A stretch of DNA of 64,000 nucleotides from Microbacterium horticulturae (GTDB lineage Bacteria; Actinomycetota; Actinomycetes; Actinomycetales; Microbacteriaceae): contig NZ_CP119108.1 of assembly GCF_029094505.1 (NCBI RefSeq), positions 1,488,001 through 1,552,000 of the forward strand, read 5' to 3'. Below are positions 1 through 64,000 of this stretch, piece after piece; the first letter of the stretch is position 1, and every line of letters begins with the position of its first letter. The notes under the pieces are model-generated. The model saw nothing but the letters and a program-made list of their open reading frames with translations. It ran no database searches and was not told where the DNA came from. The position numbers were made by a program, and so were the translations under genes.

Positions 1-939
1 AAGCCCCGCGGTCCCCGTCGTGGTCAGCGTGACGGGGAAGCCGGCCTGCTGCGCGGCCGTCACCACATCGGCGGGCGACACCGACCCCAGCGGAGCCAGC
101 GGCGCTTCGGGGTCATCGGAGCGCAGCACGCCGAGCATGGCCCGCATGTCGGTGAGCGCGCTGCGCGCGGTCGCCGCCGTGGCCGCCATGGCGGTGCGGG
201 CCCGCTCGGCATCGGGCGTGGCGCCCGCGCCTTCGGCGAGAGCCACGATCACCGTCAAGGAGTGCGACACGATGTCGTGCATCTCGCGCGCTATGCGCTC
301 ACGTTCGGCAGCGGCGGCCAGCTCGGCCTGCTGGTCGCGTTCGATCGCCAGCTGCCGGGACCGGTCGATGACCGCGTGCAGGTAGCGTTTGCGGTTGCCG
401 ACGTTCACACCCACCAGGGCGCCGAGCACCACCGAAAGCCCGGTGTTGAAGAAGGTGTTCATCGTCTGGGGCAGCGCGTCGTCGGGGTGCAGAACGCCGG
501 CGACGCCGCCGGAGACCGCCGTCACGAGGAGGGTGCCGGCAACGCCCGCGATCACGCACAGACGGTTCGACCCGTAGACGGCGAGGGAATAGGTGCTGAC
601 GATCAGCAGCGCTACCGCGCCGCCGTGGGGTGCGAAGGGCACGGTCATCTGCAGCGCGACGGCCAGGGCGAACGCCAGCAAGGGCACGCGTCGCCGGAAC
701 AGCAGCGACGTGCACCCCGCGAGCACGAGGATGACGATCGCAAAAGACAGGGCCCATGGCGCGTGTACCGCCCCGGCACTGATCCCCGCGAGCGAGAGCA
801 TCAGGCACAGCAGCGCGATCAACACGTCGCTGAACACGGGATGCCGCGCCCAGAACCGGCGGATCACACCGGGCGGACGCGGCAGAGCGAGGTCCGCGTC
901 CTGCCGGACACGGGCCTCGCCTGCGGGGGAGTCAGCCAC
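1..939 (-). CDS. Sensor histidine kinase, HisKA_3 type (partial, C-terminus beyond the left edge)
   Basis: Reads from a GTG at 939 and stays open to base 1 (313 codons). The N-terminal half holds several hydrophobic segments typical of a membrane sensor region. It is followed by the dimerisation/phosphoacceptor motif REMHDIVSHSL, with His expected to be phosphorylated, and the start of the linker toward the HATPase domain; the ATP-binding domain itself lies off the window. The gene follows the ABC permease by 17 bp on the same strand, so ATPase-permease-kinase form an operon, and a NarL-type response regulator is expected just beyond the edge. The GTG start is chosen because the nearby ATG runs straight into a stop; AGGAG lies 14 nt upstream, rather far. 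Confidence 0.85.
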   Translation of the reverse strand, partial: MADSPAGEARVRQDADLALPRPPGVIRRFWARHPVFSDVLIALLCLMLSLAGISAGAVHAPWALSFAIVILVLAGCTSLLFRRRVPLLAFALAVALQMTVPFAPHGGAVALLIVSTYSLAVYGSNRLCVIAGVAGTLLVTAVSGGVAGVLHPDDALPQTMNTFFNTGLSVVLGALVGVNVGNRKRYLHAVIDRSRQLAIERDQQAELAAAAERERIAREMHDIVSHSLTVIVALAEGAGATPDAERARTAMAATAATARSALTDMRAMLGVLRSDDPEAPLAPLGSVSPADVVTAAQQAGFPVTLTTTGTAGL

Positions 940-956
940 GCGGCATCCCGTTTCTC

Positions 957-1796
957 CTATGCGTCACGCGAACGCAGCACCGCCCACGATCCCAGCAGGC
1001 CGGCGACCACCCAGGCCGCCAGTGTGATGAGGGCGACGGGGATGGTGAGCGCGCCGTCGGCACCGGGCGGCACCGTCAGCGACTGGGCCGCGGACATCGG
1101 CAGGTACGTCGCGGCGTGGGAGATCCAGCTCCAGGCGCCCTCGGAGGGGAAGATCATCCCGATGATCGGCAGCACGAACAGCAGGCCGACGGTCGCGGCG
1201 ATCGCACCGGGACCGCTGCGCAGCAGGAAGCCCCACGACAGGCCGATCACCGCGAACACGGCCATCGACAGCGCGCCGTACAGGATCGGCTGCAGCACGA
1301 TCCCCGGGTCGGCGAGATCGATCGGCGACGTGCCGATGATCGCCGCGGCGGGCAGCGTCGACACGACGAACACTATGAGGCTGACGACCAGCAGCAAGGC
1401 CGCGACGACGATGGCCTTCGCAGACAGGACGACGCCCCGCCGCGGCTCGGCGGTCAGCGTCGAACGGATCATCCCGGTCGAGTACTCGCCCGTGACGGCG
1501 ATGGCGCCGAGGGCCCCGGCCAGCAGCATGGTGAACTGGATCGGCGAGATGACCGCGGAGGCCACCAGCTGCGACAGTTGTGCCGCGCTCGTGCTCGCGG
1601 CGTCGTTGAACGCACTCATGGAGGCGGCGACGATCGTGGCGAGGCCGACGGACAGCACCGCGACGACGGCGATCGACCACCACGTGGAGCGCAGGGTCAG
1701 CAGCTTGATCGTCTCGCTGCGCAGCACCCGGCCGAACGTGAGCCGCTCGTCGCCGGAGCGCACCCGCGCGGGGGCTTCGAGAGTGACGGCGGTCAT
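957..1796 (-). CDS. ABC-2 type transporter permease
   Basis: A 279-residue integral membrane protein with about six hydrophobic segments. It resembles the ABC-2 permeases that work with DrrA/BcrA-like ATPases in drug or antibiotic-peptide export. A cytoplasmic N-terminus (about 40 residues, ending LRSTWW) precedes the first transmembrane helix, and the charged C-terminus LRSRDA is short. Its start overlaps the stop of the ATPase gene by 4 bp (ATGA), so the two are translationally coupled and probably form one complex. A sensor kinase gene follows, suggesting regulation by membrane stress. Substrate cannot be told from sequence. Confidence 0.85.
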   Translation of the reverse strand: MTAVTLEAPARVRSGDERLTFGRVLRSETIKLLTLRSTWWSIAVVAVLSVGLATIVAASMSAFNDAASTSAAQLSQLVASAVISPIQFTMLLAGALGAIAVTGEYSTGMIRSTLTAEPRRGVVLSAKAIVVAALLLVVSLIVFVVSTLPAAAIIGTSPIDLADPGIVLQPILYGALSMAVFAVIGLSWGFLLRSGPGAIAATVGLLFVLPIIGMIFPSEGAWSWISHAATYLPMSAAQSLTVPPGADGALTIPVALITLAAWVVAGLLGSWAVLRSRDA

Positions 1797-2704
1797 GCTA
1801 TCTCCTTCGAGACGTACTCGACGGCGTCACCGGTGAGGGCGAGGTAGGCGTCTTCGAGTGAGCCGGTGGTGGGGGTGAGCTCGTGCAGCGGGATGGCGCG
1901 CTCCGCGGCGATGTCGCCGATGCGGGATGCCGCGAGCCCGGCGATCTGCAAGAGTCCGGGTTCGAGGGCGGTGACCTCGACGTCGGGCCCCGAGATGAGG
2001 GCGACGAGGTCGGACGCACGCGGGCTGCGAACGCGGACCGTGTTCGTGGTCCACGACCGTACGAGGTCGTCGAGCGGCGCATCGGCAAGCACTCTGCCGC
2101 GGCCCAGCACGATGACGTGATCGGCTGTCTGCGCCATCTCGCTCATGAGATGGCTGGAGAGCAGAACCGTGCGGCCTTCACCGGCCGCGTACCGTACGAA
2201 CTGACGTACCCAGCGCACGCCCTCGGGGTCGAGGCCGTTGACCGGCTCGTCGAGGATCAGGGTCTGCGGATCGCCGAGCAGCGCCGCGGCGATGCCCAGG
2301 CGCTGCCCCATGCCGAGGGAGAACTTGCCTGCGCGCTTGCGGGCCACCGCTCCGATGCCGGTCAGCTCGATGACCTCGTCGACGCGGCGAGACGGGATGC
2401 CGTGGGTCGCCGCCATCGCGCGCAGGTGGTTGCGGGCGGTGCGCCCGGTGTGCACGGCCTTCGCATCGAGCAGGACGCCCACCTCTCGTAGAGGTGCGCG
2501 CATGGTGGTGTATCGCGCGCCGTTGACCGTCACGCTGCCGGCGCTGGGGCGGTCGAGCCCGACGATCATGCGCATGGTCGTCGACTTGCCGGCGCCGTTC
2601 GGGCCGAGGAATCCGGTGACTTTGCCGGGCTGCACCGTGAACGACACGTCGTCGACGGCGGTCTTGTCTCCGAATCTCTTCGTGAGACCTTCTGCTGTGA
2701 TCAT
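1793..2704 (-). CDS. ABC transporter ATP-binding protein (DrrA/BcrA-like exporter family)
   Basis: A 303-residue nucleotide-binding subunit. Visible motifs are Walker A GPNGAGKST, a signature region FSLGMGQRLGIA (a variant of LSGGQ), Walker B LILDEPVNGLD and an H-loop SSHLM. The roughly 80-residue C-terminal extension is typical of the export ATPases paired with ABC-2 permeases. It energises the permease encoded directly downstream. The ATG at 2704 is preceded by a -10 hexamer TAGCGT (2711-2716) with six bases between, so the mRNA is probably leaderless. Known for the family: dimeric ATPase at the inner face of the membrane. Confidence 0.9.
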   Translation of the reverse strand: MITAEGLTKRFGDKTAVDDVSFTVQPGKVTGFLGPNGAGKSTTMRMIVGLDRPSAGSVTVNGARYTTMRAPLREVGVLLDAKAVHTGRTARNHLRAMAATHGIPSRRVDEVIELTGIGAVARKRAGKFSLGMGQRLGIAAALLGDPQTLILDEPVNGLDPEGVRWVRQFVRYAAGEGRTVLLSSHLMSEMAQTADHVIVLGRGRVLADAPLDDLVRSWTTNTVRVRSPRASDLVALISGPDVEVTALEPGLLQIAGLAASRIGDIAAERAIPLHELTPTTGSLEDAYLALTGDAVEYVSKEIA

Positions 2705-2735
2705 GCTTCGACGCTATCGGCCGCGGCGGCAGACG

Positions 2736-2783
2736 CACATCGTCCCGCGGTACCGATCTGCGCCGGTACCGCGGGACGATGTG
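2736..2783 (-). terminator. Perfect 19-bp hairpin downstream of pepN
   Basis: Bases 2736-2754 are the exact reverse complement of 2765-2783, with a 10-nt loop. The hairpin starts 7 bp after the pepN stop codon and there is no T-run, as is common in high-GC actinobacteria. It also lies about 20 bp upstream of the -10 of the ABC ATPase gene, so it probably insulates the two units on the same strand. Confidence 0.75.
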
Positions 2784-2789
2784 TGGAAG

Positions 2790-5339
2790 TCAGTCCTGAG
2801 CGTCGCGCGCCTGCACCGACAGCGCGCGCTCGACGCCGGCGAGGTTCTCGGCGACGATGCGGCGCAGCGCAGCGGGTGCGTCGGAGTTCTCGCCCAGCCA
2901 CGCCCGGGTCGCGTCGCGCAGCCCGGTGTTCGCCAGCGGCGCCGGGTAGAGGCCGGTGATCAGGTAGCTGGCGATCTGGTACGTGCGCGACTCCCACACC
3001 GGCAGCAGCATGTTGAAGTACTGGCTGACGAACGGCTCGAGCAGCGGCGCGCCCGCCGGGTGCACGAAGCCGAGGGCCGCCGAGCGCACCACCGTGTTCG
3101 GCAGGTCGGCGTCGACGACGAGGCTGTCCCACGCGACCTGCTTGTCGGCAGGGGTGGGCAGGGCGGCGCGCGCCTGTGCGGCGAGCTCCGAGCCCTTCGC
3201 CGTGTTGTCGGCGGCCAGCGCGGTGTCGATGTCGGCGCCGGCGACCGCACCTCCTGCGGCCAGCGCGATGAGCAGCTGCCACGAGAGGTCGGTGTCGATC
3301 TCGAGCCCGTCGAGCATCGTCTGCCCGTCGCGAAGGCTGCGCACCTGCTCCCACTGGGCGTCATTCGCGGCCGCCGAGGCGAACGCGGTGACAAGCTGCA
3401 GCTGGCTGTCGCTGCCGGCATCAGCGTCCTGGGCCAGCTGCCACAACGCATCGGCGACCCGCTCACGGGTCTGATCGCGATGCGCCGGCGCGACATACGA
3501 GTTCGCCGTCAAAAGCAGCTGGTTCAGCGTCGTGCGGATCGTGGTCGACTCGGTCTCGGCTCCGATGTTGCCCAGCACCAGGTCGACGTAGTCGCTGGGC
3601 GAGGCCTCGGCGTCACGGGTCTGGTCCCAGGCTGCGCCCCACACGAGGGAGCGGGCCAGCGGGTCGCTGATCTTGTCGAGATGCGCGATGACGGTGGCCA
3701 GCGAGCGGTCGTCGAGGCGGATCTTCGCGTAGGCGAGGTCGTCGTCGTTGAGCAGCACGAGGTCCGGGCGCTTCAGGCCCTTCAGGTCGGGCACATCGGT
3801 ACGGTCGCCGTCCACGTCGAGCTCGATGTGGTGCACGCGCACGAGCGCGTCGCCGTCGAGGTTGTAGAAGCCGATGCCCAGGCGATGCGGGCGGATGGTC
3901 GGGTAGTCGGCCGGGGCGGTCTGCACGACTGCGAATCGGGTGATGACGCCGTCCGCGTCATCCTCGATCAGGGGAGAGAGCGTGTTGACACCGGCGGTCT
4001 CGAGCCACTTCTTCGACCAGGCCGACAGGTCGCGGCCGCTGGTGACCTCGAGTTCGGCGAGCAGGTCCGCGAGCTCGGTGTTGCCCCAGCTGTGCTTGGC
4101 GAAGTATGCCGAGACGCCGGAGAAGAAAGCGTCGATGCCCACCCAGGCGGTGAGCTGCTTGAGAACGGAGCCGCCCTTCGCGTAGGTGATGCCGTCGAAG
4201 TTCACCTGCACGTCTTCGAGGTCGTTGATGGTCGCCACGACCGGGTGCGTGGACGGCAACTGGTCCTGGCGGTAGGCCCAGCTCTTCTCCATCGCGTTGA
4301 AGGTGGTCCACGCCTCGGTCCACTCGGTGGCCTCGGCCGTGGCGATCGTCGAGGCCCACTCGGCGAACGATTCGTTCAGCCACAGGTCGTTCCACCACTT
4401 CATGGTGACGAGGTCGCCGAACCACATGTGCGCCAGTTCGTGCAGGATCGTCACGACGCGGCGCTCCTTGACCGCGTCGGTGACCTTGCTGCGGAACACG
4501 TATGTCTCGGTGAAGGTCACCGCCCCGGCGTTCTCCATGGCACCGGCGTTGAACTCCGGGACGAAGAGCTGGTCGTACTTGGCGAACGGGTACGGCACAC
4601 CGAACTTGTCTTCGTAATACGCGAAGCCTTCGCGCGTCTTGTCGAAGATGTAGTCGGCGTCCATGTCGTGCCACAGGCTCTTGCGGGCGTAGACGCCGAG
4701 GGGGATGACGCGGCCCGAGGCGCTCGTGAGCTCTGAGAAGGTCGCCTCGTACGGGCCCGCGATCAGCGCGGTGATGTACGACGAGATGCGCGGTGTGCGC
4801 TCGAGCGACCAGGTCGCGGCGCCGTCGGCGGCGGGCGCGGGCTCGGGGGTCGGCGAGTTGGAGACGACCTTCCACTGCGCGGGCGCCGTGACGGTGAAGC
4901 GGAAGCCCGCCTTCAGATCGGGCTGCTCGAAGACCGCGAACATGCGCCGCGAGTCGGGTACCTCGAACTGCGTGTAGAGGTACACCTCGTCGTCGACCGG
5001 ATCGACGAAACGGTGCAGACCCTCGCCGGTGTTCGTGTAGAGGCAGTCGGCATCGACCACGAGCTCGTTCTGCGCGGCCAGGTTATCCAGGGCGATCCGC
5101 GAGTCGGCGAAGACTGCGGACGGGTCCAGCGGCCGCCCGTTGAGGGTGATCGTGTGCACGTTGCGCGCGATCAGGTCGATGAAGGTCGAAGCGCCCTCGG
5201 TGGCGGAGAAGCGCACCGTCGTGATCGAGCGGAACACCTCCGGACCCGTGGTCAGATCGAGGACGACGTCGTACTCCTGCGTGTCGACGACGGCTCGGCG
5301 CTCCTGCGCCTCGATGCGGGTGAGGTTCTCTCCAGGCAC
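2790..5339 (-). CDS. pepN: Aminopeptidase N (M1 family zinc metallopeptidase)
   Basis: An 849-residue cytoplasmic M1 aminopeptidase that removes N-terminal residues from peptides. The exopeptidase motif GAMEN is at 266-270, the zinc motif HELAH at 300-304, and the third ligand Glu323 in WLNESF. The N-terminal beta-sandwich (about 1-200) and the C-terminal helical ERAP1_C-like domain (about 500-849) are present, and the length is normal for actinobacterial PepN. It is transcribed away from the rpiB gene, with 134 bp between the two starts. The assignment is secure; physiological substrates are general peptides. Confidence 0.96.
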   Translation of the reverse strand: MPGENLTRIEAQERRAVVDTQEYDVVLDLTTGPEVFRSITTVRFSATEGASTFIDLIARNVHTITLNGRPLDPSAVFADSRIALDNLAAQNELVVDADCLYTNTGEGLHRFVDPVDDEVYLYTQFEVPDSRRMFAVFEQPDLKAGFRFTVTAPAQWKVVSNSPTPEPAPAADGAATWSLERTPRISSYITALIAGPYEATFSELTSASGRVIPLGVYARKSLWHDMDADYIFDKTREGFAYYEDKFGVPYPFAKYDQLFVPEFNAGAMENAGAVTFTETYVFRSKVTDAVKERRVVTILHELAHMWFGDLVTMKWWNDLWLNESFAEWASTIATAEATEWTEAWTTFNAMEKSWAYRQDQLPSTHPVVATINDLEDVQVNFDGITYAKGGSVLKQLTAWVGIDAFFSGVSAYFAKHSWGNTELADLLAELEVTSGRDLSAWSKKWLETAGVNTLSPLIEDDADGVITRFAVVQTAPADYPTIRPHRLGIGFYNLDGDALVRVHHIELDVDGDRTDVPDLKGLKRPDLVLLNDDDLAYAKIRLDDRSLATVIAHLDKISDPLARSLVWGAAWDQTRDAEASPSDYVDLVLGNIGAETESTTIRTTLNQLLLTANSYVAPAHRDQTRERVADALWQLAQDADAGSDSQLQLVTAFASAAANDAQWEQVRSLRDGQTMLDGLEIDTDLSWQLLIALAAGGAVAGADIDTALAADNTAKGSELAAQARAALPTPADKQVAWDSLVVDADLPNTVVRSAALGFVHPAGAPLLEPFVSQYFNMLLPVWESRTYQIASYLITGLYPAPLANTGLRDATRAWLGENSDAPAALRRIVAENLAGVERALSVQARDAQD

Positions 5340-5473
5340 TGCAATGCTCCCGTGTTGTGGGCGGTGGATCGCGACGTCGCTGCTGGCGAGGTCGGCAACC
5401 AGCCCAGCCTACGTCAGTGACCCCATCGGAACGAAGAGACGCCGGGTGCGGCATCCTCTCTAGGATTGGGACC

Positions 5474-5965
5474 ATGCGCATCCACATCGCCACCGACCAT
5501 GCCGGCCTGGAGTTCTCGACCCGTCTGCAGCATCATCTCGGCGACCAGGGTCACGAGGTCGTGGACCATGGGCCGCTGGAGTACGACGCGCTCGACGACT
5601 ATCCCGCGTTCTGCATCCGCGCCGCACAGGCGGTCGTGCGCGATCAGGAGGCCGGCATCGAGACACTCGGTGTCGTCTTCGGGGGCTCGGGCAACGGCGA
5701 GCAGATCGCCGCGAACAAGGTCGTCGGTATTCGCGCCGCACTCGTCTGGAATATGGCGACCGCCGAACTCGCCCGTGAGCACAACGACGCGAACGTGATA
5801 GCCATCGGCGCCCGTCAGCACACGTTCGACGAAGCGGCGTCGTTCATCGACCGCTTCATCGCCACCCCGTTCTCGGGTGAAGAGCGGCACGCGCGCCGCA
5901 TCGCGCAGATCCGTGCGTTCGAAGACGACGGAACGCTCGTTCCCGACCCGCGCGCCGGTCGCTGA
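5474..5965 (+). CDS. rpiB: Ribose-5-phosphate isomerase B (RpiB/LacAB family)
   Basis: A 163-residue RpiB-fold protein interconverting ribose-5-phosphate and ribulose-5-phosphate in the pentose phosphate pathway. It opens MRIHIATDHAG and carries GGSGNGEQIAANK, including Glu76, the position that acts as base in the actinobacterial (Mycobacterium-type) enzymes, which lack the catalytic Cys of the E. coli type. The start ATG 5474 sits 7 nt after TAGGAT (5461-5466), indicating a leaderless transcript; a longer in-frame extension upstream looks non-coding. The stop overlaps the ATG of the DNA glycosylase gene (TGATG), so the two are co-expressed. Confidence 0.93.
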   Translation: MRIHIATDHAGLEFSTRLQHHLGDQGHEVVDHGPLEYDALDDYPAFCIRAAQAVVRDQEAGIETLGVVFGGSGNGEQIAANKVVGIRAALVWNMATAELAREHNDANVIAIGARQHTFDEAASFIDRFIATPFSGEERHARRIAQIRAFEDDGTLVPDPRAGR

Positions 5966-6960
5966 TGCCCGAGGGGCATTCGGTCCATCGCATCGCGCGC
6001 CAGTTCGCGCGCAACTTCGTGGGGCGGGAGGTGGCGGCATCCAGCCCGCAGGGTCGTTTCGCCGAGGGAGCGGCACTGCTCAACGGCCGCGAGGCGCTCG
6101 CCGCGAAGGCCGTCGGCAAGCAGATGTTCGTCGAGTTCGACGGCGACCTCTGGCTGCACGTGCACCTGGGGCTCTACGGCGCGTGGGACTTCGCAGGCGA
6201 GATCCTCGTGGATCCGACGATCGCCTCCGCGAACGGACGCATGGGGCAGACGAACCAGCGCGGCACCGATCTCGGCGATCGGGTGATGGATGCCGCGGGC
6301 GAGAACTCCCTGACGTCGATCGGTGCGCCGCGCCGCACGCGTGTGCACGTGCGGATGTCGGAGCAGACGCGCGGGCTCGACGACGAGGGCGAGCAATGGC
6401 CGCCGCCGGTGGTCGGCCAGGTGCGGCTGCGGCTGCTCACCGAGCTGACCTGTGCCGACCTGCGCGGACCGACGAAGTGCGAGGTGCAGTCCACCGACGA
6501 GATGCTCAGAACGATCGCCAGGCTCGGGCCGGACCCGCTGGTCGGCGACCCTGAAGAGGGAGAGGAGCGCTTCACGCAGGCCGTGCGACGTAAGCGCACC
6601 GCCATCGGACTGCTGCTCATGGACCAGTCGGTGGTCAGCGGCATCGGCAACGTCTATCGCGCTGAGCTGCTGTTCCGCGCGCGGTTGAACCCGCACACGC
6701 CGGGCAAGGACGTGCCCGAAGAGGTCGTGCGCGGCCTGTGGCGCGACTGGGTGGGGCTGTTGAAGACCGGCGTGGAGACCGGGCAGATGATGACGATGGA
6801 CGGACTGGACCCCGAGGATTATCGGAAGGCGATGGCCAGTCGCGACGACCGGCACTGGGTCTACCACCGCGGTCTGCCGTGCCGGGTGTGCGGCACGTCG
6901 ATCGTCGTCGAAGAGGCAGCCGGGCGCAAGCTCTACTGGTGCCCGAGCTGCCAGGCCTGA
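5965..6960 (+). CDS. Fpg/Nei family DNA glycosylase (endonuclease VIII-like)
   Basis: A 331-residue base-excision-repair glycosylase/AP lyase. It begins MPEGHSVH, with Pro2 as the catalytic imine-forming residue and Glu3. A helix-two-turn-helix region lies around GIGNVYRAELLF. It ends with a zinc finger, CRVCGTS...YWCPSCQ, whose four Cys are intact. The MPEGHSVHR opening is characteristic of actinobacterial Nei-like proteins rather than Fpg (MPELPEV). Expected to excise oxidised pyrimidines. It is translationally coupled to rpiB; this pairing is common in actinobacteria. The exact damage specificity (Nei1 or Nei2) is not resolved. Confidence 0.92.
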   Translation: MPEGHSVHRIARQFARNFVGREVAASSPQGRFAEGAALLNGREALAAKAVGKQMFVEFDGDLWLHVHLGLYGAWDFAGEILVDPTIASANGRMGQTNQRGTDLGDRVMDAAGENSLTSIGAPRRTRVHVRMSEQTRGLDDEGEQWPPPVVGQVRLRLLTELTCADLRGPTKCEVQSTDEMLRTIARLGPDPLVGDPEEGEERFTQAVRRKRTAIGLLLMDQSVVSGIGNVYRAELLFRARLNPHTPGKDVPEEVVRGLWRDWVGLLKTGVETGQMMTMDGLDPEDYRKAMASRDDRHWVYHRGLPCRVCGTSIVVEEAAGRKLYWCPSCQA

Positions 6961-6968
6961 GCACGGTG

Positions 6969-6988
6969 GACGGGGGATAACCCCCGTC
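6969..6988 (+). terminator. Hairpin terminator after the DNA glycosylase gene
   Basis: An 8-bp perfect GC-rich stem (6969-6976 with 6981-6988) with the loop ATAA begins 8 bp after the stop codon. There is no U-tract beyond two T's. Confidence 0.6.
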
Positions 6989-7084
6989 TCGACTCGGGAG
7001 CCCATCCTCTGTCGGAGGCGTCTCGGTGACGCGAGAGTGGAAGTCACGGGCCGGATCGGGTCCGGACAAGCCTGGAGGACCAAG

Positions 7085-8449
7085 ATGACCGCCATCGTGA
7101 CCGATCGCGCCCCCCGCCGTGTGCGCACCGCAGAAGGGTACGGTGCGGCCTGGCGTGCGGCGCCGGGCCGAGCGCTCTTTCTCCTCACGCTGTTCCCGCT
7201 GGCCATCGCCGGCATCGGGGTGCTGGCACCGGTGTTCTTCGCGGGTGTGGGGCTGCTGATCCTCGGGATCGGCCTCGCGTTCGTCCTCGCGGCACTGTTC
7301 ATCGCCCGCGGCCTGGGTATGGCCGAGCTGTTCCTGCTGCGCCTGACCGGGCTGCCGAGCATCCAGACGGCGGCCGGGGGCCCGGACGCGGCGGGGCACG
7401 CGGGATTCTGGAGCACGGCGACCCGTCCTCTCCGCAACGGACACCACTGGGCGGCGCTTCTGCACGGGATGATTGTGCGACCGGTGGTCTCGACCATCAC
7501 GTTCGGCATTACCGTCGCATGGTTGAGTATGTCGCTGGGCGGTCTCAGCTACTGGTTCTGGAGCAGCTTCCTCCCGCGTGACGGCGAGACGGTGTGGGGC
7601 GGGTATGTCGCGGAGGCACTTCCGTGGCTGTTCGCCGGCTGGGGCGCGTGGAATGTTCAGGTCGTCCTGTACCTCGTGGGCGGCGTGGTGTGCGCCGTGA
7701 CCCTGCCCTGGGTGGTGGGCGGGCTGGCGCGAGGGCATCACGCTATCGCCCGCGGGATGCTGGGCCGCTGGCGCTCCGACGACCTGGCAGCTGAGGCCCG
7801 GGCCGAGGCCAGCGCGCGCGGCGCCGCAGTACACGCTGAGGATGCCGCATTGCGCCGCCTCGAGCGCGACATCCACGACGGCCCGCAGCAGCGCCTCGTG
7901 CGGTTGCAGATGGATCTTGCCGCGCTCGAGCGCCGATCGCAGTCGGGTGATGTCGAAGCGGCGGCGCAGCTGGCTCGCGAGTCGCAGGAGCATGCCCGCG
8001 CCGCGCTGGACGAGCTGCGGGCGCTCTCCAGCGGGGTGGTGCCGCCCCTTCTGCAGGACCGTGGTCTGTCGGCGGCGCTTGTCGCGCTCGGCGCGGCCGG
8101 AGCCCTCCCCGCGACGATCGATGTGGAACCCGGCCTCGACGAGTCGGTGAGCCCCGAGATCGCTCGCGCGGTGTACTTCGTCATTGCGGAGCTGCTGACG
8201 AACGTCGCCAAGCACGCACGGGCCACCGCCGTCTCGGTCACCGCGATGCGCCGGCAGGCTCCGAGCGGAACGCGGCTCGACGTGCGGGTCGTGGACAACG
8301 GGCGCGGCGGGGCCACGGCGCGGTCGGGTCACGGGCTGGAAGGGCTGGGGGAGCGGGTCGCGGGTCTCCGCGGCACCTTCACGGTGCACAGCCCAGAGGG
8401 CGGGCCGACGACGATCGGTGTGCAGATCCCGCTCCCGGTGACGCGCTGA
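7085..8449 (+). CDS. Sensor histidine kinase with N-terminal membrane sensor domain
   Basis: A 454-residue kinase. The N-terminal about 230 residues hold paired hydrophobic helices with the layout of the actinobacterial 'putative sensor' domain. The HisKA_3 phosphoacceptor motif RLERDIHDGPQQRLVRLQ follows, then N-box LTNVAKHA and a G-box region GHGLEGLGERVAGL of the HATPase domain. Start ATG 7085 is taken because GGAGGA at 7074-7079 gives ideal spacing; an earlier in-frame start has no ribosome-binding site. The response regulator gene begins 21 bp downstream, forming a NarX/NarL-type pair. The signal is unknown; many relatives respond to cell-envelope or antibiotic stress. Confidence 0.92.
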   Translation: MTAIVTDRAPRRVRTAEGYGAAWRAAPGRALFLLTLFPLAIAGIGVLAPVFFAGVGLLILGIGLAFVLAALFIARGLGMAELFLLRLTGLPSIQTAAGGPDAAGHAGFWSTATRPLRNGHHWAALLHGMIVRPVVSTITFGITVAWLSMSLGGLSYWFWSSFLPRDGETVWGGYVAEALPWLFAGWGAWNVQVVLYLVGGVVCAVTLPWVVGGLARGHHAIARGMLGRWRSDDLAAEARAEASARGAAVHAEDAALRRLERDIHDGPQQRLVRLQMDLAALERRSQSGDVEAAAQLARESQEHARAALDELRALSSGVVPPLLQDRGLSAALVALGAAGALPATIDVEPGLDESVSPEIARAVYFVIAELLTNVAKHARATAVSVTAMRRQAPSGTRLDVRVVDNGRGGATARSGHGLEGLGERVAGLRGTFTVHSPEGGPTTIGVQIPLPVTR

Positions 8450-8469
8450 GCGCCCTCTACGATGACGGA

Positions 8470-9132
8470 ATGGTCGCGTCCACACTGCCGCTGCGCATCG
8501 CCCTGGTCGAAGACTCGCTTCTGCTGCGCGAGGGACTGACCCGACTGCTGGACGAGGCGGGTTACGTCGCGGCGGGTGCGTTCCCCGATGCCGAAGACCT
8601 CGTCGAGCGGGTACGGGAAGCGCGGGCCGATGTCGCGGTCCTCGACGTGCGGCTGCCGCCGACGTTCCGTGACGAGGGCATCCGAGCGGCGCTGGCACTC
8701 CGCTCGGAATTGCCCGAGGTCGGCATCCTCGTGCTCAGCCAGTACGTCGAGGGTGTCTACGCTCGCGAGCTGCTCGCAGACGGCTCCGGAGGCGTCGGTT
8801 ACCTGCTCAAAGATCGTGTCAGCTCGCTGGACGAGTTCACGGACGCCGTCCGTCGCATCCACGACGGCGGTACGGTGCTCGATCCACTCGTGGTTCGCAG
8901 CCTTCTGGCGACGCGTCCCGACCCGCTGGTCGCGCTGACCCCGCGCGAGCGGGACGTGCTGGAGCTGATGGCGCAGGGCCGCAGTAACGCCACGATCGCC
9001 CAGCGCCTGTTCATCGGCGTCGGCGCCGTCGAGAAGAATGTGACGTCGATCTTCCAGAAGCTCGGTCTCGATGACTCGGGTGTCGACCACAGACGGGTGC
9101 TCGCCGTACTGGCGTTCCTCCAGGCGGAATGA
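8470..9132 (+). CDS. Response regulator, NarL/FixJ (LuxR-type) family
   Basis: A 220-residue two-domain regulator. The receiver domain shows the acidic pair Glu14-Asp15, phosphoacceptor Asp59 in VAVLDVRLPP and the conserved Lys in GYLLKDRV. The C-terminal LuxR HTH (LTPRERDVLELMAQGRSNATIAQRL) binds DNA. It is the cognate partner of the kinase 21 bp upstream. TACGAT at 8458-8463 ends six bases before the ATG, so this gene may also have its own leaderless promoter inside the operon. It is followed by a strong terminator shared with the convergent dps gene. Confidence 0.95.
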   Translation: MVASTLPLRIALVEDSLLLREGLTRLLDEAGYVAAGAFPDAEDLVERVREARADVAVLDVRLPPTFRDEGIRAALALRSELPEVGILVLSQYVEGVYARELLADGSGGVGYLLKDRVSSLDEFTDAVRRIHDGGTVLDPLVVRSLLATRPDPLVALTPRERDVLELMAQGRSNATIAQRLFIGVGAVEKNVTSIFQKLGLDDSGVDHRRVLAVLAFLQAE

Positions 9133-9133
9133 G

Positions 9134-9167
9134 AAGACGTCCCCGACCGTCGGGTCGGGGACGTCTT
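9134..9167. terminator. Bidirectional terminator between the response regulator and dps genes
   Basis: A perfect 15-bp inverted repeat (9134-9148 with 9153-9167) with a 4-nt loop lies between two convergent stops. The stem starts with AA and ends with TT, so it can serve both strands. Confidence 0.8.
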
Positions 9168-9187
9168 GGTTCAGTGGTTCGCCGGAC

Positions 9188-9673
9188 TCACTCGGCGAGG
9201 TGCGCGACGAGGAACCAGCGGTCCTTGTCGAGGCCCTCCTTGATGGCGATCGCGATGTCCTGGCTGGTCAGATCGATCTCGTCGAGACCGTCGATCGCGG
9301 CCTGCACGTCGGCGGCGACCTTGTCGATGTCGGCGATCACGCCACGCACGGTGTCCTGCCACTGGGCGAACCCTGCATCGACACCGGTCGCGTCGACATT
9401 GTCGGCGATCGTCTTCAGCCGTGCGTCGATCGGCAGGCCGAGGGCGACGACACGCTCGGCGGCGTCGTCCGCCCAGCCCTGTGCGTGCTCCACGACCGAG
9501 TCGAGCAATTCGTGGATCGCGATGAAGTTCGAGCCACGGACGTTCCAATGCGCCTGCTTGCCGTTGACGGCGAGAGCCTGCAGGCCGTGGACGACCGGGG
9601 TCAGGAACTGGGCGGATCCGGCGGCGACGGTGGGGTCGACCGCGGCGGTGGGAGTGGTCTTCGTGGTGGGCAT
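9188..9673 (-). CDS. dps: Dps family DNA-protecting ferritin-like protein
   Basis: A 161-residue miniferritin. The Dps ferroxidase signature is visible from QAHWNVRG through FIAIHELLD to EHAQGWADDAAERV, giving the His, Asp and Glu ligands of the intersubunit iron site. Members form dodecamers that oxidise and store iron using peroxide and protect DNA in stationary phase. The N-terminus is short and Thr-rich (MPTTKTTPTAA) without an obvious Lys-rich DNA-binding tail, so protection may rely mainly on ferroxidase activity. Monocistronic, ending at the shared terminator. Confidence 0.93.
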   Translation of the reverse strand: MPTTKTTPTAAVDPTVAAGSAQFLTPVVHGLQALAVNGKQAHWNVRGSNFIAIHELLDSVVEHAQGWADDAAERVVALGLPIDARLKTIADNVDATGVDAGFAQWQDTVRGVIADIDKVAADVQAAIDGLDEIDLTSQDIAIAIKEGLDKDRWFLVAHLAE

Positions 9674-9794
9674 GGTGGCCTCCGTTTCGGTATGGCTGCC
9701 TCAGTGATGACAACGCTACCCAGCTGCAGACATTCCGCAAGCAAGTACAGGCTCGGCTTACCTGGGCTTTGTCAGCGAGTCGTAGAGTCGGAGC

Positions 9795-10334
9795 ATGACG
9801 ATCGCCGCCGATGCACGCATCCTGCCTGTGAACGGAAAGACCCCACAGATCGACGAGACCGCCCTGGTCGTCTCCGGTGCACGGCTGGTGGGCGACGTGA
9901 CGCTGCACGCGGGAGCGAGCGTCTGGTACAACGCTGTGTTGCGGGGCGACGGCGATGCGATCACGATCGGTGCCGGGAGCAATCTTCAGGACAATGTGTC
10001 TGTCCATGTCGACAAAGGATCGCCCGTCGTGCTGGGCGAGGACGTCTCGGTCGGGCACAACGCCGTCGTGCACGGTTGCACGATCGGCGACGGGTCACTG
10101 ATCGGCATGGGCGCCGTCGTGCTCAACGGCGCGAAGATCGGCGCCGGGTGCCTCGTCGCGGGTGGTGCCGTCGTGCTCGAGAACGCAGAGATTCCGGCGG
10201 GCTCGCTGGTGGCGGGCGTGCCGGCGAAGGTGCGAAGAGCACTCAGCGACGAGGAGAAGGCCGGCCTCGTGCGCAACGCGCGTGTCTACCGGGACGAGCA
10301 CGCGCCCGCCCACCGCGACGCGCAGCCTGCATGA
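9795..10334 (+). CDS. Gamma-carbonic anhydrase-like hexapeptide protein
   Basis: A 179-residue left-handed beta-helix protein of hexapeptide repeats (ADARILPVNGKTPQID opening, then SLIGMGAVVLNGAKIG). His residues in VHVDKG and VGHNAVVHGC occupy the positions of the zinc ligands of gamma-class carbonic anhydrases. Related proteins are often annotated YrdA/PaaY-like, and activity is uncertain without the extra catalytic Glu. TAGAGT (9783-9788) lies six bases before the ATG, so transcription is probably leaderless. Its stop overlaps the next gene (ATGA). Confidence 0.85.
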   Translation: MTIAADARILPVNGKTPQIDETALVVSGARLVGDVTLHAGASVWYNAVLRGDGDAITIGAGSNLQDNVSVHVDKGSPVVLGEDVSVGHNAVVHGCTIGDGSLIGMGAVVLNGAKIGAGCLVAGGAVVLENAEIPAGSLVAGVPAKVRRALSDEEKAGLVRNARVYRDEHAPAHRDAQPA

Positions 10335-11446
10335 CGGCTGTTCAGACGCTGCCGAACGGAGCGACGCTCGACACGAGCGCGCTCACGGCACGGGCGCGCC
10401 GCCACGACGTCACCGCGTTCTTCCGCTCGTTCGCCGTGCGGCATCCCGATCTGAAAGGGCCGGGAAGTGAGGCTGTCCGCCGTGTGATGGTGCGCATCGG
10501 CGCGGCGGCGGTGCTGATAGGAGCGCTGGCGCTGGGATTCGGGATGCTGGGAGAGCTGACTTCCCAGGACGACGACAAGGCCGAACAGCTGCTGGGGATG
10601 GGCATCATGATGGGCCTCTTCCTCGTCGCGGGCGGCGTGTTCCTGTGGGTCTCGATACGCAACGGCAAACGACGCAGCACCCCCAAGCGCCAGTATCGGC
10701 TGGCCCGGTTCGCGGCTGACAACCGGCTTGCCTACCTGCCCGGACCGGCCTTCGGTGGATACCTTGAGCCCTGGGCGGACCGGGGACGCCTCATCGTCTC
10801 GCGGGTGATGCGCGCTCCGTCTCCTGAGGGGACGGTGGAGTTCGGGAACTACGAGCTGTCATACGCGACGACGTCGAACGGCCAGTCGCAGTTCGGCGGC
10901 TACTGCGCCCTGCGGCTGGATCGCGGGTTGCCCAACATCGTGCTGCGGTCGCGCCGGCATCGCAATCCGCTGACCGAGGCGGCGGTGCCCGCGCGAGCAC
11001 AGCGCCTTTCGCTCGAGGGCGACTTCGATCGGCACTTCACGCTGTACTGCCCGCGCGGATATGAGCGCGACGCGCTGTACCTGTTCACCCCTGACGTGAT
11101 GGCGCGCTTGATCGATCGGGCCGGTGGGTTCGACGTGGAGATCGTCGACGACTGGGTGTTCATCAGCCAGGCCCGGGATTTCGTGACGCTCGACCCCCAG
11201 CGTTGGCGCGCGGTCATCGCCGCGACCGGCGCGCTGCGCGGCAAGCTCGCGCAGTGGGAGCGGTGGAAGGACGACCATCTCTCGGCGGACGAGGCGGCGG
11301 CCCCCGCATCCACCCCCGCGATCCGTGTGCTCACCGACGTCGCCGCGCCCGGGCGCCGGCTGCGTGCCGGCTCCGGCACGATGTGGGCGCTGCTGGCCGT
11401 CGCCGCCGTGATCATCGGAGTCATGCAGCTGTTCCGGCTGTTCTGA
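10331..11446 (+). CDS. Conserved membrane protein with DUF3137-like features
   Basis: A 371-residue protein. Two hydrophobic helices lie near residues 57-77 and 90-112, a soluble domain of about 230 residues follows, and a C-terminal helix (WALLAVAAVIIGVMQLFRLF) ends the protein. The soluble part contains DRHFTLYCPRGYERDALYLFTPDVM, reminiscent of DUF3137-type proteins of unknown function; this link is by eye only. It is translationally coupled (ATGA) to the gamma-carbonic anhydrase gene. No catalytic motif is recognised. Confidence 0.75.
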   Translation: MTAVQTLPNGATLDTSALTARARRHDVTAFFRSFAVRHPDLKGPGSEAVRRVMVRIGAAAVLIGALALGFGMLGELTSQDDDKAEQLLGMGIMMGLFLVAGGVFLWVSIRNGKRRSTPKRQYRLARFAADNRLAYLPGPAFGGYLEPWADRGRLIVSRVMRAPSPEGTVEFGNYELSYATTSNGQSQFGGYCALRLDRGLPNIVLRSRRHRNPLTEAAVPARAQRLSLEGDFDRHFTLYCPRGYERDALYLFTPDVMARLIDRAGGFDVEIVDDWVFISQARDFVTLDPQRWRAVIAATGALRGKLAQWERWKDDHLSADEAAAPASTPAIRVLTDVAAPGRRLRAGSGTMWALLAVAAVIIGVMQLFRLF

Positions 11447-11457
11447 CCAGAGCTCGC

Positions 11458-11477
11458 GGAGGGGATGACGGGAATCG
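11458..11477 (-). repeat. 20-bp duplicate of the tRNA-Gly 3' end
   Basis: These 20 bases are identical to 11610-11629, the 3' end and T-arm portion of tRNA-Gly, in the same orientation and 152 bp apart. The remainder of the tRNA is absent here. A duplicated tRNA 3' end is what site-specific integration into a tRNA gene leaves, but the intervening 132 bp carry no gene. Confidence 0.7.
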
Positions 11478-11568
11478 TCCCCACCGCCACTCCACACGCC
11501 GGCTGCGCCGGCGCGCGGAGCCTCCGGCGGCGGGGGCCCGCCCGCCTCACGCCCGATCCGACGGCACG

Positions 11569-11609
11569 AATGCCCAGCCGCACGGCCTTCGGCCGCACGT
11601 CTGGGCATT
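11569..11609 (-). terminator. Hairpin directly after tRNA-Gly
   Basis: Nine bases (11569-11577) pair perfectly with 11601-11609, and the inner part forms a further imperfect GC stem closed by a GAA/TTC loop. On the minus strand the stem begins at the last base of the encoded CCA, a position expected for a tRNA terminator. Confidence 0.6.
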
Positions 11610-11682
11610 GGAGGGGATGACGGGAATCGAACCCGCGTGATCAGTTTGGAAGACTGAGGCTCTACCATTGAGCTACATCCCC
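11609..11682 (-). tRNA. tRNA-Gly (anticodon UCC)
   Basis: A cloverleaf is visible on the minus strand. The acceptor GGGGATG pairs with CATCCCC, the D-arm is AGCTCAATGGTAGAGC, the anticodon loop is CTTCCAA (UCC, decoding GGA/GGG) and the T-arm is CGGGTTCGATTCCCG. Discriminator U and a genomically encoded CCA follow. A partial duplicate of its 3' end lies 152 bp downstream. Confidence 0.95.
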
Positions 11683-11796
11683 GGGGCTCTCGAAAGAGCA
11701 CCTCGGCAAGTGTACTGGATGCGGCGAGCACCGCCCGCACGTGGTTCTCATCCGGGTCGGCTAGACTTTTCCAGGCCGTTTCGGCGCCGCGCGCCC

Positions 11797-11870
11797 CGGG
11801 GCGTAGCTCAGCTTGGTAGAGCGCCCGCTTTGGGAGCGGGAGGCCGCAGGTTCAAATCCTGTCGCCCCGA
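11797..11870 (+). tRNA. tRNA-Pro (anticodon UGG)
   Basis: The acceptor CGGGGCG pairs with CGCCCCG, the D-arm is AGCTCAGCTTGGTAGAGC, the anticodon stem CCCGC/GCGGG encloses TTTGGGA (UGG), and the T-arm is GCAGGTTCAAATCCTGT. CCA is not encoded. TAGACT at 11762-11767 is a plausible -10 about 30 bp upstream. Confidence 0.95.
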
Positions 11871-11942
11871 CATCACGGCCCACAGACCCCAGCACTGCGC
11901 CGCGTGCGTTTAGACGCGGAAACCAGAGGAGAACGAACAGGC

Positions 11943-13448
11943 ATGGTCACGAGCACCGTCGAGAAGCTCAGCCCGACCCGTGTGAAGCTGCACATCAGCG
12001 TCACGCCCGACGAGCTCAAGCCGAGCATCACCCACGCGTATGAGCACATCGCTCAGGACGTGCAGGTCCCCGGCTTCCGCAAGGGCAAGGTCCCCGCGCC
12101 CATCATCGATCAGCGCGTCGGCCGCGGCGCCGTCATCGAGCACGCGGTCAACGAGGGGCTCGACGCGTTCTACCGCGAGGCCGTCACCGCCCATGAGGTG
12201 CGCATCGTGGGCCGTCCGAGCGCCGAGATCATCGAGTGGCCCAACGAGAAGGACTTCTCGGGCGACCTCAAGGTCGAGATCGAGGTCGATGTCCGTCCCG
12301 AGGTCGAGCTGCCCGACTACGAGGGCACCACGATCACGGTCGACGCCGCCGAGACCGACGACGCCGCCGTCGACGAGGAGCTCGACCGCCTGCGCGGCCG
12401 CTTCGGCACGCTCGTGACGGTCGACCGTCCCGCCAAGACCGGTGACTTCGTCGAGCTCGACCTGGTCGCCACGATCGGCGACGCGGAGGTCGACCGCGCC
12501 GAGAGCGTCTCGTACGAGGTCGGCTCGGGCGAACTGCTCGAAGGCATCGACGAGGCCGTCGAGTCGCTCACCGCGGGTGAAGACACCACGTTCCGCTCGA
12601 CGCTCATCGGCGGCGACCGTGCCGGCGAAGAGGCCGAGGTCGCCGTGACCGTCAAGAGCGTCAAGGAGCGCGAGCTGCCCGACGCTGACGACGACTTCGC
12701 GCAGATCGCGAGCGAGTTCGACACCATCGCCGAGCTGCGCGAGTCGCTCGTCGAGCGTGTGCAGCAGCAGGCCTCCTTCGGGCAAGGCTCGGCGGCGCGC
12801 GACAAGCTTGTCGAAGAACTGCTCGCGAAGGTCGAGATCCCCGTTCCCGAGCAGCTGGTCGCCGACCAGGTGCACGAGCACCTCGAGCAGGAGGGCCGCC
12901 TCGAAGACGACGAGCACCGCGCCGAGGTCACCGAGGCCAGCGAGAAGCAGTTCCGCACCCAGGTTCTCCTCGACAAGATCGTCGAGCAGCACGACGTGCA
13001 GGTCTCGCAGGACGAGCTGACCCAGTACATCGTGCAGTCGGCCGCGCAGTACGGCGTCGCGCCGCAGGAGTTCGTCGAAATCCTGCAGCAGAACGGCCAG
13101 CTGCCGGTTCTCGTCGGCGAGGTCGCGCGCAACAAGGCGCTCGCGGTCGCCCTGGGCAAGGTGAACGTCGTCGACAGCAACGGCAAGTCCATCGATCTGA
13201 CCGGCTTCGTCGCCACCGAGGACGAAGAGGGGGATGCCGCGGCCGACGAGTCTGCTGAGGCCGCCGAGGCGCCTGCCGAGGACGAGCCCGCCAAGAAGGC
13301 TCCGGCCAAGAAGCCGGCGACCAAGAAGGCCCCCGCGAAGAACGCGGAGAAGGCCGACGAGGCTGCAGCGGACGAGAAGCCCGCCAAGAAGCCCGCGGCC
13401 AAGAAGCCGGCCGCCAAGAAGGCCGCGCCCAAGAAGGACGCCGAGTAA
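11943..13448 (+). CDS. tig: Trigger factor (ribosome-associated chaperone and prolyl isomerase)
   Basis: A 501-residue trigger factor. The N-terminal ribosome-binding domain contains the signature GFRKGKVP, followed by an FKBP-type PPIase domain (about 150-240) and a helical chaperone domain. The ATG at 11943 ([16 protein letters not shown]) matches the usual start; the in-frame GTG at 11904 would add a non-homologous segment. AGAGGAG lies upstream. Unusually, the last about 80 residues are an acidic Ala/Glu stretch followed by Lys-Pro-Ala repeats of [11 protein letters not shown] type, histone H1-like and absent from E. coli Tig. It heads the tig-TPR-clpP1-clpP2-clpX neighbourhood. Confidence 0.95.
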
Positions 13449-13457
13449 GACACACTC

Positions 13458-13491
13458 CGAAGGGCGGGTGACCATGGTCACCCGCCCTTCG
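13458..13491. terminator. Perfect 34-bp palindrome after tig
   Basis: The 34 bases form an exact palindrome (17+17) centred on CATG, beginning 9 bp after the tig stop codon. It can fold as a terminator on either strand. It separates tig from the TPR gene, whose AGGAGG at 13500 follows directly. Confidence 0.75.
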
Positions 13492-13510
13492 CCGTTCCCC
13501 AGGAGGACTC

Positions 13511-14011
13511 ATGACCGAGCTGCCCGATGACTGGCAGGACCGGGTCGACGCTGTGTGGGCCGATGACGGGCTCGATGACACGGCGCGGATCGCGGCGATC
13601 GACAAGCTGGCGGTCGAGCTGGGGCCGCGGCATCCCGTCGCCCTCTTTGAACGCGCCGGTGCGCGTGACAGCGCCGGACTCGAGCGCGAGGCAGAGCCGC
13701 TGTACCGAGCAGCCCTCGACGCGGGCCTCGACCCACGCCGACGCACCCGGTCGGTGATCCAGCTCGCGAGCACCATCCGCAACCTCGGCCGGGCCGATGA
13801 GGCGCTCCGCATGCTGCGCGACGAGTATGACGCGACCCGCGGTGGGGAGTTCGCCGACGAAGCCGCCGCCTTCTACGCGCTCGCGCTGGTGTCATCGGGC
13901 GACGCCCTGCGCGCGGCATCCATCGCCCTCACTGCCCTCGCGCCGCACCTGACCCGGTACACGCGCTCGGTCACCGGGTACGCGGGCGAACTCATCGATG
14001 GGCGCGCCTGA
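13511..14011 (+). CDS. Tetratricopeptide-repeat-like protein
   Basis: A 166-residue, entirely helical protein with TPR-like spacing, for example residues around [18 protein letters not shown] and [20 protein letters not shown]. This matches small actinobacterial tetratricopeptide proteins of unknown role. AGGAGG lies at 13500-13505, five bases before the ATG. It sits between tig and clpP1, and the promoter of clpP1 follows, so it is probably transcribed on its own or by read-through. No enzymatic motif. Confidence 0.8.
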
Positions 14012-14056
14012 ACTCTGCCCAGGGCGAACAGCGGCAGGTCGCGCGGCGCGCCCCGG

Positions 14057-14062
14057 TAGATT
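14057..14062 (+). promoter_or_regulatory. Putative -10 element of the clpP1-clpP2 operon
   Basis: TAGATT at 14057-14062 lies about 20 bp before AGGAG (14082-14086) and 30 bp before the clpP1 ATG. No convincing -35 is seen, which fits activator-dependent clpP promoters in actinobacteria. Confidence 0.4.
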
Positions 14063-14091
14063 CGAATCACGCAACCGAATCAGGAGCTGGA

Positions 14092-14694
14092 ATGGCTGAA
14101 CCCCTTGTCGCGCAGAGCGTCTTCGACAGGCTGCTGAAGGACCGCATCATCTGGCTGGGATCAGAGGTGCGCGACGACAACGCCAACGAGATCTGTGCCA
14201 AGATCCTCCTTCTCGCCGCCGAAGACCCCGAGAAGGACATCTACCTCTACATCAACTCGCCCGGCGGCTCGATCACGGCCGGCATGGCGATCTACGACAC
14301 TATGCAGTTCGTGCCCAACGACATCGTCACCGTCGGCATCGGCATGGCGGCGTCCATGGGGCAGCTGCTGCTGACCAGTGGCACGAAGGGCAAGCGGTAC
14401 ATCACCCCGAACGCCCGCGTGCTGCTGCACCAGCCGCACGGCGGCTTCGGCGGCACCGCGAGCGACATCCAGACGCAGGCGCAGCTGATCCTCGACATGA
14501 AGCGTCGTCTGGCCGAGATCACCGCGTCGCAGACGGGCAAGACCGTCGAGCAGATCAACGCGGACGGCGACCGCGACCGCTGGTTCCGGGCCGATGAAGC
14601 ACTCGAGTACGGCTTCGTCGACCACATCCGCGAGCACGCCGAAGACGTGCACGGCGGTGGCGGAACGAACCAGGACGCGAAGGAGAGCAACTGA
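14092..14694 (+). CDS. clpP1: ATP-dependent Clp protease proteolytic subunit 1
   Basis: A 200-residue ClpP serine peptidase. The triad is Ser88 in IGMAASMGQ, His113 in LLHQP and Asp162 in DRDRWF. Together with ClpP2 it forms the mixed tetradecamer characteristic of actinobacteria, which degrades substrates delivered by ClpX or ClpC. AGGAG precedes the ATG by five bases. The stop overlaps the clpP2 start (TGATG), giving equimolar expression. Confidence 0.97.
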
Positions 14695-15386
14695 TGAACA
14701 CCCCGTCCTTCGGTCTTCCGACCTCCCCGCAGGCCCTCGCCCCGAGCGGGCTGCAGATGCCGGGCAGCCGGTACGTCCTCCCGCAGTTCGAAGAGCGCAC
14801 CGCCTACGGGTACAAGCGCCAGGACCCGTACAACAAGCTGTTCGAAGATCGCGTGATCTTCCTCGGCGTGCAGGTCGACGACGCGTCGGCCGACGACGTG
14901 ATGGCGCAGCTGCTGGTGCTTGAGAGCCAGGACCCCGACCGCGACATCGTCATGTACATCAACTCGCCCGGTGGCTCGTTCACGGCCATGACGGCGATCT
15001 ACGACACCATGCAGTACGTGTCGCCGCAGATTCAGACCGTCGTGCTCGGCCAGGCGGCCTCGGCCGCCGCCGTGCTGCTGGCTGCCGGCGCCCCCGGCAA
15101 GCGTCTCGCGCTGCCGAACGCCCGCATCCTTATCCACCAGCCCGCCGTCGGCGAGGCAGGACAGGGGCAGGCGTCCGACATCGAGATCCAGGCGAACGAG
15201 ATCATGCGGATGCGCACGTGGCTGGAGGAGACGCTGTCGAAGCACTCCAAGCGCACGCAGGAGCAGGTCAACAAGGACATCGACCGCGACAAGATCCTGT
15301 CGGCGACCGACGCCGTCGAGTACGGCCTGGTCGACCAGGTGCTGACCACCCGCAAGCGCGGCGGCCAGAACGCGATCACGTCGTAA
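14694..15386 (+). CDS. clpP2: ATP-dependent Clp protease proteolytic subunit 2
   Basis: A 230-residue ClpP paralogue. Ser123 in LGQAASAAAVLL, His148 in LIHQP and Asp199 in DIDRDK form the triad, so this subunit looks catalytically intact. It carries an about 40-residue N-terminal extension ([17 protein letters not shown]) relative to mature ClpP, probably a propeptide that is processed. Start overlaps clpP1. A strong terminator follows, and clpX has its own promoter region. Confidence 0.97.
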   Translation: MNTPSFGLPTSPQALAPSGLQMPGSRYVLPQFEERTAYGYKRQDPYNKLFEDRVIFLGVQVDDASADDVMAQLLVLESQDPDRDIVMYINSPGGSFTAMTAIYDTMQYVSPQIQTVVLGQAASAAAVLLAAGAPGKRLALPNARILIHQPAVGEAGQGQASDIEIQANEIMRMRTWLEETLSKHSKRTQEQVNKDIDRDKILSATDAVEYGLVDQVLTTRKRGGQNAITS

Positions 15387-15398
15387 CAGCGAATCGAC

Positions 15399-15436
15399 CG
15401 AAGGCCCCGCCGCTCCTGTGAGCGGCGGGGCCTTCG
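15399..15436 (+). terminator. Terminator after clpP2
   Basis: A perfect 16-bp stem (15399-15414 with 15421-15436) with a 6-nt loop starts 13 bp after the clpP2 stop. Highly GC-rich; no U-run. Confidence 0.8.
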
Positions 15437-15508
15437 CCGTCGGCGAAACCAAGGGTGCGGGTCGGCGCCCCGCGTGTCGCAATGCCCCCGGATGTCGGCG
15501 GGTGCGAT

Positions 15509-15555
15509 TAGGCTCGAAGGGTGCGGGAGACCGACACCCGCCGCGGACGAGGAGG
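15509..15555 (+). promoter_or_regulatory. clpX upstream region: -10 element, possible leaderless uORF, Shine-Dalgarno
   Basis: TAGGCT (15509-15514) lies six bases before a GTG at 15521. That GTG would open a 21-codon ORF ending at 15586, out of frame with clpX and overlapping its start at 15561. GGAGG at 15551-15555 serves the clpX ATG. The uORF is only an inference from spacing. Confidence 0.35.
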
Positions 15556-15560
15556 TGCCC

Positions 15561-16832
<1,272 letters not shown>

Positions 16833-16884
16833 CGCGTGGCGTCCGGCGCTCGTCCGCTCCCACACCTTCGAAATTCGTACTGAA

Positions 16885-16930
16885 CTTCCCGTTCACACAC
16901 CAACCGGTGCCGACGGGTGTGAGCGGGAAG
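16885..16930. terminator. Imperfect hairpin between convergent clpX and methyltransferase genes
   Basis: Left arm 16885-16901 and right arm 16915-16930 pair with one mismatch and one bulge across a 13-nt loop. It lies between two convergent stops, as expected of a bidirectional terminator. Confidence 0.6.
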
Positions 16931-16954
16931 CGCAATGCGTTTCTTGAGTGTGTG

Positions 16955-17590
16955 TCAGACTCGCACGGCTTCGGCGATCAGCAATCGGTCGTCGGCCCGC
17001 ACCCAGGTAGCGAGGCGGTCGATGCGCAGGCCCGTCGGTGCGTAGTGCGCCTGCAGACGCTCGGGCGTCGCGAACGAGGCGTGATCACGCGGGTACGGCA
17101 CGTCGGCGGGATGCCGGGCGGGCGAGTGCTCGGCATGGTTCTTGCCATGGTGCCCGCCGCTGACGAAGGTCGCTGCGACGACACGGCCGCCGGGCCGCAG
17201 CACGCGCGCCCATTCCTCGATAGCACGGTCGGGCTCGGCGAACAGATGAAGAGCTGTCACACAGGTGACGAGATCGACCGAGGCGTCGTCGAGCGGCAGG
17301 GTCGCGGCATCCGCCTCGACCCAGTCGATGCGCGGCTCGGCGGTGCGGGCGACGGCGAGCATGCCGGGGGAGATGTCGACGCCAGTGATGTGCAGACCCG
17401 GGCACCGGGTGAGCAGGGCCCGGGCGACGAGGCCGGTGCCGGTTGCGGCATCCACCACCGTCCCGTCAGCGGGAACGCGCGCGAATCGCGCGACCGACGC
17501 GGCGAGAGCGCGGTGCATGGCGTTCTCGTCATAGTCGCCCGCGCGGGCATCGAACGCCTCGCGAATCGCGGACACCCGGTCGTCGGTCAT
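16955..17590 (-). CDS. Class I SAM-dependent methyltransferase (Methyltransf_11 type)
   Basis: A 211-residue Rossmann methyltransferase. Motif I VVDAATGTGLVARALL binds S-adenosylmethionine, motif II VTGVDISPGMLAVAR follows, and post-motifs VDLVTCVTALHLF and VLRPGGRVVAATF are in order. The substrate is unknown; small-molecule or quinone-like methylation are both possible. It begins 13 bp after the stop of the M3 peptidase gene on the same strand, so both are probably one transcript driven from the divergent promoter near 19650. Confidence 0.88.
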   Translation of the reverse strand: MTDDRVSAIREAFDARAGDYDENAMHRALAASVARFARVPADGTVVDAATGTGLVARALLTRCPGLHITGVDISPGMLAVARTAEPRIDWVEADAATLPLDDASVDLVTCVTALHLFAEPDRAIEEWARVLRPGGRVVAATFVSGGHHGKNHAEHSPARHPADVPYPRDHASFATPERLQAHYAPTGLRIDRLATWVRADDRLLIAEAVRV

Positions 17591-17603
17591 CGGTCCCTCC
17601 CGA

Positions 17604-19643
17604 TCAGCCGTCGAGCCCTCGGCGCTTCAGCAGCGGCGCGATATCGGCGTCGCGGCCGCGGAAGTCGCGATAGGCCTCGAGGGGGTCCTTCGAGCCGCCG
17701 ACGCCCAGCAACAGCGAACGGAAGCGGTCGCCGTTCGCGCGGGTCAGTCCGCCGTGCTCCTTGAACCACTCGACGGTATCGGCGTCGAGCACCTCGCTCC
17801 AGATGTAGGAGTAGTAGGCGGCGCTGTAGCCGCCCGAGAACACGTGCTGGAAGTACGTCGACGAATACCGCGTGGGCACGGCAGGGTTGTCGAGCCCGAT
17901 GTCGGCGAGGGCGGATGCCTCGAACCCGGCGACATCCAGATCTTCGGACGCCTGCTGCTGGTCGAGCGAGTGCCACGCCTGGTCGAGCCAGGCGGCGGCG
18001 AGATACTCGCTGGTCTCGAAGCCCTGGTTGAAGGCCTCCGACGCGTGCAGCTTCTCGACGATCTCGGCCGGCAAGGGCTCGCCGGTCTCGATGTGCCGGG
18101 CGTAGTTGTCGAGCACCTCGGGCCACAGCATCCACATCTCGTTCACCTGGCTCGGGAACTCGACGAAGTCGCGGAAGACCTCGGTGCCCGCGAAGTGCGG
18201 GAACGACACCGTGGCGAACAGACCGTGCAGCGCGTGCCCGAACTCGTGGAACAGGGTGTTGACCTCATCGAGGCTGAGCAGCGTCGGCCCGGACGCGGGC
18301 TTGGAGACGTTGAGGTTGTTCACGACGACGGCCTTGGTACCGCGCAGGGCGGACTGGTCGACGATGGAGTTCATCCACGCGCCGCCGCGTTTGGTGTCGC
18401 GCGTGTAGAGGTCGAGGATGTACAGGCCCTGCGGCGAGCCGTCTTCGTTGTGCACCTCGAAGACCCGCGCGTCGGCGTGGTGCGCGCGCAGATCGTCGCG
18501 CTCGGTGAAGGTGATGCCGTAGAGCTTCGTCGCGGCGAAGAACACGCCGTCGCGCAGCACACGCTCGGCCTCGAACCAGGGGCGGAGTGCCGCCGTGTCG
18601 ATGGCGTACTCGGCCTGCCGTACTTTCTCGGTGGAGAAGGCCCAGTCGGCTGCGGTGACAGCGGTACCGGCGCTGGCCTCCAGAGCGGCCTGCTCACGCG
18701 ACGCGTTGCGCGCGGCGGGCGCCGCGAGCCGGCGCAACAGATCGTGCACGGCTTCGGGCGTGCCGGCCGTCTCGTCGGCGGTGACGTATGCCGCATGCGA
18801 GTCGTAGCCGAGCAGGGCCGCGCGCTCGGCGCGCAGCCGCACGATCTGCAGCAGTGTGGCGCGGTTGTCGTTCTCGTTGCCGCGCGAGGCGCGGGAGCGG
18901 GATGCCGTCATGATGCGCTCGCGTGCAGCGCGGTCGGTCAGCGACGCCAGGTACGGGTGCCCGGTCGGCAGAACCAGGGTGACGAGGTGCTTGCCCTCGA
19001 GGCCGCGGTCGGCAGCGGCCTGCGCGGCGGCCGACAGCTCGCCGTCGCTGAGGCCTTCGAGTTCGGATGCATCGTCGAAGACGACCGCGAGCTCGTTGGT
19101 GTCGCCGAGGAGGTTCTTGTCGAACGCCGTGGTCAGTGTCGACAGCTGTGTGTTCAGTTCGGTGAGGTGCTTCTTTGCAGCGTCGTCGAGTGCCGCGCCC
19201 GCGTGGGTCATCTCGCGGTGCCAGCGCTGCACCAGGTAGCGCTGCTCGGCGTCGAGAGAGAGCTCATCGAGCCGGTCGTGCAGCATTGAGATGCGCGCGT
19301 ACAGCGCGCCGTCGAGCTGAATCGCGTCTTCATGGGCGGCCATGAGGGGCGCGAGCGTCTCCTCGATCTGCTGGATCTCAGCGGTCGCATCGGATGACGC
19401 CACGGTGTAGAAGGCGCGCGCGACGTCGCCGAGCAGTCGCCCGCTGGATTCGAGCGGCACCATGGTGTTCTCGAAAGTGGGGACCGAGCGCACGCGGGTG
19501 ATGGCCGAGATCTCCTGCAGATGCTCTTCGAAGGCGAGCTCGAACGCCGGCAGATAATGCGCAGGTCGAATGTGCGCGTAATCGGGCAACTGGTAGGGGA
19601 GAGGGCTGGGCATCAGGAGGGGGTTGGCCGAGGCATCCGTCAT
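17604..19643 (-). CDS. M3 family metallopeptidase (peptidyl-dipeptidase Dcp/oligopeptidase-like)
   Basis: A 679-residue zinc peptidase with the M3 motif HEFGHALH (His466, Glu467, His470) and the third ligand Glu495 in FRDFVEFPSQ. Length and helical architecture fit Dcp/OpdA, cytoplasmic enzymes that trim short peptides. ATG 19643 is preceded by GGAG and by TAGGGT (19650-19655) six bases away. The promoter faces an ArsR-type regulator gene across an 84-bp region filled with 14-bp repeats, suggesting regulation by that protein. The choice between Dcp and oligopeptidase A is not settled. Confidence 0.93.
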   Translation of the reverse strand: MTDASANPLLMPSPLPYQLPDYAHIRPAHYLPAFELAFEEHLQEISAITRVRSVPTFENTMVPLESSGRLLGDVARAFYTVASSDATAEIQQIEETLAPLMAAHEDAIQLDGALYARISMLHDRLDELSLDAEQRYLVQRWHREMTHAGAALDDAAKKHLTELNTQLSTLTTAFDKNLLGDTNELAVVFDDASELEGLSDGELSAAAQAAADRGLEGKHLVTLVLPTGHPYLASLTDRAARERIMTASRSRASRGNENDNRATLLQIVRLRAERAALLGYDSHAAYVTADETAGTPEAVHDLLRRLAAPAARNASREQAALEASAGTAVTAADWAFSTEKVRQAEYAIDTAALRPWFEAERVLRDGVFFAATKLYGITFTERDDLRAHHADARVFEVHNEDGSPQGLYILDLYTRDTKRGGAWMNSIVDQSALRGTKAVVVNNLNVSKPASGPTLLSLDEVNTLFHEFGHALHGLFATVSFPHFAGTEVFRDFVEFPSQVNEMWMLWPEVLDNYARHIETGEPLPAEIVEKLHASEAFNQGFETSEYLAAAWLDQAWHSLDQQQASEDLDVAGFEASALADIGLDNPAVPTRYSSTYFQHVFSGGYSAAYYSYIWSEVLDADTVEWFKEHGGLTRANGDRFRSLLLGVGGSKDPLEAYRDFRGRDADIAPLLKRRGLDG

Positions 19644-19665
19644 GTCTCCACCCTAGTTGCACACC

Positions 19666-19723
19666 GCAAAGAATCAATTGCAAAGAAGAGCTTGCAAAGG
19701 ATGGTTCGCAAAGGTATCTTTGC
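19666..19723. promoter_or_regulatory. 14-bp tandem operator array in the divergent promoter of the M3 peptidase and ArsR-type genes
   Basis: GCAAAG occurs at 19666, 19680, 19694 and 19708, exactly 14 bp apart, and its reverse complement CTTTGC at 19718-19723. The array overlaps a plausible rightward promoter (TTGCAA 19693-19698, 16-bp spacer, TATCTT 19715-19720) and lies in the leftward promoter as well (TTGATT, 16-bp spacer, TAGGGT ending six bases before 19643). Most likely the binding site of the regulator encoded at 19728. Confidence 0.65.
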
Positions 19724-19727
19724 AGTC

Positions 19728-20327
19728 ATGAGCGAGAACGAGACCCCGAACGGCAGCGATGTGCAGCGCATCGTCGACGGGAGCGCGCTGCGCGCCCTCG
19801 CGCACCCGCTCCGGATTCAGATCTACGACATCCTGTCGCAGTATGGCGCGCAGACCGCGAGCAGTCTCGCGCAGATGACGGGGGAGTCGACAGGATCGAC
19901 GAGCTACCACCTGCGGGCCCTCGCCAAGCATGGACTCATCCAAGAGGCCGAGGGGCGGGGCAACGCCCGCGAGCGCTGGTGGGAACGGCCTCGCGGCGCG
20001 GTGTCGTTCGGCAGCGCGGAGGGGTTGAAGACGCCGTCCGGCCGCGCTGCCACACAGGTGGTCATGACCGAGTTCTTCAACCGTCGACACCAGCAGCTCA
20101 TGGACTTCATCGCCGAGGGCATCGCGCATCCCAACGAGGAAGAACCGGATGCCACCATCACGACCGCGACGGCTCGGCTGACGGACGAGCAGATGGGCGA
20201 GCTCGTGCGCCGCATGACCGACATCGTCGACGAATACGTCGGCAAGTACCGAGACCAGAAGGGTGAAGGCGTGCGCCCCGTGACCATCCGGGCCGACGTC
20301 TTCCCGCTCCCCGAGAAGGGACACTGA
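19728..20327 (+). CDS. ArsR-family winged-helix transcriptional regulator
   Basis: A 199-residue regulator. The N-terminal wHTH reads SALRALAHPLRIQIYDIL, then ASSLAQMTGESTGSTSYHLRALAKHGLI, the typical ArsR/HTH_20 recognition helix pattern. The C-terminal half has helices but no metal-binding Cys cluster, so it is probably not a metal sensor. The ATG lies 7 nt after TATCTT, and the upstream region holds the 14-bp GCAAAG array, which suggests autoregulation and control of the divergent M3 peptidase. A 74-residue protein follows 1 bp after the stop. Confidence 0.88.
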   Translation: MSENETPNGSDVQRIVDGSALRALAHPLRIQIYDILSQYGAQTASSLAQMTGESTGSTSYHLRALAKHGLIQEAEGRGNARERWWERPRGAVSFGSAEGLKTPSGRAATQVVMTEFFNRRHQQLMDFIAEGIAHPNEEEPDATITTATARLTDEQMGELVRRMTDIVDEYVGKYRDQKGEGVRPVTIRADVFPLPEKGH

Positions 20328-20328
20328 C

Positions 20329-20553
20329 ATGACCGCCATGACCACGCGCGCCGTCCCGGCGCGTGCAATGTTCGCTCCGCCGACGTTCACCGAGCGGATG
20401 CTGCTGGCCGGTGCTCGTGCGATGGAGGCTTTCGCCCACCGCCGCATGTCACGACGCCAGCAGCTGGCCGAGCGCATCGCCGCCGGCCGGAACCCGTACG
20501 CGGAGCGGCCGATGCCCGAGGTCGACTCCTACCGGATGTCGACCTTTCGGTGA
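20329..20553 (+). CDS. Small hypothetical protein co-transcribed with the ArsR-type regulator
   Basis: A 74-residue basic protein (FTERMLLAGARAMEAFAHRRMSRR), predicted helical with a central amphipathic segment and no signal peptide or strong membrane helix. The start follows the regulator's stop by 1 bp, so translation is coupled. No family recognised. It could be a membrane-peripheral partner, but nothing in the sequence shows this. Confidence 0.6.
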   Translation: MTAMTTRAVPARAMFAPPTFTERMLLAGARAMEAFAHRRMSRRQQLAERIAAGRNPYAERPMPEVDSYRMSTFR

Positions 20554-20557
20554 GTGT

Positions 20558-20800
20558 CTAGCCGAACTCGTCTTCGTCGTCGTGGTGAACGACGACCGCG
20601 CCGGCGTGGTCGACCGACACGATCACACCCGTGTCGAGCTCGGCGACAGGGCGCCCCTCGAGCCAGGTGAGCGTCCACTGCGCGACGCCCTCCTCGTTCG
20701 GAGGAAGGTCGGCCTCTATCGCCCGCACCTGCGCCACGAACTCAGGGGAGAGCCGGGCCGGCGGCTCGGCGCCGGCGGCCCAGCGTGTGCCCAGTTGCAT
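20558..20800 (-). CDS. Small conserved hypothetical protein downstream of valS
   Basis: An 80-residue acidic protein (LPPNEEGVAQWTLTWLEGRPVAELDTG...HHDDEDEFG). The start is 1 bp beyond the valS stop codon, so it is the last gene of the valS transcript. The composition and coupling argue for a real gene; no function recognised. It ends 4 bp from the stop of the convergent 74-residue gene. Confidence 0.65.
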   Translation of the reverse strand: MQLGTRWAAGAEPPARLSPEFVAQVRAIEADLPPNEEGVAQWTLTWLEGRPVAELDTGVIVSVDHAGAVVVHHDDEDEFG

Positions 20801-20801
20801 G

Positions 20802-23390
20802 TCAGGCCTCCTGCTCTGCGAGCTCGAGGACGTCGATGGAGAAGCCCAGTGAGCGCTCGTCGTCGGAGAGCAGCGTGAGCTCTTCGATCCGGCCGACGGC
20901 GCGCAGATCTCCCTCCGCGAGGCGCAGGAGATCGCGGGTGACGGGGTCGGCCGTGATGGTGAGTCGGCTCACGGGTGTCTTCTGTGATGCCTTCGCCTCG
21001 GTCTTGGCGCGACGGATGCCGATGAGCGCGGCGCTTGCGGTGGCCAGCACGCGCTCGTCGCCCCACCCGCCGAGGGGCGCGGGCCATTCAGCGGTGTGGA
21101 TCGAGCCCTCCTCGAACCACGACCACGCCTCTTCGGATGCGAAGGCGAGCACCGGTGCGAGCAGGCGCAGCAGCGTCGACAGCGCTAGGCGCAGGGCCAG
21201 CGCCGCCGACGCCTGGCCGACGTCGCTGCGGTCGTACGCGCGCTCCTTCACAAGCTCGAGGTAGTCGTCGCAGAACGTCCAGAAGAACGACTCCGTCACC
21301 TCGAGCGCGCGCGCGTGGTCGTAGGCCTCGTACGCCTTGGTCGCATCGCGCACCACGCCGTCGAGGGTCGCCAGCATCGCAGCATCCACCGCATGCGTCA
21401 CCTCGGCGCCCTCGGGCACCGGGAACGACAGCACGAACTTTGCCGCGTTCAGCACCTTGATCGCGAGGCGCCGCCCGATCTTGACCTGCGTGGGGTTCTG
21501 CGGGTCGAAGGCGGCATCGGCGCCGAGCCGGCTCGAGGCCGACCAGTACCGCACCGCGTCGGTGCCGTGCTTGTCGAGGATGTCGGCCGGGGTGACCACA
21601 TTGCCCTTCGACTTCGACATCTTCTTGCGGTCGGGGTCGACGATGAAGCCGCTGATCGCGGCATCCGACCACGGCGCGCGTCCGTCTTCCAACACGCTGC
21701 GCACCATCGTCGAGAACAGCCAGGTGCGAATGATGTCCTGACCCTGCGGGCGCACGTCGAAGGGCGCCACCAGGCCCCACAGCTCGTCGTCGCGCTCCCA
21801 GCCGCCGGCCAGCTGCGGGGTCAGCGAGGAGGTCGCCCAGGTGTCGAAGATGTCCTTCTCGGCATCGAAGCCGCCGGGCACGCCACGCTGGTCTTCGGTG
21901 TAGCCGGCGGGCACGTCTGTTGTCGGGTCGATCGGCAGCGCCGCGAGATCGGGAGTGAGCACGCGGTCGTAGTCGCGCTCACCGTTCTCATCGAGGGCGT
22001 ACCAGAGCGGGATCGGCACGCCGAAGAACCGCTGGCGTGAGACCAGCCAGTCGCCGGTGAGACCGTTCGTCCAGTTCTCGTACCGCACCCGCATGAAGTC
22101 GGGATGCCAGTCCATACCACGTCCGAAGGTGATGAGCTTGTCGCGCAGGTCCTCATCGCGGGCGCCGTTGCGCAGGTACCACTGGCGCGTGGAGACGATC
22201 TCGAGCGGCCGGTCGCCCTTCTCGAAGAACTTCACGGGGTGGCTGAACGGCTTCGACACGTTCTTCAGGTCGCCCGACTCTTCAAGCAGCTCGACGATGC
22301 GCTTCTTGGCGCTGAACACCGTCTTGCCGGCGAGCTCCGCGTAGGCGGTCTTCGCGGCATCCGTCACGATCGCTTCGGGGGTCTCCGCGAGGATACGGCC
22401 GTCTTTGCCGAGGATCGTGCGGTTGGGCAGCTGCAGTTCGCGCCACCAGATGATGTCGGTCACGTCACCGAAGGTGCAGATCATGGCGATGCCCGAGCCC
22501 TTGTCTTGTTGGGCGAGCGGGTGGGCCAGGATCGGTACCTCGACGTCGAACAGGGGAGTGCGCACCGTGGTGCCGAACAGCGGCTTGTAGCGCTCGTCGT
22601 CGGGGTTGGCCACCAGTGCCACGCAGGCGGGCAGCAGCTCGGGGCGCGTGGTCTCGATGAGCACGTCGCCTTCGCCGTCCGTGCGGTGGAAGGCCACGCG
22701 GTGATAGCTGGCTTGCTGCTCACGGTCCTCGAGCTCGGCCTGCGCGATCGCGGAGCGGAAGTCGATGTCCCACAGCGTGGGCGCCAGGGCCTGGTAGGCC
22801 TCGCCGCGCTCAAGGTTGCGCAGGAACGCGAGCTGGCTTGTGCGGATCGTGTCGTCCGAGATCGTGCGGTAGGTCTGCGTCCAGTCCACCGACAGTCCCA
22901 GCTGACGGAAAAGGCTCTCGAACTGCTTCTCGTCCTCTTCGGTGAGCGTCTCGCACAGCTCGATGAAGTTGCGGCGGCTGATCGGCACCTGGTCTGCGGG
23001 CTTGAGACTCTTCGCGTCGCCGTAGAAGGGCGGCTCGAAGTCGCTGTCGTAGGGAAGCGAGGGGTCGCAGCGCACGCCGTAGTAGTTCTGGACGCGTCGC
23101 TCGGTGGGCAGACCGTTGTCGTCCCAGCCCATCGGGTAGAAGACGCTCTTGCCGCGCATGCGCTCGAAGCGCGCCTTCACATCGGTGTGCGTGAAGCTGA
23201 AGACGTGCCCGATGTGCAGGCTGCCCGACGCTGTGGGCGGGGGAGTGTCGATCGAGTACACGCCCGCGCGGCCCTTGGCCTTGGCGGCGTCGCGGTCGAA
23301 CAGGTACGTCCCCTGTTCGCGCCATGCGGCATCCCACTTGGACTCGAGACCCTCGAGGGCGGGCTTGTCGGGAATGGATGCGTCGGCCAT
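20802..23390 (-). CDS. valS: Valine--tRNA ligase
   Basis: An 862-residue class I aminoacyl-tRNA synthetase. The HIGH motif appears as [12 protein letters not shown] and the second as KKMSKSKGN; an editing domain lies between, an anticodon-binding domain follows. The start is the ATG at 23390 ([19 protein letters not shown]) with GGAGA upstream; an in-frame extension to 23741 reads through the dispersed repeat and is rejected. The C-terminus lacks the long coiled-coil arm seen in E. coli ValS. No T-box is seen upstream, unlike ileS. Confidence 0.97.
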
Positions 23391-23512
23391 AGGGGTCTCC
23401 TTGAGCGATGTATGCGGCACTGTGTGAGCGTGCCTGAGTGTGGGATGTCCGGCCATACTACCGGAGCACGCTGCATGCGCCTGGGAATGCGTGCGGCTGC
23501 CCCGGTGCGCCG

Positions 23513-23605
23513 CCCTCGCCTCGGGCGAGGGGAATGGACGAGGCGAGGACCCAATCCCGCGGAAGGGTCCTCGCTCCGGCAGATCCCCTCGCCTCGAGCG
23601 AGGGG
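23513..23605. repeat. Dispersed hairpin repeat, copy 1
   Basis: A 93-bp element in the intergenic space upstream of valS, nearly identical to 25490-25581. It folds as three hairpins: small GC hairpins at both ends and a central perfect 10-bp stem (GCGAGGACCC with GGGTCCTCGC). The second copy changes an A-T pair of the central stem to G-C, keeping the pairing. Confidence 0.8.
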
Positions 23606-23642
23606 CAGCGTGCATCGGAAGACAGGGAGAGGGTCCAGATGC

Positions 23643-23660
23643 TATGTTGCTAGCATGCAA
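23643..23660 (+). promoter_or_regulatory. Putative leaderless promoter and small palindrome at the RHH gene start
   Basis: TATGTT (23643-23648) is a good -10 six bases before the ATG at 23655. The inverted repeat TTGC-N6-GCAA (23647-23660) overlaps both, a natural place for autoregulation by the ribbon-helix-helix product. Confidence 0.45.
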
Positions 23661-23816
23661 GAAAGCAAGGATGCTGCGCCCGGGGCGAAGGCCCAGTTCA
23701 ACGTCTATCTGCCGCCGGCGCTCGTAAGGGCGACGAAGCACCGGGCGATCGACGACGGGATGTCGCTCTCAGCCCTGGTGGAACGGGCGCTGGCCCGCTA
23801 CCTGGAGGAGGACTGA
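23655..23816 (+). CDS. Small ribbon-helix-helix (CopG-like) protein
   Basis: A 53-residue protein. The segment [40 protein letters not shown] has the beta-strand, helix, helix layout of ribbon-helix-helix DNA-binding proteins, often antitoxins or autorepressors. The -10 hexamer six bases before ATG 23655 selects this start. The next gene, a VOC protein, begins 1 bp after its stop, so the pair is an operon. No toxin-like ORF is adjacent, so a role as repressor of the VOC gene is the simplest reading. Confidence 0.75.
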
Positions 23817-23817
23817 C

Positions 23818-24522
23818 ATGGCGGTTGTCGTTCAGGCGATCCACTACACGAGCCGGCCGCGCGATTGGCATGCCCTCGCTGTGGTGCTCGGGCTAACGCC
23901 GGCCGGGGCGCCCGACGATGTCTGGAGCGAGTTCGAGGGTGACGGCATCCTCGCAATTCACGGGGTCGACGCCGGCGACGTGCTTGACGGCACGACCGAC
24001 ATCCATCTGCTCGTCGACGACCTGGACGGTGTGGCTGCCGCACTTGAGGGGGTGGCCGATGTCTCTCGGAGTGTTCTGGAGGATGTCGGACTCCTTGTGT
24101 CGGCGCAGGCCGCATCGGGAGTGCGGGTGACGGCGTCGGCCGGCGCCCGAGAGGCTGTCGGCGGGATGCTGATCCAACCGATCTGGTACGACACCGACAC
24201 CGTTCCGGTCCGCGCGGTGCTTGAAGCAGCCGGCCTGCGGCCCCGCATCGCCTCCGACAGCGGCACGTGGATGGATTTCACCGCCCCGTCGGGCGGCTCG
24301 GTGGCGTTCCATGCCGCGCAGGAAGCCGGGGTGGTTCTGGGCATGGAGTACGCCGGCGATGTCGAAGCGCTGCAACGGCGGCTCGAGGCATCCCACCTCT
24401 CCGCCGAGATCGTGGACGAGGCGTACAACCGCACGCTGCTGGTCGACACGCCCGACGGAACCAAGCTCTGGATCAACGGCGCGATGACCGACCTGTACGG
24501 GTATCGCCGCGCCGGGGCATAG
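23818..24522 (+). CDS. VOC (glyoxalase/bleomycin-resistance) superfamily protein
   Basis: A 234-residue protein with two beta-alpha-beta-beta-beta modules (about 1-115 and 116-234), the second ending TLLVDTPDGTKLWINGAMTDLYGYRR. VOC proteins bind a metal and small molecules, acting as dioxygenases, isomerases or drug-binding proteins; ligand residues are not clear enough here to name a reaction. It is coupled to the ribbon-helix-helix gene. Both belong to the block lying between two dispersed repeat copies. Confidence 0.8.
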   Translation: MAVVVQAIHYTSRPRDWHALAVVLGLTPAGAPDDVWSEFEGDGILAIHGVDAGDVLDGTTDIHLLVDDLDGVAAALEGVADVSRSVLEDVGLLVSAQAASGVRVTASAGAREAVGGMLIQPIWYDTDTVPVRAVLEAAGLRPRIASDSGTWMDFTAPSGGSVAFHAAQEAGVVLGMEYAGDVEALQRRLEASHLSAEIVDEAYNRTLLVDTPDGTKLWINGAMTDLYGYRRAGA

Positions 24523-24533
24523 AGCACCATCGT

Positions 24534-24550
24534 CGCCTCGGGCGAGGGGA
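24534..24550. repeat. Partial copy of the dispersed hairpin repeat
   Basis: About 17 bases (CGCCTCGGGCGAGGGGA) repeat the 5' hairpin of the elements at 23513 and 25490. The copy sits just after the VOC gene stop and lacks the central and right hairpins. Confidence 0.5.
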
Positions 24551-24642
24551 GCGTTCGCCCGGGTTCCTCCACAAGCGACGAGTTGACCACAGATGTGCTC
24601 TTGCCACTCATCTCGGCGATGTGATGCGCCATCCTCGACGCC

Positions 24643-25485
24643 ATGGAGAGTCGAATCGACGCCGTTGTCAAAGCTGTTCGCCGTGGCGGGGGTGTCGTGC
24701 GCGGCCAAACGCTCGTACGAGCCGGGCTCAGCAAGCACGACATCACTGCTGCGGTGGGCTCCGGTGCACTCGTCCGCGAACGGCGAGTGTGGATCGCGAC
24801 GCCGGACGCAGAGATAGACCTGCGAATGGCGGCGCGGGCGGGTGTCGTGCTGTCGTGTGTGACGGCCGCCAAGCGGCTGGGGCTGTGGGTCATGGATGCT
24901 GCAACCGCTCATGTCGCGTGCGGACCGCATGCGGGAATGGTCGCGGTGTCCGGTGCCGTCGTACTGCACAGGTTCACGCCGCTTGTGGCCCGTGACCCCG
25001 ACGGCCTGACGGATCCGCTCGTCAATGTCTTACAGGCGGTCGCGCTGTGTCAGCCCTATGAGGCCGCGCTCGCCGTGTGGGATAGCGCGATGAACAAGCA
25101 GCTCGTCGACAAGAAGAAGCTGGAGCGTCTTCCATTCCGCGGGATGGCGCGCAACCTGCTCGACGCGGTCGTGCCGTTCCACGACTCGGGGCTCGAGACG
25201 TTCGTCTACCCGCGATTGAAGTGGCTCAAGGTCCCCATCCGCCCGCAGGTCTGGCTCTATGGTCACCGGGTCGACTTTCTGATCGGCGATCGTCTGGTCT
25301 TCCAGATCGACGGAGGGCATCACGTCGACGCTCAGCGCGCGTCGGACATCGCACATGACGCCGAACTGATGCTGCGGGGTTACTTCGTCATCCGCGTCGG
25401 GTACGACGAGGTCGTTAACCACTGGGAGGACGTGCAGGAGCGGATCCTCGCCGCGATTGCACAAGGGCTGCACCTCGCGGCATGA
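24643..25485 (+). CDS. AbiEi-like winged-helix / DUF559 (Vsr-fold) domain protein
   Basis: A 280-residue protein. The N-terminal about 60 residues (GGGVVRGQTLVRAGLSKHDITAAV...) resemble the winged-helix domain of AbiEi-type antitoxins. The C-terminal part contains YGHRVDFLIGDRLVFQIDGGHH, the D...QxDG arrangement of DUF559/Vsr-like endonuclease folds, ending in an RVGYDEV strand. Such fusions are common and multicopy in actinobacteria, and their function is unproven. It sits in the accessory block between valS and ileS with the repeat copy directly after its stop. Confidence 0.75.
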   Translation: MESRIDAVVKAVRRGGGVVRGQTLVRAGLSKHDITAAVGSGALVRERRVWIATPDAEIDLRMAARAGVVLSCVTAAKRLGLWVMDAATAHVACGPHAGMVAVSGAVVLHRFTPLVARDPDGLTDPLVNVLQAVALCQPYEAALAVWDSAMNKQLVDKKKLERLPFRGMARNLLDAVVPFHDSGLETFVYPRLKWLKVPIRPQVWLYGHRVDFLIGDRLVFQIDGGHHVDAQRASDIAHDAELMLRGYFVIRVGYDEVVNHWEDVQERILAAIAQGLHLAA

Positions 25486-25489
25486 GCGG

Positions 25490-25581
25490 CCCTCGCCTCG
25501 GGCGAGGGGAATGGACGAGGCGAGGGCCCGATCCCGCAAAACGGCCCTCGCTCCGGTAGATCCCCTCGCCTGAGGCGAGGG
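25490..25581. repeat. Dispersed hairpin repeat, copy 2
   Basis: A 92-bp element in the same orientation as 23513-23605, starting 4 bp after the DUF559 gene stop. The central stem GCGAGGGCC/GGCCCTCGC differs from copy 1 by a compensatory A-T to G-C change, while the loop has diverged. Confidence 0.8.
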
Positions 25582-25682
25582 CGGCGGGGGTGAGGGAGGC
25601 TGAGGCGGGGCGGAGGCCGAGTTCGGGGCGCGAGGGAGCCCGCAGCACACAGGATGCGGCATCCCGCCCCTCCCGCGCGTAG

Positions 25683-25895
25683 AATGGACCGATCGGCATC
25701 GATCCGGCCATCACCGGGGAGCTCTCGGAAGAACGGCGCGCCAGCGCCTGGTAGAACCGAGCGGGGCAGGCCCGTCACAGCCGCAGTGAGAGGGGAGCGC
25801 GCACCGCGGGTGCGTGCTTACGCGGGGTGGTACCGCGGCTCGATGCCTCTGGCACGGGTCGTCCCGGCGGAGAAGATCCGACCCTGCGAGACGCC
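25683..25895 (+). promoter_or_regulatory. T-box leader (short Stem I, actinobacterial ileS type)
   Basis: The leader has a short specifier stem with the codon ATC (Ile) at 25710-25712 followed by a purine. The conserved T-box sequence TGGTACCGCG is at 25828-25837, whose TGG would pair with the uncharged tRNA-Ile NCCA end. No terminator stem is obvious and the GGCGGAGAAG ribosome-binding region follows the T-box, so control is probably translational, as known for actinobacterial ileS T-boxes with reduced Stem I. Confidence 0.85.
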
Positions 25896-25896
25896 C

Positions 25897-28800
25897 ATGA
25901 CCTACCCCCGCGAATCCGCTTTCGGCCCGGCGGCCGACCTCGTTCCGAGCCCGCGCTTTCCCGAGATCGAGCGTGACACGCTCGCGTTCTGGGAACGGGA
26001 TGACACGTTCCGCGCCTCGATCGCGCAGCGCGACGGCGCGCAGGAGTGGGTGTTCTACGACGGGCCGCCGTTCGCCAACGGCCTGCCGCACTACGGTCAC
26101 CTGCTCACGGGGTACGCGAAAGACGTCTTCCCACGATTCCAGACCATGCGCGGCAAGAAGGTCGACCGCGTGTTCGGATGGGACACGCATGGGCTCCCCG
26201 CCGAACTCGAGGCGATGAAGCAGCTCGGCATCACCGAGAAGGACGAGATCGAGCAGATGGGCATCGCGACCTTCAACGCGAAGGCCCGCGAATCGGTGCT
26301 CGAGTACACCCGGGAGTGGCAGGACTACGTCACCCGGCAGGCGCGCTGGGTCGATTTCGAGCGCGGCTACAAGACCCTCGACGTCTCGTTCATGGAGTCG
26401 GTGCTCTGGGCCTTCAAACAGCTGCACGACAAGGGGCTCGCCTACGAGGGCTACCGCGTGCTGCCGTACTGCTGGCGCGACGAGACGCCGCTTTCCAACC
26501 ACGAGCTGCGCATGGACGACGACGTCTACAAGATGCGTCAGGACCCGTCGGTGACCGTGACCTTCCCGCTCCTGGGCGAAAAGGCGCAGGCCCTCGGCAT
26601 CGAGGGTGTGCGCGCGCTGGCCTGGACGACCACGCCGTGGACGCTGCCCACCAACCTCGCGCTCGTCGTCGGTCCCGACATCTGTTACGCCGTCGTGCCG
26701 GTGGGCCCGAACGGCGGCAAAGACGGAGGCGACCACGCGTACCTGCTCGCCGAGGATCTGCTGGCCAACCACGCCAAGGACCTGGGCTACGAGAGCGGGG
26801 ATGCCGCGGCCGCCGCCGTCACGAAGACGCTGACCGGCGGCGAGCTCGGCGGCGTCGAGTACGAGCGCCTGTTCGACTACTACGCCGACACCGACACCTA
26901 CGGCACGGGCAATGCCTGGCGCATCCTCGTCGACGACTACGTCACCACGACCGACGGCACGGGCATCGTCCACCAGGCCCCGGCCTACGGTGAGGACGAC
27001 CAGCGGGTCTGTGAGGCGAACGGCATCCCCGTCGTCCTCAGCCTCGATGACGGCGGAAAGTTCCTGCCCCAGGTGACGGATGTCGCCGGGCAGCTGTGGA
27101 TGGATGCGAACCGCCCGCTCATCCGCCTGTTGCAGGCGAATGGACGGCTGCTGCGCGAGCAGAGCTACGAGCACTCATACCCGCACTGCTGGCGGTGTCG
27201 CAACCCTCTCATCTATCGTGCGGTGTCGAGCTGGTTCGTCCGTGTCACCGACATCAAGGACCGCATGCTCGCGAACAACGAGCAGATCACCTGGGTGCCC
27301 GAGGGTGTCAAGCACGGTCAGTTCGGCAAGTGGCTCGAGGGTGCGCGTGACTGGTCGGTCAGCCGCAACCGGTACTGGGGCTCGCCGATCCCCGTGTGGA
27401 AGAGCGACGATCCCGCGCACCCGCGCATCGACGTCTACGGCTCGCTGGAAGAGCTCGAGCGCGATTTCGGCGCGCTGCCGCGCAACCCGCAGGGCGAGGT
27501 CGATCTGCACCGGCCGTACATCGACGAGCTGACCCGGCCGAACCCCGACGACTCCAGTGGCCAGAGCACGATGCGCCGCATCGAGGACGTCTTCGACGTC
27601 TGGTTCGATTCCGGCTCGATGCCGTACGCGCAGGTGCACTACCCGTTCGAGAACCAGGAGTGGTTCGACACCCACGCGCCCGCCGACTTCATCGTCGAGT
27701 ACATCGGACAGACTCGCGGCTGGTTCTACGTTATGCATGTGCTGTCGACCGCGCTGTTCGACCGCCCGGCGTTCACGGGCGTCAGCTGTCACGGCATCGT
27801 GCTCGGCTCCGACGGGCAGAAGATGTCGAAGTCGCTGCGCAACTATCCCGACGTGAGCGAGGTCTTCGACCGCGACGGTTCCGATGCCATGCGCTGGTTC
27901 CTCATGTCGAGCTCGGTGCTGCGCGGCGGCAACCTCAGCGTCACCGAAGAGGGCATCCGTGCCGGTGTCCGGGAATTCCTGCTGCCCCTGTGGAACGCCT
28001 GGTACTTCTTCGCCACGTACGCGAACGCGTCCGACGGCTACGAGGCGACCTGGCGCACCGACTCCACCGACGTGCTGGACCGCTACATCCTGTCGCTGAC
28101 CGGGCGGCTCGTCGCCGAGGTCGCCTCGGATCTGGAGGGGCTCGACTCGACCACGGCGACCGAGCGGCTGCGCGACTTCGCCGAGGCGCTCACGAACTGG
28201 TACATCCGACGTTCCCGCGACCGGTTCTGGACGGGGGTGGATGCCGCAGACCCGCGCTCCACGGAGGCCTTCGATACTCTCTACACGGTCCTCGAGACCC
28301 TGTGTCGCGTGGCGGCGCCGCTCATCCCGCTGGTGGCCGAGCGCGTGTGGCAGGGTCTGACCGGCGGCCGCAGCGTGCACCTCACGGAGTGGCCGGATGC
28401 GGCGTCCTTCCCCGACGATGCGACCATCCGCCGTGCGATGGACACCGTCCGTGAGGTCTCGAGCGTCGCGAACGCGCTGCGCAAGAAGGAGCGCAAGCGC
28501 GTACGCCTGCCGCTCGCGCGGCTGACGGTCGTGGCGCCGGATGCCGCGGACCTGACGCCGTACGCGGCCATCGTGCGCGACGAGCTCAACGTCAAGACGG
28601 TCGAGTTCGCCGAGCTCGGTGACACCACCGCGGCGGACTACGGGATCACACACCGCCTCTCGGTCAACGCGCGCGCCGCCGGCCCGCGCCTGGGCAAGCA
28701 GGTGCAGCAGGCGATCCGCGCCGCCAAGGAGGGCGACTGGTCCGAGCAGGGCGGCGTCGTCACCGCCGGCGGCATCACGCTAGAGCCCGCCGAGTACGAG

Positions 28801-29208
28801 CTCGTGCTCTCTACCAGCGGCCGACCCGAGGGCGAGGCGCTCGCCGTTCTGCCGCAGGGCGGCTTCGTGCTGCTCGACACGGTGACCACGCCCGAGCTGG
28901 AAGCCGAGGGGCTCGCGCGCGACGTGATCCGCGCCGTGCAGGACACCCGCAAGGCCGCCGGGTTCGATGTGAGTGATCGCATCCGCCTCCAGCTCGCGTT
29001 CGCCGACGCGACCGACCGCGACGCCGTCGCGTCGGCGTTCGAGGTCGCCGACGTCGCGGGCGAGACGCTCGCTCTTGAGCACACGGTGACGGCGACAGAC
29101 AGCGGGCCCGAGGTCGACCACGCGCACGTCGTCGAGTTTGCGAGCGGGAAGTTCGCGAACGCCGGTGACTTCTGGGTGGCCGTCGAGAGGATCGAGGTGC
29201 AGGCATGA
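25897..29208 (+). CDS. ileS: Isoleucine--tRNA ligase
   Basis: A 1103-residue class I synthetase. The first signature is [12 protein letters not shown] (HYGH), the second KMSKSLRN; the CP1 editing domain contains [11 protein letters not shown]-terminal anticodon-binding region and a long extension of the eukaryote-like IleS type follow. ATG 25897 ([10 protein letters not shown]) is chosen because translation upstream would run through the T-box leader. Its stop overlaps the folC start (ATGA). Regulated by uncharged tRNA-Ile through the leader. Confidence 0.97.
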
Positions 29209-30557
29209 ATGACCGGGACCGGGCCGACGCCGTCTACGCCGAGCTGCTGCAGCGGCAGGGCGAGCAGTGGGTGCAGCCGCGCGTCGAGCGCACGCGGCGC
29301 GTGCTCGAGCTGCTCGACGACCCGCAGCGGACCTACCGGGTCGTGCACATCACGGGCACGAACGGCAAGACGTCGACGGCGCGCATCATCGAGAGCCTCA
29401 TCCGCGCGCATGGGCTGCGCACCGGGCTGTTCACCAGCCCGCATCTGGAGCGTTTCACGGAGCGCATCCTCATCGACGGCGAGCCCGCCGATGACGGCGC
29501 GGTGGCCGACGCGTGGGACGAGATCACGCCGTTCGTGCAGATCGTCGATGCGGAGCTCGCGGCGGCCGGCGACGCGCCGCTGACGTTCTTCGAGCTGCTC
29601 ACGGTGCTCGGCTTTGTCGTGGCCGCCGATGCTCCCGTCGACGTGCTCGTGCTCGAGGTGGGCATGGGCGGCTCATGGGACTCGACGAACACCGCCGACG
29701 GCGATGTGGCGGTGTTCGCTCCCATCGCGATGGACCACGCCGACCGGCTCGGCCACACGATCGAGGAGATCGCCACCGTCAAGGCGGGAATCATCAAGGA
29801 CGGCGCCGCGGTCGTCTCGGCACGGCAGACTCCCGAGGCCGAGCGCGTGCTGCGCGCGGCGGCGGAGGCGCACGGCGCACCCATCGCATTCGAAGGCCAG
29901 GACTTCGCCCTCGTGGAACAGCGCCTGGCTGTGGGCGGGCAGCAGATCACCGTTCGCGGGCTCGGCGGCACCTACAGCGAGGAGTACCTGCCGCTGTACG
30001 GCACGCATCAGGGCTTCAACGCCGCTCTCGCGCTCGCCGCGGTCGAGTCGCTCATCGGTGAGAGCACCACGTCGATCCCGGCCGGCATCGTGACCGAGGG
30101 CCTCGGCGAGGCGACTTCACCCGGACGCCTGCAGCTCGTCGGTACTGCGCCGACCGTGCTCGTCGACGCCGCGCACAACCCGCACGGCGCGCATGCGCTC
30201 GTGACGGCGCTGCATGAATCGTTCGACTTCGACGAGTGGGGCGTCGTGTTCGGGGTACTCGCCGACAAGGATGCGGCCGGCATCGTCGCAGAGCTGGCGA
30301 CCGCCGCGACACGTGTCTTCGCCACCGCGCCCGAGTCCGAGCGCGCCCGCGACGCGGACGAGGTCGCCGACCTCGTCGAGGCGGCCGGGCTGCCGGTCAC
30401 CGTCCACCCCGATCTCAGCGACGCGGTGGACGCCGCCCGGGAGTGGGCCGCGGCATCCGACCGCCGTGCCGTCGTGATCGCGGGATCGATAGTGCTCGCG
30501 GGCGAGGCCATCGCGCTGTCGAAGGCCGAAGACTGGAAGGCGGGGTGGGCATCGTGA
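29205..30557 (+). CDS. folC: Bifunctional dihydrofolate synthase / folylpolyglutamate synthase
   Basis: A 450-residue Mur-ligase-like enzyme adding glutamate to dihydropteroate and folates. The ATP-binding loop [14 protein letters not shown] is at about 48-61, the [11 protein letters not shown] segment and the C-terminal domain with [10 protein letters not shown] are all present. Translationally coupled to ileS upstream and to a DUF4233 gene downstream (GTGA). The order ileS-folC-DUF4233-ndk is common in Microbacteriaceae and other actinobacteria, as far as recalled. Confidence 0.95.
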
Positions 30558-30976
30558 CCGAGGCGTCGGAAGAGACGGCGGGGGATGCCGCGCCGCGGCG
30601 CCGCCGCGGGGCCGCCGAGTCGCTCGGCCAGATAGTGCTGGTGTTCGAGTCGGTCATCGTCTTCCTCGCGGGACTCGTGGCGTTCGGGCTGAAGGCGCTA
30701 CCGGACGGTGTGCCGCAATGGTGGGGCATCGTCGGCGGAGCCGTGCTGGCGGTGCTCATGCTCGGCACCTGCGGCGTGCTGCGCTACCGCTGGGGCATCG
30801 TCGTCGGCTGGATCCTGCAGGGGCTGCTGGCGCTGTCGGCGTTCCTCGTGCTCGCGAACCTCATCGTCGCCGCGGTTTTCGGAGCGATGTGGGGATATGC
30901 CACCATCAAGGGTGCGTCTCTGGACCGTCGAAACGCCCAGCTGATGCGTGAAGCCGAATCCACGAACGGAGAATGA
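30554..30976 (+). CDS. DUF4233 family membrane protein
   Basis: A 140-residue protein with four hydrophobic helices (about 25-47, 52-72, 78-94, 96-118). A basic N-terminus (PRRRRGAAESL) and the polar C-terminal tail are cytoplasmic by the positive-inside rule. Its place between folC and ndk and its topology match DUF4233, function unknown. The GTG at 30554 overlaps the folC stop as GTGA, preferred over the GTG at 30545. Confidence 0.85.
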   Translation: MTEASEETAGDAAPRRRRGAAESLGQIVLVFESVIVFLAGLVAFGLKALPDGVPQWWGIVGGAVLAVLMLGTCGVLRYRWGIVVGWILQGLLALSAFLVLANLIVAAVFGAMWGYATIKGASLDRRNAQLMREAESTNGE

Positions 30977-30977
30977 C

Positions 30978-31394
30978 ATGGCCACCGAAGAGACTCTCGT
31001 CCTCGTCAAGCCCGACGGCGTCGCCCGCGGACTCACCGGCTCGATCCTCGCGCGCATCGAGGCGAAGGGGTACTCGTTGGTCGACCTGCGTCTCGTCGAG
31101 CCAGACCGCGAGCGTCTCGAGCGTCACTACGCCGAGCACGAGGGGAAGCCGTTCTACGAGCCGCTCGTGGACTTCATGATGTCGGGACCGTCGGTCGCCA
31201 TCCGTGTGGCGGGGGAGCGCGTCATCGAGGGGTTCCGTTCGCTCGCGGGGACCACCGACCCCACGACGGCCGCACCGGGCACGATCCGCGGCGATTACGG
31301 ACGCGACTGGGGTCTGCCCGTGCAGCAGAACCTCGTGCACGGCTCAGACAGCCCCGAGTCAGCAGCACACGAGCTCGGTATCTGGTTCCGCTGA
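30978..31394 (+). CDS. ndk: Nucleoside-diphosphate kinase
   Basis: A 138-residue Ndk that exchanges gamma-phosphates between NTPs and NDPs. The phosphorylated His121 lies in NLVHGSDS, and LVKPDGV near the N-terminus and GDYGRDWG are conserved. The start ATG 30978 lies 1 bp after the preceding stop; GGAG sits just upstream at 30968-30971, inside the previous gene's end. It ends 1 bp from the convergent VKOR gene. Confidence 0.97.
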   Translation: MATEETLVLVKPDGVARGLTGSILARIEAKGYSLVDLRLVEPDRERLERHYAEHEGKPFYEPLVDFMMSGPSVAIRVAGERVIEGFRSLAGTTDPTTAAPGTIRGDYGRDWGLPVQQNLVHGSDSPESAAHELGIWFR

Positions 31395-31395
31395 G

Positions 31396-32028
31396 TCAGA
31401 CCCAGCCGAGCGCGATCTGGATCGTGTGCCACACGTTCGGGATCGCGTTCAGGCGGATCTGGGCGAGCAGGATGACGATGCCGTAGGCGACGATCGTCAT
31501 CAGCGGCACATACGACATCAGCCGCCCTGCGATGCCGCGGCCCTTGGCCGGCAGCGGCCACACGCCCGATCGCAGCAGGTGGATCGTCACGGCGAAGAAC
31601 GAGGGGATGGTCACCGACCAGGTGACCATGCACCACGGGCACAGTGTGTGCAGGATGAAGATGCTCTCGAAGATGAGCCAGCACACGAACGCGATCGCGA
31701 AGAGGTGGCCGAGCCAGAACAGCCACCAGAACCACTTCGCGAAGCGTGCGTGCGCGAGGATCGCCATGCCGACGACGATGGGTGCGACCCAGCACGCGAC
31801 GCCCAGGATCGGGTTGGAGAATCCGAAGACATTCCCCTGAGCGGACTCGATGTTCTTGCCGCACTGGACGAGAACGCTGAAGTCGCACGCCGCCTTGGCA
31901 TCGGGGTTCTCCAGCAGGAAGATCTTCTCCAAGGTCAGCTGGAAGGCGGCCCACCAGCCGATCACCCCCGCGATGATGAGCCAGATGGCCAGGCCGGTCG
32001 GTCGAGTGTGCGACTGGGGCTGTGACAT
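31396..32028 (-). CDS. Vitamin K epoxide reductase (VKOR) family protein
   Basis: A 210-residue membrane protein with about five helices. It has the four VKOR cysteines: an upstream pair (KAACDFSVLVQCG) and the CxxC motif TLCPWCMVTW in a later helix. Bacterial VKORs reoxidise periplasmic DsbA-like proteins and pass electrons to menaquinone. No fused thioredoxin domain, so a separate DsbA partner is expected elsewhere. CATAAT lies seven bases before the ATG, consistent with a leaderless start. Confidence 0.92.
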   Translation of the reverse strand: MSQPQSHTRPTGLAIWLIIAGVIGWWAAFQLTLEKIFLLENPDAKAACDFSVLVQCGKNIESAQGNVFGFSNPILGVACWVAPIVVGMAILAHARFAKWFWWLFWLGHLFAIAFVCWLIFESIFILHTLCPWCMVTWSVTIPSFFAVTIHLLRSGVWPLPAKGRGIAGRLMSYVPLMTIVAYGIVILLAQIRLNAIPNVWHTIQIALGWV

Positions 32029-32333
32029 GGGGGGAATTATGGCACTCTCACCTCTGGAACCAGCCAGGAGCGGCCGTGATTATGGCGGCGCGGGCCCCCC
32101 GCTTCGCGCATTTCGCCCTGGTGATGCGATAATGGAATTCGGATGCATCCGCGGCCGCGCCGGGGATCGCATCGACGAAGACTTCGGGCGACGAACGCCC
32201 TATCGCAGTCAGGGCCACAGGCCGGCTGCAGACCGAGTGAGTTCGCGGCCCCCGTCCCGCACCGGAAGGGCGGAGCGGCGCCGCACGAGATTTCGCCGGG
32301 TGACGCGCGGTGTCACCCGCAGGGAGTACGCCG
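32029..32333 (+). promoter_or_regulatory. Long leader region upstream of the RNase E/G gene
   Basis: About 300 bp without a supportable gene. A hairpin at 32298-32318 (GGGTGAC/GTCACCC, 7-nt loop) stands three bases before AGGGAG (32321-32326), and another GCCCT/AGGGC stem lies near 32200. RNase E genes often autoregulate through their 5' UTR; the same is possible here. GATAAT at 32128-32133 is a candidate -10 with no clear -35. Confidence 0.4.
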
Positions 32334-34649
32334 GTGACGGTCGATGAGAGCAACCAGAGTCCTGATGATCAGCCGAAGTGGGATGCCGCAGCGCAGCCGC
32401 CACTGATCCCCGAGATGCCTGCGGCCGAAGCCGCGCAGGCATGGGCGGCACCCGCGCCGGTCGCGGCCGACGCAGAGACGCCCGCGGAGCCGGAAGGGCC
32501 TGCGGAAGCCGAAGAGCCTGCGGAAGCCGAAGAGTCGGCGCAGCAGGAAAAGCCCGCGGAGCCGGAAGAGTCGGCGGAGCCGGAAGAGCCCGCGGAGCCG
32601 GAAGAGCCCGCGGAGCCGGAAGAGTCATCCGCACCGGAACAGCCCGCACGGCCAGAGGAATCCCCGCTGCCCACGGCCGTGAGCCTGGGACTTCTGTCCG
32701 AGGAGTTCGTGTCGGCGGTGTCGACCGATCTGCACTTCTACGCCCCGGAGATCACGCTGCTGCCGCCGCTTCCCGCGCCGGTGCAGGAGGGCGGGTCTTC
32801 GCGGCGCCGCAACCGTCGGCGCGGCGAGGGCCGCGATGACGAGCAGTCCGGTCGCGAGCGCCCGGTCGAGGTCATCACCGAGCCGCAGCGCATCAAAGGT
32901 TCCACCCGGCTCGAGGCCAAGAAGCAGCGCCGTCGTGACGGGCGCGAGGCCGGACGCCGCCGCCCCGTTGTGACCGAGGCGGAGTTCCTCGCACGGCGCG
33001 AGTCGGTGGATCGGGAGATGATCGTCCGCTCGAAGAACGGCCGCATCCAGATCGGCGTGCTCGAAGACAAGACCCTCGCGGAGCACTACGTCGCCCGCAG
33101 CCAGGACGCGTCGCTCATCGGCAACGTATACCTCGGTCGCGTGCAGAACGTGCTCCCCAGCATGGAGGCGGCCTTCGTCGACATCGGCCGGGGCCGCAAC
33201 GCCGTGCTGTACTCGGGTGAGGTCGACTGGGATGGTGTGGAGACCGGCAACCAGCCGCGGCGCATCGAGCTCGCCTTGAAGTCCGGCGACCGGGTGCTCG
33301 TCCAGGTCACGAAGGACCCGGTGGGCCACAAGGGCGCGCGGCTGACCAGTCAGATCTCCCTCCCCGGTCGCTACCTCGTGTACGTGCCCGGCGGCGCGAT
33401 GAACGGCATCTCGCGCAAGCTGCCCGACACCGAGCGCGCGCGGCTCAAGCGCATCCTCAAGGAGGTCCTGCCCGAGTCGTCCGGCGTCATCGTTCGTACG
33501 GCCGCCGAGGGCGCCACCGAAGAGCAGCTGACACGCGACGTGCAGCGTCTCACGTCGCAGTGGGAGCACATCAACCGTCTCGTCGAGACCCAGCAGGCCC
33601 CCGCGCTGCTGCACTCGGAGCCCGACCTGCTCGTCAAGATCGTGCGCGACGTCTTCAACGAGGACTTCTCGAAGATGCTCATCCAGGGCGAGGAAGCGCA
33701 GCGCACCATCGAGAACTACCTGCAGGCGGTCGCGCCCGATCTGCTCGAACGCGTCGAGCGTTTCGAGGGTGACGGCGACCCGTTCGACGACTTCCGCATC
33801 ACCGAGCAGATCGAGAAGGCGCTCGACCGCAAGGTCTGGCTGCCTTCGGGCGGCTCGCTGGTCATCGACCGCACCGAGGCCATGACGGTCATCGACGTGA
33901 ACACGGGCAAGTTCGTCGGCACCGGCGGCAACCTCGAAGAGACGGTGACCAAGAACAACCTCGAGGCGGCAGAAGAGATCGTCCGGCAGCTGCGCCTGCG
34001 CGACATCGGCGGCATCATCGTCGTCGACTTCATCGACATGGTGCTCGAGTCCAACCGCGACCTGGTACTGCGCCGGCTCGTGGAGTGCCTGAGCCGCGAC
34101 CGCACCAAGCACCAGGTGGCTGAGGTCACCTCGCTGGGTCTCGTGCAGATGACTCGCAAGAAGATCGGCCTCGGCCTGGTCGAGACGTTCAGCGAGCCGT
34201 GTGAGGTCTGCGCCGGCCGCGGGATCATCGTGCACCACGATCCCGTCGTCAAGCACCGCGGTTCGAGCAGCAGCGGCTCGTCGCGCCGTCAGCGCCCCGC
34301 GCCGGTGCCCACCACGACGCCTGCAGGCGGAACGCACGTGATCACGGAGGGTGCCAAGTCCGCGCTCGCGAAGATCGCGGCATCCACTCTGCACACCGTC
34401 GAAGGCGAAGAGATCCCGGTGGAGGCGCCCGTCGCACCGCCGGCCGAGCCCGAGCGCAAGAAGCGCAAGAAGCGCAAAGACAAGGAATCGAAGTCGCACG
34501 AGCCCAAGACCGAGCGCGACCTGCTGCTGGACTCGGTGCTCAACGCGCTGCCCGAGCCGAAGGCACCGGGCCAGGGACGTTCGCGTCGCCGCGTGACGAC
34601 CGCCGCGCTCACGGGGACGCCGATCTCGACGAACCCCGAGAGCGACTGA
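32334..34649 (+). CDS. Ribonuclease E/G family endoribonuclease
   Basis: A 771-residue Rne/Rng protein for mRNA decay and rRNA/tRNA processing. The N-terminal about 150 residues are low complexity, with Glu-Pro-Ala repeats (EPEEPAEPEE) and then a basic RRRNRRRGEGR patch. The S1 domain follows (VYLGRVQNVLPSMEAAFVDIG), then the DNase I-like catalytic part with VIDVNTGKF and VVDFIDM metal-binding Asp residues, and the zinc-link CEVCAG. A Lys/Arg-rich C-terminal tail ends it. GTG 32334 has AGGGAG upstream. The architecture, with the catalytic core in the centre, is the actinobacterial one. Confidence 0.93.
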   Translation: MTVDESNQSPDDQPKWDAAAQPPLIPEMPAAEAAQAWAAPAPVAADAETPAEPEGPAEAEEPAEAEESAQQEKPAEPEESAEPEEPAEPEEPAEPEESSAPEQPARPEESPLPTAVSLGLLSEEFVSAVSTDLHFYAPEITLLPPLPAPVQEGGSSRRRNRRRGEGRDDEQSGRERPVEVITEPQRIKGSTRLEAKKQRRRDGREAGRRRPVVTEAEFLARRESVDREMIVRSKNGRIQIGVLEDKTLAEHYVARSQDASLIGNVYLGRVQNVLPSMEAAFVDIGRGRNAVLYSGEVDWDGVETGNQPRRIELALKSGDRVLVQVTKDPVGHKGARLTSQISLPGRYLVYVPGGAMNGISRKLPDTERARLKRILKEVLPESSGVIVRTAAEGATEEQLTRDVQRLTSQWEHINRLVETQQAPALLHSEPDLLVKIVRDVFNEDFSKMLIQGEEAQRTIENYLQAVAPDLLERVERFEGDGDPFDDFRITEQIEKALDRKVWLPSGGSLVIDRTEAMTVIDVNTGKFVGTGGNLEETVTKNNLEAAEEIVRQLRLRDIGGIIVVDFIDMVLESNRDLVLRRLVECLSRDRTKHQVAEVTSLGLVQMTRKKIGLGLVETFSEPCEVCAGRGIIVHHDPVVKHRGSSSSGSSRRQRPAPVPTTTPAGGTHVITEGAKSALAKIAASTLHTVEGEEIPVEAPVAPPAEPERKKRKKRKDKESKSHEPKTERDLLLDSVLNALPEPKAPGQGRSRRRVTTAALTGTPISTNPESD

Positions 34650-34657
34650 CCGACGAC

Positions 34658-34930
34658 TCAGCGGCCGGGACGGTCCCGCGCGCGCACGCGCAGTCCGGAG
34701 GCGATGAGCCTTCGGACGAGCTCGTGTCCGCTGACGTGCTCGGCGCCGGCGGCGACCAACCGGTCGAGCGCCCGCGCCGGCACGTCGTAGTGGTCGAGGT
34801 CGAAGGCGCGCGCGTTGATTCCGTTGGCCTGTGCGAAGGCGTGCAGCTCGTCGAGAGAGCTGTCACTGACGAGGTGGGCCCACAGCGTGCCGTGCGCCGG
34901 CCAGCGCGCATCGTCGATCAGGATCACCAC
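34658..34930 (-). CDS. DUF4031 domain protein
   Basis: A 90-residue protein. The sequence ILIDDARWPAHGTLWAHLVSD...LHAFA is characteristic of small DUF4031 proteins, function unknown. The start is set at GTG 34930 because TAGGAT (34938-34943) lies seven bases upstream, a leaderless arrangement, and because the family normally begins at this point; an ATG at 34957 would place the -10 inside the gene. Convergent with the RNase gene (8 bp apart). Confidence 0.8.
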   Translation of the reverse strand: MVILIDDARWPAHGTLWAHLVSDSSLDELHAFAQANGINARAFDLDHYDVPARALDRLVAAGAEHVSGHELVRRLIASGLRVRARDRPGR

Positions 34931-34967
34931 GATCCCGATCCTAGGCGCGACACGCATCGGGCTCGCT

Positions 34968-34996
34968 TTGCCGGATTCGGCGGCATCCGGTAAAGT
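34968..34996 (+). promoter_or_regulatory. Promoter of the rplU-rpmA operon
   Basis: TTGCCG (34968-34973), a 17-bp spacer and TAAAGT (34991-34996) make a good housekeeping promoter. It implies a long leader of about 160 bp before rplU, with room for regulation. Confidence 0.6.
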
Positions 34997-35160
34997 AGAT
35001 CCCTGGTGCGTCACGTCGCGAGGCAGGCGTCGACCGGCTCCGCCGCCAGCGTGAGCCGTCCCGGCACCAAACATCATCTTTCCGAGAGCCGCACCCTGGT
35101 GGGTCGAGTCTCGCAAAAGACAACCGGAGCCGTGCGCTCCCAGACGAAAACAGGTGTGAA

Positions 35161-35469
35161 GTGGTTTACGCAGTTGTGCGCGCCGGTGGCCGGCAGGAGA
35201 AGGTCGAGGTCGGCTCGATCGTCGTCCTCGATCGCCAGCAGGCCAAGGTCGGCGACACCATCGAGCTGCCCGCCGTGCTCCTGGTCGACGGCGAGGCCGT
35301 CACCAGCGATGCGGCCAAGCTCGCGAAGGTCGCGGTGACCGCCGAGGTGCTCGGCGAAGAGCGCGGCCCGAAGATCGTGATCCAGAAGTTCAAGAACAAG
35401 ACCGGCTACAAGAAGCGCCAGGGGCACCGCCAGGACCTCACGCGCGTCAAGGTCACCGGCATCAAGTAG
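35161..35469 (+). CDS. rplU: Large ribosomal subunit protein bL21
   Basis: A 102-residue L21 ([19 protein letters not shown]...) with the C-terminal signature [21 protein letters not shown] start with a weak AGGTG upstream. First gene of the rplU-rpmA-obgE-proB series, an order conserved in many bacteria. Confidence 0.97.
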
Positions 35470-35488
35470 GCCAGGGAGAGACGCAGAG

Positions 35489-35746
35489 ATGGCACACAAG
35501 AAGGGCGCAAGCTCCACCCGTAACGGTCGCGACTCCAACGCCCAGCGACTGGGCGTGAAGCGCTTCGGCGGTCAGTCCGTCAACGCCGGCGAGATCATCG
35601 TCCGCCAGCGCGGCACCCACTTCCACCCCGGCGTGAACGTCGGCCGCGGTGGCGACGACACGCTGTTCGCGCTGTCGGCGGGCGCCGTCCAGTTCGGAAC
35701 CAAGGGCGGCCGCAAGGTCGTCAACATCGTCGCTGCCGCGGAGTGA
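35489..35746 (+). CDS. rpmA: Large ribosomal subunit protein bL27
   Basis: An 85-residue L27. It starts [22 protein letters not shown], so the conserved N-terminal tail that reaches the peptidyl transferase centre is present without a cleavable leader. Lies 19 bp after rplU. A hairpin follows at 35772. Confidence 0.97.
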
Positions 35747-35766
35747 TCCCGGTTCGCACACGATAG

Positions 35767-38198
<2,432 letters not shown>

Positions 38199-38207
38199 AC
38201 TGGCGCG

Positions 38208-39467
38208 GTGAGCACCATCGTCGACACCGCCCGTGACCGCATGCGGTCGGCCAAGGACGCAGCACGAACGGTGGGCCTGCTCTCCGACGCTGCAAAACGC
38301 GACGCGCTGCTGGCGGTCGCCGAGGCGATCGGGGCTTGCGCCGATCGCATCATCGCGGCCAACGTCGACGATCTTGATCACGGGCGCGCGAACGGGCTCT
38401 CGACGGCGCTGCAGGATCGCCTGCGCCTCGATGCGGCACGCGTGGCGGCCCTCGCCGACGCGGTCCGTGACATCGCTGCGCTGCCCGACCCCGTCGGCCG
38501 CGTCCTCGACGAGCGCACTCTGCCCAGCGGCGTGCGGCTGCAGAAGGTCTCCGTGCCGTTCGGGGTCGTCGGCGCTATCTACGAGGCCCGCCCCAATGTC
38601 ACCGTCGACATCACCGCCCTCGCGCTGCGCTCGGGCAACAGCGTGGTGCTCCGCGGCGGCTCGGCCGCGCAGCGCACGAACGCCGTGCTTGTGGACGCCA
38701 TCCGCACGGCCCTTGACAGTGCCGGCATCGACGCCCGCGCCGTGCAGAGCGTCGACGACTTCGGCCGTGACGGGGCGCGCGAGCTCATGCATGCGCGGGG
38801 CCTTGTCGACGTGTTGGTGCCGCGCGGCAGCGCGCAGCTCATCGAGACGGTCGTGACCGAATCGTCCGTTCCGGTCATCGAGACGGGAGCGGGCATCGTG
38901 CACATCGTGCTCGATGCGAGTGCGCCGCTGGAGTGGGCGCGCGACATCGTGGTGAACGCGAAGGTACAGCGCCCGAGTGTGTGCAACGCGGTCGAGACGG
39001 TGCTCGTCCACCGGGACGCCGCGCCCCGCCTCGTCGGTCCGGTCGTGGCGGCGCTGCAGCAGGCGGGCGTGACCGTGCACGGCGACGAGTCCGTGGCATC
39101 CCTCGCCGACGACGTGGTGCCGGCGACCGATGACGACTGGGCCATCGAGCACCTCAGCCTCGACCTGTCGATGCGCGTGGTCGACGATCTCGACGGTGCG
39201 CTCGCGCACATCCGGCGATACTCGACACATCACACCGAGTCGATCATCACGACCGACGACGCCAATGCCGAGCGGTTCCTCGCCGAAGTCGACTCGGCCG
39301 TGGTGATGGCGAATGCTTCGACCCGGTTCACCGACGGCGGCGAATTCGGATTCGGCGCCGAGGTGGGTATTTCCACGCAGAAGCTGCACGCCCGCGGTCC
39401 GATGGGGTTGGCCGAGCTGACCAGCACGAAGTGGCTCGCGCGCGGTGCAGGACAGGTCCGGGCATAG
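38208..39467 (+). CDS. proA: Gamma-glutamyl phosphate reductase
   Basis: A 419-residue aldehyde-dehydrogenase-fold enzyme for the second step of proline synthesis. The catalytic Cys lies in KVQRPSVCNAVETVL, and FGVVGAIYEARPNVT and the C-terminal FGFGAEVGISTQKLHARGPMG signature are present. GTG 38208 is six bases after TAGACT (38196-38201), so an additional leaderless promoter is likely. Acts with ProB. Confidence 0.96.
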   Translation: MSTIVDTARDRMRSAKDAARTVGLLSDAAKRDALLAVAEAIGACADRIIAANVDDLDHGRANGLSTALQDRLRLDAARVAALADAVRDIAALPDPVGRVLDERTLPSGVRLQKVSVPFGVVGAIYEARPNVTVDITALALRSGNSVVLRGGSAAQRTNAVLVDAIRTALDSAGIDARAVQSVDDFGRDGARELMHARGLVDVLVPRGSAQLIETVVTESSVPVIETGAGIVHIVLDASAPLEWARDIVVNAKVQRPSVCNAVETVLVHRDAAPRLVGPVVAALQQAGVTVHGDESVASLADDVVPATDDDWAIEHLSLDLSMRVVDDLDGALAHIRRYSTHHTESIITTDDANAERFLAEVDSAVVMANASTRFTDGGEFGFGAEVGISTQKLHARGPMGLAELTSTKWLARGAGQVRA

Positions 39468-39482
39468 CGCCTAGACTGAGGG

Positions 39483-39512
39483 ATGGCGCGCGAGCGCCCT
39501 GGAACGACATGA
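39483..39512 (+). CDS. Possible leaderless 9-residue leader peptide
   Basis: TAGACT at 39472-39477 is followed after five bases by an ATG opening MARERPGTT and a stop. The stop overlaps an in-frame start of the next gene as ATGA (39509-39512). This would couple translation of the small membrane protein to the leader. Inferred from spacing only. Confidence 0.3.
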   Translation: MARERPGTT

Positions 39513-39523
39513 ACGGAGTACCG

Positions 39524-39745
39524 ATGACCTTCGCCTCGCTGATCGCCTTCGCCGCTGAGGAGGCCGAGCACGGCAACGTGATGCTCGAGACGGTCTGGTA
39601 CCCGATCATCGCCCTTGCGGTGTTCTTCTTCCTCGCCATGGTGACGCTGTCGTACAAGAACGTCGCGAACCGTCATGCACCCAAGGCCGCCGCCTACGCG
39701 AAGGAGCACGCGGACGACGCGCCGCAGGCGGGGCACGGCCACTAG
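39524..39745 (+). CDS. Small single-helix membrane protein
   Basis: A 73-residue protein with one hydrophobic helix (TVWYPIIALAVFFFLAMVTLSY) near residues 24-45 and a His-rich C-terminus (QAGHGH). No family recognised. Start ATG 39524 has GGAG at good distance; an in-frame ATG at 39509 would add MNGVP. It is in the proA-nadD interval, common in Microbacteriaceae-like arrangements as far as recalled. Confidence 0.75.
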   Translation: MTFASLIAFAAEEAEHGNVMLETVWYPIIALAVFFFLAMVTLSYKNVANRHAPKAAAYAKEHADDAPQAGHGH

Positions 39746-39754
39746 GCCCACCGT

Positions 39755-40351
39755 ATGACGACGTCGCGACCCGAGCGCATCGGGGTCATGGGTGGGACGT
39801 TCGACCCGATCCACCATGGCCACCTTGTCGCGGCGTCCGAAGTGGCGGAGTCGTTCGGTCTCGACGAGGTGATCTTCGTGCCCACGGGACGACCGTGGCA
39901 GAAGTACAAAGTCACGCCGAGCGAGCATCGGTATCTGATGACCGTCATCGCGACGGCATCCAACCCCCGCTTCACGACGAGTCGGGTCGACATCGACCGC
40001 TCCGGTCCCACCTACACGATCGATACCCTCCGTGATCTGCGCACGGAACGGCCCAACGCGGAGTTCTACTTCATCACGGGGGCCGACGCCGTAGCGCAAA
40101 TTCTCAGTTGGAGGGACCATGATGAACTATGGGATCTTGCGCACTTCGTCGCCGTTTCCAGACCCGGCCATGTTCTGAACACGGACGGTCTGCCGAGCGA
40201 TGACGTGAGTCAGCTGGAGATCCCCGCCCTGGCGATTTCGTCGACGGATTGTCGGCAGCGCGTCCGTGAGGGCCACCCCGTGTGGTACCTCGTCCCCGAC
40301 GGCGTCGTCCAGTACATCGCAAAGCATCATCTTTACCGGAGCAAGGCATGA
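39755..40351 (+). CDS. nadD: Nicotinate-nucleotide adenylyltransferase
   Basis: A 198-residue NadD that adenylates nicotinate mononucleotide in NAD synthesis. The nucleotidyltransferase motif [13 protein letters not shown] and the C-terminal [10 protein letters not shown] are visible. ATG 39755 lies 9 bp after the preceding stop. Its end overlaps the next gene (ATGA). Confidence 0.95.
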
Positions 40352-41427
40352 GCACACCCGATCAGCCGCTCACTCGTCGGCAGATTCGTGAGCTGCGCAA
40401 CACCGGCGTGACCCCTGTGATCGCGCCCGCAGCCGCACCCGACGCCTCGGAATCGGGGCGGGATGCCGCAGACGACGCCACAGAGGCGGTGCAGCAGCCA
40501 GCTCCCGCGCCGGAGCCCGTGACGCCCTCACCCCTGCCGCGTGCGGCAGCTCCCGCGCCCGTGCACACCGCACCGGTGCCCGACCACAACGTCGACCTGG
40601 GTGCCACACCGCTCACCCGCCGTCAGGCTCGACAGCAGGAGCGCATCCGCACCGCGTCGGTGCCGGTCATCACGCCTGATGTGGCAGGGGCCGGGGCGTC
40701 GGTCCCCTCCGTCCGTCCTGCGGGCACCGCTGTCGTCGAGCGCTCGCCCTGGGCGCCGCCCGTCGACGACGCGCCCGAGCAGAGTGCGCGGTCGGCCGCG
40801 GCTCCGGCCCCCGTGGCGACACCCGAGGCCGAGCCGGAGCCCTCCTTCGAGAAGCTGCTGGGAGTGGACGCCCCGGCGGAAGACGAGGCACCTCGCCCGG
40901 GCGGCGCGACGCCGCCGTCGAACGAGAAGCCGGTACTCAACCCCGCCTTCGGTGCGAAGCTGCTCTCCGCCGATGCGAAGGCCCCCGAACCGGCTGCATC
41001 GTTCGAGCAGCTGCTGACGCGAGACACAGCCAGCAGCGGCAGCGCCTCGGCGCCGCATGCCCTCATCATGTCGCAGACCTCGGCTCCGCTCGTCGCGCCG
41101 ATCGCCGGAACCGGCGAGGTGCTCGTGACGGGCACGTTCGCGCTGCCGGAGGGGCTCGGCTCGACCGGACACGCCATCGGGACCGCAGATGGCAAGGAAG
41201 TCGATGCGATCCTCGTTGACGGCGAGTTGCCCGCTCACTCGTCGCCGACCCCGATTGCGGCCAGCGCTGCCGTCAGCACGATCAAGACGAACGACGAGGT
41301 CATGCAGGCGCCCGCCCCTGAAAAGGGCGGCAAGCTGATGCTGTCGCTCGCCATCACCGCCGGTGTACTGGCGCTCGCCCTCGTCGGCGTGCTCGTGTAC
41401 GCCCTCGCTTCTGGAGTCATTTCGTGA
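40348..41427 (+). CDS. Ala/Pro-rich protein with one C-terminal membrane helix
   Basis: A 359-residue protein, mostly low-complexity Ala/Pro/Glu sequence. Two copies of the motif PLTRRQ lie near residues 8 and 89 ([20 protein letters not shown]). The single transmembrane helix is at the C-terminal end ([20 protein letters not shown]). Topology suggests a long cytoplasmic part anchored at the membrane. Function unknown; it lies between nadD and rsfS and overlaps both (ATGA, GTGA). Confidence 0.8.
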
Positions 41428-41801
41428 CCGCAACCCCACAGGGACTCGACATGCTGGCCGTTGCCGCAACGGCCGCTCAAGCCAAGGGAGGGGAGGAGCT
41501 CGTCGCACTCGACGTGTCCGAGCCGCTCCCGCTCGTCGACGTCTTCCTCGTCGTCTCGGGGCGCAGCGAGCGCAACGTCGCCGCCATCGCCGACGAGATC
41601 GAAGACAAGATGCTCGAGGCAGGCCACAAGCGTCTGCGCCGCGAAGGTCGACAGGAAGCACGCTGGATTCTGCTCGACTTCGGCGACCTTGTGGTGCACG
41701 TCTTCCACGAGCAGGAACGCGAATTCTACGGCCTGGAACGGCTGTGGAAGGACTGCCCCGCGGTCCCGATCGCCGAGGCGCAGACAGCCTCGGCGGGATG
41801 A
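41424..41801 (+). CDS. rsfS: Ribosomal silencing factor RsfS
   Basis: A 125-residue RsfS/Iojap protein that binds bL14 and blocks subunit joining in starvation. DVFLVVSGRSERNVAAIADEIEDKM and WILLDFGDLVVHVFHEQEREFYGLERLW are the family core. GTG start overlapping the previous stop. Follows nadD as in many bacteria. Confidence 0.95.
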   Translation: MTATPQGLDMLAVAATAAQAKGGEELVALDVSEPLPLVDVFLVVSGRSERNVAAIADEIEDKMLEAGHKRLRREGRQEARWILLDFGDLVVHVFHEQEREFYGLERLWKDCPAVPIAEAQTASAG

Positions 41802-41873
41802 CGGCTCGATTTCGTCAGTGCTCGAGAATGTAGTAATCTGAACGGGTTGCTTCGAGAGCTTCGAAGTGATTCT

Positions 41874-41949
41874 GGGCCTGTGGCGCAGCTGGTAGCGCAC
41901 CTGCATGGCATGCAGGGGGTCAGGGGTTCGAGTCCCCTCAGGTCCACCA
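41874..41949 (+). tRNA. tRNA-Ala (anticodon GGC)
   Basis: The acceptor GGGCCTG pairs with CAGGTCC (one G-U), the anticodon stem CCTGC/GCAGG encloses ATGGCAT (GGC), and the T-arm is AGGGGTTCGAGTCCCCT. Discriminator A and an encoded CCA follow. A terminator begins two bases downstream. Its last 37 bases plus 6 bp recur at 44216-44258. Confidence 0.96.
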
Positions 41950-41955
41950 AAGAAA
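41913..41955 (+). repeat. Left direct repeat (attL-like) at the tRNA-Ala 3' end
   Basis: Forty-three bases covering the tRNA-Ala anticodon-arm end, T-arm, acceptor 3' strand, CCA and AAGAAA are identical to 44216-44258 in the same orientation. This is the expected footprint of site-specific integration into a tRNA gene that keeps the tRNA functional. Confidence 0.85.
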
Positions 41956-41980
41956 ACCCCCGGTGAAACGGGGGTTTTCT
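41951..41980 (+). terminator. Rho-independent terminator of tRNA-Ala
   Basis: A 12-bp perfect stem AGAAAACCCCCG/CGGGGGTTTTCT with loop GTGAAA and a T-run in the descending arm. A sister hairpin follows the second repeat at 44256. Confidence 0.85.
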
Positions 41981-42096
41981 GCTTCCGTAAAGGGTGTCAG
42001 CTTCACGAGATCCGGGCACTTTCCGGCCGGTGGTGCCCGCATTGCCGTTCTGGTCACGCTGCAGCTCGTCGATCTTGGGTCACGACACGCCCGGGA

Positions 42097-42569
42097 TGCA
42101 TCGTGATACCGCAGGCCAGTTCGGGCAGCTCTCGCAGCCCCGGCCGGAGATCCCCATCAACTTCGAGATCTCCGATGGGCAGCGCGTCAAGGTCGGCGGC
42201 AAATCCCACCTGCACATGCTCTTTGGCAGCCTGCGGGCAGATACCGATCCGGTGTGGGTGGTCCTGGACCGCGGGCCCATTGGTGCACAGGCAATCTGCC
42301 CCGGCAAAGATGGCCTCGTAGTCGAGAGCGGGGTGGCCGGCGGTATCCAAAATCGTGTTGTTCGGGAGGCAGGGGGCGGCAGTTCACCCGTGCGTATCAG
42401 TCGCCATGCTTGCTCGTGGATGCGGACCGCGACCACCGCGGAGGTGTTGAGTGCTGAGGAGGCAGTGACCGTTGCCTGGGGGTGGCTCCATTGCGAAGGG
42501 CTGCCGGCGGGTTTCCATGCGCGCCGACTCACGGATCGGGAGCTAAGCCTCGGCCGGCGAGGGAGCTGA
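42097..42569 (+). CDS. Doubtful ORF in the tRNA-Ala island
   Basis: A 157-codon reading frame (IPINFEISDGQRVKVGG...VWVVLDRG...) that is open from 41994. No family recognised. The opposite strand at 42054-42350 also carries a plausible 98-residue frame (DYEAIFAGADCLCTNGPAV...). Both frames share their third codon positions, so GC3 cannot decide between them. One of them, or a decayed remnant of a gene, may be real. Confidence 0.3.
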
Positions 42570-42588
42570 GCTCCGATAGCATCGGCAC

Positions 42589-42912
42589 GTGGCAGCTCAA
42601 CGTTCGCGTCGCTTCGGCGCATGGCAGCTCGGCTGGACCGCCGCCGGCGTGGCCGTCCTCGGTGCGGTCGTGGCCTTCGTGGCGAGAGCCTCGGCGCCAC
42701 GCTACGGCGAGATCGTTGCCAACCACGCTGGTTGGGCGGACGATGCGATGCGCTCTCTCGGCGCCACGATGGTTGCTCGCCAGCCTTACGACTTGGTCTT
42801 CGAGATTGCGCTCGGCATCACCGCGGTGGCAGTCATCGTCCTGCTCTGCGTTGGCGTCAGGGCACTCGGGAAGTGGAGCGCCTCGAGGCGTAACCCTCGC
42901 ACCCCCTTCTGA
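42589..42912 (+). CDS. Small two-helix membrane protein in the island
   Basis: A 107-residue protein with two hydrophobic helices (about 11-30 and 64-86, LVFEIALGITAVAVIVLLCVGV), basic at both ends. GTG 42589 is six bases after TAGCAT (42577-42582), a leaderless arrangement seen repeatedly in this window, supporting it as a real gene. Function unknown. It lies upstream of the HExxH protein gene (74 bp) and may be co-expressed. Confidence 0.6.
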   Translation: MAAQRSRRFGAWQLGWTAAGVAVLGAVVAFVARASAPRYGEIVANHAGWADDAMRSLGATMVARQPYDLVFEIALGITAVAVIVLLCVGVRALGKWSASRRNPRTPF

Positions 42913-42986
42913 CTCGTCCCTCAGGAGGAGTGCGCCACCTCGTCACCGCACCCCTCGCACCACCTATGTGCGGCAGTATTCAAGTC

Positions 42987-44030
42987 ATGACGTCATTCGC
43001 TGCGCCAGAAGTCGACTTCGTGCTGGAGCACGGCGCTGACCCTGCGTTACTCGGCATCCAGCCCTCAACGACCGCGGGGCTTCAGAGGCTAGGCCGGTGC
43101 CTCGCGGTGCTCGGTGCCAACGCCCCGCGCCCACAGGAAGTCAAGCTAGTCATCACGGCTGACTTCGTGAAGTCCGTTTCGGACCGGCTGCCGCCCGCAC
43201 AGAGAGGGCTCTACGACATCTCCCGCGGAGCAGGAACGGTGGGCGCCAAGACAATGATGGTGCGAGACGATGTGCACGTTCTCGTGCCGGCACTGCTCTG
43301 TCTCGACGCCGACGTAGCTCAGGCACGTTCCGCACCTAAGCACGCAAAGGAGATCGCCGATATCGTGCAGTTGCGCACAGGCATGCTCTACCGCTTGGTG
43401 ACCCACGAAGCGCAACACGTAGCCATGTATCAGAACGGTGAGGACGACCCCATTATCAGAGATGCGCGAGAGGGTCGGCGCAATCTCTTGGTCGCGGCCC
43501 ACCAAGTGATGACCGAGTATCGGGCCGAGCTCGGAGTCCCGGCGCAGATGAATGCCCCGACATCGGAGTGGAGCCCGATAGAGGACCTGGAGGTGTTGCG
43601 GGACGGGCTGCGCCGCGTCGCGTGCGTCGAGTACCAGAGCCACTTAAACGTGGGCAAGCTCGCCCATGATGTGTTGTACCAGGCTTCCAACCTGTGGAAG
43701 GCATTCGCGTATCAGGCCGCCATGTGCCGCGTCGAAGGTGTCGCCATCGGCGAACCCGTCTCACTGGACGTGCTCAAGACCGACGAGTGGAAGCGAATGG
43801 CTGATGCACATTGGGTGGACTTCCAAGAGGCGCTCTCCGATGCGCCCACTGGCACGACGGAGTGGGATGAGCGGGCGAGAGAAGACCTCACGGACGAGGT
43901 CGCGAACGTGCTTGACCAATGGCTTGACACGCTCGGCTTCTCGTGGAGCGACGGCCCCGCAGGGAGCCGGTTCGACATCCTGTCTTGGGACCTGCTCGAC
44001 GATGACGATGACGATGACGATGACGAGTGA
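42987..44030 (+). CDS. Unfamiliar HExxH protein, putative zincin-like metallopeptidase
   Basis: A 347-residue soluble protein. THEAQH places His140, Glu141 and His144 in an HExxH zinc motif, preceded by the helix RTGMLYRLV. TEYRAELG at 176-183 offers Glu177 or Glu181 as a third ligand, as in gluzincins. It ends in a run of nine Asp encoded by tandem GATGAC units. Codon choice is looser than in neighbours (ATA, TTA and several A/T-ending codons). No signal peptide. No family recognised; peptidase activity is inference. The start is uncertain: ATG 42987 lacks a clear ribosome-binding site, and ATG 42966 or GTG 42930 are in frame. Confidence 0.65.
   Translation: MTSFAAPEVDFVLEHGADPALLGIQPSTTAGLQRLGRCLAVLGANAPRPQEVKLVITADFVKSVSDRLPPAQRGLYDISRGAGTVGAKTMMVRDDVHVLVPALLCLDADVAQARSAPKHAKEIADIVQLRTGMLYRLVTHEAQHVAMYQNGEDDPIIRDAREGRRNLLVAAHQVMTEYRAELGVPAQMNAPTSEWSPIEDLEVLRDGLRRVACVEYQSHLNVGKLAHDVLYQASNLWKAFAYQAAMCRVEGVAIGEPVSLDVLKTDEWKRMADAHWVDFQEALSDAPTGTTEWDERAREDLTDEVANVLDQWLDTLGFSWSDGPAGSRFDILSWDLLDDDDDDDDDE
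44001..44024 (+). repeat. Hexanucleotide tandem repeat encoding the Asp tail
   Basis: Four exact GATGAC copies, preceded by a further GAC. Length change by 6-bp slippage would add or remove Asp pairs without frameshift. Confidence 0.8.
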
Positions 44031-44215
44031 TGCGCCTGCACGCCGCTGGCCAGTGCCCTCATTGGTGACCGCATTCAGTCTCCAAGTGCCCGGATTAGTG
44101 CCCGGATGGGATTCCGCAAGATTCCGGGAAGAGGCCGGGAGACACCCGGAAATCCAGGGGAGAAGCGGGTTCCTCAAGGTCACTACAGGCAGGGCCGGGA
44201 CACCAACATCACTGA
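44031..44215. other. Right part of the island without a recognisable gene
   Basis: No ORF with gene-like composition, tRNA, or integrase fragment is seen between the HExxH gene and the right repeat. Short CCGG-rich imperfect repeats (near 44110-44155) are visible but not interpretable. Confidence 0.5.
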
Positions 44216-44258
44216 CAGGGGGTCAGGGGTTCGAGTCCCCTCAGGTCCACCAAAGAAA
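44216..44258 (+). repeat. Right direct repeat (attR-like), tRNA-Ala 3'-end remnant
   Basis: Identical over 43 bp to 41913-41955. It lacks the 5' two thirds of the tRNA, so it cannot be a functional tRNA gene. With the left copy it delimits an insertion of 2303 bp. Confidence 0.85.
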
Positions 44259-44280
44259 CCCCCGGCTCGTCCGGGGGTTT
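44256..44280 (+). terminator. Hairpin after the right repeat (probable original tRNA-Ala terminator)
   Basis: A 10-bp stem AAACCCCCGG/CCGGGGGTTT with loop CTCGT and a short T-run. It has the same position relative to the repeat as the terminator after the intact tRNA. Confidence 0.75.
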
Positions 44281-44368
44281 CGTGCTGTGCGGGCGGATCG
44301 CGCCTGTCAACCCCCTCCATCCGGCGAGCAAGAGCGTCTAGGTTTCCGAGCAGATCGGAGGGCGGATC

Positions 44369-45196
44369 ATGCGTGAAGGCCGGATCGACACTGCAGACTA
44401 TTCACCGATGCGCGCCATCGTCACCGGGGCAGACTCTGGTATCGGACGAGCCACCGCCGTGGCGCTCGCGGAGTCGGGGTTGGACGTGGGCATCACATGG
44501 CACACCGATGAGGCCGGCGCACAGCGCACCGCCGACGAGGTGCGCTCGCGCGGGGTGGAGGCCGTTGTCGGCCACCTCGACACGGCCGACCTGGAGCGCT
44601 GCGGTCCCGCGATCGGCGACCTCGTCGAGGCGCTGGGTGGGCTCGACGTGTTCGTGAACAACGCCGGCACCGGCATCATGACGCCGTTCCTCGACACGTC
44701 GATGGAGGAGTGGCGTCGCGTGGTCGACACGGACCTCTCGGGCGCATTCGCGTGCATCCAGCGCGCCGCGCGCCACATGGTCGCCGCGCGACGCGGCGGC
44801 TGCATCATCGCTGTCACGAGCGTGCATGCGCACCAGCCGATGGTGGGCTCCGCGGCGTACGACGCGGCCAAGCACGGTCTGGACGGGCTCATGAAGACCA
44901 TCGCGCTCGAACTCGCGTGGCATGGCATCCGGGCGGTGAGCGTGGCGCCGGGCGAGATCGCCACGCCGATGACCGGGCAGACCGACGTCGACCCGCGCGA
45001 CCACGATCGCCCGGGTATCCCGCTGGGGCGACCCGGCGATGCCCGAGAAGTCGGTGCCGTGATCGCCTTCCTCGCGTCGCGAGCGGCGGGCTACATCACG
45101 GGCACCTCGTTGTCGGTCGACGGCGGGATGCTGCAGATGGGCCCGCAGGCGGGAGCGGCGATCGCCGACCACGACTGGCGCCACGTCCGCGACTGA
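44369..45196 (+). CDS. Short-chain dehydrogenase/reductase (SDR)
   Basis: A 275-residue classical SDR. The NAD(P)-binding glycine motif TGADSGIGRA lies near residue 20, NNAG follows, then Ser in VTSVHAHQ, and YDAAKHG gives the catalytic YxxxK. The C-terminal GTSLSVDGGM is typical of glucose dehydrogenase- and FabG-like members. GGAGG precedes the ATG. It borders the island and is convergent with the TetR gene. Substrate not predictable. Confidence 0.9.
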   Translation: MREGRIDTADYSPMRAIVTGADSGIGRATAVALAESGLDVGITWHTDEAGAQRTADEVRSRGVEAVVGHLDTADLERCGPAIGDLVEALGGLDVFVNNAGTGIMTPFLDTSMEEWRRVVDTDLSGAFACIQRAARHMVAARRGGCIIAVTSVHAHQPMVGSAAYDAAKHGLDGLMKTIALELAWHGIRAVSVAPGEIATPMTGQTDVDPRDHDRPGIPLGRPGDAREVGAVIAFLASRAAGYITGTSLSVDGGMLQMGPQAGAAIADHDWRHVRD

Positions 45197-45214
45197 CGGC
45201 GGATCCGACGAGGA

Positions 45215-45886
45215 TCACTCGACGTAGCTGCGCAACTCCGGGCCGGGGTGCAGCACGCCGTTGACGATCGATCGGATGGCGAACTCGCTCGCCTGGGCGA
45301 GGTCGACGGCTGTCGGTTCGAGCAGCCACTGCAGCTGCAGCCCGTCCATCACCGCGAGAATGGCCGCGGCCGCGGCATCCACCGTCTCCATCGATGTCAC
45401 GCCCTGCTGCCCGCACAGCTCGCGGAAGGCGGCGACGACGTCGCCGCGCAACACCCGGTACCGGTCCTCGAAGTACGGCCGCCCGGGGTGCTCGTCGGTC
45501 ACGGACTCCGCTGACAAGACGGTGTACACCTGGACGATCCCGGGGCGCTGCGCGTTCGCGAACGCGGTGCGCACCAGATGCAGGAAGAGTTCAGGCCCGC
45601 CCGGGATATGCTGGTCGGCGAGTTCGGCGACGTCAGCCTGGTCGCGGTACGCAAGAACCTCGAGCAGCAGATTCTGCTTCGACCCGAAGTGGTGGAGAAC
45701 CCCCGCGTGCGTCATGCCGGCCTGCTCGGCGATCTCGGCGAGGGTACCGTTCGTGGATCCCTTGCTGCCGAAGACGTCCATCGCAGCCTGGAGGATCTTC
45801 GCGTGCTTGCGCTGCGTAGCGGGTCGCATGCGCGCGCCAAGGCCTGCAGCGGCTTCGGTCACGGTGGCTCCTTCGTCGAACATCAC
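45215..45886 (-). CDS. TetR family transcriptional regulator
   Basis: A 223-residue regulator. The N-terminal HTH (AAMDVFGSKGSTNGTLAEIAEQAGMTHAGVLHHFGSK, residues about 34-70) is typical TetR; the C-terminal ligand domain is divergent. GTG 45886 or ATG 45883 are both possible starts. It is divergent from the ABC importer/GH3 operon, and two 18-bp palindromes between them are likely its operators. It probably represses the operon until a sugar or glycoside is present. Confidence 0.9.
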   Translation of the reverse strand: MMFDEGATVTEAAAGLGARMRPATQRKHAKILQAAMDVFGSKGSTNGTLAEIAEQAGMTHAGVLHHFGSKQNLLLEVLAYRDQADVAELADQHIPGGPELFLHLVRTAFANAQRPGIVQVYTVLSAESVTDEHPGRPYFEDRYRVLRGDVVAAFRELCGQQGVTSMETVDAAAAAILAVMDGLQLQWLLEPTAVDLAQASEFAIRSIVNGVLHPGPELRSYVE

Positions 45887-45903
45887 AAATCGGCAACTGT
45901 CAC

Positions 45904-45932
45904 TTGTCAGCTTACCGGCGAGTAGGTAATCT
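45904..45932 (+). promoter_or_regulatory. Promoter of the ABC importer-GH3 operon
   Basis: TTGTCA (45904-45909), a 17-bp spacer and TAATCT (45927-45932) form a near-consensus sigma-70-like promoter. The first palindromic operator (45912-45929) occupies the spacer and part of the -10. Confidence 0.65.
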
Positions 45933-45959
45933 CACATCAGCTTACTTTCTCGACAGTAA
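45912..45959. promoter_or_regulatory. Twin TetR-type operators
   Basis: Two 18-bp palindromes, TTACC-N8-GGTAA (45912-45929) and TTACT-N8-AGTAA (45942-45959), share the form TTACY-N8-RGTAA. Their centres are exactly 30 bp apart, about three helical turns, so dimers would bind the same DNA face. One covers the promoter, the other the expected transcription start. Confidence 0.7.
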
Positions 45960-46014
45960 GTTAAACAGGGGCGTGCCCCAACCCGTTGCACAACGACCGT
46001 GTCAAGGAGACGCA

Positions 46015-47694
46015 ATGAAGCTCGGAAAGTCACTGATCGCGTGGACGGCGATCACCGTCCTCAGCGCTACGGCGCTGGCCGGATGCTCGTCAGGCGCCAG
46101 CAATGGCAACAAGGACTCGGCGAGCTCAGGCTCGCTCACGGTCGCCAAGCCCGATGGTGCCGGCGTCCTGTCGACGCAGATCAACAACCCGTTCATCGGC
46201 ACCGGATCGGGCATGTCGCTCGGTTACGACCGGATGATCTACGAACCGCTGGCCATGGTCAACCCGGTCGGCAAGAACGAGACGACCCCGTGGCTCGCGT
46301 CGAAGGTCGAGTGGAACAGCGACTACACGCAGCTGACCGTCACGCCGCGGAAGGGCGTGAAGTGGAACGACGGCAAGCCGTTCACCGCCGACGACATCAT
46401 CTTCACCTTCAACCTCATCAAGAACACCCCGGCGCTGGATCTGGCCGGCCTGAAGCTGGCGGACATCAAGAAGGACGGCGACAACGTCGTCATGACCTTC
46501 AGCGAGTCGAAGTTCGTCAAGCAGGGCGATGTGCTGCAGATCAGCATCGTCCCCGAGCACCAGTGGAAAGACATCGCCGACCCGACGAAGGATCCGGTGA
46601 AGGATGCCGTGGGCACCGGCCCTTACACGGTCAAGTCCTTCTCATCGCAGGGCGTCGTGCTCGACGCGCGCAAGGACTACTGGGGCGGCGACGTTCCGGT
46701 CGGGCAGCTGAAGTACCTCGAGTACAACGACAACACCGGTCTGCTGCGTGCTCTGCAGAACGGCGAGACCGACTGGGCGCAGATCTTCATCACCGACTAC
46801 CAGACGAACTACATCGACAAGGACCCCGACCACAACGTGTTCTGGGGAGCCAACGTGCTCAGCCCCGACATGATCCTGGTCAACACCACGAAGGCGCCGT
46901 TCAACGACGTCGCGTTCCGCAAGGCCGTGAACATGGTCGTCGACCGCAAGGCGCATGCCGAGAAGGCGCGCAGCAACGCCGGCCCCGAGCTGACCAGCGT
47001 CACCGGCATTCCGCAGCCGACCGGTGACCAGTACATCGCACCGGACTACAAGGACAAGAACTTCACCATCGACGTCGAGGGGGCCAAGAAGGTGCTCTCC
47101 GACGCCGGGTACACCTGGAAGGACGGCGCACTGATCGACCCGAAGGGCAAGGCGGTGTCGTTCACGCTGCAAGACCCGCAGGGCTGGAACGACTACGTCA
47201 CCGGCATCCAGCTGGTCGCCTCGCAGGTGAAGAAGACGCTGGGCGCGGACGCGAAGGTCGCCACCCCCGACGCCGACACCTGGACCACCAACATGGCCAC
47301 AGGCAACTTCGACGCCGCGCTGCACTGGTCGGGCTCGGGCTCGAACCCGTGGCACATCTATGACGACGTCATGAACGGCGCCTACCTCGAGCAGGCGGCC
47401 GACGGCAAGGTGTCTGACAACTTCGGGCGCTACAACAACCCGGAGGCCACGGCGCTGCTCAAGGAGTACGCACAGGCGTCCGACGACGCCACCCGTACCG
47501 CCGCTCTCAACAAGATCCAGAAGATCTTCGTCGAGGACGTGCCGGCCATCCCGATCGGGACCCACCCGCAGCTGGCCGAGTACAACACCCGCAACTACAC
47601 CGGCTGGCCGAGCGAAGACGATCAGTACGCCACGGCTGACCCGACGCAGCCGTCGGCCGTGCAGGTGCTGATGAATCTGAAGCCCGCCAAGTAA
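46015..47694 (+). CDS. ABC transporter substrate-binding lipoprotein (family 5, peptide/oligosaccharide type)
   Basis: A 559-residue SBP_bac_5 protein. The signal peptide ends in the lipobox LAGC with Cys24 as the lipidated residue. AAGGAG precedes ATG 46015. Long DppA/OppA-like proteins linked to glycosidases usually bind oligosaccharides (cellobiose, xylo- or manno-oligosaccharides) rather than peptides; the GH3 gene at the end of the operon supports that. The actual ligand is unknown. Confidence 0.92.
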   Translation: MKLGKSLIAWTAITVLSATALAGCSSGASNGNKDSASSGSLTVAKPDGAGVLSTQINNPFIGTGSGMSLGYDRMIYEPLAMVNPVGKNETTPWLASKVEWNSDYTQLTVTPRKGVKWNDGKPFTADDIIFTFNLIKNTPALDLAGLKLADIKKDGDNVVMTFSESKFVKQGDVLQISIVPEHQWKDIADPTKDPVKDAVGTGPYTVKSFSSQGVVLDARKDYWGGDVPVGQLKYLEYNDNTGLLRALQNGETDWAQIFITDYQTNYIDKDPDHNVFWGANVLSPDMILVNTTKAPFNDVAFRKAVNMVVDRKAHAEKARSNAGPELTSVTGIPQPTGDQYIAPDYKDKNFTIDVEGAKKVLSDAGYTWKDGALIDPKGKAVSFTLQDPQGWNDYVTGIQLVASQVKKTLGADAKVATPDADTWTTNMATGNFDAALHWSGSGSNPWHIYDDVMNGAYLEQAADGKVSDNFGRYNNPEATALLKEYAQASDDATRTAALNKIQKIFVEDVPAIPIGTHPQLAEYNTRNYTGWPSEDDQYATADPTQPSAVQVLMNLKPAK

Positions 47695-47707
47695 GCACTC
47701 CTGCCGA

Positions 47708-47750
47708 CCGGCCGTTGAGTGAAGCTCTCCGGACTTCGCCCAACGGCCGG
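47708..47750 (+). promoter_or_regulatory. Intra-operon hairpin after the binding-protein gene
   Basis: A perfect 10-bp outer stem (47708-47717 with 47741-47750) with a smaller inner GAAG/CTTC stem lies in the 78-bp gap. Such hairpins commonly raise binding-protein mRNA over the transporter genes by partial termination or 3'-end protection. Confidence 0.6.
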
Positions 47751-47772
47751 CGGCTCCTCCCGAAGGACAGCC

Positions 47773-48597
47773 ATGACAGATCCCCTCCTGTCGGTACGCG
47801 ACTTCTCCGTCGTGTACGACGTGGACCCGCCGGTGAAGGCGGTCGCGAACGTCAATCTTGAGATCCAGCGCGGTGAGATCGTCGGCCTCGCCGGCGAAAG
47901 CGGGAGCGGCAAGACGACGCTCGCCTACGGCGTGCAACGCCTGCTGAAGCCCCCGGCGGTGATCACCAGCGGCAGCGTCGTCTTCCACGACGCCAGCGGT
48001 GATGACATCGATTTGCACGCCCTGGACGCCGAGCAGATGCGTCGGTTCCGCTGGGACCGGATCTCGATGGTCTTCCAAGGCGCGATGAATGCGCTCAACC
48101 CCGTCGCCACCATCGGATCGCAGTTGGATGACGTGTTCGTCATCCATCGGCCGGGTATGACGCGCAAAGACCGTCGCGCCGCCGTGGCCGAGCTGCTGGA
48201 CATCGTGAAGGTCGGGGCACAGCGCGCACGGTCGTACCCGCACGAGTTGTCGGGCGGTATGCGACAGCGGGTGATGATCGCCATGGCTCTTGCGCTGCGC
48301 CCGCAGCTGATGGTGATGGACGAGCCGACCACAGCACTCGACGTGCTCGTTCAGCGTGAGATCCTGAAGCAGATCTCGCAGCTTCGTCGGGAGTTCGGCT
48401 TCTCGGTGGTGTTCATCACCCACGATCTCCCCCTGCTTCTCGAGATCAGCGACCGCATCGCGATCATGCGTGAAGGAGAGATCGTCGAGCTGGCCGATGC
48501 GCGAGACATCTGGACGAATCCTCAGCATGAGTACACGCGCAGCCTGCTCAGCTCATTCCCACGGCTGACCGGCGAGAGGGGAGTGGTGGTGCGATGA
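47773..48597 (+). CDS. ABC importer ATP-binding protein (DppD/OppD-like)
   Basis: A 274-residue ATPase with Walker A GESGSGKTT, signature LSGGMRQRV, Walker B LMVMDEPTTALD and switch His in FITHDL. ATG 47773 is used because the upstream in-frame stretch is the hairpin. Shorter than many OppD, lacking the C-terminal oligopeptide-HPY iron-sulfur region. Overlaps the second ATPase gene (ATGA). Confidence 0.92.
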   Translation: MTDPLLSVRDFSVVYDVDPPVKAVANVNLEIQRGEIVGLAGESGSGKTTLAYGVQRLLKPPAVITSGSVVFHDASGDDIDLHALDAEQMRRFRWDRISMVFQGAMNALNPVATIGSQLDDVFVIHRPGMTRKDRRAAVAELLDIVKVGAQRARSYPHELSGGMRQRVMIAMALALRPQLMVMDEPTTALDVLVQREILKQISQLRREFGFSVVFITHDLPLLLEISDRIAIMREGEIVELADARDIWTNPQHEYTRSLLSSFPRLTGERGVVVR

Positions 48598-49412
48598 CCG
48601 TGCTCGAGTTCAAGAACGTCACCAAGATCTACAACGTCCGCGGCTCGGGCCAGATCAAAGCTCTCGACGATGTGAGCTTCACCCTCAACTCCCACCAGAC
48701 GATCGGCCTGGTGGGCCAGTCCGGCAGCGGCAAGTCGACGATCGCGAAGATCCTCACGCAGCTGGAGGTGCCCACGCGTGGCGAAGTGCTCCTGGACGGC
48801 GCTCCCATCCCGCGCAGCGGCAAGGGACTGCGCCGGTACCGGCAGCAGCTGCGCATGGTCTTCCAAGACCCCTTCGCGTCGCTGAATCCCTATCACTCCA
48901 TCCGTCACCACATCGAACGGCCCCTGCGACTGGACAAGGTGGTTCCCCGCAACGAGGTCGACGACGAGGTGCGTCGTCTTCTCGAGCGCGTGCGGCTCGA
49001 CGCCGACGCGGTCATGGAGCGACGCCCGCACGAGCTGTCCGGCGGGCAGCGGCAGCGCGTCGCGATTGCCCGTGCGCTCGCTTCCCGCCCCGCACTGCTG
49101 GTGGCCGACGAGCCCGTGTCGATGCTCGACGTGTCGATCCGCCTCGGCGTGTTGAATCTGCTTGCGGATCTGCAGCGCGAAGAGGGCCTCGGCGTGCTCT
49201 ACATCACGCACGACCTCGCGACCGCGAGGCACTTCAGCGACGAGATCATGGTGCTCAACCAGGGCAGGGTCGTCGAACGCGGACCCGCAGACGACGTCAT
49301 CCTGCGTCCGAAGGACCCGTACACCCGCGAGTTGCGGGCGGCCTCCCCGGATCCCGAGGAGTTCTTCGGCACGGCATCCACCCCCGCACAGACCATCGGA
49401 GGTGCGCGATGA
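48594..49412 (+). CDS. ABC importer ATP-binding protein (DppF/OppF-like)
   Basis: A 272-residue ATPase with Walker A GQSGSGKST, signature LSGGQRQRV and Walker B LLVADEPVSMLD. It pairs with the upstream ATPase to energise the importer. Coupled at both ends by 4-bp overlaps. Confidence 0.92.
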   Translation: MTVLEFKNVTKIYNVRGSGQIKALDDVSFTLNSHQTIGLVGQSGSGKSTIAKILTQLEVPTRGEVLLDGAPIPRSGKGLRRYRQQLRMVFQDPFASLNPYHSIRHHIERPLRLDKVVPRNEVDDEVRRLLERVRLDADAVMERRPHELSGGQRQRVAIARALASRPALLVADEPVSMLDVSIRLGVLNLLADLQREEGLGVLYITHDLATARHFSDEIMVLNQGRVVERGPADDVILRPKDPYTRELRAASPDPEEFFGTASTPAQTIGGAR

Positions 49413-50533
49413 GCGCTGACATGACGACATCCACCGATCAACGTCCCTCGGATCCGGCAGTTCAGAGCGCCGAGTCGGCGACGCCGATGGACCCGACGCT
49501 CGTCGGGACGACGGCGACGGTCGCCGAGCGCGGCGGCATCCGCGTGCCGTGGCGGTTCATCGTCGGGCGGGCGGCGTTCTACCTGTTCACGGCCTGGGCC
49601 GCGATCACCATCAACTTCTTCCTTCCCCGCATGATGAAGGGCGATGCGGTCGACGCCTACATGGCGCGCAGCCAGGGACAGCTGCCGCCCGAGGCAGAGA
49701 AGGCGCTGCGCGCCCTGTTCGGCCTCGACAAGTCCGTGCCGCTGTGGCAGCAGTACTTCGACTACTGGGGCAGACTGTTGCACGGCGACCTCGGGCTGTC
49801 GATCTCGACAGGCATGGCGCCGGTCGGTCAGGCCATCGCATCGGCCCTGCCGTGGACGCTCGGGCTCGTGGGCGTCGCGACGATCATCTCGTTCCTCGTC
49901 GGCACCGTGCTCGGCGCTGTCATCGGATGGCGACGCGGCGGGCGCCTGGACGCGCTCGTGCCCGTGACGACGTTCATGGGCACCGTGCCGTACTTCTGGC
50001 TCGGGTTGATCTTCATCGCGGTGTTCTCCACCATCATGGGCTGGTTCCCCGCCGGGCACGCGTATGAGGTGGGGGTGGAGACCGGGTGGAACACGGAGTT
50101 CATCGGTCAGGTGATCTCACATGCCGCGCTCCCGGTGATCACCATCGTCATCGCATCGATCGGCGGCTGGGTGCTGGGCATGCGCAACATGATGCTCACC
50201 GTGCTGGACGAGGACTACATCACCGTCGCGCAGGCGAAGGGCATGCCTAACAAGCGTGTGCTCTGGCGCTACGCGGCCCGCAATGCGGTGCTCCCGCAGA
50301 TCCAGAGCTTCGCACTCGCACTGGGCTTCATCGTCGGCGGCACGATCGTGATGGAGATGGTGTTCTCCTACCCCGGGATCGGGCTGCTGCTCCTCAGCGC
50401 GACCAACGCGAAGGATTACGCACTGATGCAGGGGATCTTCCTCGTGCTGGTCCTGGCCGTGCTGGTCGCCAACATCCTGGCCGACATCGCGTACGCGATC
50501 CTCGACCCCCGCACCCGTCAGACGGAGGCCTGA
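49409..50533 (+). CDS. ABC importer permease (DppB/OppB-like)
   Basis: A 374-residue membrane protein with about six helices and the permease loop EDYITVAQAKGMPNKRVLWRYAARNAVLP (EAA motif region). It carries an about 50-residue polar N-terminal extension. RAAFYLFTAWAAITINFFLPRM is the first helix. Forms the channel with the next gene's product. Confidence 0.92.
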   Translation: MSADMTTSTDQRPSDPAVQSAESATPMDPTLVGTTATVAERGGIRVPWRFIVGRAAFYLFTAWAAITINFFLPRMMKGDAVDAYMARSQGQLPPEAEKALRALFGLDKSVPLWQQYFDYWGRLLHGDLGLSISTGMAPVGQAIASALPWTLGLVGVATIISFLVGTVLGAVIGWRRGGRLDALVPVTTFMGTVPYFWLGLIFIAVFSTIMGWFPAGHAYEVGVETGWNTEFIGQVISHAALPVITIVIASIGGWVLGMRNMMLTVLDEDYITVAQAKGMPNKRVLWRYAARNAVLPQIQSFALALGFIVGGTIVMEMVFSYPGIGLLLLSATNAKDYALMQGIFLVLVLAVLVANILADIAYAILDPRTRQTEA

Positions 50534-50535
50534 CC

Positions 50536-51534
50536 ATGACCGCTCCTGAGATGACCGCCCCGGCCACGGTCGCTGCGGTGAAGAAGAAGACCTTCTGGAC
50601 GCAGCTGTCGGCCTCGATGGCGATGTTCAGCAATCCGAAGTCGGCGGCGGGGCTCATCATCCTGGGCATCTTCGTGCTCGTCGCGATCTTCGCCCCGCTG
50701 ATCGCCCCGTACGACCCGACCGCGCAGAACCTCGATGCGACGCTGCAGGCTCCCTCGTTCCAGCACCTCCTGGGCACGACGCACATCGGCGAGGACGTCT
50801 TCAGTCAGATCATCTACGGCACCCGCGGCGTGCTCGTGGTCGGGTTTCTCGCGACGATCATGGCCACCGTGGTCGCCGTCGTCGTCGGCGTGACTGCAGG
50901 CTACCTGCGGGGGTGGAAGAGCGAGTCGCTCTCGGCGCTGTCGAACGTCTTCCTCGTCATCCCCGGGCTGCCGCTGATGATCATCATCGCCTCGCAGTTC
51001 GCCGACCCGCCGTTGTGGATCATCGCCGCGGTCCTCGGACTGACCGGGTGGGCGTGGGGTGCGCGCGTGCTGCGCGCACAGACCATGTCGTTGCGCAACC
51101 GCGACTTCGTCCAGGCCGCGCGGGCCAACGGCGAGCCGCTGCACCGCATCATCCTGGTCGAGATGCTGCCGAATCTCATGGCGCTCATCGCCTCGAGCTT
51201 CGTCGGCACGATGACCGCGGCCGTGCTGGGGCTGACGACCCTCGCGTTCATCGGGGTCATCCCGGTGTCGAACCTCAACTGGGGAACGATTCTGTTCTGG
51301 GCCCAGCAGAACAGTGCCTTCCCCGATTACTGGTGGTGGTACGTGCCGGCTGGCCTGTGCATCGCCTTTGTGGGCGTCGCCCTCGCTCTGATCAACTTCG
51401 GCATCGACGAGTACGTCAACCCGCGCCTGCGCTCGGCCGGAGAGCGCGCCCGGGCGATGAAGAAGAAGGGCCTCAACGTGAACGACGCCGTGACAGCCGT
51501 GCGTACCGCAGACGACGAAGAAAGCAAGGCATGA
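50536..51534 (+). CDS. ABC importer permease (DppC/OppC-like)
   Basis: A 332-residue membrane protein. It has the OppC N-terminal helix followed by LIAPYDPTAQNLD and a conserved HLLGTTHIGEDVFSQIIYGTR region. The EAA-like loop RNRDFVQAARANGEPLHRIILVEMLPN interacts with the ATPases. Start lies 2 bp after the previous stop; the end overlaps the GH3 gene (ATGA). Confidence 0.92.
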   Translation: MTAPEMTAPATVAAVKKKTFWTQLSASMAMFSNPKSAAGLIILGIFVLVAIFAPLIAPYDPTAQNLDATLQAPSFQHLLGTTHIGEDVFSQIIYGTRGVLVVGFLATIMATVVAVVVGVTAGYLRGWKSESLSALSNVFLVIPGLPLMIIIASQFADPPLWIIAAVLGLTGWAWGARVLRAQTMSLRNRDFVQAARANGEPLHRIILVEMLPNLMALIASSFVGTMTAAVLGLTTLAFIGVIPVSNLNWGTILFWAQQNSAFPDYWWWYVPAGLCIAFVGVALALINFGIDEYVNPRLRSAGERARAMKKKGLNVNDAVTAVRTADDEESKA

Positions 51535-53777
51535 CGATTCTCTCCACAGCCACCCTCGCCTATCGTGATCCGTCGCGTTCGACCGCCGAGCGGGTCGCCG
51601 ACCTGCTGGGGCGGATGACGCTGGCCGAGAAGGTCGGGCAGATGCTGCAGCTGGACGCCCGGGGTGATCTGGACGACATAGTGCTGCACCGGCATGCGGG
51701 GTCGATCCTGCACACCTCGCCCGAGCGCATCGTGCAGGCCAACGTCCTGACCGGCCGTACCCGGCTGGGTATCCCGCTGCTCGTGGCGGAGGACTGCATC
51801 CACGGCCATTCCTTCTGGCCGGGCGCGACCATCTTCCCGACGCAGCTGGGACTTGCCGCCAGCTGGGACGCCGACCTGCTCGAGCGGGTCGCCCGTGTGA
51901 CCGCTGTGGAGGTCGCGGCCACCGGCATCCACTGGACCTTCTCGCCCGTGCTCTGCATCGCCCGTGACCTGCGCTGGGGCCGTGTGGACGAGACCTTCGG
52001 CGAGGACCCGTTCCTCATCGGCGAGCTCGCTTCGGCGATGGTGCGCGGCTATCAGGGTGCCGGGCTCGACGATGCCACGGCGATCCTGGCGACGGCGAAG
52101 CACTTCGCCGGATACTCCGAGACCCAGGGCGGTCGCGACGCGAGCGAGGCCGACATCTCGCGTCGCAAGCTGCGCAGCTGGTTCCTGCCGCCGTTCGAGA
52201 GGGTGGCGCGGGAGGGATGCCGCACCTTCATGCTCGGCTACCAGAGCACCGACGGTGTGCCGATCACGGTGAACGACTGGCTGCTCAGCGACGTGCTCAA
52301 GGGGGAGTGGGGCTACACCGGCACCCTCATCACCGACTGGGACAACGTGGGCCGCATGGTGTGGGAACAGCACGTGCAGCCCGACTACGCGCACGCGGCG
52401 GCAGCCGCGACCCGCGCCGGCAACGACATGATCATGACGACGCCCGGATTCTTCGAAGGCGCCTTGCAGGCGGTGGAGGAGGGGATGCTGCCGCCTGACG
52501 CCTTCGACGACGCCGTGGCCCGTATCCTCACCCTGAAGTTCGACCTGGGGCTGTTCGAAGACCCGCGGCTGCCGCAGAGCGGGCTGGAGCGCGTTGTGGG
52601 CTCGCAGGAGCACGCAGCTCTCAACCTCGAGGCCGCACGTCGGTCGATCGTGCTGCTCGAGAACGACGGAACCTTGCCGCTGGCCGATCGTGCGGCGTCC
52701 ATCGCCGTCGTCGGGCCTCTCGCCGACGACGCCCAGTACCAGCTGGGGGACTGGGCCGGAGGGTCGGGGCAGGCCGGTTGGCTCGACGGTCAGCCGCGCG
52801 CGATGATCACGACCGTCCTTGACGGCATCCGCGAGCTCGCGCCCGAGGGCTCGAGTGTGACATACACGCGCGGCGCCGACATCCTGACCATGCAGCCCGA
52901 CCCGGCCGGGGCCACGTTCCCCGACGGGCAGCCGCGACCGCCGATCGTGCACCCGTGCGCGCCCGACGACGCGCGGATCGCCGAGGCGGTCGAAGCGGCG
53001 TCGACCGCCGACGTCGTCGTGGCGGTCGTGGGTGACCACATCGAGCTCGTCGGCGAGGGCCGCTCGACCGCGACGCTCGAACTGATCGGCGGGCAGAACG
53101 CGCTCCTGGATGCGGTGATCGCCACCGGTACGCCGGTGGTCGTCGTGCTGCTGGCGTCCAAGCCGCTCGTGCTGCCGGCCTCGGTGCAGGACGCCGCGGC
53201 CATGCTGTGGATCGCGAACCCCGGCATGCAGGGCGGGCGCGCGCTGGCCGAGGTGCTCACCGGCCGTGTCGAGCCCTCGGGTCGACTGCCGATCTCGTTC
53301 GCGCGGCATGCCGGCCAGCTGCCGATCTACTACAACCGCATCCGCGGCCAGCATGGCGATCGCTACGCCGACCTCACGCAGGCACCCGCCTGGGCGTTCG
53401 GCCAGGGTCTGTCATACACGACGGTCGAGTACGCCGACCTGACGCTTGCCGACACCGAACTGGGCGAGGCTGACACCCTTGTGGCCGAGGTGACCGTGCG
53501 CAACACCGGAGAGCGGCCCGCGCGCGAAACCGTGCAGCTCTACATCTGCGACGAGGTGACGACGGTCAGCTGGGCAGAGAAGGAGCTCAAGGCCTATCGG
53601 CAGGTCGACATCGCGCCCGGCGCCTCGGAGCGGGTACGTATCGAGCTTCCGGTGGCCGAGTGCACGATCGTGGATGCCGCGGGCCGACGCATCGTCGAGG
53701 CCGGGCGCTTCCGGGCTCTGGCGGGCCCGTCGTCGCGCGATGCGGATCTGCTGGCGGCGGAGTTCACCGTTCGCTGA
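51531..53777 (+). CDS. Glycoside hydrolase family 3 (beta-glucosidase/beta-xylosidase-like)
   Basis: A 748-residue cytoplasmic GH3 enzyme without a signal peptide. The (beta/alpha)8 domain has KHF at 190-192 and the nucleophile Asp269 in GTLITDWDNVG. The GH3_C domain follows, then a fibronectin III-like domain at the end. The intracellular location fits hydrolysis of imported oligosaccharides. The acid/base Glu is expected in the second domain but is not pinned down. Its stop region overlaps the convergent isochorismatase gene by 14 bp. Confidence 0.93.
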   Translation: MTILSTATLAYRDPSRSTAERVADLLGRMTLAEKVGQMLQLDARGDLDDIVLHRHAGSILHTSPERIVQANVLTGRTRLGIPLLVAEDCIHGHSFWPGATIFPTQLGLAASWDADLLERVARVTAVEVAATGIHWTFSPVLCIARDLRWGRVDETFGEDPFLIGELASAMVRGYQGAGLDDATAILATAKHFAGYSETQGGRDASEADISRRKLRSWFLPPFERVAREGCRTFMLGYQSTDGVPITVNDWLLSDVLKGEWGYTGTLITDWDNVGRMVWEQHVQPDYAHAAAAATRAGNDMIMTTPGFFEGALQAVEEGMLPPDAFDDAVARILTLKFDLGLFEDPRLPQSGLERVVGSQEHAALNLEAARRSIVLLENDGTLPLADRAASIAVVGPLADDAQYQLGDWAGGSGQAGWLDGQPRAMITTVLDGIRELAPEGSSVTYTRGADILTMQPDPAGATFPDGQPRPPIVHPCAPDDARIAEAVEAASTADVVVAVVGDHIELVGEGRSTATLELIGGQNALLDAVIATGTPVVVVLLASKPLVLPASVQDAAAMLWIANPGMQGGRALAEVLTGRVEPSGRLPISFARHAGQLPIYYNRIRGQHGDRYADLTQAPAWAFGQGLSYTTVEYADLTLADTELGEADTLVAEVTVRNTGERPARETVQLYICDEVTTVSWAEKELKAYRQVDIAPGASERVRIELPVAECTIVDAAGRRIVEAGRFRALAGPSSRDADLLAAEFTVR

Positions 53778-54312
53778 GCACGGCGGCGGTGTCGGTCACC
53801 GCGATCTGCGGCGGATACAGACCCAACACGTGCAGGGCGGCGGTATGGTTCTCGGCCGTCGACCCTGCACAGGCGTCGGCCGCGATCTCCACGTGCGCGC
53901 CGGCGTCGGCCGCCGGCAGCGCCGTGGAGATCACACAGCAGTCCGTCGACACTCCGCACAGCACCAGGTGCGGTGCTCGGCCGGTGATCCGCTCGAGTTC
54001 GGGACCCCATTTGCCGAAGGTGGGCAGATCCAGCGTCGGGTGAGGCGACAGGCCCGCGGCATCCGGCACCAGCGCGTACAGCGGATCACCGGCCGGCACG
54101 TCCGCGAACGGCCAGGCGGCGAAGTAGTCGCCCCACGCCGTCGTGCGATCGGCCGTCGGCAGCCACCGCGTGACGATGACGCGGTCGCCGAACGCGTCGG
54201 CGAGGCGCCGGATGTTCGCCATGGCCGCGGGGAAGGTCGGCGATCCCCACGGCGAGTCGGGTGCGGCGAAGATCGCCTGCGGGTCGACGACGACCAGCCA
54301 TCGGTCGGTCAT
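53764..54312 (-). CDS. Isochorismatase/nicotinamidase-like cysteine hydrolase
   Basis: A 182-residue protein. The triad is suggested by Asp in LVVVDPQ, Lys in FGKWGPEL and Cys in CGVSTDCCVISTAL. ATG 54312 overlaps the stop of the NCS1 permease gene (ATGA), so the hydrolase and the transporter are one operon: the permease probably imports the substrate or a precursor (nucleobase, hydantoin or nicotinamide-like). The in-frame extension to 54357 is rejected as it overlaps the permease more deeply. Confidence 0.87.
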   Translation of the reverse strand: MTDRWLVVVDPQAIFAAPDSPWGSPTFPAAMANIRRLADAFGDRVIVTRWLPTADRTTAWGDYFAAWPFADVPAGDPLYALVPDAAGLSPHPTLDLPTFGKWGPELERITGRAPHLVLCGVSTDCCVISTALPAADAGAHVEIAADACAGSTAENHTAALHVLGLYPPQIAVTDTAAVLSER

Positions 54313-55766
54313 ACGGCCTCCTGCCGGCGGATCTTCCCCGCACGCGCAAACCAGCACACGATGAAGCCGATGACCAGGGCCAAGAACACGCCGAGGTTCG
54401 CGTATGCCCAGTCACCGTCCTTGCCGCCGATGAGGAACAGGAGGTAGCCCTGCCAGTTGTTCCAGCTCGCGTCCTGCGCGAAGTTGTTGATCACGAAGCC
54501 CCAGCCGATCACCGACGCGACGATCATCGTGATGATCGACGTCCAGTCCCACGAACCGTAGCGACCCTTCGCATCGAAGAGGGCGGCGTCGTCGTAGTCC
54601 TTCCGGCGGTGCAGGATGTCGGCGATGAGGATGCCGGCCCAAGCTGCCAGCGGAACGCCGAGCGTGATCAGGAAGCTCTGGAACGGGCCGAGGAAGCTCT
54701 GGGCGAAGAACACCACCCAGATTGTGCCGAGGGTGAGGATCACGCCGTCGATTGCAGCGGCGGACGGACGGGGGATGCGGATGCCGAGGCTCAGCAGCGT
54801 CAGCCCCGACGAGTAGATGCCCAAGACAGCGCCGGAGACGAGCGCGAGGATCGCGGTGATGAGGAACGGCACGAGCACCCAGACCGGCAGGATCTTCGCG
54901 AGCGCGCCGACGGGGTCGTTCTGCACGCCCTGGAACAGCTCGTCGTTCGAGCCGGCCAGCAGCAGGCCGAAGATCACGAGGATCACCGGCGCGATCGCGC
55001 CGCCGAACGTGTTCCACCAGACGATCGCGCCGTCTGACGCCGTGCGCTTCTGGTAGCGAGACCAGTCGGCGGCGATGTTGATCCAGCCGAGGCCGAACCC
55101 GGTCATGACCATGACGAGCGCGCCGATGACGTGGCCGATGTTGCCCGACGGCTGCGCCATGACCCCGGCGAGGTCGATCTGCGGGATCGCAAGGATGATG
55201 TACAGGATCGTGACGATGCCGGTGATCCACGTGAGCACCGACTGCAGCTTCATGATCGTGTGGTAGCCGAGCACGGAGGCCGCCACGATGAGGGCCGCGA
55301 CGATGAGGATCGCGGCGATCTTGAGCCACACGCTGTCGCCGTCGCCGCCGAGTTCGGAGATGATCGTCGCCGTGGCGAGCACCGCCGTGATGGACAGGAA
55401 CGTCTCCCACCCGATCGAGGTCAGCCAGGAGACGATGCCGGGCACCTTCTGCCCGTGCACGCCGAACGCGGCGCGGGAGAGAACCATGGTCGGGGCCGAG
55501 CCGCGCTTGCCGGCGATGGCGATCAGGCCGCACAGGAAGAACGAGACCACGATACCGATGACCGAGACGATCGTGGCCTGCCAGAACGAGATGCCGAAGC
55601 CGAGCACGAACGAGCCGTACGACATGCCGAAGACCGACACGTTGGCGGCGAACCAGGGCCAGAAGAGGTCGCGAGGTTTCGCCGCGCGGTCGGACTCCGG
55701 GATGATCTCGATGCCGGTGCGCTCGATGAGCGTCGATGTGGGCAGAGTCTCGTCGGGTGCGGACAC
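54309..55766 (-). CDS. NCS1 family nucleobase/cytosine-type permease
   Basis: A 485-residue protein with about 12 helices. The N-terminal segment RDLFWPWFAANVSVFGMSYGSF is typical of NCS1 (PF02133) symporters, and GWINIAADWSRYQ in helix 6-7 is the CodB-like substrate region. GTG 55766 with GGGAGG upstream. Coupled to the isochorismatase-like gene. Substrate (cytosine, allantoin, hydantoin or related) cannot be fixed. Confidence 0.9.
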   Translation of the reverse strand: MSAPDETLPTSTLIERTGIEIIPESDRAAKPRDLFWPWFAANVSVFGMSYGSFVLGFGISFWQATIVSVIGIVVSFFLCGLIAIAGKRGSAPTMVLSRAAFGVHGQKVPGIVSWLTSIGWETFLSITAVLATATIISELGGDGDSVWLKIAAILIVAALIVAASVLGYHTIMKLQSVLTWITGIVTILYIILAIPQIDLAGVMAQPSGNIGHVIGALVMVMTGFGLGWINIAADWSRYQKRTASDGAIVWWNTFGGAIAPVILVIFGLLLAGSNDELFQGVQNDPVGALAKILPVWVLVPFLITAILALVSGAVLGIYSSGLTLLSLGIRIPRPSAAAIDGVILTLGTIWVVFFAQSFLGPFQSFLITLGVPLAAWAGILIADILHRRKDYDDAALFDAKGRYGSWDWTSIITMIVASVIGWGFVINNFAQDASWNNWQGYLLFLIGGKDGDWAYANLGVFLALVIGFIVCWFARAGKIRRQEAV

Positions 55767-55862
55767 GGTGCCTCCCAGGGGCAGAATGGTGCGAGCATCC
55801 CCATCCTGGCACGGAGTCTCGGACGGGATTGCGCCGATGCGTCGGTAGGGGGACGCTGGAGT

Positions 55863-56948
55863 ATGGGCGCACGTCGGGCGGGTCTGGTCGCGGTCACGGT
55901 CACGGTGTTGGTCCTCGTGACCGGGTGCACCCCCACCTCCTCGAACCTGCCGGCCACCGGCATCCCGTCCTCGTCCGCCACCGGCGACGCGACGATCGTG
56001 CGCGGGCTCGAGGCACCCTGGTCGCTGGCGATGCTTCCGGACGGTGGTGCGCTCGTGTCGCAGCGTGACGACGGCAGGATCCTGGAGATCTCGGCCGTCG
56101 ACCACGCCCTGCGCGAGGTGGGCACCGTGCCCGGCGTCGTTGCCCAGAGCGAGGCGGGCCTGAACGGCATCGCGGTCTGGAAGGGCGACGGCGGCACCTG
56201 GCTGTACGCCTACCACGCGTCCGCGGACGACAATCGGGTGGTGCGGATGCCACTGCTCGGTCCCTCGGGCTCGTATCGGCTCGGTGATGCCCAGATCGTG
56301 CTGCGCGGCATCCGCAAGGCGTCGTTCCACAACGGCGGCCGGCTCGCGTTCGGACCCGACGGGATGCTGTACGTCACGACCGGGGACGCGGGCCAGTCCT
56401 CGGACGCACAGGACACGTCGAGCCTGAACGGCAAGATCCTCCGCATCACCCCCGAGGGAGCGCCCGCCCCCGGCAACGCTTTCGGCAACGCGGTCTACAG
56501 CTACGGCCACCGCAACGTGCAGGGGATCGCCTGGACCGGTGACGGCGTGATGTGGGCCGACGAGTTCGGTCAGGACACCTGGGATGAGCTGAACGTCATC
56601 GTTCCCGGCGGTGATTACGGCTGGCCGGTCGTCGAGGGCATCGCGCATGACGACCGGTATCGAGATCCGCTGCTGCAGTGGCACACCGACGAGGCGAGCC
56701 CGAGCGGCCTGACGGCAGTCGGCGACGTGCTGTATCTGGCCTGCCTGCGCGGTGAGCGGCTATGGCGGGTGAAGACCGACGGCGACAGCGTCGTCGGCGA
56801 GCCGGTGGCGTTGCTGCAGGGGAACGGACGACTGAGGGATGCCGCGCTCGCCGAAGACGGGACGCTCTGGGTGCTCACGAACAACACCGACGGACGAGGC
56901 AGTCCTCGGGAAGGCGACGATCGCGTCCTGCGGTTCGCAGTAACGTGA
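55863..56948 (+). CDS. PQQ-type glucose/sorbosone dehydrogenase-like lipoprotein
   Basis: A 361-residue secreted beta-propeller of the GSDH family. The signal peptide ends LVLVTGC, with Cys as the lipidation site. HNGGRLAFGPDGMLYVTTGD and GHRNVQGIAW are characteristic of soluble aldose sugar dehydrogenases. Many actinobacterial members are called PQQ-dependent sugar dehydrogenase without biochemical proof. Acts at the outer face of the membrane. Confidence 0.9.
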   Translation: MGARRAGLVAVTVTVLVLVTGCTPTSSNLPATGIPSSSATGDATIVRGLEAPWSLAMLPDGGALVSQRDDGRILEISAVDHALREVGTVPGVVAQSEAGLNGIAVWKGDGGTWLYAYHASADDNRVVRMPLLGPSGSYRLGDAQIVLRGIRKASFHNGGRLAFGPDGMLYVTTGDAGQSSDAQDTSSLNGKILRITPEGAPAPGNAFGNAVYSYGHRNVQGIAWTGDGVMWADEFGQDTWDELNVIVPGGDYGWPVVEGIAHDDRYRDPLLQWHTDEASPSGLTAVGDVLYLACLRGERLWRVKTDGDSVVGEPVALLQGNGRLRDAALAEDGTLWVLTNNTDGRGSPREGDDRVLRFAVT

Positions 56949-56952
56949 CGGC

Positions 56953-58626
56953 ATGACCACAATCGGCCGCGGCCTGCAACCGGGTGGCACCCACCTGGTA
57001 GAGAATCAGCCGGAATGGCGCGTCGACGTCGACGAATACGCCTTGAACCTCCCGCTCACGCAGGGCGTGGAGGCGTTCGGCGCCGGCTGGGCGGGCGACG
57101 ACCTGCACGAGATCGGCGCGCTCGTGGGCAGCGAGGACTTCCAGCGCGATGCGTTCCTCGCCCATGCGCACCCGCCCGTCGCCCACACCTTCGATCGTTG
57201 GGGCTTTCGGCTCGATGAGGTCGAGTACGACGAGTCGTACCACCGCATCATCGGATCCGCGATCGCCCGCGGTGCGCACACCTCGGCGTGGGCCGACCCG
57301 CGTCCGGGCGCTGCCGTCGCGCGTGCAGCGGCCTTCATGCTGTTCGCACAGATCGAGCCGGGTCATGCCTGCCCGATCTCGATGACGCATTCGGCCGTGG
57401 CATCCCTCAAAGAATCCCCGTGGATCGCCGACACGTGGCTGCCCCGGTTGTACTCACGCGAGTACGACCGGCACCTGCTGCCGGCCAGCCAGAAGCCGAG
57501 CGCCCTGATCGGCATGGCCATGACCGAGAAGCAGGGCGGGTCGGACGTGCGGGCCAACACCACGGTCGGCGTGCACGTGAGTGGGCACAGCTACCAGATC
57601 AGCGGGCACAAATGGTTCTGCTCGGCGCCGATGTCAGACGCTTTCCTCGTGCTCGCACAGACTCGCCGCGGCGGGACGGAAGAGGGCCTTTCGTGCCTCT
57701 TCGTGCCGCGCGTGCTGCCCCACGGACAGCGAAACGTGTTCCGCATCCAACGACTGAAAGACAAGGTCGGCAACAGGTCGAACGCCTCGGCCGAGATCGA
57801 GTTCGACGGTACTGTGGGACGTCTCCTGGGGGAGCCGGGGCGTGGCGTGCGCACGATCATCGAGATGGTGCAGCGCACGCGCCTCGACTGCGTCTTGGGG
57901 ACCGCCGCCGGCATGCGACAGAGCGTCGCCGAGGCGGTCTGGCACGCGCGAGGCCGGCGCGCGTTCGGCCGGGATTTGGTCGATCAGCCGGCGATGACCG
58001 CAGTGCTGGCTGATCTTGCGCTTGAGTCGGAGGCCGCGATGCTTATGGGGCTGCGGCTCGCGCAGGCCTTTGAGGCCGAGGCGTCAGCAGCCGACGTTGC
58101 ATTTCGACGCCTCGCCACCCCGGTGTCCAAGTACTGGGTGTGCAAGCGGGGTCCGCAACACGCCTACGAGGCCATGGAATGTCTCGGCGGCAACGGCTAC
58201 ACCGAGACTTTCCCGCTGGGGCGGCGGTTCCGCGAGCAGCCGGTGATGGCGATCTGGGAGGGCTCGGGAAACGTCATCGCCCTCGACGTCTTGCGTGCGC
58301 TCGCCCGCGACCCCGAATCCGCGGCCGCCCTGCAGGACGAGCTGGCATCGACACAGGGAGCGCATCGACTGCTCGACGCGCATGTCGCACGCACGATGGC
58401 GCTGCTGCATGAGATCGCGAAGGACGATCTGGATGCCGCGGCCGCCCACGCGCGCCGGCTCACCGAGGATCTCGCGCTGGCCCTGCAGGCGAGCGTGATG
58501 CTGCGTCACGCGCCGCAGGTCGATGCCGAGGCGTTCCTCTCAGCGCGCCTCGGCGACGACCGCGGATGGCAGTACGGGGTGCTGCCGCGCGGGACGGATG
58601 CCGCGGCCATCGTGGCGCGGCACTGA
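56953..58626 (+). CDS. Acyl-CoA dehydrogenase family protein, AidB-like
   Basis: A 557-residue flavoprotein. The N-terminal layout (VENQPEWRVDVDEYALN...), MAMTEKQGGSDVRANTT and YEAMECLGGNGYTE match AidB, the alkylation-inducible ACAD relative that binds DNA and protects against alkylating agents in E. coli. TAACGT (56941-56946) six bases before the ATG gives a leaderless start within the end of the upstream gene. Enzymatic substrate unknown. Confidence 0.9.
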   Translation: MTTIGRGLQPGGTHLVENQPEWRVDVDEYALNLPLTQGVEAFGAGWAGDDLHEIGALVGSEDFQRDAFLAHAHPPVAHTFDRWGFRLDEVEYDESYHRIIGSAIARGAHTSAWADPRPGAAVARAAAFMLFAQIEPGHACPISMTHSAVASLKESPWIADTWLPRLYSREYDRHLLPASQKPSALIGMAMTEKQGGSDVRANTTVGVHVSGHSYQISGHKWFCSAPMSDAFLVLAQTRRGGTEEGLSCLFVPRVLPHGQRNVFRIQRLKDKVGNRSNASAEIEFDGTVGRLLGEPGRGVRTIIEMVQRTRLDCVLGTAAGMRQSVAEAVWHARGRRAFGRDLVDQPAMTAVLADLALESEAAMLMGLRLAQAFEAEASAADVAFRRLATPVSKYWVCKRGPQHAYEAMECLGGNGYTETFPLGRRFREQPVMAIWEGSGNVIALDVLRALARDPESAAALQDELASTQGAHRLLDAHVARTMALLHEIAKDDLDAAAAHARRLTEDLALALQASVMLRHAPQVDAEAFLSARLGDDRGWQYGVLPRGTDAAAIVARH

Positions 58627-58629
58627 ACA

Positions 58630-59385
58630 TCAGCGCTCGGGGAACTTGCTCGGCAGGCAGGTCATGACCAGCACGGCGATACTGCCGAACGGAACCAGGG
58701 CGAGGAACACGAAACCCCAGGCGAAACCCGCGTCGCGCAGTCGTCGGACGAGCACGGCGAGGGTCGGGATGAAGAGTGCGAGTTCCCAGAGCCCGGCGAG
58801 CATGAACAGCGCGCTGCCGATGAGCGAGACGCCGGCGGTGGACGTGTTGCCGGCGGCGATGCCCGCCGTCGCCGACAGGATGATCACGAGACCGATGATG
58901 TACAGGACCAGGAAGACCGCGTAGTTCGCCAGGATCCACCACCAGTACTCGGCGCGTCCTGCGCGACCGGTGAACGTGGCGTACTTGCTGAAGACCGTGC
59001 GGATGGCGTCTGCCAGGCTGCGGACGACCGGGCGGTCGTCTTCGGGCGATCGCCACATCCCCACGGGCAGTGCCGCGGGCGCGGCGTAGCCGGCATATCC
59101 GGGCTGTGCGGCATAGGGCTGCTGCGCGCCGGGGTAGCCCTGCTGTGTGCCGGGGTAGCCCTGCTGTGTGCCGGGGTAGCCCTGCTGTGTGCCGGGGTAG
59201 CCCTGTGTGGTCTGGTAGGCCTGCTGACCGACGGGGTACGCCGGCTGCGCGGGTGCCGCGGGAACCTCGGGCTGCGCGGCACGGGTCTCCGAGGACCAGG
59301 CGACGCCGTTCCACCACCGCTGTCCGTCGCCTCCCTGCGGGTCGGGGTACCAGCCGGCCGGGGGCAGGGATGAGGGCGTGCTCAC
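58630..59385 (-). CDS. DUF2510-DUF805 membrane protein with GYPGTQQ repeats
   Basis: A 251-residue protein. It has an N-terminal DUF2510 motif (PAGWYPDPQGGDGQRWWNGVAWS), a Gln/Pro/Tyr-rich linker with four GYPG[TA]QQ heptads encoded by 21-bp tandem repeats near 59128-59211, and a C-terminal DUF805 domain with four hydrophobic helices. GTG 59385 has AGGAG upstream. Function unknown; DUF805 proteins are small membrane proteins. Confidence 0.88.
   Translation of the reverse strand: MSTPSSLPPAGWYPDPQGGDGQRWWNGVAWSSETRAAQPEVPAAPAQPAYPVGQQAYQTTQGYPGTQQGYPGTQQGYPGTQQGYPGAQQPYAAQPGYAGYAAPAALPVGMWRSPEDDRPVVRSLADAIRTVFSKYATFTGRAGRAEYWWWILANYAVFLVLYIIGLVIILSATAGIAAGNTSTAGVSLIGSALFMLAGLWELALFIPTLAVLVRRLRDAGFAWGFVFLALVPFGSIAVLVMTCLPSKFPER
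59128..59211 (-). repeat. 21-bp in-frame tandem repeat in the DUF805 gene
   Basis: About four copies of a 21-bp unit, three nearly identical. Each encodes GYPGTQQ (the last GYPGAQQ). Repeat number is likely to vary between strains. Confidence 0.75.
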
Positions 59386-59454
59386 GGGCGATCGTCTCCT
59401 TGAAGTGGGGAAAGGCGGTACCCCCACCGTAGTGGGTGCGCCTAGCCTGGTCGG

Positions 59455-60636
59455 GTGGGGCTGAGGATGTTCATAGGTGGCGGGATCGCGGTGATCGCGA
59501 TGGTCACTGCTGCGATCCCGAGTGCGGCGGCACCGCCGAGTGCAGCGGCGCCGGCCGCGGCATCCCTCACCGTCGTCGCCGGCACCGAAGACGATCTGAT
59601 CGCGCAGGCACGCACGCGCGTGGACGCGCTCAGCCTGCGCGAGAAGGCAGCGTCGGTGGTCATGGGAACCATTCCGACCACCGACGCCGCGCTCCTGCAC
59701 GACGACATGCGCCGCAGCGGCGCGGGCGGCTTCATCCTCATGGGTTCGAACGTCCCCGGCGATGAACCGGCGCTTCGGAAGCTGACCTCCGCGCTGACGA
59801 TCGACCCCGCGGTGCCGCCGTTGATCGCCGTCGACGAGGAGGGCGGAGACGTCACACGGCTGCCGTGGGATCGCTTCCCGGCGGCCCGGCAGGTGCGCGA
59901 TGACGCGCCCGACGTGGCGCGGCGGGCTTTCGCTGCCCGCGCCGCGCTCGTGCAGCGCGCCGGGATCGGCGTGAACTTCGGCGTCATCGCCGACGTCACT
60001 GACGACGCCGCCTCGTTCATCTACGACCGTGTGCTGGGTACGACACCGGATGCCGCGGCCGACCGCGTCGCCGCGGCGGTCGACGGTGAGTCGGGGCAGG
60101 TGCTGACGACGCTCAAGCACTTTCCCGGCCACGGGGCGGTCGAGGGCAACTCGCACGTGATGATCCCCTCCACGACGCTGTCGAAGGCGGAGTGGGAGAA
60201 GACGGATGCCGTTCCCTTTGCCGCTGGCATCGACGCGGGTGCCCCGCTATTGATGTTCGGGCACCTCGCCTACACCTCCGTCGATACGGCGCCCGCGTCG
60301 CTGTCGGCCACGTGGCACGAGATCGCGCGTGACGAGCTCGGCTTCACCGGCGTTGCTATCACCGACGACCTGGGCATGCTGCAGGCGTCCGGCGTGCCCG
60401 CCTATGCGGACCCGGTCGCCAATGCGGTGCAGGCGCTCGTCGCGGGCAACGACATGGTGCTGACGGTCATGTACACGACGCCCGAGTCGGTGACGGCGAT
60501 CACCGAGGGCATCGTCGCCGCGGTGAAGGACGGCACGCTCAGCGAGGAACGGCTCGACGAGGCGGCCGTCCGCGTGATGCGGCTGCGGCTGCAGACAGCG
60601 GCAGCGGGGCGCGGGCTGCAGCCGGTCGAGCCGTGA
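59455..60636 (+). CDS. Secreted GH3 protein, NagZ-like, with altered catalytic dyad
   Basis: A 393-residue protein with an N-terminal signal-like helix (FIGGGIAVIAMVTAAIPSAAA). KHFPGHG at 221-227 is the N-acetylhexosamine-binding motif of NagZ, and Asp304 in AITDDLGM is the expected nucleophile. The DxH acid/base dyad of NagZ reads Asn232-Ser-His234 here. GTG 59455 is six bases after TAGCCT (59443-59448). Likely acts on cell-wall or exogenous N-acetylglucosaminides, or may be a weak or non-classical hydrolase. Confidence 0.85.
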   Translation: MGLRMFIGGGIAVIAMVTAAIPSAAAPPSAAAPAAASLTVVAGTEDDLIAQARTRVDALSLREKAASVVMGTIPTTDAALLHDDMRRSGAGGFILMGSNVPGDEPALRKLTSALTIDPAVPPLIAVDEEGGDVTRLPWDRFPAARQVRDDAPDVARRAFAARAALVQRAGIGVNFGVIADVTDDAASFIYDRVLGTTPDAAADRVAAAVDGESGQVLTTLKHFPGHGAVEGNSHVMIPSTTLSKAEWEKTDAVPFAAGIDAGAPLLMFGHLAYTSVDTAPASLSATWHEIARDELGFTGVAITDDLGMLQASGVPAYADPVANAVQALVAGNDMVLTVMYTTPESVTAITEGIVAAVKDGTLSEERLDEAAVRVMRLRLQTAAAGRGLQPVEP

Positions 60637-60639
60637 CGC

Positions 60640-61368
60640 TCACCGCTCCGAGGGAGGCGCCTCGGCCGGTTCGATCAGCTCGGGGCCGTTGTTGCGCACG
60701 TTGCCGACGGCCTTCGAGACGGGGAAGTCGGTGAGGGTCTCGGCGACGTCGGGTGCGGCGTCGATCGCGGCATCGAGGATGTCGCCCACGTTCTCGGTCG
60801 TGGGGTCGAGCCAGGCGTCGGCGAAGTCGGGGTCGAGGAACAGCGGCATGCGATCGTGGATCGAGCCGAGGTGCCCGATCGAGTCGCGGGTGAGGATAGT
60901 GAAGCTCAGCACCCATCGCGCCGGGTCGTCGTCTTTCAGCTCCGGGTTCTTCCACCATTCGTAGAGCCCGGCGAAGAACATCGGGGAGTCGTCGCCCGGA
61001 TGGATGTAGTGCGGGATCTTCAGCCCCTCGACCGTCTTCCATTCGTAGTAGCCGGATGCCGGGACCACCGCGCGTCGCTTGATCAGGGCGTTGCGGAACA
61101 TCGGCTTGTCTTCGACCTCTTCGGCGCGGGCGTTGAACGCGCGCGAGCCGATGGAGAGGTCTTTCGCCCATGAGGGGACCAGACCCCACCGGGCCGAGGC
61201 CAGGCGGCGGGTGGGGGGCTCGGTCTTGATGGAGTCGAGGACGATCGCCGCCTGGTCGGTCGGTGCGACGTTGTACGACGGCGCTGGCAGATCGTCGCCC
61301 TCCACGTCGACGCGCAACACGCCCACGAGCTCGGAACCGGCATCGGCGACCACGAACCTTCCGCACAT
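60640..61368 (-). CDS. SOS response-associated peptidase (SRAP, YedK/HMCES family)
   Basis: A 242-residue SRAP-domain protein. Met removal exposes Cys2 (MCGRFVV), which forms the thiazolidine crosslink to abasic sites. Asn in YNVAPT, Glu in SGYYEWK and His in LGSIHDRMP complete the conserved set. It shields abasic sites in single-stranded DNA. TAGGCT lies six bases before the ATG. Ends 3 bp from the convergent GH3 gene. Confidence 0.94.
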   Translation of the reverse strand: MCGRFVVADAGSELVGVLRVDVEGDDLPAPSYNVAPTDQAAIVLDSIKTEPPTRRLASARWGLVPSWAKDLSIGSRAFNARAEEVEDKPMFRNALIKRRAVVPASGYYEWKTVEGLKIPHYIHPGDDSPMFFAGLYEWWKNPELKDDDPARWVLSFTILTRDSIGHLGSIHDRMPLFLDPDFADAWLDPTTENVGDILDAAIDAAPDVAETLTDFPVSKAVGNVRNNGPELIEPAEAPPSER

Positions 61369-61448
61369 GGCTTCAGCCTACGGTGAGGCGCCGACATCCC
61401 GCAGAGACAGCCGGCCGCGGCATCCATAGCCTCTGTCGACACCCCACG

Positions 61449-61520
61449 AGACGAGGAGATCTCACGAAACGAGGAGAGAAACCCGCTCGGCGGTACTCGT
61501 CCGGTGAGATCTCCTCGTCT
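61449..61520. repeat. Perfect 17-bp inverted repeat with 38-nt loop
   Basis: 61449-61465 is the exact reverse complement of 61504-61520. The core (GACGAGGAGATCTC) contains the AGATCT hexamer, and a third partial copy (ACGAGGAGAG) lies inside the loop. It is in the 200-bp gap between two genes on the minus strand and could be a terminator for the App1-like gene or a dispersed repeat. Confidence 0.6.
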
Positions 61521-61570
61521 GGTGCGGACGCGGCCGCTGGCGACGGGGCCGCGGGGGCTGTGAGGATGCC

Positions 61571-62608
61571 CTAGTCCCGGGCGATCCCGGCGTCTTCCAG
61601 GCGCTCGAGCAGAGCCGCGCCGTCGTCGCCGCTGACCCACGGCACCGCGGAGGCCGAGTGGTCGTTCACCGTGGTGCGCCCACCGGCGAGGACCGCCTGC
61701 GTCGACGACAGGCGCCGGATCGCGACCGCGGAGACGCTCTCCGGGTGATTGCCGGCGAACGCGGTGTAGACGGCGTCGTCGGCCTGCCCGTCGTCGCCGA
61801 TCAGCAGCCATTTGATCTGCGGGAACTGCTCGGCCAGCCGCTCGAGGTTCGCGCTCTTGTGTTCGATACCGCTGCGGAACCACCGGTCGTGTGTCGGCCC
61901 CCAGTCGGTCAGAAGCACCGCGCCGGCGGGGAACAGATGCCGGCTGAGAAACCGCAGCAGCGTCGGTCCCACGTTCCATGCCCCCGTGGAGAGGTAGACG
62001 ACCGGCGCCCCGGGGTTCTCGCGCACCAGCCGCTCCAGCAGAACAGACATCCCCGGCACCGGCTGGCGGGCGTGCTCGTCGACGACGAAGGAGTTCCACG
62101 CCGCTACCAGCGGACGCGGCAGGGCCGTGACCATGACGGTGTCGTCGACATCGCAGACGATCCCGAAGCGCGTATCGTCGCCCACCACGAACACCCGTGT
62201 CTCGACCGGCTCGCCGTCTTCGACCGACATCGCCACGGCGTGCCAGCCGGGGGAGAGGTCCGCCTGCAGCACGGTGTCGACGACGCCGCCTCGGTCGGCG
62301 ACGACCTCGTGCGTCGCGTCGCCGATGCGCACGGTGACCTGCGCGAAGCCGATCGGGACCGCCAAGAAGCTGCGCCAGCCCCGCACGGACGAGTACTCGC
62401 TGCCGGCATCGCGTCGTCCTGCCGGGGTGATGAGGACGCGCCCCAGCACCCGCACCCAGCCGGCCCCGCCGTAGCCGGGGAAGGCCGCGACGGTGGGAGT
62501 GAGGCCGAGCTTGCGCGCACGTCGCTCTCGCCACGCGTGGAACCGGTATTCCAGGCGCGCGAGCCACAGCACATCGGCGCGCTGCGTCGCGGCGGAGTTC
62601 TCGGGCAT
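61571..62608 (-). CDS. App1-like phosphatidate phosphatase domain protein (DUF2183)
   Basis: A 345-residue protein. CDVDDTVMVT has the DxDxT motif of HAD-like phosphatases, and FPQIKWLLIGDDGQAD supplies the downstream acidic motif of the APP1 (PF09949) catalytic domain. ATG 62608 (MPENSAATQRADVLWLARLEYRFHAW). Yeast App1 hydrolyses phosphatidate; bacterial members are uncharacterised. Neighbour of a DedA membrane protein 5 bp upstream, suggesting a joint role in lipid handling. Confidence 0.88.
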   Translation of the reverse strand: MPENSAATQRADVLWLARLEYRFHAWRERRARKLGLTPTVAAFPGYGGAGWVRVLGRVLITPAGRRDAGSEYSSVRGWRSFLAVPIGFAQVTVRIGDATHEVVADRGGVVDTVLQADLSPGWHAVAMSVEDGEPVETRVFVVGDDTRFGIVCDVDDTVMVTALPRPLVAAWNSFVVDEHARQPVPGMSVLLERLVRENPGAPVVYLSTGAWNVGPTLLRFLSRHLFPAGAVLLTDWGPTHDRWFRSGIEHKSANLERLAEQFPQIKWLLIGDDGQADDAVYTAFAGNHPESVSAVAIRRLSSTQAVLAGGRTTVNDHSASAVPWVSGDDGAALLERLEDAGIARD

Positions 62609-62613
62609 CCGTC

Positions 62614-63297
62614 TCAGTCTCGCATGGCGGCGCCGTCGCTCCCAACGGACGGCTCGGCCTCTTCGCGGAGGTGCCGGCGCTCGATGCGCTCGAGCAGCTT
62701 CTTGCTGGCCACCACGAGCAAGAGGAAGGCGACGATCACGCCGATGAAGATGTAGCCGGCGATGTGCACGGTGTCGGCGGCATCCCGGTAGGTGTGGGCG
62801 GCGATCGAGACCACCGTGACGTACATGCTCGCCCACAGCACGCATGCGGGCGCCGTCCAGGCGAGAAAGCGCCGATACCGGTATCCGCTCATGCCCACAG
62901 TGAGCGGCACGACCGAGTGCAGCACCGGCAGGAAGCGCGAGACCAGGATGGCGATGCCGCCTCGTCGGGTCACATACCGCTCGGCGCGCTGCCAGTGGTT
63001 CTCGCCGATCCAGCCGCCGATCCGGGAGGTGCGGATCCGCGGCCCCAAGCGGCGGCCGAGCCAGAACCCGATGCTCTCGCCGATCAGCGAGGCCACGATG
63101 ATCGTCGCGACGAGCCCGGCGCCCTCCCAGAACGACTCCACCGCGGTGCCGGCGACCATCACGATCGTGTCGCCGGGGACGAACAGCCCCACCAGCACAC
63201 TCGTCTCGAGCATCATCGCCACCCCGGCGATGAACACGCGCCAGATCGGGGCGACGCTCTGCACGGAGTCGAGCAGGCCGGTGAGCAGATCGTTCAC
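62614..63297 (-). CDS. DedA family (VTT/SNARE-associated) membrane protein
   Basis: A 227-residue DedA protein with the family features GLFVPGDTIVMVAG, ESIGFWLGRRLG and SRFLPVLHSVVPLTVGMSGYRY. DedA proteins are lipid scramblases/flippases needed for envelope homeostasis. GTG 63297 is seven bases after TAAGCT (63305-63310). An upstream in-frame extension is rejected as it overlaps the divergent gene. Probably one operon with the App1-like gene. Confidence 0.93.
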   Translation of the reverse strand: MNDLLTGLLDSVQSVAPIWRVFIAGVAMMLETSVLVGLFVPGDTIVMVAGTAVESFWEGAGLVATIIVASLIGESIGFWLGRRLGPRIRTSRIGGWIGENHWQRAERYVTRRGGIAILVSRFLPVLHSVVPLTVGMSGYRYRRFLAWTAPACVLWASMYVTVVSIAAHTYRDAADTVHIAGYIFIGVIVAFLLLVVASKKLLERIERRHLREEAEPSVGSDGAAMRD

Positions 63298-63339
63298 CCC
63301 GCCGAGCTTACGGGCGCGCGGCACCTCTAGCCTGGGAGC

Positions 63340-64000
63340 ATGCCCCAGGTCTTGGCCCCCCGCGCGGAGCTGCCGTGGTGCGATCCGGGCGACGTGTTCG
63401 ACGCCGTCGCAGCGCTCCACGACGGCGTCTTCTGGCTGGATGCCGGACCCGGTGCGATCGAGGGGGTCAGCATCATCGGCTGGGGTGTTCCCGACGACGC
63501 CGCGAACGTGCGCCGTGCGGTCGTCACCGGCGGCGACGGCCCGTTCCGCGGGGGCTGGGTCGGCTGGTTCGGGTACGAGAGGGGCGCGGCCTTCGCAGGG
63601 GCCCCGGTGGCAGCATCCACTCCCGGCATCCCCGACGAACTCCTGCTCGCCGTGCGCGGATTCGCGGTCTTCGACCACGCCGAGCGCACGGTGACCTGTC
63701 ATGGCGACATCGACATCGAGAGGCCCGCACCACGCCTTCGGCAGGCGCCGCGAGCCATGGCATCCCACGCCCGCAGCCGTCACACGCCGGCGGAGTACGC
63801 GGCGCTGATCGCCCGGTGCCGCGACGCGATCCGCGCCGGCGACGCGTACCAGCTGTGCCTGACCACGCGGTTCGAGGTCGACGGCGACGTGGACCCGATC
63901 ACCGCGCACCGCGCGCTGCGCGAAGCCACGCCCGCGCACCACGGCGGAATCATCCGCAGCGGCGGAGTCGCGCTGGTGAGTGCGAGTCCGGAGCGCTTCC
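63340..64000 (+). CDS. Chorismate-binding enzyme, PabB/TrpE-like (partial, runs off the right edge)
   Basis: The first 220 residues of a component I synthase. GGWVGWFGYE near residue 81, then YAALIARCRDAIRAGDAYQLCLTTRF and LVSASPERF match the start of the chorismate-binding domain of aminodeoxychorismate or anthranilate synthase. The short N-terminal domain and lack of the Trp-binding LLES motif favour PabB (folate branch). ATG 63340 is six bases after TAGCCT (63328-63333). Confidence 0.87.
   Translation, partial: MPQVLAPRAELPWCDPGDVFDAVAALHDGVFWLDAGPGAIEGVSIIGWGVPDDAANVRRAVVTGGDGPFRGGWVGWFGYERGAAFAGAPVAASTPGIPDELLLAVRGFAVFDHAERTVTCHGDIDIERPAPRLRQAPRAMASHARSRHTPAEYAALIARCRDAIRAGDAYQLCLTTRFEVDGDVDPITAHRALREATPAHHGGIIRSGGVALVSASPERF

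Follow-up and report, generated by a model that had tools for sequence, protein, structure and literature searches.

The 64-kb stretch of DNA analyzed here (the window) contains a small island in the 3′ end of a tRNA-Ala(GGC) gene, and we read this island as the residue of a larger tyrosine-integrase element rather than as an active satellite, with a probability of about 0.78. This reading draws on the ends of the island, on the lack of an integrase match in the window, and on what was found beside this tRNA in further members of the genus.

The tRNA-Ala(GGC) gene (plus strand; 41874–41949 according to ARAGORN and 41874–41946 according to Rfam) is the integration target, and its 3′ part forms attL. 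The attL core at 41913–41955 and the attR core at 44216–44258, both on the plus strand and 2,303 bp apart, are the two copies of a 43-bp repeat made up of the last 37 bases of the tRNA gene and the next 6. The original prediction that the tRNA 3′ end is exactly duplicated at 44216–44258 is confirmed: the two copies agree at every base, and the agreement stops at the first base beyond either end. Aligned more loosely over an 86-bp register, the left and right copies are 81% identical. Each copy had also been assigned its own terminator hairpin. Strong hairpins are present at and after the left core (41951–41980, plus strand; fold −22.7 kcal/mol, z −6.14) and the right core (44255–44281, plus strand; −21.5 kcal/mol, z −4.30), but a simple terminator scan called neither, and we use the term terminator because of fold and position. 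Both hairpins are fully paired and differ in sequence, and for each of them, none of 200 shuffled sequences folded as well. An element that integrates into a tRNA 3′ end usually brings the left copy and its hairpin with it, whereas the right copy and its hairpin were already in the host. On that logic, the right-core hairpin is the host's own tRNA terminator.

Sites resembling the arm-type sites of tyrosine integrases are found next to both cores. The 64-kb window has three exact copies of the sequence GTGCCCGGAT, one of them inverted ~55 bp inside attL (42010–42019, minus strand) and two forming the tandem GTGCCCGGAT TA GTGCCCGGAT that ends 108 bp before attR (44086–44107, plus strand, with copies starting at 44086 and 44098). 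None of the three exact copies is more than 130 bp from a core, and the copy at the left end is inverted relative to the two at the right. In 100 simulated windows of equal dinucleotide make-up, GTGCCCGGAT occurred on average 0.28 times and at most twice, so that none reached three. When one mismatch was allowed, 8 sites were found versus 7.96 expected, and 56 of 100 shuffles reached 8. Because one-mismatch sites are at the chance level, only the exact copies carry weight. A one-mismatch copy (GTGCCCGCAT, 42033–42042, plus strand) may be a further arm site but counts solely because it has a near copy in a related genome, G145, which also has a near copy of the inverted site at the matching place. 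Each arm-like site falls between a core and the cargo, which is where arm sites of tyrosine integrases are located.

The exact tandem is unique in the 3.65-Mb genome. At up to three mismatches, two matches were found there (the exact one and one with three mismatches), compared to one match of a backward control pattern. Since the host genome has no second exact tandem, no helper element with such arms is evident in it. Scanned for elsewhere, the exact tandem was present in 42 genome stretches and two viral contigs. Three of these 44 stretches contain a tRNA, one (viral contig L119) has an integrase match, and none has both; in this integrase screen, five of eight query integrases were read in the right frame, as judged by length. 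Most of the matches look like coding coincidences, since 40 of the 44 lie inside open frames of at least 150 codons. A tandem adjoining a tRNA-Met (L085) was rejected as a parent, as it sits inside a 973-codon open reading frame (ORF). In L119, the tandem (5253–5274) and the integrase match (29% identity, 88–627) are ~4.6 kb apart, and no inverted copy of the GTGCCCGGAT 10-mer was found on this contig. No intact parent element with these arms was detected among the 44 tandem-bearing stretches.

The claim that the island carries no integrase holds for the tyrosine type. Pfam family PF00589 has eight matches in the genome, none of them in the 64-kb window and the nearest ~76 kb from the island, and none of the three island ORFs matches a Pfam family at the cut-off. 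The own integrase that would mark an autonomous tRNA integrative element, searched for as the tyrosine type (PF00589), is thus absent from the window. A different integrase is located beside a tRNA at ~1.184 Mb of the same genome (L069, 1040–1400), together with a second, broken tRNA-like copy and, as seen by eye, GGGGACCA-type repeats; this locus is probably a separate integrated element.

We compared 46 tRNA-Ala(GGC) sites, taken from 32 of 34 genus relatives (G003 and G023 were dropped), 11 chosen genomes, G224, G331, and G145. The span fetched 3′ of the tRNA was at least 4.9 kb at 37 sites and 0.9 to 4.6 kb at nine. Within this span, a second tRNA 3′ end (24 bases, up to four mismatches, both strands) was found at none of the 46 sites, nor was a second copy present on the forward strand of two further 20-kb pieces from each of four genomes. 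Single tRNA ends are the rule among these sites. The single-end sites are not perfect empty sites for the island because the right flank of the window is absent from all fetched loci; accordingly, a true empty site with this flank was found in none of them. In 14 of 42 loci where both genes were seen (L134, L137–L139, L141–L143, L147–L152, and L231), tRNA-Ala(GGC) is opposite to rsfS and faces it at a distance of ~0.15 to 11 kb.

G145 is the sole examined genome that keeps the same host genes on both sides (nadD, rsfS, and the tRNA, then TetR and SBP). At this locus (L183, 7452–8998), the left end matches that of the window in 33 of 41 bases, arm sites included. It is followed by an HTH_17 domain that, according to Pfam, is cut off after 27 of 51 model positions, and then by a VbhA antitoxin gene; the ORF adjoining the latter has no Pfam match and is Fic-like by reading. 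In the window, attR is followed by an SDR gene; G145 retains only about the last 61 bp of this gene (alignment of 157 bp at 87%, from 45136), so the right end of its island is deleted into it. G145 carries a decayed sibling of the window's island at this tRNA. A pattern consisting of the tRNA end and a nearby TCCGGGCA matched 4 of 366 genomes: the window's own, G145, G224, and G331. In the last two, the match lies directly behind the hairpin, and no further likeness was seen in the 150 to 300 bases read. A family-wide pattern search gave 2 matches in 398 and missed the window's own site, making it uninformative.

An integrase match was obtained at 2 of the 46 tRNA-Ala(GGC) sites, in a screen where six of eight queries were in the right frame and divergent integrases may be missed. 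In these two genomes, G018 and G183, a tyrosine-integrase ORF and an HTH_17-type ORF are located within 1.7 kb of the tRNA. The integrase ORF points away from the tRNA (tblastn match at +415 to +1512), and the HTH_17-type ORF precedes it. Pfam confirmation of both refers to G018 only; the G183 ORFs are nearly identical to those of G018 in translation. The left flank of G018 and G183, also present in three genomes that gave no integrase match (G335, G017, and G031), differs from the left flank of the window, and tRNA-Ala(GGC) is therefore a repeated integration target with at least two kinds of end. This second type of left end is seen over the first 100 bases 3′ of the tRNA in five genomes (loci L130, L227, L225, L125, and L140).

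The second tRNA end might instead have been made by a local duplication or an assembly artefact, with no site-specific integration involved. Slippage or misassembly can create repeats, and a duplicated end was found in the fetched span at none of the 46 relatives' sites. Such an origin is very hard to reconcile with arm-like sites at both ends and unrelated cargo between them, with hairpins of different sequence 3′ of the two copies, and with the similar left end and mobile-type genes found at this position in G145; the genome is also assembled as one contig. We consider it highly improbable. The core repeat, the arm-like sites, and the integrase and HTH_17-type ORF at the same tRNA in G018 and G183 together lend good support to the original prediction of a footprint of site-specific integration.

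According to the reading that we prefer, an element would have entered the tRNA-Ala(GGC) 3′ end through tyrosine-integrase recombination of a 43-bp attP core with the tRNA. Integration would have restored the tRNA and left the host's original end as attR. A later deletion would then have taken the integrase, the excisionase, and nearly all else, while sparing both att cores, both arm sets, an intact HExxH gene, the gene of an orphan membrane protein, and a gene stump. The island would now be unable to move itself, but its intact ends could let an incoming element that encodes the same integrase excise or mobilize it, as happens with cis-mobilizable elements. The remains in G145 and the integrase and HTH_17-type ORFs in G018 and G183 point to a recurrent integration site and to the island as a residue. 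Against this reading, the loci searched yielded neither an intact parent nor a true empty site that has the window's right flank. The exact identity of the cores would also fit a recent arrival or selection on the ends.

Selection on the ends is part of an alternative in which the island is a true satellite, i.e., a minimal non-autonomous element that another element, using the same core and arms, would mobilize in trans with its integrase. Exactly identical cores, the presence of both arm sets, a small compact unit, and a tRNA that serves as an integrase target in the genus are all compatible with it. However, the HExxH gene, the ends, and the membrane gene occur together in only one of the genomes searched, the lack of a second exact arm tandem leaves no helper evident in the host genome, the island likely contains a gene stump, and 13 of 14 HExxH relatives have no tRNA within ~10 kb. 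We therefore regard a satellite as unlikely. The original prediction had allowed for either a satellite or the stripped remainder of a larger island; the remainder is favored because of the G145 island, the likely gene fragment, and the absence of a second exact arm set and of a second copy, while the satellite gained no positive evidence.

The island ORFs, all on the plus strand, were scored using codon statistics trained on 40 ORFs of the window (training mean of 0.51 bits per codon). The HExxH ORF (42987–44000) scored 0.28 bits per codon, with −0.17 or less in other frames, and the small ORF scored 0.19, with −0.19 or less in other frames. These scores lend modest support to the island ORFs; the small one is weakly supported because antisense frames, such as that of rsfS, reach 0.22. 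A stretch overlooked in the original prediction, at about 42096–42342, has a coding signature in the frame of the ORF at 41994–42569 (0.39 over 42099–42342, with 0.22 in one antisense frame). The signature is lost after ~42342, and since the score drops to −0.26 within the same frame, this stretch is likely a gene fragment. No convincing homologue of it was found.

The small protein (107 amino acids, 42589–42912) has two hydrophobic segments, with 19-residue windows above 1.6 starting at 13–19 and 66–80. It is an orphan in what was searched: the best E value in 32 other genomes was 0.009, and plasmids gave no match. The HExxH protein (42930–44030) has 366 amino acids when read from GTG 42930, and its true start may be ATG 42966 or 42987. 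Its HExxH motif reads HEAQH, and the glutamate in EYRAE is nearly invariant. At its end is an aspartate run (GAC/GAT repeat, 43998–44027) that is absent from aligned relatives. None of the three island proteins matched PADLOC at E values up to 5, and matches to PHROG were weak at most.

The HExxH protein had been described as unfamiliar, and indeed it matches no Pfam, NCBIfam, or PADLOC family. Within the genus, 14 of 365 other genomes contain relatives (15 of 366 when the window's own genome is counted). A class-wide draw gave 4 matches in 394: the protein itself, one from the same genus, and two weak partial ones. Three actinobacterial plasmid records match at 24 to 28% identity (one at 2e-15, two near 1e-3). 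Phage records yielded no match, and six stretches of viral contigs that matched the HExxH pattern were rejected, none being a relative. Close relatives were not found in genome contigs, and the gene is single copy in its own genome. A tRNA is located within ~10 kb on either side of 1 of the 14 relatives (~7 kb away) and of none of the other 13, a distance that still leaves room for larger elements. In an alignment of 13 proteins (the window's and 12 of the 14 relatives; L065 and L066 were left out), E160 and H163 are present in all 13, the first histidine in 12, and glutamate 200 is nearly invariant. The first histidine is lost in L056 (PEAQH), and the L064 relative is truncated. A single-sequence fold of the protein had a mean pLDDT of 43.7. 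Matches to PDB sequences were spurious-looking or weak and were set aside, as were weak Pfam matches of single family members, the best of which (0.011, to baeRF_family2) was seen in 1 of 13.

The neighborhoods of the relatives (L053–L065) differ from one another and contain PDC-S28, PDC-S46, OLD-like, Mrr, CHAT, PIN_12, and other defence-type genes. When 20 neighbors were compared to Pfam, seven passed the cut-off (DUF488, Mrr_cat, DUF4238, PIN_12, CHAT, DUF5677, and AAA_15); of these, we take Mrr, PIN, CHAT, and AAA_15/OLD-like to be defence-type. We also collected 104 neighbors of 13 relatives (without L066), taking four genes to either side as called by a simple script. They matched 50 PADLOC families at E values up to 1e-8, compared to 30 families for 104 control genes from 13 tRNA loci, although the control set is longer (45,789 versus 25,892 amino acids). 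Among the matches listed (25), the control families are mostly JetB/JetC, with LmuA, mad2, and IetA. The contrast is qualitative, as models rather than proteins are counted and the matches listed number only 25. When 20 chosen neighbors from 12 loci were scanned singly, 8 of them, from six loci, matched at E ≤ 1e-5, some via generic ATPase models. The plasmid relatives adjoin HsdR and an AAA ATPase; Swt1-type HEPN, helicase-related, and TIGR02391 proteins; and an Xre-RES pair.

We read the HExxH protein as most probably a zinc-dependent peptidase and as part of conflict or defence cargo. Its family, unmatched in the curated libraries searched and often near defence-type genes, could be tested as a candidate new component of defence. 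The original prediction of defence, toxin, or bacteriocin-type cargo thus gains ground for the HExxH protein through the neighbors of its relatives; the small membrane protein gains no such support, and the pair of genes, when sought elsewhere, was not found among the genomes searched. The chances are only a little short of even that the HExxH protein is an ordinary accessory enzyme on variable DNA, with the defence neighbors reflecting the tendency of such regions to collect defence genes. No defence model matches the protein, the first histidine is lost in one relative, the neighbors differ between loci, and the control genes also have some defence matches. What this explanation accommodates less well is the variety of defence-type families around the genus relatives and beside the plasmid relatives. 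A bolder combination, in which the island is a working minimal carrier of 2.3 kb, reduced to its two recombination ends and one conflict gene, that borrows integrases of other elements at the same tRNA and the HExxH protein is an undescribed metallopeptidase phage defence, strikes us as quite improbable.

Among known systems, the island is best seen as a residue of the type of cis-mobilizable elements (CIMEs), which would combine intact ends, no integrase, and one conflict-type gene. CIMEs derive from integrative conjugative elements (ICEs) and are thought to arise by deletion. Like them, the island is bounded by attL and attR (43-bp cores with arm-like sites), has cargo, and has no recombination or transfer genes as judged by PF00589 in the window and Pfam on the three ORFs. 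Unlike for CIMEs, the search gave no parent ICE that has these ends, and no conjugation genes were seen; only the left end is common to another element, the decayed G145 island, and the mobility of the island is potential. Compared to actinobacterial tyrosine-integrase elements at tRNA 3′ ends, the island has a core that restores the tRNA and arm-type-like repeats at both ends, and an integrase and an HTH_17 gene are present at the same tRNA in G018; it differs in having no integrase or excisionase and in a left flank distinct from that of G018. PICI phage satellites are likewise small, site-specific, and in principle dependent on another element, but they normally keep their own integrase and regulators, and no integrase, regulatory, or packaging genes were found in the island. 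The HExxH protein shares the motif and a downstream glutamate with ImmA/IrrE and SprT, known HExxH zincins of conflict systems, but has no Pfam, NCBIfam, or convincing PDB sequence match. Overall, the locus is a tRNA site at which mobile elements came and decayed several times in one genus. As an island it is ordinary, and what merits further work is the HExxH family. As a fossil with both ends intact, the island could be used to test cis-mobilization in actinobacteria.
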